The notes beneath the pieces are model-generated. The model searched no databases and was not told the DNA's origin. It saw only the letters and a list, made by a program, of their open reading frames with translations. From assembly GCA_913056215.1 (NCBI GenBank), contig CAJXMN010000010.1:1-48709 (forward strand): a stretch of 48,709 nucleotides of DNA, given 5' to 3'. Origin of the DNA: an uncultured Flavobacteriales bacterium. GTDB lineage: Bacteria > Bacteroidota > Bacteroidia > Flavobacteriales_D > Crocinitomicaceae. Below, one piece after another: positions 1 to 48,709 of this stretch (its first letter is position 1; each line of letters begins with the position of its first letter). Made by a program: the position numbers and the translations under genes.

Positions 1-235
1 TTCCGTTCATCTGAATGTCGTAGTTAAACGCTACATTATAATTGTAGCCATTATTACAACTACTCTGCGCAGGAACAATGTCCGTAAGCTCGATCGATAC
101 GTCCACACTGTAGTTTTGACCTGAGGTCGCGTTTACAGTGGTGGAGTAATTGATCGTTTGGGCGCTTACGCCTGCTGTGGAAAATACTAAAAAAGAAATT
201 ACACCGAGGAAGGTGATTAAGTTCAATCGTTTCAT
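1..235 (-). CDS. Secreted protein, N-terminal part only (cut by window edge)
   Basis: An open frame reads from an ATG at 235 down through base 1 without a stop, giving about 78 residues. The first 26 residues are a clear Sec signal peptide: MKRLN, then a hydrophobic stretch, then a cleavage-like VSAQ. The mature part begins TINYSTTVNATSGQNYSVDV and looks like a beta-rich extracellular domain with one Cys. No family can be named from this fragment. It is probably a surface or secreted protein, as is common in Bacteroidota; a C-terminal T9SS domain cannot be checked because that end lies outside the window. Confidence 0.7.
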   Translation of the reverse strand, partial: MKRLNLITFLGVISFLVFSTAGVSAQTINYSTTVNATSGQNYSVDVSIELTDIVPAQSSCNNGYNYNVAFNYDIQMNG

Positions 236-620
236 AAATACTTGTTTTAAATGCAGTTAGGTTACAAGCCTACCTCCCCAATTTTAGAATTCCAAATTTT
301 TTGGTGGTTTTTTTTAAAATTTCACGGAGCAAGGTTTTAAAAGTGTGAAACCGCGGAACTGTGGAATTTAGAAATAGCTTGATCAATAAAGATCATCCTA
401 AATAACTCGTTTTTTCTTCAACATTCGAAATTCTGATTCAATACGCTGTGGTTGCCTATGATCGGAGTTCGGTTTGTTAAACCCAATTACAGGCAGCAAT
501 TAATGTAGATGAAGCTTGTTCTATCAAGGATAAAACAAAAAAGCACTCCTTTTTTAACCATTTTACAATCATATTATTACAGCCGTCTTTTTATGACAAC
601 AAAGGATTTCTTACCTTTGA
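236..620. other. Intergenic region between divergent genes
   Basis: This 385-base AT-rich stretch separates the leftward truncated gene from the rightward WD40-caspase gene. I see no ORF worth calling. It holds a short inverted repeat (TGATC at 380-384, GATCA at 391-395), several T-runs, and at its right end the -7 promoter box listed separately at 612-619. Confidence 0.5.
612..619 (+). promoter_or_regulatory. -7 promoter box TACCTTTG for the WD40-caspase gene
   Basis: TACCTTTG matches the Bacteroidota sigma-A -7 consensus TAnnTTTG exactly. It ends one base before the ATG at 621. A transcript starting about seven bases further on would miss that ATG, which favours the in-frame ATG at 639. 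No convincing -33 TTG is visible. Confidence 0.5.
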
Positions 621-638
621 ATGAAAACAAATGAAAAT

Positions 639-3600
639 ATGCGGTTTTTTATAGTCATTCTTTGCATTTTACCTTTTTACGTGCTCAGTCAAGAGGCCGA
701 GTTGGTCACTCAACAACGGATTAAAGGTACGATCACCAATTTTGTTTTTAGTCCAGACGGCGAGTATCTGGCAAATATCAGTGAAGATGATCCAGCAATC
801 CATGTTTGGCACCTTGCTTCGGAGAAGATTATTGGATCGCTTCAGGACTACGACCAGCCCACTGAAGCACTGGCCTACAATTCGGGTGGCGACGAGCTGT
901 TAACACTTTACGAAGACCACCTCATGATTCGCTGGAACCTGAATAAATGGTCTATTTCAGACTCTACGAGACTTGAAGAGGATCCAACCTGGATCGACAT
1001 GAGTGGCGACTATATGTTTGCGGGTTTATACAACGAAATAAAGGTGTTTGACCGTTCCTTTAAGCATCAAAAAACCATTGAAGTAAGCGGAAAACCGCGC
1101 AGCAGTTATTCCACTAAAAGTCACCTTTACGTGGGCACTTCTTTTGGTGAGCTCATTAAGATTAACCTCGACGATCTCTCTATTGCTTTTCAAAAAAAGT
1201 TCAATAAAACAGATTTTCAGGATCTCGACATTTCGACATCAAAAAATCGCCTGTTAGCTTTTAACGACAACGGCTCAGTGACAGAGGTTTCATTGAATGC
1301 GCTCACTTTGACAAATAACTTCAAGCCACTCGGTGGGTTTAACTTTGGGAAACAATACGGTCAAGTGCACGCTGGCAACGGATTGATTGCTTTTATCAAG
1401 AAAAAAAATCAAATCGACTGTTACAACATGGAAGGTAATTTGGTCATGCAGTTGATCGATACCGTGGAGTCTGAAGAGATTAAGGTATTGGAGTTTTCTC
1501 CGGACGGAAGTGTGCTGGGCTCTTCCAGCTTCAAACAAACATTCTTTCAGGGAATGGAGTCGGGAGAAAACAGTATCAAGTTGTGGGATTTGTCTCGTCA
1601 AGGATTGATTGCCGAACTCAAGGGTAGTGTGAACCCCGTCCATCAGTTTTCATTTCATCCCCAGGAAAATGTCGTTGCTCTACTCGGAGAAAACCGCAAA
1701 ATAAGCGTTTGGGATGTCGATTTTGCCGAAAAAATGTTTGAATTTCAATTGCAGGAGCCCGAACGCGAACAGGATATTGCGCTCATGGGTAAGGAAGATA
1801 AAGACGAGGTAAACAATTCGTCCAGCAGTGGAATTATCAATGTAAACAAGCTTGCAGAAAAAGCCAAAGAAAGCGTGGTGCGGAGAACAGTTAATCGCGT
1901 GAGGAAAGAGCCCGTGCTCGTGCAATTCTCAGCGAAGGGTAATTACCTCATGACAAAATTAAAGAAAGATGAAATCAGAATTTATCGCTATGACGGCGAA
2001 AGTCTGGAGTACATGCATTTTGCCAAACACCAGCAAGAACGGATTAATCATTTCATGACAGATCCCGAAGAAAAGCACATCATCTGTTTGGGTGCAGGCG
2101 ACAAAGCCGTTTCTATTGTCGACTTAGAAACAGGAGAGCTCAAAGAGAAATTAGCTACAGAAAACAAAACAGCAGATCGCGAATTCCTTAACAATGCCAT
2201 TTCTGGTTCTTACAATCCAACGGGTGATAATTTTGCCGTCTGTACGGGACGCGGTCAAATTTTTATTTGGGACAATAATTTTAACCGCATATTTAAGACA
2301 GCGGGAAATAACCTTTTCCGTGCTGGGAACAACGCTTTCATTAATTACTCTTCAGATGGTAAAACCCTCTACATGAAAGGTTTTGACGGTGTTCGCGGTT
2401 ACAATATCTCGAATTTTAACGTTCTAGGAACCAACAAACTTAAAATGCCTGGTCGACCTTACGAATTGGGCACACCGCAAAATTTTATGGTTGGTTTTGA
2501 CGAAACCACAGGCTACATTGAGAGCCTTTCCAATCAGCAACTGGTTTCTTTTCCTATTAATCGTAGTATGATCAATGCCGTCGATGCATCCTTGCGCAAT
2601 TACGTCGGTCTGTCGCTGAAAAATGGAGAGTTTCGCCTCTATGACGTAGCATCGGGAAACCTTCGGGCCACTTTCATAGGTGAGGGAGATAACACCATCA
2701 TTAAAACGGCAGATAATTATTACAAAGTCAATAAAGAGGGTTTTGATTTGGTTTCGTTTCGCATTGGTCGAAAAGCATATCCATTTGAGCAGTTTGATGC
2801 TTATTACAATCGCCCTGACCTCGTTTTAAAGGCGCTTAAATGTCCCGACGAAGAATACGTCGCGTTGTACAAAAATGCCCACGAGCGAAGATTAGAAAAA
2901 CTCGAAATAACGGATGCCTCTACACCAGATTTTTCTGCGCTTCCTCAATTAAAAATTACGAATCGTTCAGCAATTCCTTTTTCACAATCGGAAAAAAAGG
3001 TTGCATTCCACATCAAAGCATTGAGTGAAAAAAATCCGTTAGAAAAGCTAAAAATCACCATCAACAATGTGCCCGTCGAACACCACGAACTTGAGGGCCA
3101 ATCTGCTGAAAAAACAATCAACCTGGAGTTGATCAAAGGAACGAACAAAGTGAACGTATATGCCGTTAATACGAAAGGAGAAGAGAGTCTGGCCGAAAGT
3201 ATTACCATTCACTGTTCCCGGAGTGACAAACCCGACCTCTACCTGGTTACGGTCGGCACATCGAATTATGCCGATGATCGTTTTGATTTAAATTATGCAG
3301 CAAAAGATGCCCAAGATTTGACAGCATTGTATAACAACTACGATAATGGTCGGTTTAACGAGATTCACACTTATAACATTACCAACAAAGAGGTGAAAAA
3401 AGAAAAGTTTCAGGCTGTTAAGGAGTTTCTTCAAGCAACAAATCGCAATGATCAGGTGATCTTTTACATAGCTGGTCATGGTGTATTGGACGAAAACTTT
3501 GCCTACTACTACGGAACACACGACATGGACTTTCTGGCTCCACAAAAGCGCGGATTGTCTTACGACAAATTAGAAGAAGTACTCAGTGGTATTGCTTCTG

Positions 3601-4064
3601 CTAAAAAATTGCTGATTATGGACACTTGTCACTCGGGTGAAGTGGACGAAGATGAAGTAACCGTCGTCGAAGAAGATGAGGGCGACGACGATTTGGCTTT
3701 TAATGATGTAACATTCCGAGCGGTAGGACCGAAACTCCGTGAAGGGTCTGATACCCGAGCATCTGCAGGAAAAATGGCACGCCTACTCTTTGCTGATATC
3801 CGGAAAGGTACGGGCGCTACGGTTATTTCCAGTGCTGGCGGTGTCGAATTTGCCATGGAGGGCGACGACTGGAAAAATGGCTTGTTTACCTACTCGTTGC
3901 TTAACGGTATTACGAACCAAACAGCCGACCTCAACGACGATGGCGTCATCATGGTCTCTGAATTGCAAAACTATTTGATTGAAAAGGTAGGCAAACTATC
4001 GCACGGCAAACAAGTACCGACCACTCGCGTTCAAAATATTCGTTTGGATTATCCGGTATGGTAA
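639..4064 (+). CDS. Secreted WD40-repeat / caspase-family (C14) protein with EF-hand loop
   Basis: This 1141-residue protein has a signal peptide (MRFFIVILCILPFYVLSQ), then about 700 residues of WD40-type beta-propeller repeats with motifs such as FSPDGEYLA, IKLWDLS and ISVWDVD. A linker follows, then a C-terminal caspase-like fold from about residue 866 (DLYLVTVGTSNYADD). The catalytic dyad is visible: His947 in YIAGHGV and Cys997 in DTCHSGE. A very acidic loop follows the Cys. Near the C-terminus DLNDDGVIMVSE (1097-1108) fits a 12-residue EF-hand calcium loop. In C14 families the propeller usually mediates protein contacts and the caspase cleaves peptides; the substrate here is unknown. An in-frame ATG at 621 would add six residues, but the promoter box at 612-619 argues for 639. 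The next gene starts four bases after the stop, so they are probably cotranscribed. Confidence 0.85.
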   Translation: MRFFIVILCILPFYVLSQEAELVTQQRIKGTITNFVFSPDGEYLANISEDDPAIHVWHLASEKIIGSLQDYDQPTEALAYNSGGDELLTLYEDHLMIRWNLNKWSISDSTRLEEDPTWIDMSGDYMFAGLYNEIKVFDRSFKHQKTIEVSGKPRSSYSTKSHLYVGTSFGELIKINLDDLSIAFQKKFNKTDFQDLDISTSKNRLLAFNDNGSVTEVSLNALTLTNNFKPLGGFNFGKQYGQVHAGNGLIAFIKKKNQIDCYNMEGNLVMQLIDTVESEEIKVLEFSPDGSVLGSSSFKQTFFQGMESGENSIKLWDLSRQGLIAELKGSVNPVHQFSFHPQENVVALLGENRKISVWDVDFAEKMFEFQLQEPEREQDIALMGKEDKDEVNNSSSSGIINVNKLAEKAKESVVRRTVNRVRKEPVLVQFSAKGNYLMTKLKKDEIRIYRYDGESLEYMHFAKHQQERINHFMTDPEEKHIICLGAGDKAVSIVDLETGELKEKLATENKTADREFLNNAISGSYNPTGDNFAVCTGRGQIFIWDNNFNRIFKTAGNNLFRAGNNAFINYSSDGKTLYMKGFDGVRGYNISNFNVLGTNKLKMPGRPYELGTPQNFMVGFDETTGYIESLSNQQLVSFPINRSMINAVDASLRNYVGLSLKNGEFRLYDVASGNLRATFIGEGDNTIIKTADNYYKVNKEGFDLVSFRIGRKAYPFEQFDAYYNRPDLVLKALKCPDEEYVALYKNAHERRLEKLEITDASTPDFSALPQLKITNRSAIPFSQSEKKVAFHIKALSEKNPLEKLKITINNVPVEHHELEGQSAEKTINLELIKGTNKVNVYAVNTKGEESLAESITIHCSRSDKPDLYLVTVGTSNYADDRFDLNYAAKDAQDLTALYNNYDNGRFNEIHTYNITNKEVKKEKFQAVKEFLQATNRNDQVIFYIAGHGVLDENFAYYYGTHDMDFLAPQKRGLSYDKLEEVLSGIASAKKLLIMDTCHSGEVDEDEVTVVEEDEGDDDLAFNDVTFRAVGPKLREGSDTRASAGKMARLLFADIRKGTGATVISSAGGVEFAMEGDDWKNGLFTYSLLNGITNQTADLNDDGVIMVSELQNYLIEKVGKLSHGKQVPTTRVQNIRLDYPVW

Positions 4065-4068
4065 TATA

Positions 4069-4608
4069 ATGCGCACATTCATCTCCATATTCTTTGTGTT
4101 GGCCCTATTGCTGCCTTTTGCCACCATTTTTGGGTGGCTTTCCATCGAGCGAGAGGCCGTAAGAAAAAACGCGAAACATAAACTGATGAAAACGGTTTCC
4201 GATGACGAATTGATGGCTTTTACTTTTCCAATAGAAGACACCACCACGAAATTGCAATGGGAGCATGCCCGGGAATTTGAATACGGCGGAGAAATGTACG
4301 ATATCGTGAGGCGCAGCTATTCAGATCACGAAGTGACCTATCACGTATGGTGGGATCACGAAGAAACCCTGTTGAATCGCAAATTGACGCAGCTTTCCTC
4401 CATCTATTTCAACGATTCCCCAGTGAAGAAGAAATCAGATCGACAACTCTCCTTTTTTATGCAACAGCTTTTTGTAGATCCTCTCTCTTCTCAGCTCACA
4501 CCTCCTGTTTATTCCATAAACCAGCATATTTACGCCTATTTATCACCATATACAGATCCCGAAATAGAGGTTTGTACACCACCCCCTCGTAACTCGCTTA
4601 TTTTTTGA
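4069..4608 (+). CDS. Small membrane-anchored protein of unknown function
   Basis: This 179-residue protein starts four bases after the WD40-caspase stop codon. It has one N-terminal hydrophobic segment (about residues 3-25) that could be a signal anchor. The rest is soluble and rich in charged and aromatic residues (for example VTYHVWWDHEETLLNRKL), with a Pro-rich end. One Cys is present near the C-terminus (EVCTPPP). I do not recognise the family. The hydrophobic start and tight spacing suggest an envelope protein that works with, or is processed by, the caspase-like protein upstream; that link is inferred only from position. The last 30 codons look less constrained than the rest. Confidence 0.65.
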   Translation: MRTFISIFFVLALLLPFATIFGWLSIEREAVRKNAKHKLMKTVSDDELMAFTFPIEDTTTKLQWEHAREFEYGGEMYDIVRRSYSDHEVTYHVWWDHEETLLNRKLTQLSSIYFNDSPVKKKSDRQLSFFMQQLFVDPLSSQLTPPVYSINQHIYAYLSPYTDPEIEVCTPPPRNSLIF

Positions 4609-4888
4609 TTATCGTTGTTATACCTTAACGTATAACTCACAAAGATTATGAATTGTTTGGATGACCACCAGGTGCTAATACCCTGACGGTTTATTGTTCT
4701 GAGTAATGTAGTAATCATCACTCGTTTTTGCCTCAGTGCCGATGGGCTCTCGAGCAGCATTAAAAAAAGGCTGGTTTCTTTTTTGAAACGAAGGCTTCAA
4801 TTACTCCGTATGACATATATCCTCGGTATTTATAAATCTGGAATCATTCGTTCGTCATTCAACTATAAACGTTCAAAAAATAATAAAA

Positions 4889-7291
4889 ATGAATAAATTA
4901 TTAGTTTTAATGATGCTCTGCATTGCATCATTGACAACGGCTCAGTCACTCACCGTTGTCGATCAAAAAACCAAAGAGCCATTAGAAATGGTCGAAATTG
5001 GTGGAAAAGGAGTGGCTAAAAAAGTCTTCACGCAAAAAGATGGTCAAGCAGATATTCGTCATTTTAAAGGAACCAATGAAATTATCATTCGGCTCTACGG
5101 ATATGAAACGCGAGAGTTCTCTTATCAGCAATTGAAAGCTTCCGATTTTAAAGTGACCTTACAATCGCGGATTTTGACATTGAACGAAGTCGTAGTTTCT
5201 GCCAACAAGTGGAGTCAGGTATCATCTGATGTACCGATCAAAATTTCAAGTATTTCACCAAAAGAAATCGCACTGCAAAATCCCCAGACCGCAGCGGACT
5301 TACTGGGTACTTCGGGAGAGGTATTCGTTCAAAAAAGTCAGCAAGGTGGGGGGAGTCCAATGATTCGTGGATTTGCAACGAACCGTTTGCTTTACTCTGT
5401 GGATGGCGTACGCATGAATACCGCCATTTTCCGCGGAGGAAATATCCAAAATGTCATTTCACTGGATCCTTTTGCTATGGAAAATGCAGAAATTTTATTC
5501 GGACCCAACTCTACAATTTATGGTAGTGATGCGATTGGCGGTGTGATGAGTTTTCAAACCCTCACTCCCGATTTTGCTGATGGGGAAAAACCGCTTGTTA
5601 AAGGAAAAGCCCTCATGCGCTATTCGTCAGCCAATCGTGAAAATACAGGGCATTTTGATATCAACGTAGGTTGGAAAAAGTGGGCGTTGGTTACAAGTGT
5701 TTCATCCAATAAATTTGACCACTTGCGCCAGGGCAGTCACGGACCCGAAGATTACGTAAAACCCTACCATATCGAACGGATCAACGAGATGGATGTCCTT
5801 GTAGATCAAGATGACCCATTACTTCAAGTACCTTCGGCATATGATCAAATGAATCTCATGCAAAAAGTACGCTTTGCACCCAATGAATACTGGGACTTAA
5901 AATATGCTTTTCATTATTCAGAGACCTCATCTTATGGTCGATATGACCGTCACAACCGCATGAAAAATGGTGATCCGCGCTATGGCCAGTGGGATTACGG
6001 TCCTCAAAAATGGATGATGAATTTACTCACGATACACCATCGCCAATCCAATTTATTCTATGATCAAATGAGTATCCGTTTTGCTCAACAATCATTCGAA
6101 GAAAGCCGCATTTCACGCGATTTAAATAGTTTTTTCCGCGAAAGAAGGGCCGAAAATGTTCAAGCCTACTCGGCAAACGTCGATTTTTCAAAAGCGATCG
6201 GGTCCAATAACAACTTGTTTTATGGAGTAGAATACGTCTTCAACGACGTTTCATCCGAGGGGAAAATTGAGGATATAGGCCAGCAAACTTCTGTTCCTGG
6301 TCCCTCCCGTTATCCGGAGTCCTCGTGGCAAACGGCAGGACTTTATCTCAATGACGAACACCAATTTGGTGAAAATCTCACCGTTCAGGCAGGAGCGCGC
6401 TACACGCATTATTTGTTAGATGCTACTTTCGACACCACTTTTTATCCATTTCCATTCACTGATGCCAATCTGAATAATGGAGCGTTAACTGGTGGGATCG
6501 GTGCCGTCTATGAATGGAATGAAAACACAGTGTTTCGTTTTAATGCATCAACGGCTTTTCGTTCCCCGAATGTAGATGATATTGGCAAAGTTTTCGACTC
6601 CGAACCGGGTTCTGTTGTCGTTCCCAACACGGGGTTAAGCGCAGAGTATGCCTACAATGCTGATATTGGAATCACAAAAGTTTTTGGTGAATTCGTGAAG
6701 CTCGATCTCACAGGGTACTACACGCTCCTGGAAAACGCGATGGTGCGGCGGGATTTTACCCTGAACGGTGCCGACAGCATCATTTATGATGGTTCTCTTA
6801 GCCAGGTTCAAGCACTACAAAATGCAGCCGAGACAACCGTCTACGGGCTCCAGGCTGGATTAGAAATTAACCTAACTAACGGTTTTTTACTCCGGTCACG
6901 CTTTAATTATCAACGCGGTCGCGAAGAGATGAGTGATGGTTCCATTAGTCCATCTCGTCATGCAGCACCTTGGTTTGGTATAACACGTCTTCGCTATACT
7001 TTTGGCGAACTCATGTTTGATTTTTATGCTCAATATCAAGGCGAAAGGAGTCATGAAAACCTATCAGTGAGCGAGCGGGGAAAAAGCGAAATATACGCCC
7101 GTGATGAAAATGGACAAACATACGCTCCAAGTTGGTATACACTTAATTTGAAAATCATGTATGCCGTAAGTGATCACTTGACAGTAAGCGGAGGAGTGGA
7201 GAACATTACAGATCAACGCTACCGTCCTTATAGTTCGGGGCTTTCCGGTGCTGGACGCAATTTTATTTTAGCCGTAACGGTTCCGTTTTAA
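4889..7291 (+). CDS. TonB-dependent outer-membrane receptor, heme/hemoglobin-receptor type
   Basis: This 800-residue outer-membrane receptor has a signal peptide ending near TTAQ and a carboxypeptidase-regulatory-like domain (about 20-95, ending VVVSANKW). A plug domain follows with GGGSPMIRGFATNRLL and IYGSDAIGGV (about 150-215), then a 22-strand-type beta barrel. The C-terminus is aromatic (LAVTVPF), as expected for BamA-dependent insertion. The plug wording is that of the hemoglobin/transferrin/lactoferrin-type TonB receptor family, so heme or a siderophore is the likely ligand; the substrate itself is not proven. It stands alone with 280 bases upstream, and a terminator follows the stop directly. 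No clear -7 box or Fur box was found in the upstream gap. Confidence 0.85.
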   Translation: MNKLLVLMMLCIASLTTAQSLTVVDQKTKEPLEMVEIGGKGVAKKVFTQKDGQADIRHFKGTNEIIIRLYGYETREFSYQQLKASDFKVTLQSRILTLNEVVVSANKWSQVSSDVPIKISSISPKEIALQNPQTAADLLGTSGEVFVQKSQQGGGSPMIRGFATNRLLYSVDGVRMNTAIFRGGNIQNVISLDPFAMENAEILFGPNSTIYGSDAIGGVMSFQTLTPDFADGEKPLVKGKALMRYSSANRENTGHFDINVGWKKWALVTSVSSNKFDHLRQGSHGPEDYVKPYHIERINEMDVLVDQDDPLLQVPSAYDQMNLMQKVRFAPNEYWDLKYAFHYSETSSYGRYDRHNRMKNGDPRYGQWDYGPQKWMMNLLTIHHRQSNLFYDQMSIRFAQQSFEESRISRDLNSFFRERRAENVQAYSANVDFSKAIGSNNNLFYGVEYVFNDVSSEGKIEDIGQQTSVPGPSRYPESSWQTAGLYLNDEHQFGENLTVQAGARYTHYLLDATFDTTFYPFPFTDANLNNGALTGGIGAVYEWNENTVFRFNASTAFRSPNVDDIGKVFDSEPGSVVVPNTGLSAEYAYNADIGITKVFGEFVKLDLTGYYTLLENAMVRRDFTLNGADSIIYDGSLSQVQALQNAAETTVYGLQAGLEINLTNGFLLRSRFNYQRGREEMSDGSISPSRHAAPWFGITRLRYTFGELMFDFYAQYQGERSHENLSVSERGKSEIYARDENGQTYAPSWYTLNLKIMYAVSDHLTVSGGVENITDQRYRPYSSGLSGAGRNFILAVTVPF

Positions 7292-7302
7292 CACAATTTT
7301 TT

Positions 7303-7334
7303 GCCGGGGAACAAGTGGTTCCTCGGCTTGTTTT
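7303..7334 (+). terminator. Rho-independent terminator after the TonB receptor
   Basis: A 10-bp stem (7303-7312 with 7318-7327, one G-U pair) closes a five-base loop and is followed by TTGTTTT. It lies 11 bases past the receptor stop codon. Confidence 0.7.
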
Positions 7335-7419
7335 ACCGATTCCCAAAAATGCCGCACTCTTATCTAGCACAATTCCCTGAGCGATACAATGCTGTCAACA
7401 ATCGCCGCATTACGAGGGA

Positions 7420-8790
7420 TTATCCAAACAACTCGCGCAGGACTTCTTCAATTCTGGAACACTCTACCAACTCAATAGAAAAATCTTTTTGTTCAATTCC
7501 CTTATTTTCTTTGGAGATGAGGATCTTATCAAATCCGAGCTTTTCAGCTTCTGAAATACGCTGAGGAATGCGGTTAACAGGGCGAACCTCTCCAGAAAGT
7601 CCAACTTCTGCAGAAAGACAAATGTTCTTATTAATGGCAATGTCCGCATTTGACGAGAGAATTGCAGCAACTACTGCCAAGTCAATCGCAGGGTCATCCA
7701 CTTTGATTCCACCAGCGATATTGAGAAAAACATCCTTCGCCCCCAGTTTAAATCCACAACGTTTTTCCATCACGGCCAACAACATGTTCAATCGGCGTAA
7801 ATCAAAACCTGTGGCACTGCGCTGTGGCGTTCCGTATGCCGCCGTGCTCACCAGGGCCTGAACTTCGATTAGCATGGGTCGCAACCCTTCTAATGTTGCC
7901 GCAATTGCACTCCCACTCAGCTGATCTTTATTGTTAGAAATTAAAATTTCTGAAGGGTTTTCCACTTGTCGCAAGCCATCACCTAACATTTCATATATTC
8001 CCAGCTCGTTGGTTGAACCAAAGCGATTCTTAATCGATCGCAGTAAGCGATATACATGATTGCGATCACCTTCGAACTGAAGTACAGTATCTACCATGTG
8101 CTCCAGCACTTTTGGGCCTGCCAGAGAACCTTCTTTGGTAATATGTCCAATCAAAAACACGGGCGTTTCCGTCTGCTTTGCAAATCGCAATAGCTGTGCG
8201 GTACATTCACGTATTTGAGAGATGCTACCCGGAGAACTTTCGATATGTTCACTGTGAATGGTTTGAATAGAATCGATCACCAATAAATCAGGAGCCATTT
8301 GTTCAGCGTGATTAAAAATGGCTTCGAGTTGTGTTTCAGTAAGTAAATAACAGGATTCATTGAGACTCCCAATTCTACCCGCACGCATTTTAATTTGTTG
8401 CTGACTCTCTTCACCAGAAACGTAGAGTATTTTTTGGTTCACTTCCTGCATGGCCATCTGCAGCATGAGCGTTGATTTACCGATTCCCGGTTCTCCGCCA
8501 AAAAGGACTAAAGATCCTGGAACGAGCCCTTCTCCCAACACGCGATTCAGTTCATCATCTTTCATTTGAACGCGCTGCACAGCAACTTCTTTTATTTTGT
8601 GAATTGCTCGCGGCTGTGCTGATTTTTTAGCTGATTTTGAAAACGCTGTAACCTCCGATTTTCCTTTGGATATAACCTCTTCAACAAAGGTGTTCCATTC
8701 GTTGCACGAGGGGCATCTACCGAGCCACTTCGGTGCTTCATGACCACAATTCTGGCAGAAATAAGCCGTTTTTACTTTTGATTTTGCCAT
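7420..8790 (-). CDS. radA: DNA repair protein RadA (Sms)
   Basis: RadA is a hexameric DnaB-like helicase that promotes branch migration during recombination. All hallmarks are present in this 456-residue protein: an N-terminal C4 zinc finger (Cys12, 15, 26, 29), a Walker A motif GGEPGIGKSTL, the RadA-specific KNRFGS motif, and a C-terminal Lon-protease-like domain (GGIKVDDPAIDLAVVAAILSS). The length is typical. It begins five bases after the rdgB stop and is almost certainly cotranscribed with it from the promoter upstream of rdgB. The pair links nucleotide-pool cleaning with recombination repair. Confidence 0.96.
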   Translation of the reverse strand: MAKSKVKTAYFCQNCGHEAPKWLGRCPSCNEWNTFVEEVISKGKSEVTAFSKSAKKSAQPRAIHKIKEVAVQRVQMKDDELNRVLGEGLVPGSLVLFGGEPGIGKSTLMLQMAMQEVNQKILYVSGEESQQQIKMRAGRIGSLNESCYLLTETQLEAIFNHAEQMAPDLLVIDSIQTIHSEHIESSPGSISQIRECTAQLLRFAKQTETPVFLIGHITKEGSLAGPKVLEHMVDTVLQFEGDRNHVYRLLRSIKNRFGSTNELGIYEMLGDGLRQVENPSEILISNNKDQLSGSAIAATLEGLRPMLIEVQALVSTAAYGTPQRSATGFDLRRLNMLLAVMEKRCGFKLGAKDVFLNIAGGIKVDDPAIDLAVVAAILSSNADIAINKNICLSAEVGLSGEVRPVNRIPQRISEAEKLGFDKILISKENKGIEQKDFSIELVECSRIEEVLRELFG

Positions 8791-8795
8791 AAACT

Positions 8796-9380
8796 TTATT
8801 GCTGCGATAAAAATGCCGCCAATTTTTGGATTGCTCGACTTCTGTGACTACATTGATTTTTTTCATTTTTGTCCATCTGAGCAAATGTCTTCTCTCCTTT
8901 CTCAGGTACAAATATAGGATCGTAACCAAAGCCTTGCTCACCTCGTTTTTCACGTGCAATATCTCCCTCCACTTTACCTTGGAAGGTAAATTCTTTTCCG
9001 TCGAGAATAAGTGCAATGACTGTTCTAAAACGTGCTGCTCGATTCGCTGAATCGCGGAGTTGCTTCAACACTTTCTGTATGTTCTTTTCGTCATCTTTTT
9101 CTGGTCCTGCATAGCGCGCACTCTTCACCCCTGGCGAACCATTGAGGTGATCAATTTCAAGCCCCGTATCATCGGCAAAACAATTCATTTTATATTTTTT
9201 TGCCACGTGCCTTGCTTTTTGAAGTGCATTTCCCATCAATGTATCCTCTTCTTCCGGAATATCGTCGTCACAATTGATGTCAGCCAGCGTTTTTACCTCA
9301 AAATAAGGTGGAAGTAATCCCTGTATTTCTCTCGCTTTGTTTTTATTCTGTGTCGCGAAAATTATCGTTTTTTTCTCCAT
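8796..9380 (-). CDS. rdgB: RdgB/HAM1-type XTP/dITP diphosphatase
   Basis: This enzyme hydrolyses XTP, dITP and ITP to monophosphates so that deaminated purines are not incorporated into nucleic acid. Motifs are diagnostic: FATQNKNKAREI at the N-terminus, FADDTGLEID, GSPGVKSARYAG, GFGYDPIFVP and the C-terminal SHRSRA. I chose the ATG at 9380 (194 residues, MEKKTIIFATQNK) over an upstream in-frame TTG at 9404, because homologues begin close to the FATxNxxK motif and the -7 box at 9402-9409 overlaps the TTG. radA follows after a five-base gap. Confidence 0.94.
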   Translation of the reverse strand: MEKKTIIFATQNKNKAREIQGLLPPYFEVKTLADINCDDDIPEEEDTLMGNALQKARHVAKKYKMNCFADDTGLEIDHLNGSPGVKSARYAGPEKDDEKNIQKVLKQLRDSANRAARFRTVIALILDGKEFTFQGKVEGDIAREKRGEQGFGYDPIFVPEKGEKTFAQMDKNEKNQCSHRSRAIQKLAAFLSQQ

Positions 9381-9401
9381 TGTCGTCTGTGTTGCTTGAC
9401 T

Positions 9402-9409
9402 CAAAAATA
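9402..9409 (-). promoter_or_regulatory. -7 box TATTTTTG for rdgB-radA
   Basis: Read on the minus strand, TATTTTTG matches TAnnTTTG exactly and lies about 22 bases before the rdgB ATG. A TTTG lies 14 bases further upstream, closer than usual for a -33 element. Confidence 0.5.
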
Positions 9410-9428
9410 CAAAGAAAGGACTACAAAT

Positions 9429-10370
9429 CTATTCTTCCGCTGTGCGAATAAAACGCTCAAGTTGCTGGTTAAACAGATCTGGTCGCTCGAACGGCAATGC
9501 GTGACCCGCTCCTTCAATAATTTCAATCCGGGCGGATAATAATTCGGCGAGTTCATGCGCTTGATGCACATCAAATATAACGTCTTCTTTTCCCCAAAGG
9601 ATGAGGGTTTCTACAGCAATCGGACCACCAAGCGCTTGCCGGTTCGAAGGGAGTTCACGCAGCAATTCCCGCTGCTCTTTAGGGTTTCGACTAAAGTAAT
9701 GCCCCAATGTTTGCGCACGAATACCATCCGTTAGTAACGGTGGCTGCTCAAATGAAAAGTCCATGAGTCGCTTAACGCCTTTTGCAGATTCGGGAACAAA
9801 AGCTTCTTGTATGCTATCCACGCCTACTTGCTCACAGAAGTTGTCGATATCTTTTGTCGACACAATGGGTCCAGGTGAATCCACCAACGTCAGAGAGCTC
9901 AATTGATCGGGGTAGCGATGTGCTATACCTAAACTGATAAAACCACCGTAGGATATACCAACCAGATGTACCTTCTCTAAAGCTAAATGTTGGAGAAGCT
10001 CATTGATGCCTTCAATTTGAGCATTGAGTGTCGGTTGTTCAGAAGATTGGCTTTGTCCAAACCACAAAATATCGGGTATAACAACGCGGTAGTCTTCCAG
10101 GAAAGCTTCGGCCTGTTCCCACCACGAAATCTTGCCATCACCGCCAAAACCGTGAACAAACACAACGACAGGGGCTCCTTCTTTCTGGTTATCCCAATAA
10201 TTGATACTAAACCGATCGTTATTCATGGTTTTTTGAACGAATCCTGCATTGGTATATTGATTGCTCAGACGCTCGTCGTAGCGATCTACAATATTTTTAC
10301 ATCCCGAACCGACAAATAAAACCAGCACCAATATTAGTCCTTTATACACCGTCTTAATCTCAATGTTCAT
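9429..10370 (-). CDS. Alpha/beta-hydrolase lipoprotein
   Basis: This 313-residue protein has a lipoprotein signal (hydrophobic stretch ending VGSGC, lipidated Cys near residue 24) and then an alpha/beta-hydrolase fold. Visible elements are the oxyanion-hole strand VFVHGFGG, the nucleophile elbow GISYGG (catalytic Ser), the acid in WGKEDVIFD, and the catalytic His in GAGHALPFE. It is thus a membrane-anchored periplasmic or outer-membrane esterase/lipase-like enzyme with unknown substrate. Its start overlaps the end of the upstream GLPGLI-like gene by 11 bases, which indicates translational coupling within a three-gene unit that also holds the 11035-11706 gene. Confidence 0.85.
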   Translation of the reverse strand: MNIEIKTVYKGLILVLVLFVGSGCKNIVDRYDERLSNQYTNAGFVQKTMNNDRFSINYWDNQKEGAPVVVFVHGFGGDGKISWWEQAEAFLEDYRVVIPDILWFGQSQSSEQPTLNAQIEGINELLQHLALEKVHLVGISYGGFISLGIAHRYPDQLSSLTLVDSPGPIVSTKDIDNFCEQVGVDSIQEAFVPESAKGVKRLMDFSFEQPPLLTDGIRAQTLGHYFSRNPKEQRELLRELPSNRQALGGPIAVETLILWGKEDVIFDVHQAHELAELLSARIEIIEGAGHALPFERPDLFNQQLERFIRTAEE

Positions 10371-11031
10371 GAGTGAAAGGGTTGATTTTTAACGATTTTT
10401 GCAATTCAAATCCTTCGGGGATCACCATTTTGAAGAGGTTTTTAGCATCATCGACATCTCCATCTATGTGCTCAGCTAGAAAATGTAATTGCATTTTTCC
10501 CTTATGGGTAATGATTTCTAAAGGTGCGCCTGGAATTGATTCAAAAAGGTAGTCGCCCTTTCGCACTAATGGCTGGATGGTCGGCGTATACCAAATGATC
10601 GTCTCGGTACTATTCGCGTTAGTCACAATAGCTTTTTTACAGGGTCGCTTGAGCACTTTTTTCTCGCCATCAACGAGCTCTACATTTCTTTTGGCCAATG
10701 CCAGCCGTTGTTCTGAGGGTAAATCATCCGCTGTAAAAAAAACAGCTTTCTGTTTCACACCATTATCCATAAGAACGAGCGTAGAGTCATTCCCTTTCCG
10801 ATTGATCGTGGAACGAGAGAAATAGCCGCCCCATTCCAAGGTAGAGCGCAATCCTGTCCTATCGAAGGATAACGATAACTGCCCTTTATCAAACTGTTCC
10901 ACCTCGCTATACATTTCCGGGTAATCCGAAGCGGCAGCAATGGAGTAGACTATGACGCCGCGCTTCTGCTGAGCACCACAAAAAAAAGCTGTAGCGCAAA
11001 CTACAGCTGATATTATAATATGCTTATTCAT
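10360..11031 (-). CDS. GLPGLI-like exported protein, copy 2 of a tandem pair
   Basis: This 223-residue exported protein has a signal peptide ending near CGAQ. It shows the IPGAPLE motif, close to the GLPGLI motif of a Bacteroidota family of unknown function, and ends with a VIPEGF stretch. It is the same length as the gene directly upstream (11035-11706) and shares its layout: an N-terminal beta-strand IxYSI, a central CKKAIV, then WYTP, IPGxPLE, and VPEG(F/Y). The two are tandem paralogues three bases apart. The overlap with the hydrolase gene suggests coordinated production. Its molecular role is unknown. Confidence 0.75.
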   Translation of the reverse strand: MNKHIIISAVVCATAFFCGAQQKRGVIVYSIAAASDYPEMYSEVEQFDKGQLSLSFDRTGLRSTLEWGGYFSRSTINRKGNDSTLVLMDNGVKQKAVFFTADDLPSEQRLALAKRNVELVDGEKKVLKRPCKKAIVTNANSTETIIWYTPTIQPLVRKGDYLFESIPGAPLEIITHKGKMQLHFLAEHIDGDVDDAKNLFKMVIPEGFELQKSLKINPFTHEH

Positions 11032-11034
11032 GTT

Positions 11035-11706
11035 TTACTGGCCCTCTCCTTGTCCTTGACTTTGTGCCTTAGCCTTCTCCTGCATTTCCTCTAACGTTTC
11101 TTCAGTGTATCCTTCTGGAACTGTAAGGTTAAAGACTTCTTCTGGATTTTCTACGTGATCCAAATAGTCCTTAGCTATAAACTTCATGCTCACTTGAGGA
11201 CTCGTTACACTAAATTCCAGGGGCATTCCAGGTATCTTCTTATTCATGTACTTCGTGCTGTTGCTTGGCTGTTCAATTTCTTCTGTATACCAGTATACCA
11301 TTTCAGATTCGTTTTCGCCATACATGATCGCTTTCTTACAAACAAAACCCATGATTTCCTTGGTGTCATTCAACAATTCAATATCTGGCTCTTCTTGATC
11401 TTCCTCGCGATCCTCATTGTCAAAAGTAATGGCTTTTTTACCCATAACCCCAGAAGTAAGGATAAGGCCGCGATTTTCGTCGTTATCAATTATTGTCGTT
11501 GTTTTCATGAGACCATCACCCATATTCATGACTTGGCAAAACTTCTTTCCTTCCATGAACATTTCCATTGTGCTCCCTTTCATCATAGCCACCTGAGATT
11601 GCATCTCTGGATCTTCAGCATCCATCTCTACGTCATACTTAATCGTAGCCTGAGCGGATAAATTCATTGCAACAATTAGTGCTGCTACTAGTGTTAAAAT
11701 TCTCAT
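11035..11706 (-). CDS. GLPGLI/DUF4412-like exported protein, copy 1 of a tandem pair
   Basis: This 223-residue protein starts with a signal peptide (MRILTLVAALIVAMNLSAQ). The mature part is Met- and acid-rich (YDVEMDAEDPEMQ), carries CKKAIMYGENE, WYTEEI and IPGMPLEF, and ends in a Gln/Gly-rich tail (QSQGQGEGQ). The motifs match copy 2 downstream, so this is the leading gene of a duplicated pair. Proteins of this kind are predicted to be periplasmic beta-sandwich proteins that may bind a small ligand or metal; the many Met residues would fit a metal role, but this is speculation. A -7 box lies 30 bases upstream. Confidence 0.75.
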   Translation of the reverse strand: MRILTLVAALIVAMNLSAQATIKYDVEMDAEDPEMQSQVAMMKGSTMEMFMEGKKFCQVMNMGDGLMKTTTIIDNDENRGLILTSGVMGKKAITFDNEDREEDQEEPDIELLNDTKEIMGFVCKKAIMYGENESEMVYWYTEEIEQPSNSTKYMNKKIPGMPLEFSVTSPQVSMKFIAKDYLDHVENPEEVFNLTVPEGYTEETLEEMQEKAKAQSQGQGEGQ

Positions 11707-11736
11707 TGTTTTTCAGTTTTAATTTAATTCTCTATT

Positions 11737-11744
11737 CAAATTTA
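11737..11744 (-). promoter_or_regulatory. -7 box TAAATTTG for the GLPGLI pair/hydrolase unit
   Basis: On the minus strand TAAATTTG fits TAnnTTTG exactly, 30 bases upstream of the ATG at 11706. A candidate -33 TTG lies about 22 bases further upstream. Confidence 0.5.
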
Positions 11745-11834
11745 CAAAATTGATGCCGAAAATCGTCAAACTAATCAATAACACTGCTTTAAATCCTTGT
11801 GAACGGTGATAATTGATGTTATTGACAGAAAACA

Positions 11835-13184
11835 TTATTCAAAAAATGCACGATACACATCATTTCCATTGGCGTATAAAAACAGCGCCATTAGTAAAAT
11901 AAACCCAATAACTTGAGCATATTCCAACACTTTTTGTGGCGCCTCTTTTCCCGTAATCATTTCATATAATAAAAACACAATATGTCCTCCATCAAGTGCG
12001 GGAATCGGTAAAATGTTCATTATTGCTAGTATGAGTGAAATAAATGCCGTGTTCGCCCAAAACACTTTCCAGTCCCACGCAGCGGGAAAAAGGCTGCCAA
12101 TTGCACCAAAACCGCCCACACTCTGCGCACCTTTCTCCGTAAAGATCAACGGCAGTTGTGCGGCGTAGTCGTGCATAGTCCAGCGCGCTTTTTCAAATCC
12201 TCTGGAGATCGACTCTCCAAAGGTATAGTCGCGATGCGTACTCTTGAGCCAATTGGGACGCTTTCTTACAAACCCAAAAGTATAGAGGTTGGCATCGCTA
12301 TTCCACGTACCGTATATAGGCAATGTATCTGGCTGACCGTCACGATACAGTGCAATATTGAATAATACCGAATCGCTTTCCTGCTTTTCACCCAATGCGT
12401 TTTGAAATAAGTGAAAATAAGGTGTTTCTTTACCATTCACCCCGACAATGCTGTCCCCTTTTTTCAAATCACTCCGTGCCGCAGGATTTCCCGCAATGAT
12501 AGAATCTACCACTGTTGGGACTCGGGGTCCAACCGCCATAATTGCACCAGACTCCCACATTTGATCATCGATATCTTCAGCGAGTTTCAGCTGACGTGTA
12601 GTTCCATCCGGCTTTCTCACCGTCAAATGACGTGCTCCTCGCAAGAAAATCTGAATATTTATCTGTCTGACGTTCTCAACGGGCTCTCCCTCTACGGCTG
12701 TAATGATGTCACCATCCTCTAAATCTACACCGAGTTCTTGAAATGTTGGATCTACAGCTATTCCATACTTCAGTGTATCGTTTTCAATAACGTTATCACC
12801 CCAGGCTGCTACGACCAAAATGTAAATGAAAAATCCTAAAATCACATTAACGGTAACACCACCAACCATTACAATCAACCGCTGCCAGGCCGGTTTTGAC
12901 CGAAATTCATCCTCTTTTGGCGGGGCTTTCATTTGGTCCTTATCCATGGATTCATCGACCATGCCAGCAATTTTCACATATCCGCCCAGTGGCAACCATC
13001 CAATTCCCCATTCGGTATCACCAATCTTTTTCTTGAGCAAGGAAAACCAAGGATCAAAAAAGAGGTAAAATTTCTCAACGCGAATTTTAAATGCCCGTGC
13101 TGCAATATAATGTCCAAACTCATGTAGCGTAATGAGTATCGCTAGGGATAAAATGAGTTGTGCTGCTTTGATCCAAAAATCCAT
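11835..13184 (-). CDS. rseP: RseP-type site-2 zinc metalloprotease
   Basis: RseP cleaves membrane-spanning anti-sigma factors and leftover signal peptides inside the inner membrane. The 449-residue sequence shows the zinc motif HEFGH (TLHEFGHYIAARAF) in the first membrane helix, one or two PDZ-like regions in the middle (around 120-310, GVDLEDGDIITAVEGEPV and DLKKGDSIVGVNG), and the third motif NILPIPALDGGH near the C-terminus, followed by a last membrane segment. The length is typical. It is monocistronic as far as can be seen, with 128 bases to the next minus-strand unit. A near-consensus -7 box (CATATTTG, 13204-13211) lies upstream. Confidence 0.95.
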   Translation of the reverse strand: MDFWIKAAQLILSLAILITLHEFGHYIAARAFKIRVEKFYLFFDPWFSLLKKKIGDTEWGIGWLPLGGYVKIAGMVDESMDKDQMKAPPKEDEFRSKPAWQRLIVMVGGVTVNVILGFFIYILVVAAWGDNVIENDTLKYGIAVDPTFQELGVDLEDGDIITAVEGEPVENVRQINIQIFLRGARHLTVRKPDGTTRQLKLAEDIDDQMWESGAIMAVGPRVPTVVDSIIAGNPAARSDLKKGDSIVGVNGKETPYFHLFQNALGEKQESDSVLFNIALYRDGQPDTLPIYGTWNSDANLYTFGFVRKRPNWLKSTHRDYTFGESISRGFEKARWTMHDYAAQLPLIFTEKGAQSVGGFGAIGSLFPAAWDWKVFWANTAFISLILAIMNILPIPALDGGHIVFLLYEMITGKEAPQKVLEYAQVIGFILLMALFLYANGNDVYRAFFE

Positions 13185-13451
13185 AATTTATCTGATTGAA
13201 TTGCAAATATGGGAATTATACCGCCAAAAAAGCCCCTTTTTTGAGTTGCTGTTTCTAAATAATTGTAAATTTTAGACTCTACACTCTTCCCGAATGAATA
13301 AAATTCTCACAAACACAAAAATGAGGACGCCATGCTTTGTATTACCAAATCGCAGTTCGATTGAACAGGCGTAACCAATTTACTGAATTCTTGGTGGTTA
13401 CTTTAATATCCATAGATTATTGTTAAGTTTATACTCGCTAAAACTTATTTT

Positions 13452-15656
13452 GTGAAAAACCTTCTTTTTATTATCGGTTTGCTTTGTACTTTGGTCGCGA
13501 GGTCTCAAGATTACGGCGCCGACCAATCACTAATGGACTCGTTGAACCGCATTGTAGCAGATGAAGATCAGCCGGACACCTCTGTCCTTGAGTCTTATAA
13601 AGAAATAATAGAAATCCTCTATTATTATAACCCTGATACGTTGCTGCCCCTTTCAAAAAGAGTTCTAACCTTAGTCAATAATAAGGAAGAATCGACGCTC
13701 TCCGATCGCGAACAACTCATCTTTAGCAAAAATCGCGGCAATGCACTTAACAATCTGGGTGTTTATTACAGTGACCGCGGCAACATTGAAGAATCATTGA
13801 CTTATTACTTCAAGAGTTTAGCTATTTACGATTCCATTCAGGACGACGAAGGAAAGGGAACCGCTCTCAACAACATCGCTTTAGCCTTTGAAGATCAAGG
13901 AGATGTTACGCGGGCACTGGAATACTACGATCGCAGCCTTAAATATCGGGAAAAAGTGGGTGATCTGAGAGGGAAAGCTATTACGCTATATAACATCGCT
14001 TACATTTATAATCGCGAACATGACAATAAGAAATCCATCGAGTATTTCAAACGCAGTCTGGCTTTAGAGCGACAATTAAAGAGTCAAATCGGTGTCGCCT
14101 ATTGCCTGAATAGTATTGGAGAGGTACATATTAAGGAGTCGATGCTCACCCTAGGCAAGAAGTATATCGATAGTGCCATGACAATAAGAAAAAAACTGGA
14201 TGATGAATTGGGACAGGCTCAGTGCTATGAAAACTACGCAGATATTCACAAAATGTATAAGGATTATGAGCTCGCACTGATTAATTTAAAAAAAGCCGTT
14301 TCCATACGCGAGAAGAACGGGGAAAAAAGAGACCTTTGTTTTACATTATTCAATCTGGGAGATCTCTACAAAAACATGGGTAAGCTTGATAAAGCCATGA
14401 CGTTTGCAAAACGCAGTCAGGGTATAGCTCAAGAAATTCAATATCCTTCCAGTTTACGCAACGCTGCTCTTTTACTGAGTGAAATTTACGAAAAACGCGG
14501 CATCTACGATCAAGCGCTCGACTATTTCAAACGCTCTGCAAGACTCAATGATAGCCTGCACAACGCTAAAACGAAAAAAGCAGCGATTCAACGCGAAGTA
14601 CAATACAAATACGAACGTAAAATTGCAGAAGACAGTATACGCTATTATAATAAAGCAATCATTAATGAAGCCCTTATTGACAAACAGAAGGCTGAGTTGC
14701 GCGCCAAACGCAATGAACAATATGTGCTTTTTGGGGGACTTTCGATTACCATTGCTTTTGGTCTGTTTGCTTTCAATCGTTTTCGCGTTTCGCAAAAACA
14801 GAAAAATATTATTGAGGTACAACGTGCAACGGCGGATATGCAACGAGATGTTGTTGAAAGAAAAAACACAGAAATTACAGACAGTATCAACTATGCGAAG
14901 CGGATCCAAGAAGCAATTCTTCCTCCTAAGGAGACCCTTACTGAAAATTTAGTCGACGGTTTTGTTCTTTTTCGACCAAAAGATGTCGTAAGTGGTGATT
15001 TTTATTGGCTCGAACGCGCCAATGGTTATATCTTTTTTGCTGCGGCAGATTGTACCGGCCACGGCGTTCCTGGAGCCATGGTAAGCGTGGTTTGTTCCAA
15101 CGCACTTTCAAAATGTGTGCTTGAAGCGGGGATTACAGATACAGGAAAAATCTTGGACAACACCCGCGAAATGATTATTGAACAATTGAATAAAAGTGGC
15201 GAGGTCGTAAATGACGGTATGGATATTTCGTTGGTAGCTATTCAAGAATCTGATCGTCTATCTGATACTGCAGAAATACAATGGTCCGGAGCAAACAACG
15301 CGCTCTGGATTATCCGTGAAAAAACAGGGCATTTGGAAACGATCAAGCCCGATAAACAACCCGTAGGTGGGCACAGCCACGCCACTTCTTTTACCACTCG
15401 CAAGATCAACATCGAACGCGGTGATCAGATTTACTTATTTACAGATGGATATGCTGATCAATTTGGCGGAGAACACCTTACTCATATTCCTGAGGGCGGT
15501 AAAAAATTCAAAAGCAAACGGTTTAAAGAATACCTGATTAGCATTAAAAACAAGGAAATGAATACACAGCATGAATTGTTGAGCCAAGCATTTGACGAGT
15601 GGAAAGGGAAGCTTGAGCAAATTGATGATGTCTGTGTAATCGGTGTTCGGTTTTAA
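13452..15656 (+). CDS. Membrane TPR protein with C-terminal SpoIIE/PP2C phosphatase domain
   Basis: This 734-residue signalling protein starts with GTG and has a signal peptide (residues 1-18, ending VARSQ). A large tetratricopeptide-repeat region follows (about 85-390; repeats such as ALNNLGVYYSDRGNIEESL). Then come a transmembrane helix (about 424-444), a coiled coil, and a SpoIIE-type PP2C phosphatase (about 476-734) with DSINYAKRIQEAILP, VSGDFYW and AAADCTGHGVPGAMVS. The TPRs should be periplasmic and the phosphatase cytoplasmic, so the protein probably turns an outside signal into dephosphorylation of an anti-anti-sigma-like partner. No partner kinase is nearby. No in-frame ATG fits the signal peptide better, so GTG is accepted. 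No convincing terminator for it on the plus strand was seen. Confidence 0.88.
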   Translation: MKNLLFIIGLLCTLVARSQDYGADQSLMDSLNRIVADEDQPDTSVLESYKEIIEILYYYNPDTLLPLSKRVLTLVNNKEESTLSDREQLIFSKNRGNALNNLGVYYSDRGNIEESLTYYFKSLAIYDSIQDDEGKGTALNNIALAFEDQGDVTRALEYYDRSLKYREKVGDLRGKAITLYNIAYIYNREHDNKKSIEYFKRSLALERQLKSQIGVAYCLNSIGEVHIKESMLTLGKKYIDSAMTIRKKLDDELGQAQCYENYADIHKMYKDYELALINLKKAVSIREKNGEKRDLCFTLFNLGDLYKNMGKLDKAMTFAKRSQGIAQEIQYPSSLRNAALLLSEIYEKRGIYDQALDYFKRSARLNDSLHNAKTKKAAIQREVQYKYERKIAEDSIRYYNKAIINEALIDKQKAELRAKRNEQYVLFGGLSITIAFGLFAFNRFRVSQKQKNIIEVQRATADMQRDVVERKNTEITDSINYAKRIQEAILPPKETLTENLVDGFVLFRPKDVVSGDFYWLERANGYIFFAAADCTGHGVPGAMVSVVCSNALSKCVLEAGITDTGKILDNTREMIIEQLNKSGEVVNDGMDISLVAIQESDRLSDTAEIQWSGANNALWIIREKTGHLETIKPDKQPVGGHSHATSFTTRKINIERGDQIYLFTDGYADQFGGEHLTHIPEGGKKFKSKRFKEYLISIKNKEMNTQHELLSQAFDEWKGKLEQIDDVCVIGVRF

Positions 15657-15700
15657 TCATTGCGACATTCATTTCAAAAGGTAATGATCATAAACAAAAA

Positions 15701-15733
15701 AGAGTGAGCAGTTCAATACTCACTCTCTTCACT
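15701..15733 (-). terminator. Terminator downstream of the tRNA (minus strand)
   Basis: A perfect 8-bp inverted repeat (AGAGTGAG 15701-15708, CTCACTCT 15719-15726) has a ten-base loop. On the minus strand it is followed by TTTTTTG, so it most likely ends the tRNA transcript. It could also slow transcription coming from the phosphatase gene on the plus strand, but there is no T-run on that side. Confidence 0.6.
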
Positions 15734-15747
15734 CTGTATTCTGTTTG

Positions 15748-15821
15748 TGGTCCCACCTGGACTCGAACCAGGGGCTTTCTGATTATGAGTCAGATACTCT
15801 AACCAGCTGAGTTATAGGACC
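15748..15821 (-). tRNA. tRNA with CAT anticodon (elongator Met or Ile2)
   Basis: The minus strand folds into a complete cloverleaf of 74 bases. The acceptor stem GGTCCTA pairs with TGGGACC with discriminator A, the D arm is ACTC/GAGT, the anticodon stem is TCTGA/TCAGA with loop CTCATAA (anticodon CAT), and the T arm is CCTGG/CCAGG with loop TTCGAGT. CCA is not encoded, as is usual in Bacteroidota. The acceptor begins with a normal G1-C72 pair, so it is not the initiator. CAT serves both elongator methionine and lysidine-modified isoleucine tRNAs; I cannot decide between them by eye. Confidence 0.93.
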
Positions 15822-15861
15822 TCCACATCTACATACCTCGATGCACATAGAAAGTAGTCGG

Positions 15862-15892
15862 CAAATGTAATGATAACTAGTTTTATTTGCAA
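15862..15892 (-). promoter_or_regulatory. Promoter of the tRNA gene
   Basis: On the minus strand, TTG (15892-15890) lies 20 bases before a perfect -7 box TACATTTG (15869-15862). A start about seven bases later would give a tRNA leader of roughly 35 bases. Spacing and both boxes fit the Bacteroidota consensus. Confidence 0.55.
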
Positions 15893-15963
15893 TACTCGAG
15901 TGCAAAAATTGTCGGTCTTGAATGATTATCATATAAAATGGAGCTGTTGGAACACCGAAGTAT

Positions 15964-15995
15964 ACAAAAAAAGCCCGCAAGTCAATTGCGGGCTT
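15964..15995 (-). terminator. Rho-independent terminator after the PpiD-like gene
   Basis: A perfect 10-bp stem (15971-15980 with 15986-15995) has a five-base loop and is followed on the minus strand by seven Ts. It is 36 bases beyond the stop of the foldase gene and is the strongest terminator in the window. Confidence 0.85.
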
Positions 15996-16030
15996 CATAT
16001 TTATGCTTTTGTTTAGCGCTACTTAACCGC

Positions 16031-18229
16031 TTAACGAATACCGTACTTTCTCAGCTTACGGTTATCAATAACTTCAGCACCATTGAGCAATGCCGAACGA
16101 TAGCGCTGTTTAATTTGTGTTTCTCGCTGCGAGGCAATTTGTGTTTTTTCTGTAGAGAAATCAGATGTTTCAGGTGCTGGCTTGGTATTATCCACACGGA
16201 CAACAAACACGCCACTTTTTCCTTTCACCGGCACAGATTTCTGTCCATCGATCAATCCAGAAAATGCTGTACCAATAATTTGTGGTTCACGCCCTACTTG
16301 AACATTACTCGCGGAAAAAGTAAGTCCTTCACTTTCGATTTTTGCTCCCATTTCTCTTGCTAAAGCTTGAAGGTCTTCTTTTCCTACCATCTGGTCAATG
16401 AGGTATTGTGCTTGTTTCTCTTTACGAACCTCTGACTTCATTTGTTTTTTAACCGTCGCAAATTCAGGAATACCCGCTTCAATAATGTCAGCAACCATCG
16501 CTACAACAACTCTGTTTTTATCACGAATCGGTGCAGAACTTAATGCTCCTTCTTTGACGCCTTCGCCATACGCAAGTCTCAATAACTGACCTTCAGCCAA
16601 GTCCCCAAAACCTTGAACAACTGGTTTGTCATCCTTTAAATTAAGCGTTCGAACCGTATAGCCCTGCTTGATTGCAAAAGAATCAAACGCAGCTTGTTTT
16701 TCTTCTATTGCTTTTCCACTTAACTTTTCATCAAGTTCATAAATGTAGTTTGAGACTTTTGAATTAACATCATTCATCGTTCTTTTAGAAGGCTCTACTT
16801 GCTTCACAATATTTGCTAAAATCGGACGCTTCGTTGATTTGCGATCCAATACCTCAATAATATGAACACCATAGTTCGTATTCACCTTTCCAAGTGTTCC
16901 GATCGGCTTGTTAAACGAAAAGTCGTTAAAAGCGGGCACCATCGTACCTGCAGCGAAATCTTCATACTTCCCTCCATTCGATTTTGACCCAGGATCATCG
17001 CTAAATTGTTCAACCATTTCTTCAAAGTTGTCCTTGTTGCGAATCACTTTCATAATACTATCCGCTTGTTCTTCAGCAGCCGCAACAGCTTGTTCTCCTT
17101 TTGCATTCAACAAAATATGTCGAACGGTTGCTGTAGGTTCCTCCACAAAACGTACAACTTTTGATACTTTTAATCCATCTTTCGAAGTGTACGGACCAAA
17201 AACGTCGCCTGGTTCAGCGTTTTCAATTGCATCGGCCATTGATTTCGGATACGTTGGCCCTTGTTTTCCCGAACCTTCAGGTCGTGCTACAAAAGTTGAA
17301 TCATTGCGAAACTCTTTCTTATCGCTGAAACGCATCACAAAAGCAGAATCTTTATTGGTTTCTTTAAACTTTGGCTTTACGCGTTGAAGCAACTTTTCTG
17401 TACGCGCTGTATCTTCTGCTCCAGGAGTTACCTGTACAGCAAAGTAATCTACTTTTCTGGAAGCCTCTTGTTCGTACTTTTCTTCCGTTTTGTGATTGTC
17501 ATAGTACGTTTTTATCTCCTTTTCCGTAATTTCTCCAACTGCATCGCTTGGTACTTTACTAAAGTTTTGATATACGTAAGTCACATTCTTGACGGTCTTC
17601 TTCTCCTCGTAACTGTTTTTTCCTTCTAATGTCGTAGCATGCACACCTGCAGCGAGGAGCGTTTCATATTTCTCATTTTTGCGCGTATCGCGAATGTACT
17701 CCATAATTCCCTCGAGGCGCTGAATCTGTTGAGGATCGTTCGATTCCTCCATTTGCGTAATTGCCTGACGCAATTGGTCTGGGGCAAACTCTCCTGTCAC
17801 AGAGTCTTTAAATTGCATTGATACACTCGAAGGATCATAGCCTTTGCGACCATACAACACATTTTCCAGCTCAAATTCATCTACCACTAAACCAATTTTC
17901 TCGAATTCGCTATCCACCAACTTATTGGCAACGGTTGCCTGCCAAGCCTGGTTAGCGATTCTCTTTTCATCCTGCTCTGTAAAGTTTACAGGTTTACCAG
18001 GATTTTGCTGTTGTTTGGTTTGGTACATATTCTGACGCGCATTATTTTCCATTTCTTTCAATGCGTCTTTATTGACTTTCTCACCATTCACAGTTCCTAT
18101 TCCGTAAACATCTTCCTGAGATCCTCCTCGAAACACATCGAAATCTCCCAAAATAAATGCTAACATCGCAATCCCTATCACAGCTACCAATAGCCACGAT
18201 TTCTCTCGTATTTTTCCGATTAAAGCCAT
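16031..18229 (-). CDS. ppiD: PpiD-like membrane-anchored peptidyl-prolyl isomerase (SurA_N + PpiC)
   Basis: This 732-residue periplasmic foldase has an N-terminal membrane anchor (WLLVAVIGIAMLAFILGDF, about 11-29), a SurA_N-like chaperone domain (about 35-250), and a parvulin/PpiC domain starting ATVRHILLNAKG and ending NYGVHIIEVLDRKS (about 365-465). A second, degenerate C-terminal chaperone domain follows. PpiD sits beside the Sec translocon and helps outer-membrane proteins fold. The parvulin domain keeps the conserved FSDDPGSKSNGG and Phe-rich core, so it is probably active. It follows the CNNM/CBS gene on the same strand after 87 bases. Confidence 0.88.
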   Translation of the reverse strand: MALIGKIREKSWLLVAVIGIAMLAFILGDFDVFRGGSQEDVYGIGTVNGEKVNKDALKEMENNARQNMYQTKQQQNPGKPVNFTEQDEKRIANQAWQATVANKLVDSEFEKIGLVVDEFELENVLYGRKGYDPSSVSMQFKDSVTGEFAPDQLRQAITQMEESNDPQQIQRLEGIMEYIRDTRKNEKYETLLAAGVHATTLEGKNSYEEKKTVKNVTYVYQNFSKVPSDAVGEITEKEIKTYYDNHKTEEKYEQEASRKVDYFAVQVTPGAEDTARTEKLLQRVKPKFKETNKDSAFVMRFSDKKEFRNDSTFVARPEGSGKQGPTYPKSMADAIENAEPGDVFGPYTSKDGLKVSKVVRFVEEPTATVRHILLNAKGEQAVAAAEEQADSIMKVIRNKDNFEEMVEQFSDDPGSKSNGGKYEDFAAGTMVPAFNDFSFNKPIGTLGKVNTNYGVHIIEVLDRKSTKRPILANIVKQVEPSKRTMNDVNSKVSNYIYELDEKLSGKAIEEKQAAFDSFAIKQGYTVRTLNLKDDKPVVQGFGDLAEGQLLRLAYGEGVKEGALSSAPIRDKNRVVVAMVADIIEAGIPEFATVKKQMKSEVRKEKQAQYLIDQMVGKEDLQALAREMGAKIESEGLTFSASNVQVGREPQIIGTAFSGLIDGQKSVPVKGKSGVFVVRVDNTKPAPETSDFSTEKTQIASQRETQIKQRYRSALLNGAEVIDNRKLRKYGIR

Positions 18230-18316
18230 TTTCTTCTCATTAATTTAAGGTTGCGAATATAACATTATGTATGAAAAAAAGAAAGGAAGTCCACGGTTAA
18301 AAATCTGCTAGACATT

Positions 18317-19576
18317 TTAATCTATGCACTTTACGCGAATAACTTCGATTCTTCGGTCGGAAACAGCATCAATGCGCATCGAACAATTATCCAGCTCCAA
18401 CACTCGGCCCTCCTCTGGAATAGATTCAAAGTGATGTAACACCAACCCTCCAAGAGTTTCATATTCAGATGATTCTTCCAGCTCGAGACCATACTCTTCA
18501 TTCAAATAATCGATATCTTGCCGTGCTGAAAACAAGTAGGTATATTCATCAACCTGTTGTTCTAATAATTCTTCGTGGTCGTGTTCGTCTTCGATATCTC
18601 CGAAAATTTCCTCCACGACATCTTCAATAGTTACCAACCCGGAAGTTCCGCCGAATTCATCGACAACAACAGCTATATTACCGTGTTGCTTGGCGAAGAG
18701 TTCGAGTAAATCACGTGCCGGTATCGCCTCGGGCACAAATGAAATAGGGATCAATACCTCTTTCGTGCGCTGTGGTTTTTTAAAAAATTCAAAGCTGTGA
18801 ACGTACCCAATGATATTGTCGATTGTATCCCTATAAATCACAATTTTTGATAAGCCTGTTTCAATAAATTTTTCTTTCACTTCTGCCACGGACGTTTCAA
18901 CATCAAACGCGACAATATCTGTCCGGGGGATCATACAATCTCTTGCCTTGATGCTCGAAAATCCGAGTGCATTTTGCAAAATCTGCATTTCGTTATCCAG
19001 CTCTCCTTCTGCTTCCATACGTTCGTTTAGGTCACGGACATAATGATCGAGATCGATCTTCGAAAAGGCCGTCTTTCCCGTTTTAGTATCGATTCGAAAA
19101 ACGCGCAAAACTCCATTACTTAAAAACATCGTGAACATGGTAAGTGGGAAGAGTAGCAAATAAATAAAAGCTAATGGCAATGACAAAAAGTGCAGTAGTC
19201 GATTTGGATTAATTTGAAAGGTTGCTTTCGGCAAAAACTCAGCAGTAACGAGAATCAGCAGGGTTGAAATAATCGTTTGTATGATCAAGACGACGGCCTC
19301 ATGCTCTCCTACAAAATGGATGATTGAAGGTTCCAAAAGACGGGCCATCCAGATCCCGTATACAACCAACGCAATATTGTTTCCTAACAGCATTGTAGCA
19401 ATAAAGCGACTGTCGTTTTTAACAAAACTGGATAAAATTCGTCCTGCAAACGATCCTTTTTGATTGTCTAGTTCAATTTTTAAACGGTTGGCAGTTACAA
19501 AAGCTATTTCCAGGCCCGAAAAGAAAGCGGATGCTGCAAGCGCAATAAGAATAATGACCAAACTAGTGGGATCCAT
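18317..19576 (-). CDS. CNNM/CBS-domain membrane protein (hemolysin C/CorC family)
   Basis: This 419-residue protein has the standard family layout: a DUF21/CNNM membrane domain with about four helices (1-180; starts with SAFFSGLEIAFVTANR), a tandem CBS pair (about 205-330; MIPRTDIVAF, VVVDEFGGTSGLVTIEDVVEEIFGDIEDEHD) and a C-terminal CorC/HlyC domain (about 340-418; DYLNEEYGLELEESSEYETLGG). Family members handle magnesium or other cations, with CBS domains binding adenine nucleotides. Despite the family name there is no evidence of haemolysis. It differs in length and start from GldE, a gliding-motility relative, so I do not use that name. It lies 28 bases after purD and 87 bases before ppiD. 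Confidence 0.87.
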   Translation of the reverse strand: MDPTSLVIILIALAASAFFSGLEIAFVTANRLKIELDNQKGSFAGRILSSFVKNDSRFIATMLLGNNIALVVYGIWMARLLEPSIIHFVGEHEAVVLIIQTIISTLLILVTAEFLPKATFQINPNRLLHFLSLPLAFIYLLLFPLTMFTMFLSNGVLRVFRIDTKTGKTAFSKIDLDHYVRDLNERMEAEGELDNEMQILQNALGFSSIKARDCMIPRTDIVAFDVETSVAEVKEKFIETGLSKIVIYRDTIDNIIGYVHSFEFFKKPQRTKEVLIPISFVPEAIPARDLLELFAKQHGNIAVVVDEFGGTSGLVTIEDVVEEIFGDIEDEHDHEELLEQQVDEYTYLFSARQDIDYLNEEYGLELEESSEYETLGGLVLHHFESIPEEGRVLELDNCSMRIDAVSDRRIEVIRVKCID

Positions 19577-19604
19577 AACTTGTGAAAATACAAAATTTCA
19601 TGAA

Positions 19605-20879
19605 TTACATGAGGTCTTTTCCAATGTCCTTTCGATAATAAGCTCCTTCAAACTCGATGTTCTCAATACTCTCATACGTCGTCTCCAGCGCAGCGGCAAC
19701 ATCCTTACCTAAAGAAGTGACAGCTATTACGCGTCCGCCAGCAGTAGTAACAGCTGGCCCGTCAGCGGCTGTTCCTGCATGAAAAACAATGCTATTTGAA
19801 ACTCCATTCAAACCGTAAATTGTTTTTCCTTTCTCATATTTCTCTGGGTAACCTCCGGATACCATCATGACTGTCGCTGCAGTTCTAGGGTCAAATTCAA
19901 CATCTCTTTCCGACAACGTTTGTGTGGCCACTCCTTCAAACAAGTCGATAAGGTCGGAACGGAGCCGTGGCAGTACTACTTCGGTCTCTGGATCGCCAAG
20001 GCGACAGTTATATTCAATAACATAAGGGTCTCCATTGACATTTATTAATCCAAAAAAGATGAATCCTTTGTAGGTCATACCATCTTTTTTCAACCCTTTA
20101 ATTGTAGGGATGATCACCTGATTTAATACTTTATCTGAAAAGCCGCTTTTTGCAAAGGGAACGGGGCTAACGGCGCCCATACCTCCCGTGTTCAGGCCTT
20201 TATCTCCTTCTCCAATCCGCTTGTAGTCTTTTGCATCGGGAAAAACCTTGTATCCATCGCCGTCGGTGAGCACAAAAACGGACATCTCGATGCCTTCTAA
20301 GAATTCTTCAATGACGACCGTTTTGCTCGCATTGCCAAACTTATCTTCCACCAACATGTTGTTGAGTTCAGCTTTTGCCGCTTTTAAATCGTCGAGGATG
20401 AGTACACCTTTACCCCCAGCTAACCCATCTGCTTTGAGCACATAAGGCGGTTGCATTTGTTCAAGAAACTTCAACCCCTCTTTCAATGTGGGTTTCGTGA
20501 ACGATCTGTATTTCGCCGTTGGAATATTGTGGCGTTTCATAAAGTCCTTGGCAAAATCTTTACTTCCTTCGAGCTGAGCGGCTGCTTTATTCGGACCAAT
20601 GATCGGAATTGTTTTTAAGTATTCGTCCTGCTCGAAATAATCGACAATACCGTTGACGAGGGGTGCCTCGGGACCGACAACAACCATGTTGATTTCGTTA
20701 TCGCGTACAGCTTTTTCTACAGCGTCGAAATCGTTGGGGTCTACGGACAAGTTTTTGCCCAAGCTGCGCGTCCCCGCATTTCCGGGTGCTATAAAAAGCG
20801 CTTCGAGGGTGCTACTTCTACTCAGCTTCCATGCCAATGCGTGTTCGCGACCTCCAGACCCTAACAGTAAAATATTCAT
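19605..20879 (-). CDS. purD: Phosphoribosylamine--glycine ligase
   Basis: PurD joins glycine to 5-phosphoribosylamine using ATP, the second step of purine synthesis in the cytoplasm. The sequence begins with the classic MNILLLGSGGREHALAWKL, has the ATP-grasp region (PYVLKADGLAGGKGVLI, about 130-200) and the signature EYNCRLGDPETEVVLPRL. At 424 residues it is full length. It has its own upstream -7 box and is followed after 28 bases by the CNNM gene, with which it may be cotranscribed. No other purine genes are in the window. Confidence 0.97.
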   Translation of the reverse strand: MNILLLGSGGREHALAWKLSRSSTLEALFIAPGNAGTRSLGKNLSVDPNDFDAVEKAVRDNEINMVVVGPEAPLVNGIVDYFEQDEYLKTIPIIGPNKAAAQLEGSKDFAKDFMKRHNIPTAKYRSFTKPTLKEGLKFLEQMQPPYVLKADGLAGGKGVLILDDLKAAKAELNNMLVEDKFGNASKTVVIEEFLEGIEMSVFVLTDGDGYKVFPDAKDYKRIGEGDKGLNTGGMGAVSPVPFAKSGFSDKVLNQVIIPTIKGLKKDGMTYKGFIFFGLINVNGDPYVIEYNCRLGDPETEVVLPRLRSDLIDLFEGVATQTLSERDVEFDPRTAATVMMVSGGYPEKYEKGKTIYGLNGVSNSIVFHAGTAADGPAVTTAGGRVIAVTSLGKDVAAALETTYESIENIEFEGAYYRKDIGKDLM

Positions 20880-20898
20880 AGTTCGTCAATTGTGAGGA

Positions 20899-20906
20899 CA
20901 AAGGTA
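20899..20906 (-). promoter_or_regulatory. -7 box TACCTTTG for purD
   Basis: On the minus strand TACCTTTG lies about 20 bases before the purD ATG. It is identical to the boxes before the WD40-caspase gene and the DAO-type gene. No clear -33 TTG was found at normal spacing. Confidence 0.55.
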
Positions 20907-20959
20907 ATATTTCGCAGATAAGGAGGAGTAATATTAGCTGGCGATTTTCAACGGTCAAC

Positions 20960-21724
20960 CTATTGATAAGCTGTAAATATCACAATTGTTTCAGTTTCAT
21001 AATCAGTGATATTTAGTGTAAATCCGCCTGAATTAAAACTTGTTAATGAACCTCTCAAATAACCTAATAAATTTCCATTTTGATTCCCATAGCGTATACC
21101 AATACACTCTGAATCTGATGCATAGCGGCTTATGTCATTAATAGAATTACCATGACTTCCACCACAGATTACTTGTTGTTCTGTAACCCCGTAATTTGTC
21201 GCATAACCGGTCATATAGTTGAATGAGTTACTTATTCCGCCATTGTTGTTGTTGGTTCCGTTATCTGAATCCACATTATATCCACCGGCACTTCCGCCAA
21301 AATCTCCACTGACATTACCATAAGCTTCAAACTTTATCGAGCGTGGCTGAAAAGGCAAACCGGTAATATTCACATTACCCGTACTATTGATGATAAATTT
21401 TCCCACGTAAACATCGGGACGATCGTCAACTAAACGCATCCACTCTGTGCCGTCCCAATAGTAAAACCCCGGCCGAACAGCGTTAGCTCCCGTTCCAGAA
21501 GTGGCCGTATTGTAGACCAGCAAGGATGTTGCCGGAGCCGTCACCGGATTATTATTATTTTTAGCCACGAGCGCAATCCTCGGCACCAAAATTCCTTTAT
21601 CTGTCGCTTCAACGTCGAGCATAGCGGAGTTATCCCCAGCTGCTCCTGTCTCGTTGACCCCAACTGTTTGGGTAAACCCCGTCATTACACTAAATGCGAA
21701 CAGCATTAATAATAAAGATCTCAT
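20960..21724 (-). CDS. Exported protein with Bacteroidota 'ILVPR' N-terminal module
   Basis: This 254-residue protein has a signal peptide (MRSLLLMLFAFSVMTGFTQ). The mature N-terminus reads VGVNETGAAGDNSAMLDVEATDKGILVPRIAL in part, a module seen at the start of many Bacteroidota surface proteins (AMLDVESTxKGxLxPRM style). FYYWDGTEWMRL follows, a motif shared with tail-fibre-like and adhesin stalk proteins. The C-terminal 150 residues are Gly/Asn/Ser-rich and beta-like (GGSAGGYNVDSDNGTNNNNGG). There is no obvious T9SS tail. It begins four bases after the stop of the T9SS type A gene and should be its operon partner. Function unknown; a surface structure is likely. Confidence 0.75.
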   Translation of the reverse strand: MRSLLLMLFAFSVMTGFTQTVGVNETGAAGDNSAMLDVEATDKGILVPRIALVAKNNNNPVTAPATSLLVYNTATSGTGANAVRPGFYYWDGTEWMRLVDDRPDVYVGKFIINSTGNVNITGLPFQPRSIKFEAYGNVSGDFGGSAGGYNVDSDNGTNNNNGGISNSFNYMTGYATNYGVTEQQVICGGSHGNSINDISRYASDSECIGIRYGNQNGNLLGYLRGSLTSFNSGGFTLNITDYETETIVIFTAYQ

Positions 21725-21728
21725 AACA

Positions 21729-23030
21729 TTATTGTTTAAATAGTAGTTTAGTACTCACGTTGATTCGCGAGTTCATTATTCTTAAATTGTAAAAACCTGT
21801 TTCAACACGAGGCATCTCCAGGGCTTTTTGACTATTTCCTTTATCTAAATGATACTTCCCGAAATTCCATACAGCTTTTCCATTGGCGTCGTACAATTGA
21901 ATTTTTACCTCCTCTGAGCGCTTCAGCTCAGAACTAATAACGACTTGTTTGAGTTGATGATTCAATGATACATCAAAAAGATCCTCGAATGGCTGACATG
22001 GTTGTACACTTTCAATCGGGAAAATTTCTTGTTTCCCATCAAAATCAACCTGAACTAATCGGTAATAAGCAACTTCTATAGAAGAATTAATATCCACAAA
22101 TGAATAATAATTTTTATTACTCGAGTTTCCTGCTGCTTCAACAGTCCCTATGGTTTTCCAATGATTACCACTCAAACTCTTCTGAACCTTGAATAGTTTG
22201 CTATTCAGTTCACTTTCTGTTTCCCACTCTACGACTGGAGTTCCGTCCTCACATTCAACAGCGAACCAACTCAGTTCTACTGGCAGTGGATTACTATCAT
22301 CTACTAAATTCCATGCTTCGTACAAGTTTGAACCTGCAACAGTAGCGTTCATTACTGCGTCCGTACCGTTATCAACACCGTAATACAAGTTCATTCCAGG
22401 CCCCCCGTCAGTCCAGCTGTTGGTGTTCGAATTAAACCGTTGGGCGAGTAAGGCTCCCGGTGCGCAAATATTACCTGCACATTCGGCTGGATCGTATCCA
22501 AAGTTAATATTCACATCAGGTCGCGTCGTATAATTCATAGCATCAATGATCCAGAAACGATCAATCATGTAGTCAGAGTTATCGGTAGTTTCGGTATTCT
22601 GATCCAATACGTTCGTTACCATGGATGGATATATCGTGTTATTCACTGCGGTGGGGTAAGTAGAAAACTCAATATCGTTCCCATTTCCTGCCGCAGTTAT
22701 CTGAAAAGTGAGCGGTATTGAAGTACCCGAATTCGTAATGAACGGTATTGTATAAGTGCCCGTGTTATTACCAATCAACCACTTGATTTTATGAAATTCG
22801 CTTTCGGATCGTATGAAGCCTCCGGATCCAACAGTTGTAATTGCATTTGGTGAAGCATTTCCTAAAACAACGTATGCAGGAGTAATGGTTGTTCCTCCGC
22901 TCATTGTAACAAACGACCCACCCGACAGCACCAATTGACCCTGAGATAAGAGCGAACTTCCCCAGATTGCCATGTAAAATAGCACTGAAAACAGCATTAA
23001 ACACTTGTATAGAACTCCGATAACTCGCAT
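21729..23030 (-). CDS. Secreted cell-surface protein with C-terminal T9SS type A sorting domain
   Basis: This 433-residue protein (from the ATG at 23030, chosen because it puts a proper signal peptide MRVIGVLYKCLMLFSV at the start; an ATG at 23069 would add 13 residues) has a beta-rich N-terminal region (LVLSGGSFVTMSGGTTITPA). A linker containing NPLPVELSWFAVEC follows, the standard motif before a fibronectin-like module (VVEWETESELNSKLFKVQKS). The final ~80 residues form a Por secretion-system sorting domain: IQLYDANGKAVW, METGFYNLRI-like and a basic end KLLFKQ. The type IX system exports such proteins across the outer membrane and trims or anchors them. The ILVPR protein gene follows at once. 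Confidence 0.85.
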   Translation of the reverse strand: MRVIGVLYKCLMLFSVLFYMAIWGSSLLSQGQLVLSGGSFVTMSGGTTITPAYVVLGNASPNAITTVGSGGFIRSESEFHKIKWLIGNNTGTYTIPFITNSGTSIPLTFQITAAGNGNDIEFSTYPTAVNNTIYPSMVTNVLDQNTETTDNSDYMIDRFWIIDAMNYTTRPDVNINFGYDPAECAGNICAPGALLAQRFNSNTNSWTDGGPGMNLYYGVDNGTDAVMNATVAGSNLYEAWNLVDDSNPLPVELSWFAVECEDGTPVVEWETESELNSKLFKVQKSLSGNHWKTIGTVEAAGNSSNKNYYSFVDINSSIEVAYYRLVQVDFDGKQEIFPIESVQPCQPFEDLFDVSLNHQLKQVVISSELKRSEEVKIQLYDANGKAVWNFGKYHLDKGNSQKALEMPRVETGFYNLRIMNSRINVSTKLLFKQ

Positions 23031-23258
23031 ACTTGGGATAAATGTACTAATCACGTAACAAATTAACAAAATTTTTGTACTGTTCTCTTTTTACGTGTGC
23101 GTATATATTCATCATCTTAAACTATGTAAAAGCACTTAATCTTAATTTTGTTTTGGACTCCAGCGCACTTTTTCAAAAAACAGGTATTTTAATGTTTGAT
23201 TGCATTCGAGGTAACCCCCTAATTTTGAATTCTTGTAATATTTCGAATTGTCATCAGC

Positions 23259-23285
23259 TTGCAATAGTTCTATTTTTTAACTTTG
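23259..23285 (+). promoter_or_regulatory. Promoter for the tryptophan dioxygenase gene
   Basis: TTG (23259-23261) and TAACTTTG (23278-23285) are separated by 16 bases and lie 24 bases before the ATG at 23310. The -7 box is a perfect TAnnTTTG match. Confidence 0.6.
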
Positions 23286-23309
23286 TGCGTTACATAAAAC
23301 CAAAAAAGC

Positions 23310-24266
23310 ATGGAAATCACTCCGGAAATTCGGGAAAAGCTCGAAAAAATTAACGATAAATATGCCGCATTAGGTCAGGATATGAGCTCCTATTTAGATG
23401 GGCTTTTGCATGCAGACACGGTAAAGTATTGGGATTATATTGCCGTAGATACATTGTTGAGTCTTCAAAAGCCTCGCACCAGTTTTCCTGATGAAATCAT
23501 TTTTATTGTGTATCATCAAATTACGGAGCTCTATTTCAAATTGTGTTTACATGAGTTTGACCAAATTTCCGAACAGGAGCACCTCTCAGCTGATTTCCTC
23601 GTTGAGCGCACCACCCGCATTAATCGTTATTTTGAAGCGCTTACAAAGTCATTTGACATCATGGTGCAAGGTATGGAAAAAGAACAATTTCTAAAGTTCC
23701 GGATGTCGTTATTACCCGCCAGTGGTTTCCAGTCTGCTCAATACCGTTTAGTGGAAATGGCATCCACAGACTTTGTAAATTTAGTTCACAAGGATGTTCG
23801 TCACAAGTTCGACAACACCTCATCTATTTCAGAAATGTATGAGCATATTTATTGGAAAGAGGGGGCTACAGAGCTGGCTTCTGGTAAAAAAACGTTAACG
23901 CTCGAACAGTTTGAGGAGCGCTACAGTGCGGAATTCATTAAATACGCACAGGAAAAGGTCGAAAACAATTTGTGGCAATGCTATCTACGCCTTGAAAAAT
24001 CTGACCGCGAACGCGAAGATGTTATTCGAGCACTCAAACAAAACGATGTGAACGTTAATATCAACTGGCCTTTAGTACATTACAAATCTGCGGCTCGTTA
24101 TCTGCAAAAAGATCCGAACGATGTAGCTGCAACAGGCGGCACGAATTGGCAAAAATATTTGCCTCCACGCTTTCAAAAACGAATTTTTTATCCAGATTTG
24201 TGGTCTGAAAAAGAAAAAGAGGAATGGGGAAAATCATGGGTCGAAGATATTTTAGCAATTTCTTAA
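23310..24266 (+). CDS. Tryptophan 2,3-dioxygenase family protein
   Basis: This 318-residue heme enzyme opens the tryptophan indole ring to give N-formylkynurenine, the first step of the kynurenine route. The family motif FIVYHQITELYFKL is present near residue 65, and FRMSLLPASGFQSAQYR matches the substrate-binding loop (normally RxxSGFQS). The C-terminal region has GGTNWQKYLPPRFQKRIFYPDLW. It is longer than the classical ~280-residue bacterial enzyme but fits the Bacteroidota branch. No other kynurenine genes are nearby. Its last codons overlap the start of the M23 lipoprotein gene by 31 bases, so translation of the two is probably coupled. Confidence 0.87.
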   Translation: MEITPEIREKLEKINDKYAALGQDMSSYLDGLLHADTVKYWDYIAVDTLLSLQKPRTSFPDEIIFIVYHQITELYFKLCLHEFDQISEQEHLSADFLVERTTRINRYFEALTKSFDIMVQGMEKEQFLKFRMSLLPASGFQSAQYRLVEMASTDFVNLVHKDVRHKFDNTSSISEMYEHIYWKEGATELASGKKTLTLEQFEERYSAEFIKYAQEKVENNLWQCYLRLEKSDREREDVIRALKQNDVNVNINWPLVHYKSAARYLQKDPNDVAATGGTNWQKYLPPRFQKRIFYPDLWSEKEKEEWGKSWVEDILAIS

Positions 24267-25537
24267 TTTTAGGCGTTCTATTCATCGCCTTTTCTTTTTT
24301 CATGGGGTCGTGCAACTCCTCTAATCAAGAGGTTCCAGATGATGTGCCTACTCAGGACACAGTGCCTGTGGTTCAAGAAAACATGCGCTTTGGTTTCAAC
24401 CTCGATTCGTATGATGTATATTATGATACCGTAAAAAACGGCTGGACATGGAGCCATTTGCTCCTGCCTTATAATCTTGATCAGTATACAATTAATACCA
24501 CAGCAAAAGCAGCTAAAGACAGCAGCGTTGCTCTAAAATATATCAATGCGGGAAAACCTTTCATGGTACTGACTAAGAAAGGGGACACGACAAGAACGGT
24601 TCAACACATGGTTTATGAACCCGACGTGTTTTCTTATATCACATTTGACTTTACCAACGATTCAGTTCAGATCAACCGTCAAAATCGCCCAGTTCTCGTT
24701 GAAGAAAAAACAATTAGTGGTATGATCTATCCTAACTCCAACCTCTCTTCAGAACTTAGTAAATCATTTGACAGTTACGTCATGGCTGCTGCGCTAACAG
24801 AATCCATTGAAGGCGTGCTGGCCTGGAGTATCGACTTCTTTAAATTACAGCCTGGTGATCGCTTCGTTGTTTTTTACGAGCAAAAATCTGTTGATGGTGT
24901 TCCCTATTCAGTGAAGAAGATTAATGCCATTTGGTTTGAACACAACGATGCCCCCATTTACGCTTTCCATTTTCAAGATAGTACTGGAGAAGTGAGCGGC
25001 TATTATGATGAGAAAGGTCGAGAGACTAAACGACCATTTTTAATGTCCCCCGTGAAGTTTGCGCGCATCAGTTCATCGTTCAACAGAAATCGTTTTCACC
25101 CCATATACAAAACGCGCAGGGCACACTTAGGCACAGACTATGCTGCTCCTACAGGCACTCCTATTTTAGCAACAGCCGATGGTACAATTAGCCGCGCTGC
25201 CCGAAGCCGCGGTAATGGTATTTATGTCAAAATACGACACAATTCGACATATGACACACAATACCTTCATATGAGTAAAATTGCGTCGGGGATTCGGCCC
25301 GGTGTACGCGTAAAACAAGGAGATGTCATCGGTTTCGTAGGGTCTACTGGAGCTGCCACTGGTCCTCATGTCTGTTATCGATTCTGGAAAAACGGAAGAC
25401 AAATTAATCACCGTGCAGAAAAGTTCCCTAAATCAGAACCAATGAAGGATGCTGTTTTACCAGAATTCCGCAATTATATAGAACCTATTAAAAAGAGGTT
25501 GGATCGCAAAATAGAACAATTACCGGTTCTTTCTTAA
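24236..25537 (+). CDS. M23-family peptidoglycan metallopeptidase lipoprotein
   Basis: This 433-residue protein (ATG at 24236; an ATG at 24224 is equally possible) has a hydrophobic signal and a lipobox-like MGSC at about residue 26, so it is probably a lipoprotein. The C-terminal LytM/M23 domain (about 280-400) shows H297-L-G-T-D301, the catalytic His345 in YLHMSK and His378 in GPHVCYRFW. In classical LytM proteins the last motif is HxH, with the second His binding zinc; here that position is Cys380. It may still bind zinc through Cys, or may be an inactive regulator of another hydrolase. The N-terminal part resembles the OapA/NlpD-type linker of envelope endopeptidases. The gene overlaps the dioxygenase gene by 31 bases. 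Confidence 0.85.
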   Translation: MGRRYFSNFLILGVLFIAFSFFMGSCNSSNQEVPDDVPTQDTVPVVQENMRFGFNLDSYDVYYDTVKNGWTWSHLLLPYNLDQYTINTTAKAAKDSSVALKYINAGKPFMVLTKKGDTTRTVQHMVYEPDVFSYITFDFTNDSVQINRQNRPVLVEEKTISGMIYPNSNLSSELSKSFDSYVMAAALTESIEGVLAWSIDFFKLQPGDRFVVFYEQKSVDGVPYSVKKINAIWFEHNDAPIYAFHFQDSTGEVSGYYDEKGRETKRPFLMSPVKFARISSSFNRNRFHPIYKTRRAHLGTDYAAPTGTPILATADGTISRAARSRGNGIYVKIRHNSTYDTQYLHMSKIASGIRPGVRVKQGDVIGFVGSTGAATGPHVCYRFWKNGRQINHRAEKFPKSEPMKDAVLPEFRNYIEPIKKRLDRKIEQLPVLS

Positions 25538-25596
25538 CTCACTCATGAACTTGCGTTTAATTTTTTTGTTTATTTTTATAAAAAGCACAGTTGATT

Positions 25597-26034
25597 ATGG
25601 TTATAAGTGTTTATGATAAAAACAATCCTCTCGACCGGTTTTCGGAGGATGACATTGTACAGTTTCTATACGAAGCTCTCGAGCAATTTGGTGATCCGAA
25701 AGCAGATATACGGCGTTGCTTGAACTATGCGTTTGAAAATATATCTTCATTTGGGGGGAAAGTAATTTTGGCCTCCGAAGAAGACAAAATAGGTGGCGCT
25801 GTGATCATCAATAATACAGGAATGAAGGGGTATATTCCAGAACATATACTCGTTTACATCGCTGTTGGGCCCGACCAAAGAGGAAAAGGTTTAGGTGAAA
25901 AATTAATGGAAAAAGCCGCCGAAGTCACTGAAGGAGCTATTGCGCTTCACGTGGAAGAAGATAATCCCGCACTGCATCTTTATGAAAAAATAGGTTATGA
26001 AAACAAATATTTAGAAATGCGATTATCCAAATAA
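25597..26034 (+). CDS. GNAT-family N-acetyltransferase
   Basis: This 145-residue protein has the GNAT acetyl-CoA motif: IAVGPDQRGKGLGEKLMEKA (motif A, with the QRGKGLG pyrophosphate loop) and HLYEKIGYENKYLEMRL (motif B). I chose the ATG at 25597 rather than the in-frame TTG at 25591. It ends three bases before the PLP racemase gene, so the two are an operon, and the acetyl acceptor may be an amino acid made or used by that enzyme. A possible -7 box TATTTTTA lies at 25571-25578. The substrate cannot be read from the sequence. Confidence 0.85.
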   Translation: MVISVYDKNNPLDRFSEDDIVQFLYEALEQFGDPKADIRRCLNYAFENISSFGGKVILASEEDKIGGAVIINNTGMKGYIPEHILVYIAVGPDQRGKGLGEKLMEKAAEVTEGAIALHVEEDNPALHLYEKIGYENKYLEMRLSK

Positions 26035-26037
26035 ATC

Positions 26038-27105
26038 ATGGCGCAGCTTACAATTGATAAAAACAAACTCAGTAAAAACTTTGATTATTTGGATGCCTTG
26101 TTTAAGAAGCATGATATCCAATGGTCTATCACCACTAAACTACTTTGTGGGCACAAAGATTTGATTCAAACAGTCTTAGATTTTGATCTCAATCAGTATT
26201 GCGATTCGCGGATCGATAATTTGAAAGTAATTAAAGACATCCAGCCCAATGCAGAAACCATACTCATTAAACCCCCCCAATTGAAATTGGTGAACGATGT
26301 TGTAAAATACGCCGATATTAGCCTCAATTCAGAAAAATCCACAATTCAGGCACTTTCAAAGGCAGCAGAAGAACAGGACGTTACGCACAAGGTGATTATT
26401 ATGATTGAAATGGGGGAGATCCGAGAAGGTGTAATGCGAGACTCATTTGTTGATTTCTATGCCTCCGTTTTTGAATTATCTCACATTGATGTTGTAGGGG
26501 TAGGAACAAACTTGTCTTGTATGAGTGGTGTACTTCCCAATCAAGATAAATTAATACAGCTTTCTTTATACAAGCAGCTCGTGGAAGCAAAATTCAATAA
26601 AAAAATTAAATATGTTTCTGGGGGCTCGTCTGTAACTATTCCTTTAATCTTTCAGAATCGACTCCCGAAAGGTATCAATCACTTCAGAGTAGGAGAAACG
26701 CTGTTTTTCGGAACCGATGTTTATAACGATAACGTTTTACCCGAAATGGAACATCAAATATTTACCCTTTCTGCAGACATTATTGAGATGCATAAAAAAC
26801 CCACCTCTCCATCAGGAAAAATGGGTACAACTCTGGAGGGAAAACGCAAAAAAGTGAAAGCGGGGAAGTTAGAAATGGGGTATCGTGCTATCGTGGATTT
26901 GGGCTTACTCGATGTCGACGAAGATCACATTGAACCTCAATTAGAAAATGCTTCCATTGCCGGTGGAAGTTCTGATATGTACGTTGTAGACCTCGGCGAT
27001 AATGATACAGATTTGCAAGTCGGTGATCGCATTCATTTTTCAATCGATTACATGGGTGCCTTGCGCTTGTTAAATTCAAAGTATATCGATAAAAAGATCT
27101 TGTAA
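26038..27105 (+). CDS. Alanine/ornithine racemase-like PLP enzyme
   Basis: This 355-residue protein has the fold-type III PLP barrel of alanine racemases. The PLP lysine is probably in ITTKLLCGHKD (about residue 35), and the glycine-rich phosphate-binding strand is YVSGGSSVTIPL (about 195). The C-terminal region has VVDLGLLDVD, MYVVDLGDND and DRIHFSIDYMGALRLL. The length and the TKLLCG wording fit the ornithine-racemase-like branch better than canonical Alr (about 370 residues with a distinct C-terminal domain). It probably interconverts L- and D-forms of an amino acid. The GNAT gene lies three bases upstream, suggesting a paired pathway. Substrate is inferred only from family resemblance. 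Confidence 0.8.
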   Translation: MAQLTIDKNKLSKNFDYLDALFKKHDIQWSITTKLLCGHKDLIQTVLDFDLNQYCDSRIDNLKVIKDIQPNAETILIKPPQLKLVNDVVKYADISLNSEKSTIQALSKAAEEQDVTHKVIIMIEMGEIREGVMRDSFVDFYASVFELSHIDVVGVGTNLSCMSGVLPNQDKLIQLSLYKQLVEAKFNKKIKYVSGGSSVTIPLIFQNRLPKGINHFRVGETLFFGTDVYNDNVLPEMEHQIFTLSADIIEMHKKPTSPSGKMGTTLEGKRKKVKAGKLEMGYRAIVDLGLLDVDEDHIEPQLENASIAGGSSDMYVVDLGDNDTDLQVGDRIHFSIDYMGALRLLNSKYIDKKIL

Positions 27106-27315
27106 TCTTACTCTTATCAACCCTATATTTTCTAATTCATAGCGTAAAAGAGTAGACTCACTGTTTTCAATTGACAAAAACGAATTGATGTCATTTATGA
27201 TAAAAGCGTCGAATCGCAGCATTAGGTGCAATTTGAAGCAACCTTTCTTTATTACTAACGTCTACAACACAGAAGATATCAATTATGAAATCTTAAACTT
27301 GTAAATGATTAAATT

Positions 27316-27642
27316 ATGAAAGTGCTCTTTTTATCCTTTTTTCTCATGGTTTTTTCTGCTTCATTCGCACAACAACATGCAACAGAGAATACGCAATGCC
27401 AAATGGCCGTGGACGAAATTCTTCGAACACAATCTTTTGATATTGATGATCCTGTATCAGAAAAGGCGAGAGGGGTTGTTCGATCTATTTATGAAGACTT
27501 GAATGCGTTTTACGATGCAAGTGACAAAAAAAGTGAGCGTAAAGCTAATAAAGAAGCATTAAAGACATCAATAGATAAAGCAAAAGAGCTCGACTTAGAC
27601 ATCACGATGTTTAAAGAGGATTTTGATCATATTTTTAAATAG
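27316..27642 (+). CDS. Small exported protein of unknown function
   Basis: This 108-residue protein has a clear signal peptide (MKVLFLSFFLMVFSASFAQ, cleavage after FAQ). The ~90-residue mature part is helical and charged, with a single Cys near the start (TQCQMAVDEIL) and Lys/Glu/Asp-rich segments (DKKSERKANKEALKTS). I recognise no family. It ends 11 bases before the large T9SS protein gene and probably belongs to the same transcript. A degenerate -7 box (TAAACTTG, one mismatch, 27294-27301) lies upstream. Confidence 0.65.
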   Translation: MKVLFLSFFLMVFSASFAQQHATENTQCQMAVDEILRTQSFDIDDPVSEKARGVVRSIYEDLNAFYDASDKKSERKANKEALKTSIDKAKELDLDITMFKEDFDHIFK

Positions 27643-27653
27643 ATACTGTAACC

Positions 27654-30302
27654 ATGAATTTTTATAAATACGCTACATTAATATTATTCCTGCTGGGTCT
27701 TGTTAGTTACAGCTCTGCTCAGTGTGGTCCAACTCAGGTTGATCCTACTCCTGGTGCAACAGGTGTTTGTGAAGGGGAGTCAGACACAATTGACTTTGCT
27801 GGCCAAGGGACTTGTTCAGGAAATTACGAATACCAGGTTGAAACATCGACAAATACAATTGTTCAACCATGGTCAGTTAACAATCAGTTTATCGTTACGC
27901 CTACAACGACTGACACGTACACCGTTTATGCAAGGTGTTCTGCTTGCCCAGCGACTGTTGTGTCGGATACCTTCTTAGTGGAAGTTATTGAAACACCAAC
28001 AATAGTCGCCGATTCTTTTGTTTGTTACGGCGCTCCTGCTAATTTCAATGCTACGGGTTCATCCAGTACATCACTGTCTTGGTGGGACACTCCGGATCTC
28101 ACAGGAAATGAACTTTCTCCCACAGGAAACTATACAATTCCTTCAGCATCGGCAGACGATACGATTTATTTGAACGTAGAGGGTACCGTTGCATCGGGAA
28201 ATAACACTACTGGTTCAATTTTAATTACCGAAGCAGGTTTGGAAGGTTTTGCCGGTGGAGGTGGAAGTGAGGATTATTTAGAAATTTCAAACCTTTATTC
28301 AAACAATGTAAATACAACAGGTTGGGTTGCAGCTATTAGTGATTCTTATTCAAATATTAATTCTGTAAATAATACTATATGGAATTTACCTAACTCTTTT
28401 GCTCCTTGTTCTATAATTTCGAAAACGGATGACAATAACTCTGGTAATTATTGGGGATCTAACATCTTTTGGAACCCGAACCAACCAGGGTGGGCGATTA
28501 TAATAGATGATGCTGGTAACGTAGCTGATTTTGTTGCGTGGGGTTGGACCACTGCGGAACTCGCCTCCTTTAATGTAACTATTAATGGATACAACATAAC
28601 TCTTGGAGGTGAATGGGTAGGTAACTCTTGTGCCTCTAATTGTTCTGCTGTGGGGGGTACACCTTACAGTATATCTCGAATAGGGAATGCAGATAATAAT
28701 AATGCCGGAGATTTTGTGTGTCAACAGACCTCTCTCAATGTAGTCAACCCTTCTCTTTCATGTGGCTGGGTCACTTCTAATATAACTTGCCCCTACCCTG
28801 TGGATTATCAAGTTGATTTACCACCGACTGCGACTGCACCGGATACGACAAACATCGAATGCTATGCTAATGTTCCCGTACCCGACTCGTTGATCATTAC
28901 AGATGAAGATGATGATTATACTGCAAACCCCTCTGTTATTTTTCAGGGAGAAACATCTGACGGAAATACTTGCCCGGAAACTTTAACGCATACTTATCGC
29001 GTATCAGATACCTGCTCGAACTATATTGATCTAGAGCACCTGATCGTTATTAACGATACCGTTGCTCCGGTCATGGACCCAGCACCTTCTGATACAACAG
29101 TTTCTTGTTATGCCGACATTCCTCCTATGGATAGCCTGAGTTGGTCTGACAACTGTCTTGGCAGTGGTTATGCTCAAGGTACTGAAACTTCAAGCGGCAC
29201 AACTTGTCCAGAAATCCTTACCAGAACCTGGACCGTGACAGATACTTGTGGTAATTCAGTGGTTCGCACTCAAACGGTGACCATTGATGATACCACTGCA
29301 CCAGTAATAGACCCTGCACCGTCTGACGTTTTTGTACAGTGCTATGGAAATGTAACTCCCATGACTTCATTGGATTGGACGGATAACTGTGCAGGAAGCG
29401 GTGTGCTTGACGGTACAGAAGTTTCCGACGGTTTATCGTGTCCAGAAACATTTACTAGAACGTGGACTTATACAGATGGTTGCGACAATACGAGCACTGA
29501 AACTCAGGTAGTCATAGTCAATGATACCACCGCTCCAACTGCAGATCCACTTCCGGATATACAGGTAAATGTGCTTTCAGAGCCCGACACCAATGTTATT
29601 ACCAATGCCGCTGACAATTGCGGAACGCCCGTTTTAAAATGGGAGGGTGATGATTCTGATGGTGGTTATTGTCCTGAAATCGTGGAGAGAACATATAGTC
29701 TTACTGACGATTGTGGTAATGTGACCTTCTTAAAGAGAACAATTACAGTAGGGGACGTTATTCCTGATGCCAGTTTTGAAGCCGATCCAACGATCTTGAA
29801 TAGTTTTACCGGACCAACGGTTGATTTTGAAAACAACACTGAAAATGCGGCAAGTTATGCCTGGAAGTTTGGTGATGAATCTCCTGTTAATACCGAAGTA
29901 AATCCATCGCACGAATTCGATATTTCAATATCTACTAAATATGATGTGTGGTTGGTTGCTACATCAGAATATGGTTGCCCGGACAGCACGATGAAAACAA
30001 TCATCGTATTTAAGGAAAACTTATATTACGTACCAAACGCATTTACACCCGATGGCGATGAATTCAATCAAACGTTTAAACCTGTAATCACCGCTGGAGT
30101 TGACAAAAGTGATTACAAGCTGTTAATTTTTAATCGTTGGGGAGAAACACTCTTCGAATCAAACAACCCTGATATTGGTTGGGACGGGACTTATGGTGGC
30201 AAACTCGTAAAAGAAGGCACCTACGTTTATAAAATCGAATTCGGTCTTAAAGATAACGACGAAAGAAAAGTGATAACCGGACATGTAACACTTCTCAAAT
30301 AA
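27654..30302 (+). CDS. Large multidomain surface protein with T9SS type B (CHU_C) sorting domain
   Basis: This 882-residue exported protein has a signal peptide (ends SYSSAQ), then an Ig-like region (20-185). A lamin-tail-like domain follows (about 187-372; ILITEAGLEGFAGGGGSEDYLEI). Next are four degenerate HYR-like repeats of about 79 residues starting near 391, 471, 550 and 628 (APVxDPAPSD...CYxxxxPMxSLxWxDNC). A PKD domain (about 705-785; DFENNTENAASYAWKFGD) and a gliding-motility-associated C-terminal domain complete it (about 790-882; YVPNAFTPDGDEFNQTFKP, NRWGETLFES). The type B tail directs T9SS export and surface attachment. It is probably an adhesin. The 3' end is closed by a strong terminator. 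Confidence 0.88.
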   Translation: MNFYKYATLILFLLGLVSYSSAQCGPTQVDPTPGATGVCEGESDTIDFAGQGTCSGNYEYQVETSTNTIVQPWSVNNQFIVTPTTTDTYTVYARCSACPATVVSDTFLVEVIETPTIVADSFVCYGAPANFNATGSSSTSLSWWDTPDLTGNELSPTGNYTIPSASADDTIYLNVEGTVASGNNTTGSILITEAGLEGFAGGGGSEDYLEISNLYSNNVNTTGWVAAISDSYSNINSVNNTIWNLPNSFAPCSIISKTDDNNSGNYWGSNIFWNPNQPGWAIIIDDAGNVADFVAWGWTTAELASFNVTINGYNITLGGEWVGNSCASNCSAVGGTPYSISRIGNADNNNAGDFVCQQTSLNVVNPSLSCGWVTSNITCPYPVDYQVDLPPTATAPDTTNIECYANVPVPDSLIITDEDDDYTANPSVIFQGETSDGNTCPETLTHTYRVSDTCSNYIDLEHLIVINDTVAPVMDPAPSDTTVSCYADIPPMDSLSWSDNCLGSGYAQGTETSSGTTCPEILTRTWTVTDTCGNSVVRTQTVTIDDTTAPVIDPAPSDVFVQCYGNVTPMTSLDWTDNCAGSGVLDGTEVSDGLSCPETFTRTWTYTDGCDNTSTETQVVIVNDTTAPTADPLPDIQVNVLSEPDTNVITNAADNCGTPVLKWEGDDSDGGYCPEIVERTYSLTDDCGNVTFLKRTITVGDVIPDASFEADPTILNSFTGPTVDFENNTENAASYAWKFGDESPVNTEVNPSHEFDISISTKYDVWLVATSEYGCPDSTMKTIIVFKENLYYVPNAFTPDGDEFNQTFKPVITAGVDKSDYKLLIFNRWGETLFESNNPDIGWDGTYGGKLVKEGTYVYKIEFGLKDNDERKVITGHVTLLK
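28826..29760 (+). repeat. Four degenerate HYR-like protein repeats, about 79 residues each
   Basis: Within the T9SS type B gene, units beginning near 28826, 29066, 29303 and 29537 share APxxDPxPSD, a CYA/GN(I/V)xPM block, a DNC and a CPExxxRT(W/Y) block. The middle two are the most alike and differ by one codon in length. They are divergent at DNA level, so they look old rather than freshly amplified. Confidence 0.7.
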
Positions 30303-30327
30303 TAAATAACGATATAGTTATATACCG

Positions 30328-30366
30328 AAAGCCGTTTCAAAAAATGAAACGGCTTTTATAGTTTTT
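30328..30366 (+). terminator. Strong rho-independent terminator after the T9SS type B gene
   Basis: A perfect 12-bp stem (30328-30339 with 30345-30356) has a five-base A loop, with T-runs after it. It starts 26 bases past the stop codon. Confidence 0.85.
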
Positions 30367-30400
30367 ATGTAGGCGTGCTCTCCCCCTTTCAATATTTCTT

Positions 30401-30427
30401 TTGAAATGCTGGTATTTCTTACCTTTG
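30401..30427 (+). promoter_or_regulatory. Promoter for the DAO-type flavoenzyme gene
   Basis: TTG (30401-30403) and TACCTTTG (30420-30427) are 16 bases apart. The ATG at 30441 lies 13 bases past the -7 box, so the 5' leader should be only about seven bases. Confidence 0.6.
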
Positions 30428-30440
30428 CAGTAAAAGAATC

Positions 30441-31499
30441 ATGGAAAATCGCGTATTAATTGTTGGTGGAGGGCTGTCCGGAATTTGTTTAGCCCATCAG
30501 CTCGATGATCAGAACATCGATTTTCTAATAATTGATACTGGACAAAACGAAAGTTCAGCAGTAGCAGCTGGTATGATCAATCCGATGGTTTTTCGAAAAA
30601 TGAAGAAAACATGGCGCGGTGATGAACTCATTCCTTACCTCAAGAATTTTTATCCCACAGTTGAAAAAAAAGTTGATCAACGCTTCTTTTTTTCCCGCAA
30701 ACTACGTCGCGTTTTTTCTACTAACGACGAAAAAAATTATTGGAAAGATCGAAACGAAGATCCTGATTTTGAACAATATATTTTAGATGAAAACCAACCT
30801 GCAGACACACCAGAATACGTTAAAAATACAATTGGAAATGGTTTTGTCCAATCCCCTGGCTATATCGATGCTCCGTTGTTTATGGAATCCAATCACCGCT
30901 ATTTTAAAAATCAAGGACACCTGAGCTATGAAAACTTTGATTTTTTCCATTTTAATCCTGAAAAAAAAACCTACAAAGGACAATGCTTTTCTCATGTCAT
31001 TTTTGCGGAAGGATTTCGCGGCAAATTCAATCCGTTTTTTGGCTACTTACCCCTTCAACAAACAAAAGGGGAGGTGCTCTCTATTACATCTCAACAGCTA
31101 AAAACAACTGAGATTTTAAATCGTAAATGCTTCGTTCTTCCGCTTGAGCAGGGAGGGTTCAAACTCGGTGCGACCTTCGCCTGGGAAACCACAGATACAT
31201 CACCAACTGTTGATGCTCGAGATGAACTTCTGAATAAATACCATCAATTAGCGGATGCTCCTATCACTGTAACGGGGCAAGAAGCCGGCATCCGACCGAC
31301 GGTAACGGATCGTCGACCTCTCATTGGTGAACACCCCCTCCATCGCCATCTTTTTATTTTCAATGGAATGGGTACGAAAGGTTATATGATTGCACCTTAT
31401 TTTTCTGACCAATTAATCCAACACCTATTCAATTCAAAAGCACTGGATGATGAGGTAAATATTAAAAGGTTTTATAAAAAACATTTCCCAATGGATTGA
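30441..31499 (+). CDS. FAD-dependent oxidoreductase, D-amino-acid oxidase (DAO) family
   Basis: This 352-residue protein starts with the FAD-binding motif VLIVGGGLSGICLAHQL, then SSAVAAGMINPMVFRK. It ends with the DAO C-terminal signature GIRPTVTDRRPLIGEHP and FNGMGTKGYMIAPYF, typical of glycine/sarcosine/D-amino-acid oxidase relatives. It probably oxidises an amine or amino acid using bound FAD in the cytoplasm. Bacteroidota homologues are often called just NAD(P)/FAD-dependent oxidoreductase, and the substrate is open. A good promoter precedes it; 135 bases separate it from the bacilliredoxin gene, which has its own -7 box. Confidence 0.82.
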   Translation: MENRVLIVGGGLSGICLAHQLDDQNIDFLIIDTGQNESSAVAAGMINPMVFRKMKKTWRGDELIPYLKNFYPTVEKKVDQRFFFSRKLRRVFSTNDEKNYWKDRNEDPDFEQYILDENQPADTPEYVKNTIGNGFVQSPGYIDAPLFMESNHRYFKNQGHLSYENFDFFHFNPEKKTYKGQCFSHVIFAEGFRGKFNPFFGYLPLQQTKGEVLSITSQQLKTTEILNRKCFVLPLEQGGFKLGATFAWETTDTSPTVDARDELLNKYHQLADAPITVTGQEAGIRPTVTDRRPLIGEHPLHRHLFIFNGMGTKGYMIAPYFSDQLIQHLFNSKALDDEVNIKRFYKKHFPMD

Positions 31500-31582
31500 C
31501 CAGCTTTAAAATTCAATCGCACTGAATTAGTAAAGAAATGATACTTTTCATTCATTTATGCACAAATTTCAGTTAGGGTTGT

Positions 31583-31590
31583 TACTTTTG
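31583..31590 (+). promoter_or_regulatory. -7 box TACTTTTG for the bacilliredoxin gene
   Basis: A perfect TAnnTTTG match lies 44 bases before the ATG at 31635. No TTG is seen at the usual upstream distance. Confidence 0.45.
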
Positions 31591-31634
31591 TAATTAAGAA
31601 TCATTAAAAATAAGAACTAAAAAACAATAATATT

Positions 31635-32048
31635 ATGTATCCTCCAGAGATGATAGCACCAATGAAAGAAGAGTTAACCATTGCAGGTTTCGAACAGCTC
31701 ACCACGGCTGACGAGGTCGATGCTAAAATAAAGGACGGTAACGGCAGTTTACTCGTCGTAGTAAACAGCGTGTGTGGCTGTGCGGCAGGTAACGCCCGAC
31801 CAGGTGTAAAGCAATCGCTTGAAGGTGATGCAAAGCCCGATCATCTAGCAACCGTATTTGCAGGTGTTGACAGCGAAGCTACTAATCAAGCAAGGAAGTA
31901 TTTCCTTCCTTATCCTCCTTCATCTCCTTCGATTGCACTCTTTAAAGACGGCAAACTCGTTCATTTTTTAGAACGGCATCATATCGAAGGTGGTACGGCT
32001 GACATGATTGCCGAAAACCTTAAAGAAGCTTATAAAGAGTACTGCTAA
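31635..32048 (+). CDS. Bacilliredoxin (BrxA/BrxB family)
   Basis: This 137-residue thioredoxin-fold protein carries the family CGC active site (Cys47-Gly-Cys49) in VNSVCGCAAGNARPG, and PYPPSSPSIALFKDGKLVHFLERHHIEG in its second half, as in the YphP/YqiW family. Such proteins remove bacillithiol from oxidised protein cysteines, with the first Cys attacking the mixed disulfide. The length is normal. The gene appears monocistronic with its own promoter box and a terminator-like hairpin. Its presence implies that the organism makes bacillithiol or a related thiol; biosynthetic genes are not in the window. Confidence 0.9.
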   Translation: MYPPEMIAPMKEELTIAGFEQLTTADEVDAKIKDGNGSLLVVVNSVCGCAAGNARPGVKQSLEGDAKPDHLATVFAGVDSEATNQARKYFLPYPPSSPSIALFKDGKLVHFLERHHIEGGTADMIAENLKEAYKEYC

Positions 32049-32058
32049 AGCATATTTT

Positions 32059-32100
32059 AGACAACTGCTCTGCCATATATGGTATGTGCAGTTGTCTTTA
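32059..32100 (+). terminator. Terminator-like hairpin between bacilliredoxin and dprA
   Basis: A perfect 10-bp stem (32059-32068 with 32088-32097) encloses a 19-base loop that holds the palindrome CCATATATGG (32073-32082). A weak T-rich tail follows on the plus strand. It abuts the dprA stop codon, so it may serve both convergent genes. Confidence 0.6.
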
Positions 32101-33210
32101 TAATTGGCCTAATGTATATTTCTTTCCCGGCAACATCATTACAAGCCCCTTCATTTCTAACCCTAACAACAATGCGTTTAAAACCGCAACGGGCAATTTG
32201 AGTTTAACAGAAAGGACATCAAGAGTAACCTTTTCAAATTCTTTCAGCGTTTTCACGATCTTCTTTTCGTCACCATTTAACCCTTCAAACATATCTGTTT
32301 GTACCAGTTGTTCTTTCATTTCTTCTTCCCACCCCAGCATTTTCATCACATCTTTTCCGCAAGTGACCAGGTGGGCTTTGTCATCCGCAATTAAACGATT
32401 ACAACCCATAGAGTATACGTTTCCGATGTTACCTGGATACGCAAAAACATCTCGAACATAGTCGTTTGCAAGGTAAGCTGTTATGAGTGACCCTCCTTTT
32501 TTACCACTTTCCACCACAACCGTTGCGTCAGTCATTCCTGCTACTATACGATTGCGTTGAGGAAAGTTTTCCCGATCGGGACGCGTACCGTGCGGAAATT
32601 CTGTAACGAGTCCACAACCCTTTTGCTGAAGCATTTCTTGAGCTATTTTTCGATGTCTTGAAGGGTAAATCCGATCTAAGCCATGTCCAAGTACTCCGAC
32701 TGTTGATAAGTTATGGTTTAAACTCGTGCGGTGAGATTCTCCATCAATACCATATGCTAAACCTGATACCACCTGAACGTTAAATGGAGCAACTGAGGCC
32801 GTTAGCTCATGTACCAATTTTTTACCGTAAGTCGTCATGTTTCGTGTTCCGACCACAGCAATGGACCGTCGGGCATTCATCTCAACATCACCTCTGGAAT
32901 ACAATACAACAGGTGCATCAGGACATTGTTTTAACCGATAGGGGTATTGTTGATCAGCGAAAAACACTGTTGAAATAGCATTTCTTTCGTTAAAATTGAG
33001 CACAGCTTCTGCATCTTTGAGTGCTTTTGTTCGATTCAAACTTCTGAAACGCTCCTTAGAAAATCCAGGAACAGCTGTTCTCAAATTTGTTTCGGCATCA
33101 AAAATAGCAGTCGCACTGCCCAAATAAGCAACGAGCAAACGTGCAGACTTTGGACCCACTCCTTCTAGCAGAGACAGGGCGACTTGGTGGTGTTGTTCTG
33201 TTGTTTTCAA
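32098..33210 (-). CDS. dprA: DNA-processing protein DprA
   Basis: DprA loads RecA onto incoming single-stranded DNA in natural transformation. The 370-residue protein has an N-terminal helix-hairpin-helix-like domain (ALSLLEGVGPKSARLLVAYLG) and the Rossmann DprA core with VVSGLAYGIDGESHR, VTEFPHGTRPDRENFPQRNRIVAGM and GSLITAYLA, followed by a C-terminal winged-helix domain. The start is TTG at 33210: there is no in-frame ATG between it and the upstream stop, and the next Met codons lie inside the conserved core. DprA is widely conserved and does not by itself prove competence. Confidence 0.95.
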   Translation of the reverse strand: MKTTEQHHQVALSLLEGVGPKSARLLVAYLGSATAIFDAETNLRTAVPGFSKERFRSLNRTKALKDAEAVLNFNERNAISTVFFADQQYPYRLKQCPDAPVVLYSRGDVEMNARRSIAVVGTRNMTTYGKKLVHELTASVAPFNVQVVSGLAYGIDGESHRTSLNHNLSTVGVLGHGLDRIYPSRHRKIAQEMLQQKGCGLVTEFPHGTRPDRENFPQRNRIVAGMTDATVVVESGKKGGSLITAYLANDYVRDVFAYPGNIGNVYSMGCNRLIADDKAHLVTCGKDVMKMLGWEEEMKEQLVQTDMFEGLNGDEKKIVKTLKEFEKVTLDVLSVKLKLPVAVLNALLLGLEMKGLVMMLPGKKYTLGQL

Positions 33211-33260
33211 AATATTTAGGTTATATTAGGCCTTTCTAAGATAAAGAAAATTTTAAATAC

Positions 33261-35624
33261 ATGAAACCTTTTTGTCTGCTTTTTTTCCTGGTTCCTTTCA
33301 TTGCTTATGAGCAAAAAATAAACGGAATTATTGTCGATGAAACAGAACAACCAGTAGCACAAGCAAGAATAGAAACCACGTCGGGCGTTCAACAGCGATC
33401 CGATTGGAACGGTTCGTTCTCTATCACTGTTCATTCTTTTCCAGATACCATATCGATTACCATGATCGGTTACCAGGAAAAGACGATCGTTATTAAAAAG
33501 CTACCAAAAGACACATTGCGTATTCAGCTACAACCGCTCTCTCAAGAACTGGATGCTGTTGTTGTTTCTGCTTCGCGCCGTGAACAAAAAATTCAGGACA
33601 TTTCAGTGTCCCTGGAAATCATACAGCCTGAACTTATCGAAAATAAAGCTTTTAATAATGTGGAACAAGCCGTAGATCAAGCACCCGGAGCTTATGCAAT
33701 GGATGGGCAAGTCAGTATTCGAGGGGGAAGCGGTTTTTCTTATGGTGCAGGAAGCCGGACCTTAGTGGTCTGGAACGATGTTCCGCTACTTTCAGCTGAT
33801 GCAGGTGACGCCAAATGGCAATCGATTCCGATCGAAAATTTATCTCAAATTGAGGTCCTCAAAGGAGCCTCTTCGGTGTTATATGGTAGCGGTGCTCTCA
33901 ACGGGATCATTTCGCTCCGCAACAAAATGCCTACTGAAGAAGGTGAAACAAAGTTGAGTTATCAGACGGCTATTTATGATCAACCACGCAGAATAGGATT
34001 GCAATGGTCTAACCAAACACTATTAGCCAATCAATTCACCGCTTATCACGGTAAAATGCACGACCAATTTGGTTATACCATTTCGGTCTATGACTATCGA
34101 TCAGATGGATACCGTGCGGGAGAAGAGCAAGAACGATTTCGATTTAACGGTAGTTTTATTTTTAAACCGAAACGGCTCAATCGCCTGAAGGCGGGGTTGA
34201 ATTATTCGGCGAATATTGAACGAAAAGGGTTGTTTATCATCTGGGAAAGTGACAGTTTAGGTTATTATCCTTCAGGAGGAACAGTAAACCCCTTGAGTGA
34301 TTCTTCATCGCTTTCCGTGACGGATAATCTCAGGTTCACGGTTGATCCCTACATTAAATTTTACGACCGTTTCGATAACAAACATACGCTTCAGAATCGG
34401 TTGTATCAAACAGTAAATCGCTCAAAGGACGGACAAAGTGCCACAGCGACGATGTATTATTCGGACTACAAATTTGAACGTAATATGAAGCATGACTTTG
34501 TCATCACTGGAGGTATAACCAGTAGTTTCAACGTGGTAAAGTCTGAACTTTACGGTGATCATCAATCGCGCAATTACTCCCTCTATGCTCAACTCGAAAA
34601 AGATATAGGAAAGTTACATATGACTGGAGGTATACGCGGCGAGTACTTCCAACAAAATGACCGGGAGCCCGATTCGCGCACGTTTTTAACCAAAGATTCT
34701 GTCAACACTTTTCCAATGCGCCCTATTTTTCGACTTGGTGCCAATTATGAACTACTCGACCACACTTTTTTACGCGCATCATTTGGTCAGGCTATTCGAT
34801 ATCCTTCGGTAGCAGAGCGCTATGCTTCCACTTCTGTTGGTGCATTAAATATTTTTCCGAACTCAGAGTTATTGCCCGAACGAGGGTGGTCTGCTGAACT
34901 TGGAGTAAAACAAGGGTTTTCTATTTCCAACTTCAAAGGGTTTATCGATGTCGCAGGGTTTATTAATGAATACGATCAAATGATGGAATTCACATTTGGG
35001 TATTTTAAACCCGATTCTGTTCCCATTAGTTTTAACCCTAATGACCCTGGTTATCCCGCCAATTGGTTTGGATTCCGTGCTGAAAATGCTGAACAAGCAC
35101 GCATCACAGGAGTAGAAACTTCAATTAACGGGAAAGGCTCTATTGGGCCTGTGGAGGTGACGGCACTGATGGGTTATACCTACATGAATCCCGTACTCAT
35201 CGACCCTGACTCCAGTTACATATACGGTTCCAATGGAAACGGAGGACTATCGGACACTAATTCCCGCCTTTTAAAATATCGTTTTCGTCATTTAGCAAAG
35301 GGAGATATTCAATTCAAATACAAAAAGGTCATGCTCGGATTTAGTGGTCGTTACAATTCTTTCATGGAAAACATTGATGCAACTTTTGAGTCAGGCATTA
35401 ATGTTGTCGGTAACACGACGCAAATACTGCCCGGTTTGAAGTCTTATCGGGAGAGAAACAATAATGGCGCTCTCGTTTTTGATACGCGCATTGGGTACAC
35501 TATCAATAAACATTTTTTAATTAATTTCGTCATAAATAATGTATTTAATCGCGAATACATGACGCGACCTGGAGATATACAGGCTCCGCGACAGTTTTTA
35601 ATACGACTTCAAGCACAACTATAA
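33261..35624 (+). CDS. TonB-dependent outer-membrane receptor
   Basis: This 787-residue receptor has a signal peptide (MKPFCLLFFLVPFIAYEQ), a carboxypeptidase-regulatory-like domain (about 22-95, ending DAVVVSASR), a plug domain (about 100-215; VSIRGGSGFSYGAGSRTLV, IEVLKGASSVLYGSGALNGIISL) and a beta barrel ending in aromatic/hydrophobic strands (PRQFLIRLQAQL). The YGSGALNG wording resembles vitamin-B12/siderophore-type receptors, but the ligand is not known. The gene is divergent from dprA, 50 bases apart, and kdsB starts two bases after its stop codon, so the two are cotranscribed. I see no Fur-type box upstream. Confidence 0.87.
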   Translation: MKPFCLLFFLVPFIAYEQKINGIIVDETEQPVAQARIETTSGVQQRSDWNGSFSITVHSFPDTISITMIGYQEKTIVIKKLPKDTLRIQLQPLSQELDAVVVSASRREQKIQDISVSLEIIQPELIENKAFNNVEQAVDQAPGAYAMDGQVSIRGGSGFSYGAGSRTLVVWNDVPLLSADAGDAKWQSIPIENLSQIEVLKGASSVLYGSGALNGIISLRNKMPTEEGETKLSYQTAIYDQPRRIGLQWSNQTLLANQFTAYHGKMHDQFGYTISVYDYRSDGYRAGEEQERFRFNGSFIFKPKRLNRLKAGLNYSANIERKGLFIIWESDSLGYYPSGGTVNPLSDSSSLSVTDNLRFTVDPYIKFYDRFDNKHTLQNRLYQTVNRSKDGQSATATMYYSDYKFERNMKHDFVITGGITSSFNVVKSELYGDHQSRNYSLYAQLEKDIGKLHMTGGIRGEYFQQNDREPDSRTFLTKDSVNTFPMRPIFRLGANYELLDHTFLRASFGQAIRYPSVAERYASTSVGALNIFPNSELLPERGWSAELGVKQGFSISNFKGFIDVAGFINEYDQMMEFTFGYFKPDSVPISFNPNDPGYPANWFGFRAENAEQARITGVETSINGKGSIGPVEVTALMGYTYMNPVLIDPDSSYIYGSNGNGGLSDTNSRLLKYRFRHLAKGDIQFKYKKVMLGFSGRYNSFMENIDATFESGINVVGNTTQILPGLKSYRERNNNGALVFDTRIGYTINKHFLINFVINNVFNREYMTRPGDIQAPRQFLIRLQAQL

Positions 35625-35626
35625 CG

Positions 35627-36358
35627 ATGAAAAAATTGGCAATCATACCAGCGCGATACCATTCGAGTCGTTTTCCAGGAAAACCGCTCATAGATCTGGA
35701 TGGAAAATCTATGATTCAACACGTCTATGACGGCGTTCAACGGTCGGGTTTATTTGATACAGTTGTAGTGGCCACTGATCACGATAAAATCAAAAGTCAT
35801 GTTGAAGCTTTTGAAGGAAACGTGGTTATGACCCATTCCGAACACCGAAGTGGAACAGATCGCTGTGGCGAAGTAATTGAAACATATGATAACTATGAAA
35901 TTGTCGTAAATATTCAAGGTGACGAACCTTTAGTTGATGCTCAACAACTCCAGCAATTATTGAAAAGCTTTGACGATGAACAGGTCGAAATTGCGACATT
36001 GGGGATTGCTACACACGATAAATCGGTTATGGAGAACCCCAACCGCGTCAAAATTGTATGTGATTTCGCTGGGAATGCGCTCTATTTTTCGAGGAGTCCA
36101 ATCCCCTATGAAAAAGAGGCTACTCAAAAGCCTTTTCTGAAGCACATCGGTTTATATGGGTTTAGAAAAACAACATTAAAAAAACTCGTCGTTCTTCCTC
36201 CAGGCGATCTTGAACAAACAGAGTCGCTAGAACAATTGCGTTGGCTTTTTCACGGATATTCTATCCGTGTTACAGAAACGAATATCGAAACACCCAACAT
36301 CGATGTACCTGAAGATGTAGCTGTTGTCTTGAATGAACTCAGAAAAAAGAAAGAATAA
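35627..36358 (+). CDS. kdsB: 3-deoxy-manno-octulosonate cytidylyltransferase
   Basis: KdsB activates Kdo with CTP to make CMP-Kdo for the lipopolysaccharide inner core. The 243-residue sequence has the diagnostic IPARYHSSRFPGKPL at its start, GTDRCGE, NIQGDEPLVD and the C-terminal IDVPEDV. The length is standard. It starts two bases after the TonB-receptor stop. The next gene has its own -7 box, so kdsB may end one transcript or be read through. The gene shows that the organism makes Kdo-containing lipid A core. Confidence 0.96.
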   Translation: MKKLAIIPARYHSSRFPGKPLIDLDGKSMIQHVYDGVQRSGLFDTVVVATDHDKIKSHVEAFEGNVVMTHSEHRSGTDRCGEVIETYDNYEIVVNIQGDEPLVDAQQLQQLLKSFDDEQVEIATLGIATHDKSVMENPNRVKIVCDFAGNALYFSRSPIPYEKEATQKPFLKHIGLYGFRKTTLKKLVVLPPGDLEQTESLEQLRWLFHGYSIRVTETNIETPNIDVPEDVAVVLNELRKKKE

Positions 36359-36403
36359 GTAACCATCGCTCCTTTTTTATCGTAAGTTGAATAAGAATTT
36401 TCA

Positions 36404-36411
36404 TATTTTTG
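36404..36411 (+). promoter_or_regulatory. -7 box TATTTTTG for the HU-CCDC81/SPOR gene
   Basis: A perfect TAnnTTTG lies only five bases before the ATG at 36417, so transcription would begin at or very near the start codon, giving a leaderless or nearly leaderless mRNA. A TTG 14 bases upstream is closer than usual. Confidence 0.45.
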
Positions 36412-36416
36412 TTACT

Positions 36417-37571
36417 ATGGATTTTTTCGATGAAACATTAAGCTCACTTTTGCTGCAAAACGATTGCGTTGTTATCCCTGCCTTTGGAGGATTCGTGGCG
36501 AGCACCGTTTCTGCAAAAATTGAACCCGCCAATGGTGTTATTACTCCTCCCCGAAAAGCACTGCGCTTTAACAGGAGCCTAACTGATAATGACGGGCTTC
36601 TTGTAAATGCTATTGCAAGCAAAAAAAACATCTCTTATGAAGAAGCTTATCTGCGCGTCAAAACAGATACACAAAAAATCCAGCGTCAATTGAACATTGG
36701 TGAACGTGTCCTTTTTCAAAATGTTGGCTATTTATATAAAAACAATAATGGTAAGGTTGCTTTTGAACAAGATCGTTTCTTCAACTTGCTTTTATCTTCT
36801 TACGGAATGGCAAACATACAGTTCATTCCCGCAGAAGAACAGATTCAACCAGCTCCCGACAATAAGTACTCTCCCCGTGAAAAAATACTGAAGCCAGCGC
36901 CAACCAGAGTGGAGCGAATAAAGACTACAAGTGCCCACACAAACGCTGACGTTATGGAACATCCTGCTACTAAAAAAGAGCGCAACACACTTAAAAAAGT
37001 GGTACGTATCGCTGCTGTTGCCGCCATTATTCCTGTTGCTTTTTACAGTTTTTGGATTCAAATGAAAACGGATGTATTGCAGTCTGGTGTTATTTATGCA
37101 TCGGACTTCAACCCCTTTCAGGACAATGCATCTGCCCAGTATGAGCGAAACACCAATAATATTAAGATCGAAAAGGATTCAGTGAAAACGGAAGGCACAT
37201 TGCACGCAATTACTTCTCACTTACAACCAAACAGTGGTGATGTTTTCTCATACCCAATTGATAAAGACCGGTTCATCCCAGTACGTTTTAACCCTAAAAA
37301 TAGGGTTGCTGAAAAAAGTACTACTCACACCCCGGGTGGAGCTTATCACGCCATTGTAGGGTCCTTTGAACAGCAATCAAATGCCAATGAGATGATACAA
37401 CGATTAAAAGCTGCTGGTTATGATGGTGAAATTATCGACGTTCACAACGGGCTGCATCGCGTTTCTGCAGCTCAAAAGAAAACAAGAGAGGCAGCCATAG
37501 CAACATTGAATCAACTCAAGAACGAGGGATGGTCTTCCTGGATTCTTAAGCATGAAACAACATCAAAATAA
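36417..37571 (+). CDS. Membrane protein with HU-CCDC81 and SPOR domains
   Basis: This 384-residue protein begins with a bacterial HU-CCDC81-type region (about 1-130; LLLQNDCVVIPAFGGFVAST). One membrane helix lies near 205-225 (VRIAAVAAIIPVAFYSFWI), and a SPOR domain of about 70 residues is near the C-terminus (GAYHAIVGSFEQQSNANEMI). In Bacteroidota this pairing is widespread; SPOR domains bind denuded peptidoglycan at division sites, and the HU-like domain may bind DNA or peptide in the cytoplasm, linking division to the nucleoid. The ATG at 36417 is preferred to an in-frame TTG at 36387 because homologues start close to the LLxxNDCVVIP motif. The C1 peptidase follows after six bases. Confidence 0.87.
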   Translation: MDFFDETLSSLLLQNDCVVIPAFGGFVASTVSAKIEPANGVITPPRKALRFNRSLTDNDGLLVNAIASKKNISYEEAYLRVKTDTQKIQRQLNIGERVLFQNVGYLYKNNNGKVAFEQDRFFNLLLSSYGMANIQFIPAEEQIQPAPDNKYSPREKILKPAPTRVERIKTTSAHTNADVMEHPATKKERNTLKKVVRIAAVAAIIPVAFYSFWIQMKTDVLQSGVIYASDFNPFQDNASAQYERNTNNIKIEKDSVKTEGTLHAITSHLQPNSGDVFSYPIDKDRFIPVRFNPKNRVAEKSTTHTPGGAYHAIVGSFEQQSNANEMIQRLKAAGYDGEIIDVHNGLHRVSAAQKKTREAAIATLNQLKNEGWSSWILKHETTSK

Positions 37572-37577
37572 TTAAGC

Positions 37578-38777
37578 ATGAAACATTACTTTCTTTCCGT
37601 CATTGGCCTGTTCTTTTTCTCTTTGAGTTATGCTCAAACAACAAATGCAGAGCATTCTGACTACGTTTTCACTGAAATTGCTCGTCACGATGCAACACCT
37701 GTCTTATCACAAGGTTATACGGGTACTTGCTGGAGCTTTTCAGCCCTCTCTTTTTTCGAATCTGAAATGATTCGAAAAGGCAACGAGAACCCTCCCGTTC
37801 TTTCCCAAATGTATGTTGTTCGAAAAGCTTACGAAGGAAAAGCGGAAAAGTATATCCGTATGGATGGTAAAATTAATTTTGCTCAGGGAGGCGCTTTTCA
37901 TGACATACCCTGGGTATTTCGAAACTATGGTATCGTACCCAATAAAGTTTACAACGGATTAAATTACGGGCTTGATAGACACAATCATAAAGAATTATAT
38001 CGCGGTTTAAATGGATACATGGAAGGCGTTTTAAAACACGTCAACAATAAAGGAAACAAACCGTTGTCTCCATCCTGGAAAGCTGGTTTTTCGGGTGTTT
38101 TAGATGCTTATCTTGGGGAAGATCCAACCTCCTTTACCTACAGGGGTAAGCAATTTACGCCAAAAAGCTTTGCTAAAGAGACAGCATTGAATATGGATGA
38201 TTACGTATCACTCACTGCTTTCAATCATTTTAAACCCTATCAGCAATGCATGTTAGCCATACAGGATAATTGGTCATGGGGAACGAGTTACAACGTTTCG
38301 CTCAAAGAGCTTCAAAAGGCTGCTGAACACGCCTTGAAAAACGGTTATACTGTAGCTTGGGGCGCCGATGTATCCGAAAAAGGATTTAATTTCAGAAAAG
38401 GTTTAGCCATCGTTCCAAAAGATGAAAGTACTATTAATGTTAGCGGAAACGACAACCAAAACTTTTCTGACGCTGGAGCTGATAAATCTTCCAATGCTTT
38501 TTATACACCAGTTGAAGAACAACTAATTACTCCAGAATTGCGACAAGAACAGTATAACAATAAAACGACAACAGATGACCACGGTATGCACATTACGGGA
38601 TTGTACAAGGAAAAAAACGGCACAAAATATTTTCTCGTCAAAAATTCTTGGGGTACCAACAATCATCCCGAGGGCTACTTGTACGTCTCCGAAAACTATT
38701 TTAAATTAAAAACAATTAATATCTACATACATAAAGACGCCTTGCCTGAGCCCTTAAAAAAGAAATTAAGTCTTTAA
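37578..38777 (+). CDS. Secreted C1-family cysteine peptidase (PepC/bleomycin-hydrolase type)
   Basis: This 399-residue exported protease has a signal peptide ending LSYAQ. The catalytic triad of the papain fold can be placed: Cys51 in QGYTGTCWSF, His335 in DDHGMHITG and Asn356 in VKNSWG. The insertions and the order resemble aminopeptidase C, a papain-like enzyme that is cytosolic and hexameric in most bacteria; the signal peptide here means a periplasmic or outer-membrane location, a pattern seen in several Bacteroidota. It lies six bases after the SPOR gene and 12 bases before the thioredoxin-fold gene, pointing to a single envelope-related operon. Confidence 0.9.
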   Translation: MKHYFLSVIGLFFFSLSYAQTTNAEHSDYVFTEIARHDATPVLSQGYTGTCWSFSALSFFESEMIRKGNENPPVLSQMYVVRKAYEGKAEKYIRMDGKINFAQGGAFHDIPWVFRNYGIVPNKVYNGLNYGLDRHNHKELYRGLNGYMEGVLKHVNNKGNKPLSPSWKAGFSGVLDAYLGEDPTSFTYRGKQFTPKSFAKETALNMDDYVSLTAFNHFKPYQQCMLAIQDNWSWGTSYNVSLKELQKAAEHALKNGYTVAWGADVSEKGFNFRKGLAIVPKDESTINVSGNDNQNFSDAGADKSSNAFYTPVEEQLITPELRQEQYNNKTTTDDHGMHITGLYKEKNGTKYFLVKNSWGTNNHPEGYLYVSENYFKLKTINIYIHKDALPEPLKKKLSL

Positions 38778-38789
38778 TTCAATCACCTT

Positions 38790-39476
38790 ATGCGTATTTT
38801 TTTTAGCATCGTTGCTTTCGCCATTTTGGTTTTAACTTATTTCTATGACCAATCTATCGTGTCTTGGGGCGTTGATAACAACTTCTCCTGGACTTTTTCA
38901 AAAATTCTTCCATGGTTAATTGTTTTGTTGATGAGTCTTTTAATCATGACGAGTCTGGTGCGAAGCTTCCAAAAACCCTCGTTAAAATTATTCTTAGCTT
39001 TCATTTTCCCCTTGTCTTTTTTAGGGATCATGTTTGCTATAAACCCCATCTATTCAGCTGATTTTGTAAAAAAAGGAACTGCTCGTGAATTAGATAACCA
39101 CCGACTCCTTGAGATTGTGGAAGCCTTTAAACCTAACTTTAATGGTATTGTAGCAATTGTTGACTCAAACTGTCCGTTTTGTCGCAAGGCTACGAGAGAG
39201 CAACTCAACATTATGGCTGAGCGCGACGTAAATATAGATATCGCACTCACATTGAATACTGCAGATCGAACCATTATTGATAATTATATCGAAGGCACCA
39301 ACTCTTCACAACTCAACTACCTTGTACATAAACCTTCTGAAGCATTAATTCAATTGACTGGTGGCGTTTTTCCAACCTTTGTTTACATCAAATCAGGACA
39401 AATCCGTCATCTATGGAAAAATAGTGAGTTGGGTTATCCCGCGCTAGACTGGATTGAAGGTGGGCTGCATAACTAA
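38790..39476 (+). CDS. Membrane protein with C-terminal thioredoxin-like domain (CPFC)
   Basis: This 228-residue protein has three predicted membrane helices in the first 90 residues (about 3-20, 38-60, 68-88), followed by a soluble domain with the redox motif Cys128-Pro-Phe-Cys131 in DSNCPFCRKATREQL and a cis-Pro-like GGVFPTFVYIKSG. That is a thioredoxin-fold domain facing the periplasm or cytoplasm, topology unresolved. It probably reduces or forms disulfides. The upstream neighbour 12 bases away is a cysteine peptidase whose active-site Cys must stay reduced, which offers a plausible but unproven partner. I do not recognise a named family. Confidence 0.75.
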   Translation: MRIFFSIVAFAILVLTYFYDQSIVSWGVDNNFSWTFSKILPWLIVLLMSLLIMTSLVRSFQKPSLKLFLAFIFPLSFLGIMFAINPIYSADFVKKGTARELDNHRLLEIVEAFKPNFNGIVAIVDSNCPFCRKATREQLNIMAERDVNIDIALTLNTADRTIIDNYIEGTNSSQLNYLVHKPSEALIQLTGGVFPTFVYIKSGQIRHLWKNSELGYPALDWIEGGLHN

Positions 39477-39714
39477 ACACTTACCGCTAGCAGCAAATCC
39501 CACCATCGATTTATTGAACACTAGAATAAGAATCAGTTTTTTTAAAAAAGCTTTCCAAAAGATACGTTTTCCTGGTTAGTAAACCCTTATTGTTAAATTG
39601 TTGAATAACAGTTGTATACATCTTTTTTGAAAAAGTTTTTAACAAGTTTTGTTTTTCTTTTCTCAAATAATGTTAATTTCGGCCTGTATTAAATAATCAC
39701 TAAAAAGTTTTATT

Positions 39715-39927
39715 ATGAAAACGAAAATGTTTTTTGCAGCAGCAGCTGTAGCGATGATCTCTCTTGCGTCTTGTAAGAAAGACTACGAATGTGAATGTAC
39801 ATATGAGCAAGGTGGAGCTACTGGTTCAGCTACTTACACGTATAACGATGTAAAGAAAGATGATGCCGAAGCTTCTTGCGATAATGCAGGTCAGTCAGGA
39901 TGGGATTGTACGCTTTCAGAAAAATAA
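39715..39927 (+). CDS. Small Cys-rich lipoprotein
   Basis: This 70-residue precursor has a lipoprotein signal (hydrophobic stretch, lipobox LASC at about 17-20). The mature part has four more Cys residues (YECECTYE, EASCDNAG, GWDCTLSE), enough for two disulfides, and a Gly/Thr-rich beta turn region between. Many Bacteroidota have small lipoproteins of this CKKDYxCxC type; no function is known. It stands alone, with a weak promoter (TAATTTCG, one mismatch, 39674-39681) and a good terminator, which suggests it is an independently expressed gene. Confidence 0.75.
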   Translation: MKTKMFFAAAAVAMISLASCKKDYECECTYEQGGATGSATYTYNDVKKDDAEASCDNAGQSGWDCTLSEK

Positions 39928-39948
39928 TTAAGTCCTAACTTAGTTATA

Positions 39949-39979
39949 AAAGGTACTACATAACGTAGTGCCTTTTTTT
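39949..39979 (+). terminator. Rho-independent terminator after the small lipoprotein gene
   Basis: An 11-bp stem (39949-39959 with 39965-39975, one G-U pair) with a five-base loop is followed by a run of Ts reaching 39979. Confidence 0.8.
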
Positions 39980-40002
39980 GTTTCTAACCATTGAACAACA
40001 TT

Positions 40003-41100
40003 ATGCAATACAAGCCGCTTTACGTTTTCTTTATATTGATAATTACATTGTCCTGTCAGGAACAACGCAAGGAACAACGCAAGGAACAACATTCGCATTC
40101 AAACTCTACAGTTTCAAAAGGAACCAAATTCCCTCATGAATTGTTAGATCCCGTCGACACTTCTGCTATTGTGTTCTACAATGTTGAAAATTTATTTGAT
40201 ACCATAGATGCACCAAATCGAGACGACGCAGCATTTTTACCTTCCAGCGAAAAACAGTGGAACAGCAAACGCTATGTGAAGAAATTGGAGAACCTCACTC
40301 AAGTACTTACTGCAGCATCCCCCAAAAACCCCATGCTCATTGGTCTTGCAGAAATAGAAAACCGATTTGTAGTTCACGAACTGTTGCAAACTGGAAGATT
40401 AAAAAACACAACATATCGCGTGGCCCACTTCGAATCTCCGGATCATCGTGGCATTGATGTAGCGCTGGCTTTTGACCACAAACGCTTCCACGTCGTTCAT
40501 AAAGAAGCGATCAAGGTGCGTATAGCGAAAGAACCCGATTTCAAAACTCGTGACATTCTATATACAAAAGGTATCACAAAAGACAGCAGTATTCTGCATG
40601 TTTTTGTTAATCACTGGTCGTCTCGTCGTGGTGGACAAGCTCAAAGTGAATATAAAAGGATTCGTGCAGCAAGAATTGTGCGGCAAAAGGTCGATAGTAT
40701 TCAAGCAAATGACGCGGCTGCATCTATAATCATCATGGGAGACTTCAATGATTACCCCACCAACCGTTCGGTAAGTAAAGTGCTTCAAGCCGGATCTCCT
40801 GAAAGTAAAGCTCTTCTCATAAACCTACTTTGGGAACAACACGCAACAAATCGAGGAACACATAATTACCGCGGTAATTGGGGCGCCCTCGATCAAATGA
40901 TTGTCTCACGACCATTAATTCAAAAAAACGGATTGTATTTATTAGATCAAAGTGCTTATATCGTGGATGACGATCGTTTTTTATACACCAAAGACGATGG
41001 TTCGCAAACGCCTAATCGCACGTATGGAGGGTCGAATTATTTCGGAGGCTATTCAGATCATTTGGCGATTTATACTTTACTCTGCACATCAAGTGACTAA
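40003..41100 (+). CDS. Endonuclease/exonuclease/phosphatase-family lipoprotein
   Basis: This 365-residue protein (ATG at 40003; an in-frame TTG at 39991 is less likely) has a lipobox ITLSC, so it is an exported lipoprotein. The EEP (DNase I-like) fold is clear: FYNVENLFD, GLAEIENRFV, VNHWSSRRGGQAQSEYKR, IMGDFNDYPTNRS and the final YSDHLAIYT, which supply the metal-binding Glu/Asp/Asn and catalytic His residues. It is probably a periplasmic or surface nuclease or phosphodiesterase. Just after the lipid Cys lies a short 12-base tandem repeat coding EQRK. The 3' end overlaps the convergent UbiA-like gene by 12 bases. Confidence 0.87.
   Translation: MQYKPLYVFFILIITLSCQEQRKEQRKEQHSHSNSTVSKGTKFPHELLDPVDTSAIVFYNVENLFDTIDAPNRDDAAFLPSSEKQWNSKRYVKKLENLTQVLTAASPKNPMLIGLAEIENRFVVHELLQTGRLKNTTYRVAHFESPDHRGIDVALAFDHKRFHVVHKEAIKVRIAKEPDFKTRDILYTKGITKDSSILHVFVNHWSSRRGGQAQSEYKRIRAARIVRQKVDSIQANDAAASIIIMGDFNDYPTNRSVSKVLQAGSPESKALLINLLWEQHATNRGTHNYRGNWGALDQMIVSRPLIQKNGLYLLDQSAYIVDDDRFLYTKDDGSQTPNRTYGGSNYFGGYSDHLAIYTLLCTSSD
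40059..40090 (+). repeat. Short tandem repeat, 12-base unit (about 2.7 copies)
   Basis: The unit GGAACAACGCAA occurs at 40059-40070 and 40071-40082, then as a partial copy at 40083-40090. It codes repeated Glu-Gln-Arg-Lys right after the lipobox, so copy-number change would alter only a tether length and keep the frame. Confidence 0.8.
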
Positions 41101-41901
41101 AAACATGGTGCTGAAAACAATAATCCAACCATCAATCCAGCCTGAAAAATACATTTCCGCTCTTTTGTCATCTGAGTATGCAATCAATGCAATCATACCT
41201 AAATATGCGCTATAAAATAGTGGGTTAAGCAAAAACAAATGGTTCAACCCAATCAATGTTCCTGCACTGAATAGAAGCAGAAGTGCACTCGTGTATTTGC
41301 TACGTTGTTTACCTAATAATTGAGGAATCGTTTTCTGTTGTTCATGATCATATGTCAAATCTCGTATATCAAAAGGAATGGTCGTTGCTAAAATATATAA
41401 AAAGACAACACAAGACATAATCAAGACATCTTCATTCCAGACACCCTCCCGATAAACGGGCCAAACAACACTCACCAAGGTCCAAACAAAAGCAATAAGG
41501 TAGATTTTTAAATAAGGTAGTTCCCTTAAAGCATTAAATCGCCATCCGCTGTAAGCATAAAAGAATCCCACTAATGTCAGCGCAATAATGAGGTAAACAT
41601 CGTTGGACAGTCCCAACAAAAGATAGGTAACCACTCCTCCGGCAGCGCCTAGCACGCATAGAATAGTAATTGCTCCTCTGTGAAGAACAAGCCATTTGTG
41701 ACGGTCAGAGGCCTGCTTTTCCACATCTTCAAAGCGCATTAAACGCTGAAGATTATATAGAAAAAGAGTCGCGAGTGTCACGCACCAGCCATAAAAGAGA
41801 GCATCAGAAAATGAGAAATACGAACTCACAGAGTAAGTCAACGTTCCTGCTGCCAGACTAACCAAAATATTACTATATATAATAAATCGTATCAAATGCA
41901 T
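41089..41901 (-). CDS. UbiA-superfamily-like polytopic membrane protein
   Basis: This 270-residue protein has about eight hydrophobic segments and resembles the UbiA prenyltransferase superfamily. The second Asp-rich motif is present (IPFDIRDLTYDHEQQKTIPQLLG, around residue 178). The first one, usually NDxxDxxxD, is replaced by NLQRLMRFEDVEKQASD near residue 50, which lacks the standard spacing. It may still bind magnesium-diphosphate or may have lost transferase activity. Bacteroidota carry a group of such short UbiA-like proteins without a known role. It is convergent with the nuclease lipoprotein gene (12-base overlap) and divergent from gcvP. Confidence 0.7.
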   Translation of the reverse strand: MHLIRFIIYSNILVSLAAGTLTYSVSSYFSFSDALFYGWCVTLATLFLYNLQRLMRFEDVEKQASDRHKWLVLHRGAITILCVLGAAGGVVTYLLLGLSNDVYLIIALTLVGFFYAYSGWRFNALRELPYLKIYLIAFVWTLVSVVWPVYREGVWNEDVLIMSCVVFLYILATTIPFDIRDLTYDHEQQKTIPQLLGKQRSKYTSALLLLFSAGTLIGLNHLFLLNPLFYSAYLGMIALIAYSDDKRAEMYFSGWIDGWIIVFSTMFLVT

Positions 41902-42019
41902 CTAAAAGAATGACAAAGAAAGGGAATTATTGTTGCGATCGATCAAACATCTGAAATTGATTAGAGTTCTAAGTCCCTTCCTCTGACCCCTTTGGCTCAA
42001 AAGAGACCGTATTATATAT

Positions 42020-42061
42020 GACAATTTATAGGTTTGATCCGTATACCTATCATCAATTGTC
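42020..42061. promoter_or_regulatory. Nested inverted repeat upstream of gcvP
   Basis: Outer arms GACAATT (42020-42026) and AATTGTC (42055-42061) enclose inner arms ATAGGT (42028-42033) and ACCTAT (42045-42050). It lies 61 bases upstream of the gcvP -33 element, so it would act as a DNA-level operator or as part of another transcript, not in the gcvP leader. No glycine-riboswitch core is visible. Confidence 0.4.
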
Positions 42062-42121
42062 GCTTAGGTTTGTTAGAGTGTCAGCATTTCAATGATGCTA
42101 TTTATATTTTATAAATAATTT

Positions 42122-42149
42122 TTGAAGCATCGTAGAAAGCGTATATTTG
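42122..42149 (+). promoter_or_regulatory. Promoter of gcvP
   Basis: TTG (42122-42124) and a perfect -7 box TATATTTG (42142-42149) are 17 bases apart. The ATG at 42174 is 24 bases past the -7 box. A small hairpin (AGCAT 42083-42087, ATGCT 42095-42099) lies just upstream. Confidence 0.65.
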
Positions 42150-42173
42150 TAGTCTCAATTAAAAGTAACAGTC

Positions 42174-45062
42174 ATGGGTGCATTTTCTAAGCGGCATATC
42201 GGTTCTTCGGCGGCAGAAGAGCAAGAAATGTTGAATACAATTGGAATCGATTCAGTAGATGAATTAATGAAGCTAACGATTCCTGAAAGAATCCGGTTGA
42301 AATCTGACCTTAACATCAGTTCTGCATTAACTGAGAAACAATTTCTGGACCATATTGGAGGGTTGGCAATTCAAAACAAAGTTTTTAAGTCATACATTGG
42401 ATTAGGATACAGCGAAACTAATGTTCCTCCGGTTATTCAGCGTAATGTTTTGGAAAACCCTGGGTGGTATACTGCATATACCCCGTATCAAGCGGAAATT
42501 TCACAGGGAAGGCTTGAAGCCCTGCTCAATTTTCAAACAATGATCATGGATCTTACAGGGCTGGAAATAGCCAATGCATCTTTATTAGATGAGGCCACTG
42601 CGGCCGCTGAAGCCATGATTATGTTTTTTAATGCACGCAAACGTGCCGATGTAAAAGCGGGAAAAAACAAGTTTTTTGTATCTAAATATTGTTATCCTCA
42701 AACTATAGATGTAATTCAAGGTAGGGCTCATCATTTAGGAATTGAATTGATTTTCGGCGATCCGACAGATTTTGATTTAAACGATGATCAAATTTTTGGT
42801 GCGCTCGTACAGTATCCCGATGCGCTTGGTCGTGTTAAAGACCTCCGTGGGTTTATCACTAATTTATCTGAAAACAACGTAAAGGTAGCGGTTGCAGCAG
42901 ATATAATGTCCCTCGTTCTATTGGAAGCTCCTGGTAAAATGGGAGCAGATGTTGTATGTGGTTCAACACAACGATTCGGAGTTCCAATGGGATATGGCGG
43001 ACCACATGCTGCTTATTTTGCCACGAAGGAATCTTTTAAACGACATGTTCCCGGTCGAATCATAGGTGTTTCCAAAGATAAAGACGGTAATGTTGCTTAT
43101 CGTATGGCCCTTCAAACACGCGAACAACACATCAAACGCGATAAAGCTACTTCAAATATTTGTACCGCTCAGGCGCTGTTAGCCGTTATGGCAGGAATGT
43201 ATGCCGTTTATCATGGTCCGGAAGGATTGAAAGAAATAGCTCAGACCATTCATAACCAAACAGCTACCATACATAAGGCGATAGAAAAGATCGGATATCA
43301 AATTTTACACGATGACTATTTCGATACCATCTGGGTTCAAACACCAGAAGGCATATCGTGTGATGAACTGAAGAAAGTCTGTGAAGAGCATCACATTAAC
43401 CTGAGTTATGTGGATAATCAAACATTCACAATCAGTGTTGGTGAGCGCACCAATGAAGAAGAAGTAAAAGGTCTCGTCGGTGTATTGGAACTAGCTGCTC
43501 ATCAGAGATCACAGGAAGTGGCATTTGTTACTTCAGAAGTCAATAGAGAGCTCGCCCGCAAAACGAAAATTCTCACACACGATGTGTTTAACAAGTATCA
43601 TTCAGAGACTAAAATGATGCGGTACCTTAAAAAGCTAGAGAATAAGGATTTATCACTTGTTCACTCGATGATTCCACTTGGCTCTTGCACAATGAAGTTG
43701 AATGCTTCTGCGCAATTAATGCCGATTACATGGCCCGAGTTTGCTAATATCCACCCCTACGCACCAGTAAGTCAGGCTAGAGGTTATCATAATATGTTTA
43801 GAGAACTCGAAAATGATTTGTGTGAGATTACAGGATTCCATTCTGTTTCACTGCAGCCCAACTCAGGAGCTCAAGGTGAATATGCCGGATTGATGGTAAT
43901 TAAGGCTTATCACGAAGCCAACGATAATCCGGAACGCAATATTTGTATTATTCCATCTTCGGCTCATGGTACCAACCCTGCGTCTGCTGTAATGGCTGGC
44001 TTTAAAGTTGTTGTTACCAAGTGTGATGATAAAGGAAATATTGACATCCAGGATTTAAAGGAAAAAGTTGAAAAACACAAGGAAAACCTCGGTGCTTTGA
44101 TGGTCACTTACCCTTCTACACATGGTGTGTTTGAAGCTGATATTATGGAGATTACACAACTTATTCATGATAACGGAGGTCAAGTTTATATGGACGGAGC
44201 AAACATGAATGCTCAAGTTGGGTTAACCAATCCTGGAAATATTGGAGCCGATGTTTGTCACCTCAATTTACACAAGACATTTGCTATCCCTCACGGAGGA
44301 GGAGGGCCTGGAATGGGCCCTATCGGTGTCGCTGAACACCTTTCCCCCTTCTTGCCTGGAAGTGTGAGTATCGAAGGTGTTGGAGGTAAGAATGCTATTC
44401 ATGGTATATCTGGAGCGCCTTATGGAAGTGCTTTGATCTTATTGATTAGTTACGCTTATATCAAAATGCTAGGCTCAAAAGGATTGAGATCTTCTACGGA
44501 AATGGCAATTGTTAATGCCAATTATATCCGGGCACGCCTCAAAGACCACTACGGAATACTATACGCGGGCGAGAACAATACCGTCGCTCACGAAATGATT
44601 CTCGATTGCCGATCGTTCAAAAAATCGGCAAGCATTGAGGTCGGTGATATTGCTAAGCGACTAATTGACTACGGCTTTCACTCGCCAACCGTTTCCTTCC
44701 CAGTAGCAGGAACGCTCATGATTGAGCCGACAGAGTCAGAAGATAAAGAAGAACTCGACCGTTTTTGCGACGCCATGATTAGTATTCGGGAAGAAATTAA
44801 AGAAATTGAAACCGGTTTTGCCGACAAGCAAAACAACATATTGAAGAATGCCCCTCACACGGCGGATTGCATCATCAACAAAGATTGGGAGTACGAATAC
44901 TCTCCTCAGGAAGCTGCTTACCCTTTACCCTATTTAAAAGAGCAAAAGTTCTGGGTATCTGTTCGGCGCGTAGATGACGCTTATGGTGACCGCAACTTGA
45001 TGTGTTCATGCCCCGCAGTTTCATCCTATGCTGAAGAGCAAGATGAAGAGGCAATAGCTTAA
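42174..45062 (+). CDS. gcvP: Glycine dehydrogenase (decarboxylating), P-protein, single-chain type
   Basis: The P-protein of the glycine cleavage system decarboxylates glycine with PLP and passes the aminomethyl group to the lipoyl H-protein. The 962-residue chain is full length for the fused (alpha-beta in one polypeptide) form. It starts FSKRHIGSS, has PYQAEISQGRLEALLNFQTM in the first half, SMIPLGSCTMKLNA and GEYAGLMVIKAYHEA in the second, and the PLP lysine at Lys701 in LHKTFAIPHGGGGPGMGPIGV. The other subunits (gcvT, gcvH) are not in the window. It is monocistronic, with its own promoter and terminator. Confidence 0.97.
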   Translation: MGAFSKRHIGSSAAEEQEMLNTIGIDSVDELMKLTIPERIRLKSDLNISSALTEKQFLDHIGGLAIQNKVFKSYIGLGYSETNVPPVIQRNVLENPGWYTAYTPYQAEISQGRLEALLNFQTMIMDLTGLEIANASLLDEATAAAEAMIMFFNARKRADVKAGKNKFFVSKYCYPQTIDVIQGRAHHLGIELIFGDPTDFDLNDDQIFGALVQYPDALGRVKDLRGFITNLSENNVKVAVAADIMSLVLLEAPGKMGADVVCGSTQRFGVPMGYGGPHAAYFATKESFKRHVPGRIIGVSKDKDGNVAYRMALQTREQHIKRDKATSNICTAQALLAVMAGMYAVYHGPEGLKEIAQTIHNQTATIHKAIEKIGYQILHDDYFDTIWVQTPEGISCDELKKVCEEHHINLSYVDNQTFTISVGERTNEEEVKGLVGVLELAAHQRSQEVAFVTSEVNRELARKTKILTHDVFNKYHSETKMMRYLKKLENKDLSLVHSMIPLGSCTMKLNASAQLMPITWPEFANIHPYAPVSQARGYHNMFRELENDLCEITGFHSVSLQPNSGAQGEYAGLMVIKAYHEANDNPERNICIIPSSAHGTNPASAVMAGFKVVVTKCDDKGNIDIQDLKEKVEKHKENLGALMVTYPSTHGVFEADIMEITQLIHDNGGQVYMDGANMNAQVGLTNPGNIGADVCHLNLHKTFAIPHGGGGPGMGPIGVAEHLSPFLPGSVSIEGVGGKNAIHGISGAPYGSALILLISYAYIKMLGSKGLRSSTEMAIVNANYIRARLKDHYGILYAGENNTVAHEMILDCRSFKKSASIEVGDIAKRLIDYGFHSPTVSFPVAGTLMIEPTESEDKEELDRFCDAMISIREEIKEIETGFADKQNNILKNAPHTADCIINKDWEYEYSPQEAAYPLPYLKEQKFWVSVRRVDDAYGDRNLMCSCPAVSSYAEEQDEEAIA

Positions 45063-45095
45063 GAATTCTTGAACTTTTTAATTTTTTAATTTTAT

Positions 45096-45137
45096 GATAT
45101 GAAGGGGGTGAATGCCTCTCCTTCATATCTTTTTTTG
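45096..45137 (+). terminator. Rho-independent terminator after gcvP
   Basis: A perfect 10-bp stem (45096-45105 with 45120-45129) has a 14-base loop and is followed by eight Ts. Confidence 0.8.
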
Positions 45138-45182
45138 TTGTTGGATTTTTTCTATTCGCAATTTGGCCCGAAAAACTTCCTG

Positions 45183-45959
45183 TTATGAATTGCTTTTTTT
45201 AACTATGGTGCTGCTCGCCTGAGCGGTCGGTAGAACAACTAAATCTGCGATATTGACATGATAAGGACGCGTTACCACAAAATGAATAATATCCGCAATG
45301 TCTTCTGGCTTTAAAGGGTCAAACCCTTTATAAACATCTTTTGCGCGATCATCATCACCTTTAAAGCGAACGTTGCTAAACGCTGTTTCTACCAGACCAG
45401 GGTTCACAGCCCCTACTCTTATGCCGTGATCGTTCAAGTCCATACGCATACCTTGGTTGATAGCATCTACAGCATGTTTGCTGGCGCAATAAACATTCCC
45501 TTTCGGGTAAACTTCTTTTCCAGCAGTTGATCCAATATTAATGATGTGACCTGACTGTTGTTCAATCATCTTAGGAATAATCGCTCTTGATACGTAAAGC
45601 AAGCCTTTTACATTGATATCCATCATAGCATCCCAATCGTCGGTGTTTCCCTCCTGAATGGTGTCCAACCCATGAGCATTTCCAGCATTGTTGATCAATA
45701 TATCAATGGATGAAAAGTCTTCGGGCAAAGATGCTATTGCTTTATCCACTATCTCTCTGTCCCTGACATCAAACTGGAGTGTATGTAGTTCTGTTTTGTC
45801 CCTCAGTTCTTTAGCTAATGCTACCAAGCGATCTTTACGTCGGCCACAAAGAACCAAACGAATTTCATCATCAGCCAATCTTCTGGCAGTAGCTCTTCCT
45901 ATTCCGCTTGTTGCTCCGGTAATAAATGCTGTTTTGTTCATACTTAATGATTGTGGCAT
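45183..45959 (-). CDS. Short-chain dehydrogenase/reductase (YdfG-like)
   Basis: This 258-residue Rossmann-fold enzyme has the cofactor motif TGATSGIGRATA, the NNAG motif (LINNAGNAHGLD), the catalytic Ser near INIGSTAGKE and the YxxxK pair in VYCASKHAVDAI. It resembles the YdfG/serine-3-dehydrogenase subgroup, which oxidises hydroxy-acids such as serine or 3-hydroxypropionate with NADP. The ATG at 45959 directly abuts the cysM stop codon; an ATG at 45941 gives the more usual start MNKTAFITGAT. As the last gene of the cysteine unit, a serine-related substrate is attractive but unproven. Confidence 0.88.
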   Translation of the reverse strand: MPQSLSMNKTAFITGATSGIGRATARRLADDEIRLVLCGRRKDRLVALAKELRDKTELHTLQFDVRDREIVDKAIASLPEDFSSIDILINNAGNAHGLDTIQEGNTDDWDAMMDINVKGLLYVSRAIIPKMIEQQSGHIINIGSTAGKEVYPKGNVYCASKHAVDAINQGMRMDLNDHGIRVGAVNPGLVETAFSNVRFKGDDDRAKDVYKGFDPLKPEDIADIIHFVVTRPYHVNIADLVVLPTAQASSTIVKKSNS

Positions 45960-46835
45960 TTAAAACAAATCTGTTGACAGGTATCGGTCTCCACGATCGC
46001 AAGCAATGAAAACGATAACGCCTTCCTCGATTTCTTCTGCGAGACCACAAGCCAACGCATACGCTCCTCCCGCACTAACACCTGCCATAATACCTTCTTT
46101 TTGTGCCAAATCTCGTGCTCCTTGGTAGGCAGCATCTTGCCCAATATTTCTCTTTTCATCTACTTTTTCAGGATTAAAGATTGCAGGCAACAATTCGGGG
46201 CTCCACCGTCTGATTCCAGCTATTTTGGCTCCCTCTGCAGGCTGGGCACCAATAATAGTGATGTTTTGGTTTTTTTCTTTTAAGAATGTTGACACGCCCG
46301 TAATCGTACCTGTAGTTCCCATAGCAGAAACAAAATGGGTGATCTTTCCGTCTGTGTCTTTCCAAATTTCTGGTCCTGTAGTTTTATAATGTGCTTTCCA
46401 GTTATCATCATTATCAAACTGATTAAGTAAATAATAACCGTGCTTTTCAGCTAGCTCCATGGCATGCGTTCGAGAAAACTCTATTGTCTTTTCACCTGGA
46501 GTTTCAATCAATTCCGCTCCGTAGGCGCGCATTGATTTTTTACGTTCTTCTGTGGCACTGTCCGGCATCACTAATACCATTTTAACACCCATTAGTTGTG
46601 CACACATAGCAAGAGCGATTCCCGTATTTCCGCTGGTTGCCTCAATAACTGTATCACCTTTTTTTATATCCCCTCTGTCGAGGGCTGCAGCGATCATATT
46701 ATAGGCAGGACGGTCTTTAACACTTCCCGCGGGATTATGGCCTTCTAATTTTGCGTAAATTTTAACGCCCTTTTTGGAATTACTGTTCTCCATTTCGATC
46801 AATGGGGTATTTCCGATAGTTTCAGTTAATTTCAT
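45960..46835 (-). CDS. cysM: Cysteine synthase B (O-acetylserine sulfhydrylase)
   Basis: This 291-residue PLP enzyme makes cysteine from O-acetylserine and sulfide (or thiosulfate, in CysM). Key parts are the PLP lysine Lys40 in NPAGSVKDRPAYNMI, the substrate loop TSGNTGIALAM, and the C-terminal VSAGGAYALACGLAEE. NPAGSVKDRPA is nearer the CysM than the CysK wording. It lies five bases after the serine acetyltransferase gene and abuts the SDR gene, so it sits in the middle of the five-gene unit. Together with the acetyltransferase it completes serine-to-cysteine conversion. Confidence 0.94.
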   Translation of the reverse strand: MKLTETIGNTPLIEMENSNSKKGVKIYAKLEGHNPAGSVKDRPAYNMIAAALDRGDIKKGDTVIEATSGNTGIALAMCAQLMGVKMVLVMPDSATEERKKSMRAYGAELIETPGEKTIEFSRTHAMELAEKHGYYLLNQFDNDDNWKAHYKTTGPEIWKDTDGKITHFVSAMGTTGTITGVSTFLKEKNQNITIIGAQPAEGAKIAGIRRWSPELLPAIFNPEKVDEKRNIGQDAAYQGARDLAQKEGIMAGVSAGGAYALACGLAEEIEEGVIVFIACDRGDRYLSTDLF

Positions 46836-46840
46836 CTCTA

Positions 46841-47635
46841 TTAGTGTTCTTTGTGTGAAGGGTTATGATAAACTTTTGTGTCGATTTCTACGCTTCTTGT
46901 AATAAACGTATTACCTCCGATAATGGCATTTCGCCCAATCACCGTGTCTCCTCCAAGTATAGTGGCTCCAGCATAAATAACAACACCATCCTCAATGGTC
47001 GGGTGTCTCTTTTCGTCGGCATCTTCCTTTCGAACGCTCAACCCTCCAAGCGTGACGCCCTGATAAATTTTAACCCGTTCTCCAATGACTGCCGTGGCAC
47101 CGATAACAATTCCCGTTCCGTGGTCGATAAAAAAGTACTTTCCAATTTTTGCTCCAGGGTGTATATCAATCCCCGTATTGCTGTGCGCGCATTCGGTAAT
47201 CATTCTGGGAATAATTGGCACCTCACGCTGAAATAGAAAGTGTGCAAAACGATAAGCCGCAATTGCCTGTATTCCCGGATAGGATCGCACCACCTCTTCG
47301 ACGCTCTGAGCAGCCGGATCTCCTTCACAAATGGCCTGTACATCCGTATCTAATTTGCGCTTGATTTCTGGTAATTCGTCAAAGAACGAACGTACAATGC
47401 CGTTTACATCATGTTCAAAAACATTGAGGCTACACGAAAGAATTTCAATGAGCTCCGCTTCGAGGCTATCCATGAACGATTCAAAGTTGTCAGGCCCATC
47501 GAACGTCAAATCATTCGATACGGGGAAACAAACACCCAAGAGTTTTTTCGTCCAGCCACCCACTTTTCGCATCGAAACGCAGCGGCTCGTGTTCAAATAA
47601 TTGTCATAAAGGAAGTCGCGATATGCGTGTTTCAT
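46841..47635 (-). CDS. epsC: Serine O-acetyltransferase, EpsC-type
   Basis: This 264-residue enzyme acetylates serine to O-acetylserine, the committed step to cysteine. It has an N-terminal helical region (about 1-130) and a left-handed parallel beta-helix with hexapeptide repeats, including HPGAKIGKYFFIDHGTGIVIG and YQGVTLGGLS. The long helical N-terminus and HTGIVIG-like motif place it in the EpsC-type group found in Bacteroidota. Its start ATG overlaps the OsmC stop (ATGA), so translation is coupled. cysM follows after five bases. Confidence 0.93.
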   Translation of the reverse strand: MKHAYRDFLYDNYLNTSRCVSMRKVGGWTKKLLGVCFPVSNDLTFDGPDNFESFMDSLEAELIEILSCSLNVFEHDVNGIVRSFFDELPEIKRKLDTDVQAICEGDPAAQSVEEVVRSYPGIQAIAAYRFAHFLFQREVPIIPRMITECAHSNTGIDIHPGAKIGKYFFIDHGTGIVIGATAVIGERVKIYQGVTLGGLSVRKEDADEKRHPTIEDGVVIYAGATILGGDTVIGRNAIIGGNTFITRSVEIDTKVYHNPSHKEH

Positions 47636-48051
47636 TTTGTATCAAAATTTATACTGTAACTCACTTGAATTGAGGGGTCCAACGATGCCTTAGCAGAACA
47701 ATATTTGTTAATAGCCAAATCGGCTGCACGTTCAGCTTTTTTTCTATCGACATCTCCTTTCACATAAAATGCAACATCAATATGAGAAAAAGGTTTCGCC
47801 GTTCCCTTTTTTTCTCGCGATCCCTTGACTTTCATTGACAAATCTTCTAACGGCTGGCGTTGTTTTTTTAAGATGTTTACAATTTCGAAAGCACTACACG
47901 TAGCAACTGCTGCCAGTACCATTTCCATAGGTCGGATTCCACCATCGACACCACCAATTGCTGGTGCACCATCGACAAAAGCCGTTGCGTTGCTCGCGTT
48001 CTTTACTTCAAATAATACATCTTGATTTGCTCTGTTTATTGTTATTTCCAT
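47632..48051 (-). CDS. OsmC-family protein
   Basis: This 139-residue protein (ATG at 48051; the longer open frame to 48174 overlaps the Rieske gene and is not needed) has the OsmC/Ohr fold. Its two redox cysteines are Cys52 in AAVATCSAFEI and Cys118 in INKYCSAKASL. Such proteins reduce organic hydroperoxides or act as thiol stress proteins. It ends in an ATGA overlap with the serine acetyltransferase gene, and the Rieske gene stops ten bases upstream. The context suggests a role in sulfur or peroxide handling linked to cysteine supply. Confidence 0.9.
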   Translation of the reverse strand: MEITINRANQDVLFEVKNASNATAFVDGAPAIGGVDGGIRPMEMVLAAVATCSAFEIVNILKKQRQPLEDLSMKVKGSREKKGTAKPFSHIDVAFYVKGDVDRKKAERAADLAINKYCSAKASLDPSIQVSYSINFDTK

Positions 48052-48061
48052 GTCATTTTTT

Positions 48062-48409
48062 TCATTCTCCAAACCAACTGAAATAGGTTCGCAACAAATA
48101 AAATCCGTCCTCGTTTTCCTCCAGTGGATAATTTTCCAAATACAATCCGTGACCACGTCCATTTTCAACATCAAACTTGTATTGATGCATAGGGCAGACT
48201 ACTCGATCTTCATCTATCCAACAACCGTTCAGTTTTGATCCTTGATGTGGGCATTTGTTTTTGAAGGCATAAACCGCATCTCCATCACGCACAAATATCA
48301 CCTCATCAAAAAGGAACTTTTCGACTCTGTGCTTATCATCTCCAAACTTAGCAAGAAAAGCTTGTTTTGAATCAGCAATACGGTATTTTCGCGTTTTGTC
48401 TGAAAACAT
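48062..48409 (-). CDS. Small Rieske [2Fe-2S] protein
   Basis: This 115-residue protein (ATG at 48409; an in-frame TTG at 48430 would add seven residues) is a single-domain Rieske ferredoxin. The cluster ligands are all visible: Cys53-Pro-His55 and Cys72-Pro-Met-His75. The spacing of 16 residues between the pairs fits NirD-like and dioxygenase-ferredoxin relatives. There is no signal peptide or membrane anchor, so it is cytoplasmic, and it probably donates electrons to an unidentified oxygenase or reductase. It is the first gene of the five-gene minus-strand unit. Confidence 0.9.
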   Translation of the reverse strand: MFSDKTRKYRIADSKQAFLAKFGDDKHRVEKFLFDEVIFVRDGDAVYAFKNKCPHQGSKLNGCWIDEDRVVCPMHQYKFDVENGRGHGLYLENYPLEENEDGFYLLRTYFSWFGE

Positions 48410-48576
48410 TTGAGTGGATAAGATAATCAAACATTAACTTCTTCGCACTCCTTTTTCAGAAAAAATAGTTCGGTTTTAAAAAAACACACACTTTTTTCAG
48501 GGTCTTCGGCTACTAAAACACAATAAAAAGAGAATTAGAGCTTCTTTTTTCTTGGTTTTTTAAATGACTTCTCATT

Positions 48577-48588
48577 TAAGTATACTTA
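48577..48588. repeat. 12-bp perfect palindrome TAAGTATACTTA
   Basis: The sequence equals its own reverse complement. Position upstream of the Rieske gene and near another promoter makes an operator possible. Confidence 0.4.
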
Positions 48589-48617
48589 GCGTTTCCAATA
48601 TTAAAGGAGGTGTTAAA

Positions 48618-48640
48618 CGACTACAGTCGAATATTAGTCG
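48618..48640. repeat. Inverted repeat CGACTA ... TAGTCG
   Basis: Six-base arms (48618-48623 and 48635-48640) flank an 11-base spacer that itself contains GTCG, giving three related half-sites in 23 bases. It may be an operator for a rightward gene beyond the window. Confidence 0.4.
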
Positions 48641-48682
48641 ACAACAAATGACAAATAACCGATTATAGCTTTTTCCTTGTCC

Positions 48683-48690
48683 CACCTTTG
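48683..48690 (+). promoter_or_regulatory. -7-like box CACCTTTG at the right edge
   Basis: CACCTTTG has one mismatch to TAnnTTTG and is followed by CAG, as in the box at 30420. It probably drives a rightward gene that starts beyond the window. Confidence 0.35.
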
Positions 48691-48709
48691 CAGTGTCAAT
48701 CGCTGAAAG

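Follow-up and report, generated by a model that had tools for sequence, protein, structure and literature searches.

The window analyzed here, a 48,709-nucleotide stretch of DNA from an uncultured Flavobacteriales bacterium, carries a gene in which a WD40 propeller is fused to a caspase-like protease domain. An earlier note, made from the sequence letters, had proposed a calcium switch acting through an EF-hand loop in a secreted enzyme. The open reading frame of the WD40-caspase spans 621..4064 on the plus strand, on which all features described below also lie. It encodes 1147 amino acids from ATG 621 and 1141 amino acids from the alternative ATG 639, which had been chosen in the earlier note; either may be the true start, and the residue numbers used here follow ATG 639. 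A signal peptide was assigned to residues 1–18 (639..692) by hydropathy only, with the cleavage site guessed after VLS and before QEAEL. In this hydropathy test, the N-terminus showed a hydrophobic peak of 2.98 within the first 45 residues versus 1.42 after residue 60, which agrees with the signal peptide read previously. Of the 80 family members with 870 amino acids or more, 77 passed the same crude test; among the three failures is a gene truncated where its contig ends. The WD40-caspase is therefore probably exported, as judged from this signal-like N-terminus.

Relatives were collected at several taxonomic depths. A match to the WD40-caspase was found in 19 of 59 genomes, namely, its own genome and near relatives. 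Within the genus, five of ten genomes carry the gene (its own included), and the full-length orthologues of the four other members are 60–67% identical; outside the genus, the best matches reach 36–43% identity, in some cases across part of the protein. Up to 13 matches occurred in one genome when paralogues and fragments were counted together, and the genome studied here has PF00656 matches at two places, the WD40-caspase gene and a gene on contig 63. In total, 80 relative regions were collected, and 85 distinct caspase-domain proteins, some of them partial, were extracted from 113 loci. A class-wide search of 247 genomes gave matches in 82, from which 30 loci were taken and 29 domains were added. 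With one Sulfitobacter plasmid domain, the alignment comprised 115 domains, which represent part of the near-relative and class-wide matches rather than all of them. In a phylum-wide sample, 72 of 198 genomes had a PF00656 match; 23 caspases were parsed by regular expression from 30 loci chosen among the best matches. These best Pfam matches were mostly short caspases, unlike the type found in the window, and were left out of the 115-row alignment. Among plasmids, six records matched, three of which aligned over at least 80% of the query, with identities of 34.1, 26.4, and 22.6%. The search of genome contigs gave one relative, L033, and no relative was confirmed in the viral contigs searched.

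The WD40 beta-propeller region covers approximately residues 19–690 (693..2708). Pfam WD40 and beta-propeller models find their best stretches within residues 15–637, which confirms the propeller proposed earlier. The propeller model was poor (pLDDT 34.2), too low for blade counting; only the FN3/Ig-like part of the model was used. The propeller is followed by a strongly conserved hinge at residues 691–760 (2709..2918), which contains YPFEQFDAYYNRPD and has a mean identity to the window of 0.66 versus 0.42 for residues 19–690 (14 rows, window included). An FN3/Ig-like beta-sandwich is predicted at approximately residues 767–863 (2937..3227), where the model reached a pLDDT of 52–79 per 10-residue block. 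Its best structural match was an FN3-like module at Z 9.1, a value only slightly above the 7 to 8 typical of models without a clear match. The domain list given earlier was right in its propeller and caspase and had missed the domain between them. The Ig-like domain also matched BT3049 and BT4663, periplasmic sensors of Bacteroides hybrid two-component systems (Z 8.0 and 6.9, respectively), while the similarity of the whole models was not meaningful (TM ~0.1). In these hybrid sensors, a propeller precedes an Ig-like domain and the output is a kinase across the membrane, whereas the output in the window is a protease in the same chain.

The caspase (peptidase C14) domain was delimited at residues 866–1141 (3234..4061) from the Pfam match and alignments. 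PF00656 matched residues 871–1131 with 45.2 bits against a cut-off of 21.4, which places the domain in peptidase family C14, and the match spans model positions 6–225 of 233, up to residue 1131, a span that bears on the p10 domain, the lack of which defines orthocaspases. The intact His947/Cys997 dyad had been reported at exactly the right positions. The catalytic His947 (3477..3479) is histidine in all 115 aligned domains, and in Asp995-Thr996-Cys997 (3621..3629) the S1 aspartate and the catalytic cysteine are each kept in 115/115. The other S1 aspartate, Asp890 in helix 1 (3306..3308), is kept in 114/115 and aligns with the S1-pocket Asp95 of TbMCA2; this mapping is our own reading of profile alignments, and the S1 role is taken from PMC4357240. 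Aspartates at these two places, in helix 1 and before the cysteine, are a feature of the metacaspase/orthocaspase type, and their roles in the S1 pocket are described in the accessible portions of PMC4357240 and PMC7206013. Judged by the two aspartates, the S1 pocket is acidic, and cleavage after Arg or Lys would be expected. A point against the explanation preferred below is position 945, at which the window and 91 of the 115 domains have Ala versus the S1 Ser156 of TbMCA2.

A structure prediction of the caspase domain from a two-row alignment (window and L033) gave a mean pLDDT of 40.5 and was unusable. Accordingly, the loop and the linker were placed relative to the active site from the alignment and the general caspase topology. 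A PDB sequence search with the caspase domain alone gave no match at E 1, while the family profile found GSU0716 at E 3e-4 and also metacaspases. The p10-like part was the most conserved among the segments compared, being 85–91% identical in the four genus orthologues. Assignment to the EACC1-associated caspases (NF047832) was rejected at 80.4 bits against a curated cut-off of 140, and a role in anti-phage defence was dropped on the one model examined for it, PADLOC 'caspase', which scored 24.3 bits.

The acidic run noted earlier does follow the catalytic cysteine directly. We read this segment, residues 998–1048 (3630..3782), as the p20/p10 linker with a candidate self-cleavage or pocket-plug site at Phe1026-Arg1027 (3714..3719), the site being proposed from column conservation. 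The 29 residues that run from the one behind Cys997 through Phe1026 together carry a net charge of −13. Among the 76 Arg-bearing linker segments, the mean is −7.6 (−3 to −13), compared with a background mean of −0.64 for 25-residue windows of the same protein set, and a charge of −5 or below was found in 70/76 of these segments versus 5.0% of the background windows. The Arg1027 column is present in 85 rows, of which 76 have Arg, 4 have Lys, and 5 have another residue. This position is preceded by Phe in 74/85 and followed by Ala, Ser, Asn, Gly, or Thr in 78/85, while the segment before Phe-Arg is variable in length and sequence and strongly acidic. The suggestion that the acidic loop could be a processing site was thus strengthened by Phe1026-Arg1027, with Arg or Lys in 80/85 rows. 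Precedents for a basic linker residue are Lys225 of AtMC4, which is held in the active site and cut there with calcium (PMC7206013), and Arg219 of MaOC1, after which self-cleavage occurs (PMC7475262); the portion of the latter paper available here does not state whether Arg219 lies in the corresponding linker. The acidic linker is a better clue than the EF-hand-like loop.

The EF-hand-like loop DLNDDGVIMVSE occupies residues 1097–1108 (3927..3962) and has EF-hand ligands at positions 1, 3, 5, and 12. It sits between an FTYSLL stretch and a SELQNYL stretch, which, in the general caspase topology, we equate with the final two helices of p10. The protein has a single match to the strict pattern D.[DNS].[DNS]G.[ILV]...E, for which shuffled proteins would give 0.003 on average. 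A match to the ligands alone would be meaningless, with 0.46 chance occurrences expected per shuffled protein, and the weight of the evidence comes from conservation rather than from the pattern match. The loop is canonical, including Gly6, in 14/14 orthologue candidates (15 rows when that of the window is counted), which keep D1, D/N3, D/N5, G6, I/V8, and E12; loss of these residues in close homologues, named earlier as the refuting observation, was thus not seen. In the five genus members (window included), the loop codons vary while the ligand residues stay. The description of a textbook EF-hand was exact in position and ligands, but it did not hold for position 9, which is Met, or for the Pfam EF-hand models, which stayed below cut-off (EF-hand_5, 13.0 bits versus 25.9 with the isolated C-terminus). 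A PROSITE-type EF-hand pattern does not match DLNDDGVIMVSE either. Given the Met and the sub-cut-off models, calcium binding at this loop is putative.

The loop is less widespread than the dyad. With the loop state called from alignment columns over the 115 rows, the ligands are complete in only 82/115 aligned domains, so that strict co-conservation of loop and dyad did not hold. Among the long-linker rows, the ligands are complete in 76/85 and the loop is absent in 9/85, which keep His and Cys; the paralogue on contig 63 also lacks the loop and keeps the dyad. The Arg1027 equivalent stays in five rows without the loop. The loop was also found in six short-linker rows and in the alphaproteobacterial plasmid protein, and therefore it is probably, on this rough evidence, older than the acidic linker; L107, a member of the short-linker paralogue clade, counts as loop-bearing by the alignment-column criterion. 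Rough change counts on the tree were six for the loop and two for the linker Arg. A test for co-change of the two on the tree had no power, as there were six pairs and the Arg hardly ever differs. The tree was a quick one, with SH-aLRT only, a midpoint root, and long-branch warnings.

The explanation preferred here is an exported, envelope-side WD40-caspase zymogen that would cut itself at Arg1027 and carry a structural calcium loop. As a whole, it is put forward tentatively, with somewhat less than an even chance of being right. Sec export would place a caspase-family protease of Bacteroidota on the envelope side. There, the WD40 propeller may recognize something outside the cytosol and gate the protease, and the FN3/Ig-like domain would join the propeller to the enzyme, whose acidic S1 pocket would select Arg or Lys. 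The protein would probably be made as a zymogen, with the active site covered by Phe1026-Arg1027 of the acidic linker until a cut after Arg1027 opens the enzyme. The EF-hand-like loop, joining the presumed last two helices of the caspase domain, would most likely hold a permanent calcium ion that stabilizes that half outside the cytosol and would not be the trigger. In this picture, the domain order, the dyad, and the conservation of the linker Arg, of the S1 aspartates, and of the loop in the orthologue candidates were observed, and export, ligand sensing, self-cleavage, and calcium binding with its structural role are inferences.

The role of the loop can be read in two other ways. Calcium binding at the loop could turn the protease on, as suggested in the earlier note. 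This is possible but, in our view, distinctly unlikely, and less likely than a structural site. The conservation in all orthologue candidates suits a switch, as does the mostly calcium-dependent activation of eukaryotic metacaspases (PMC7206013, PMC5756287). However, the calcium sites described for metacaspases in the accessible portions of the sources are the acidic L5 loop in p20 and the 280-loop in p10 (PMC7206013, PMC4357240, PMC5756287), and the loop of the window lies elsewhere. Moreover, MaOC1 is calcium-independent (PMC7475262), and the loop is absent in the nine dyad-keeping long-linker rows and in 22 of the 23 caspases parsed from the phylum-wide sample. As L143 was the only one of these 23 with an EF-like loop, the caspase fold does not need it. 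Calcium outside the cytosol would be expected to be always high, and a permanently filled structural site would therefore be favored. A rather unlikely reading, yet not as unlikely as the switch, is that the loop serves as a conserved acidic turn or helix cap without binding calcium. Along with Met at position 9 and the EF-hand models below cut-off, this would suit Gly6 being present in only 52 of the 82 ligand-complete loops and the retention of Glu12 by 18 of 33 aligned relatives whose ligands are incomplete (our own count); therefore, Glu12 is no evidence for calcium. In contrast, the 82 ligand-complete loops have low entropy at positions 1, 3, 5, and 8 (0 to 1.0 bits) and high entropy at positions 2, 4, 7, and 9 (2.2 to 3.2 bits), the narrowness of 1, 3, and 5 being partly set by the definition of the set and that of 8 not. 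Between the two calcium readings, the structural site is the likelier.

The linker Phe-Arg could likewise be a structural strand or an element of the substrate groove that is not self-cleaved, a reading with a substantial minority chance. The solved structure GSU0716 has an Arg at the place aligned with Arg1027, so the linker Arg could be structural, and the uniformity of F-R-[AS]-[VA]-G exceeds what cleavage would require. However, Lys replaces Arg in 4/85 rows, the preceding segment varies as described above, and a basic P1 residue suits the S1 aspartates. Downstream on the same strand, the next genes encode a 179-residue protein (p179), at a distance of 4 bases, and a TonB-dependent receptor, an arrangement kept in 4/4 genus orthologue loci, and the caspase could serve these receptor genes by processing a part of the receptor. 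This is very improbable, as p179 and the receptor also occur together in four genomes (G002–G005) where no caspase relative was found, and neither gene was present in the stretch examined at 13 further caspase loci, some of which end at contig ends. The presence of p179 in genomes without the caspase also rules it out as an obligate caspase partner.

Several elements of this architecture are already in print, namely, WD40-caspase fusions and the EF-hand motif or Ig-like domain of some archaeal orthocaspases. According to the accessible part of PMC3501461, WD40 is the most frequent additional domain of prokaryotic caspase homologues (73 sequences, 10.9%), and Bacteroidetes are among the carriers of such C14 and WD40 fusions, with 28 caspase-homologue genes in one genome. 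The widespread WD40 architecture given there is metacaspase-NACHT-WD40, unlike the window, in which a signal-like N-terminus is followed by WD40, FN3/Ig-like, and caspase domains with an acidic Phe-Arg linker and an EF-like loop. MaOC1 of Microcystis, named in a 2017 review as the one biochemically characterized orthocaspase (PMC5756287), is likewise a caspase homologue with a basic P1 preference and self-cleavage at Arg219; it differs in its calcium independence, and no EF loop or exported propeller is mentioned in the available parts of its descriptions (PMC7475262, PMC8283722). The type II metacaspase AtMC4 may work alike, with a basic linker residue in an acidic active-site pocket that is cut, but its calcium acts with the acidic L5 loop and its linker domain is much larger (PMC7206013); a term search did not find 'EF-hand' in the text of that paper. 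Some archaeal orthocaspases likewise carry an EF-hand motif (7 proteins) or a Big_7 Ig-like domain (15 proteins); they differ in being archaeal, and the place of the motif and any propeller are not given in the accessible part of the source (PMC6426788). Among the matches listed in open-licence literature, judged from titles and abstract starts, no family combining a signal peptide, WD40, Ig-like, and caspase domains with an EF-like loop was found. A conserved Phe-Arg caspase linker was likewise not found among the matches listed.

Bacterial caspase homologues are numerous, and their substrates and triggers are mostly unknown. The family described here seemingly acts outside the cytosol and presents a conserved candidate self-cleavage site along with a calcium-type loop among the orthologue candidates. 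An unlikely and speculative extension is that Bacteroidota have a large family of caspase receptors on the envelope side, in which a constant C-terminal unit (hinge, FN3/Ig-like domain, and Arg-plugged acidic-linker caspase) would be combined with varying N-terminal regions. In such a family, the EF loop would restrict the folding or activity of the enzyme to the calcium-rich space outside the cytosol, and calcium would be a licence of place rather than a signal. Arg1027 and Asp1097/Asp1101 are the residues by which zymogen activation could be told apart from calcium dependence, and the family bears on whether the calcium control of metacaspases has a bacterial root or a separate origin.

The genome that the window comes from also encodes a second WD40-caspase of 1163 aa (L093:7488-10979, contig 63). 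In this protein, DACQSG was present, the stretch after the catalytic Cys comprised 17 residues in the loop comparison, and the EF-hand-like loop was absent. The short-linker clade to which it belongs consisted of 11 tree rows, and the loop ligands were complete in only one of them (L107). Two relatives carried ATHG instead of AGHG at the catalytic His (L101:1329-4565 and L102:1454-4705); the loop was absent from both, and both kept the Phe-Arg pair. In three further relatives (L157, L158, and L160), the loop was one residue shorter, DNGDGKITVNE, and these were scored as loop-less in the loop counts. This shorter form may be a variant calcium loop. The caspase relative at L112 (G006 contig 16) contained two stop codons within the matched stretch.

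A 1472-aa caspase protein was located on a plasmid of Sulfitobacter sp. THAF37 (L174:404-4822), where a mechanosensitive channel gene adjoins its gene. The protein was 34% identical to the window's caspase domain across 96% of the domain, and its loop was DRNADSKIDIEE. This caspase was possibly transferred between phyla.

Downstream of the window's caspase, positions 4069-7291 encode a 179-aa protein, which has a hydrophobic N-terminus and no Pfam match, and a TonB-dependent receptor resembling heme receptors with scores below the cut-offs. This pair was found in genomes of the genus both with and without the caspase.

Five paralogues of 905-1989 aa (L060, L061, L064, L067, and L073) carried the caspase C-terminally, and no WD40 match was obtained at E 0.001 in their N-terminal parts. 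The recognition part may have been swapped.
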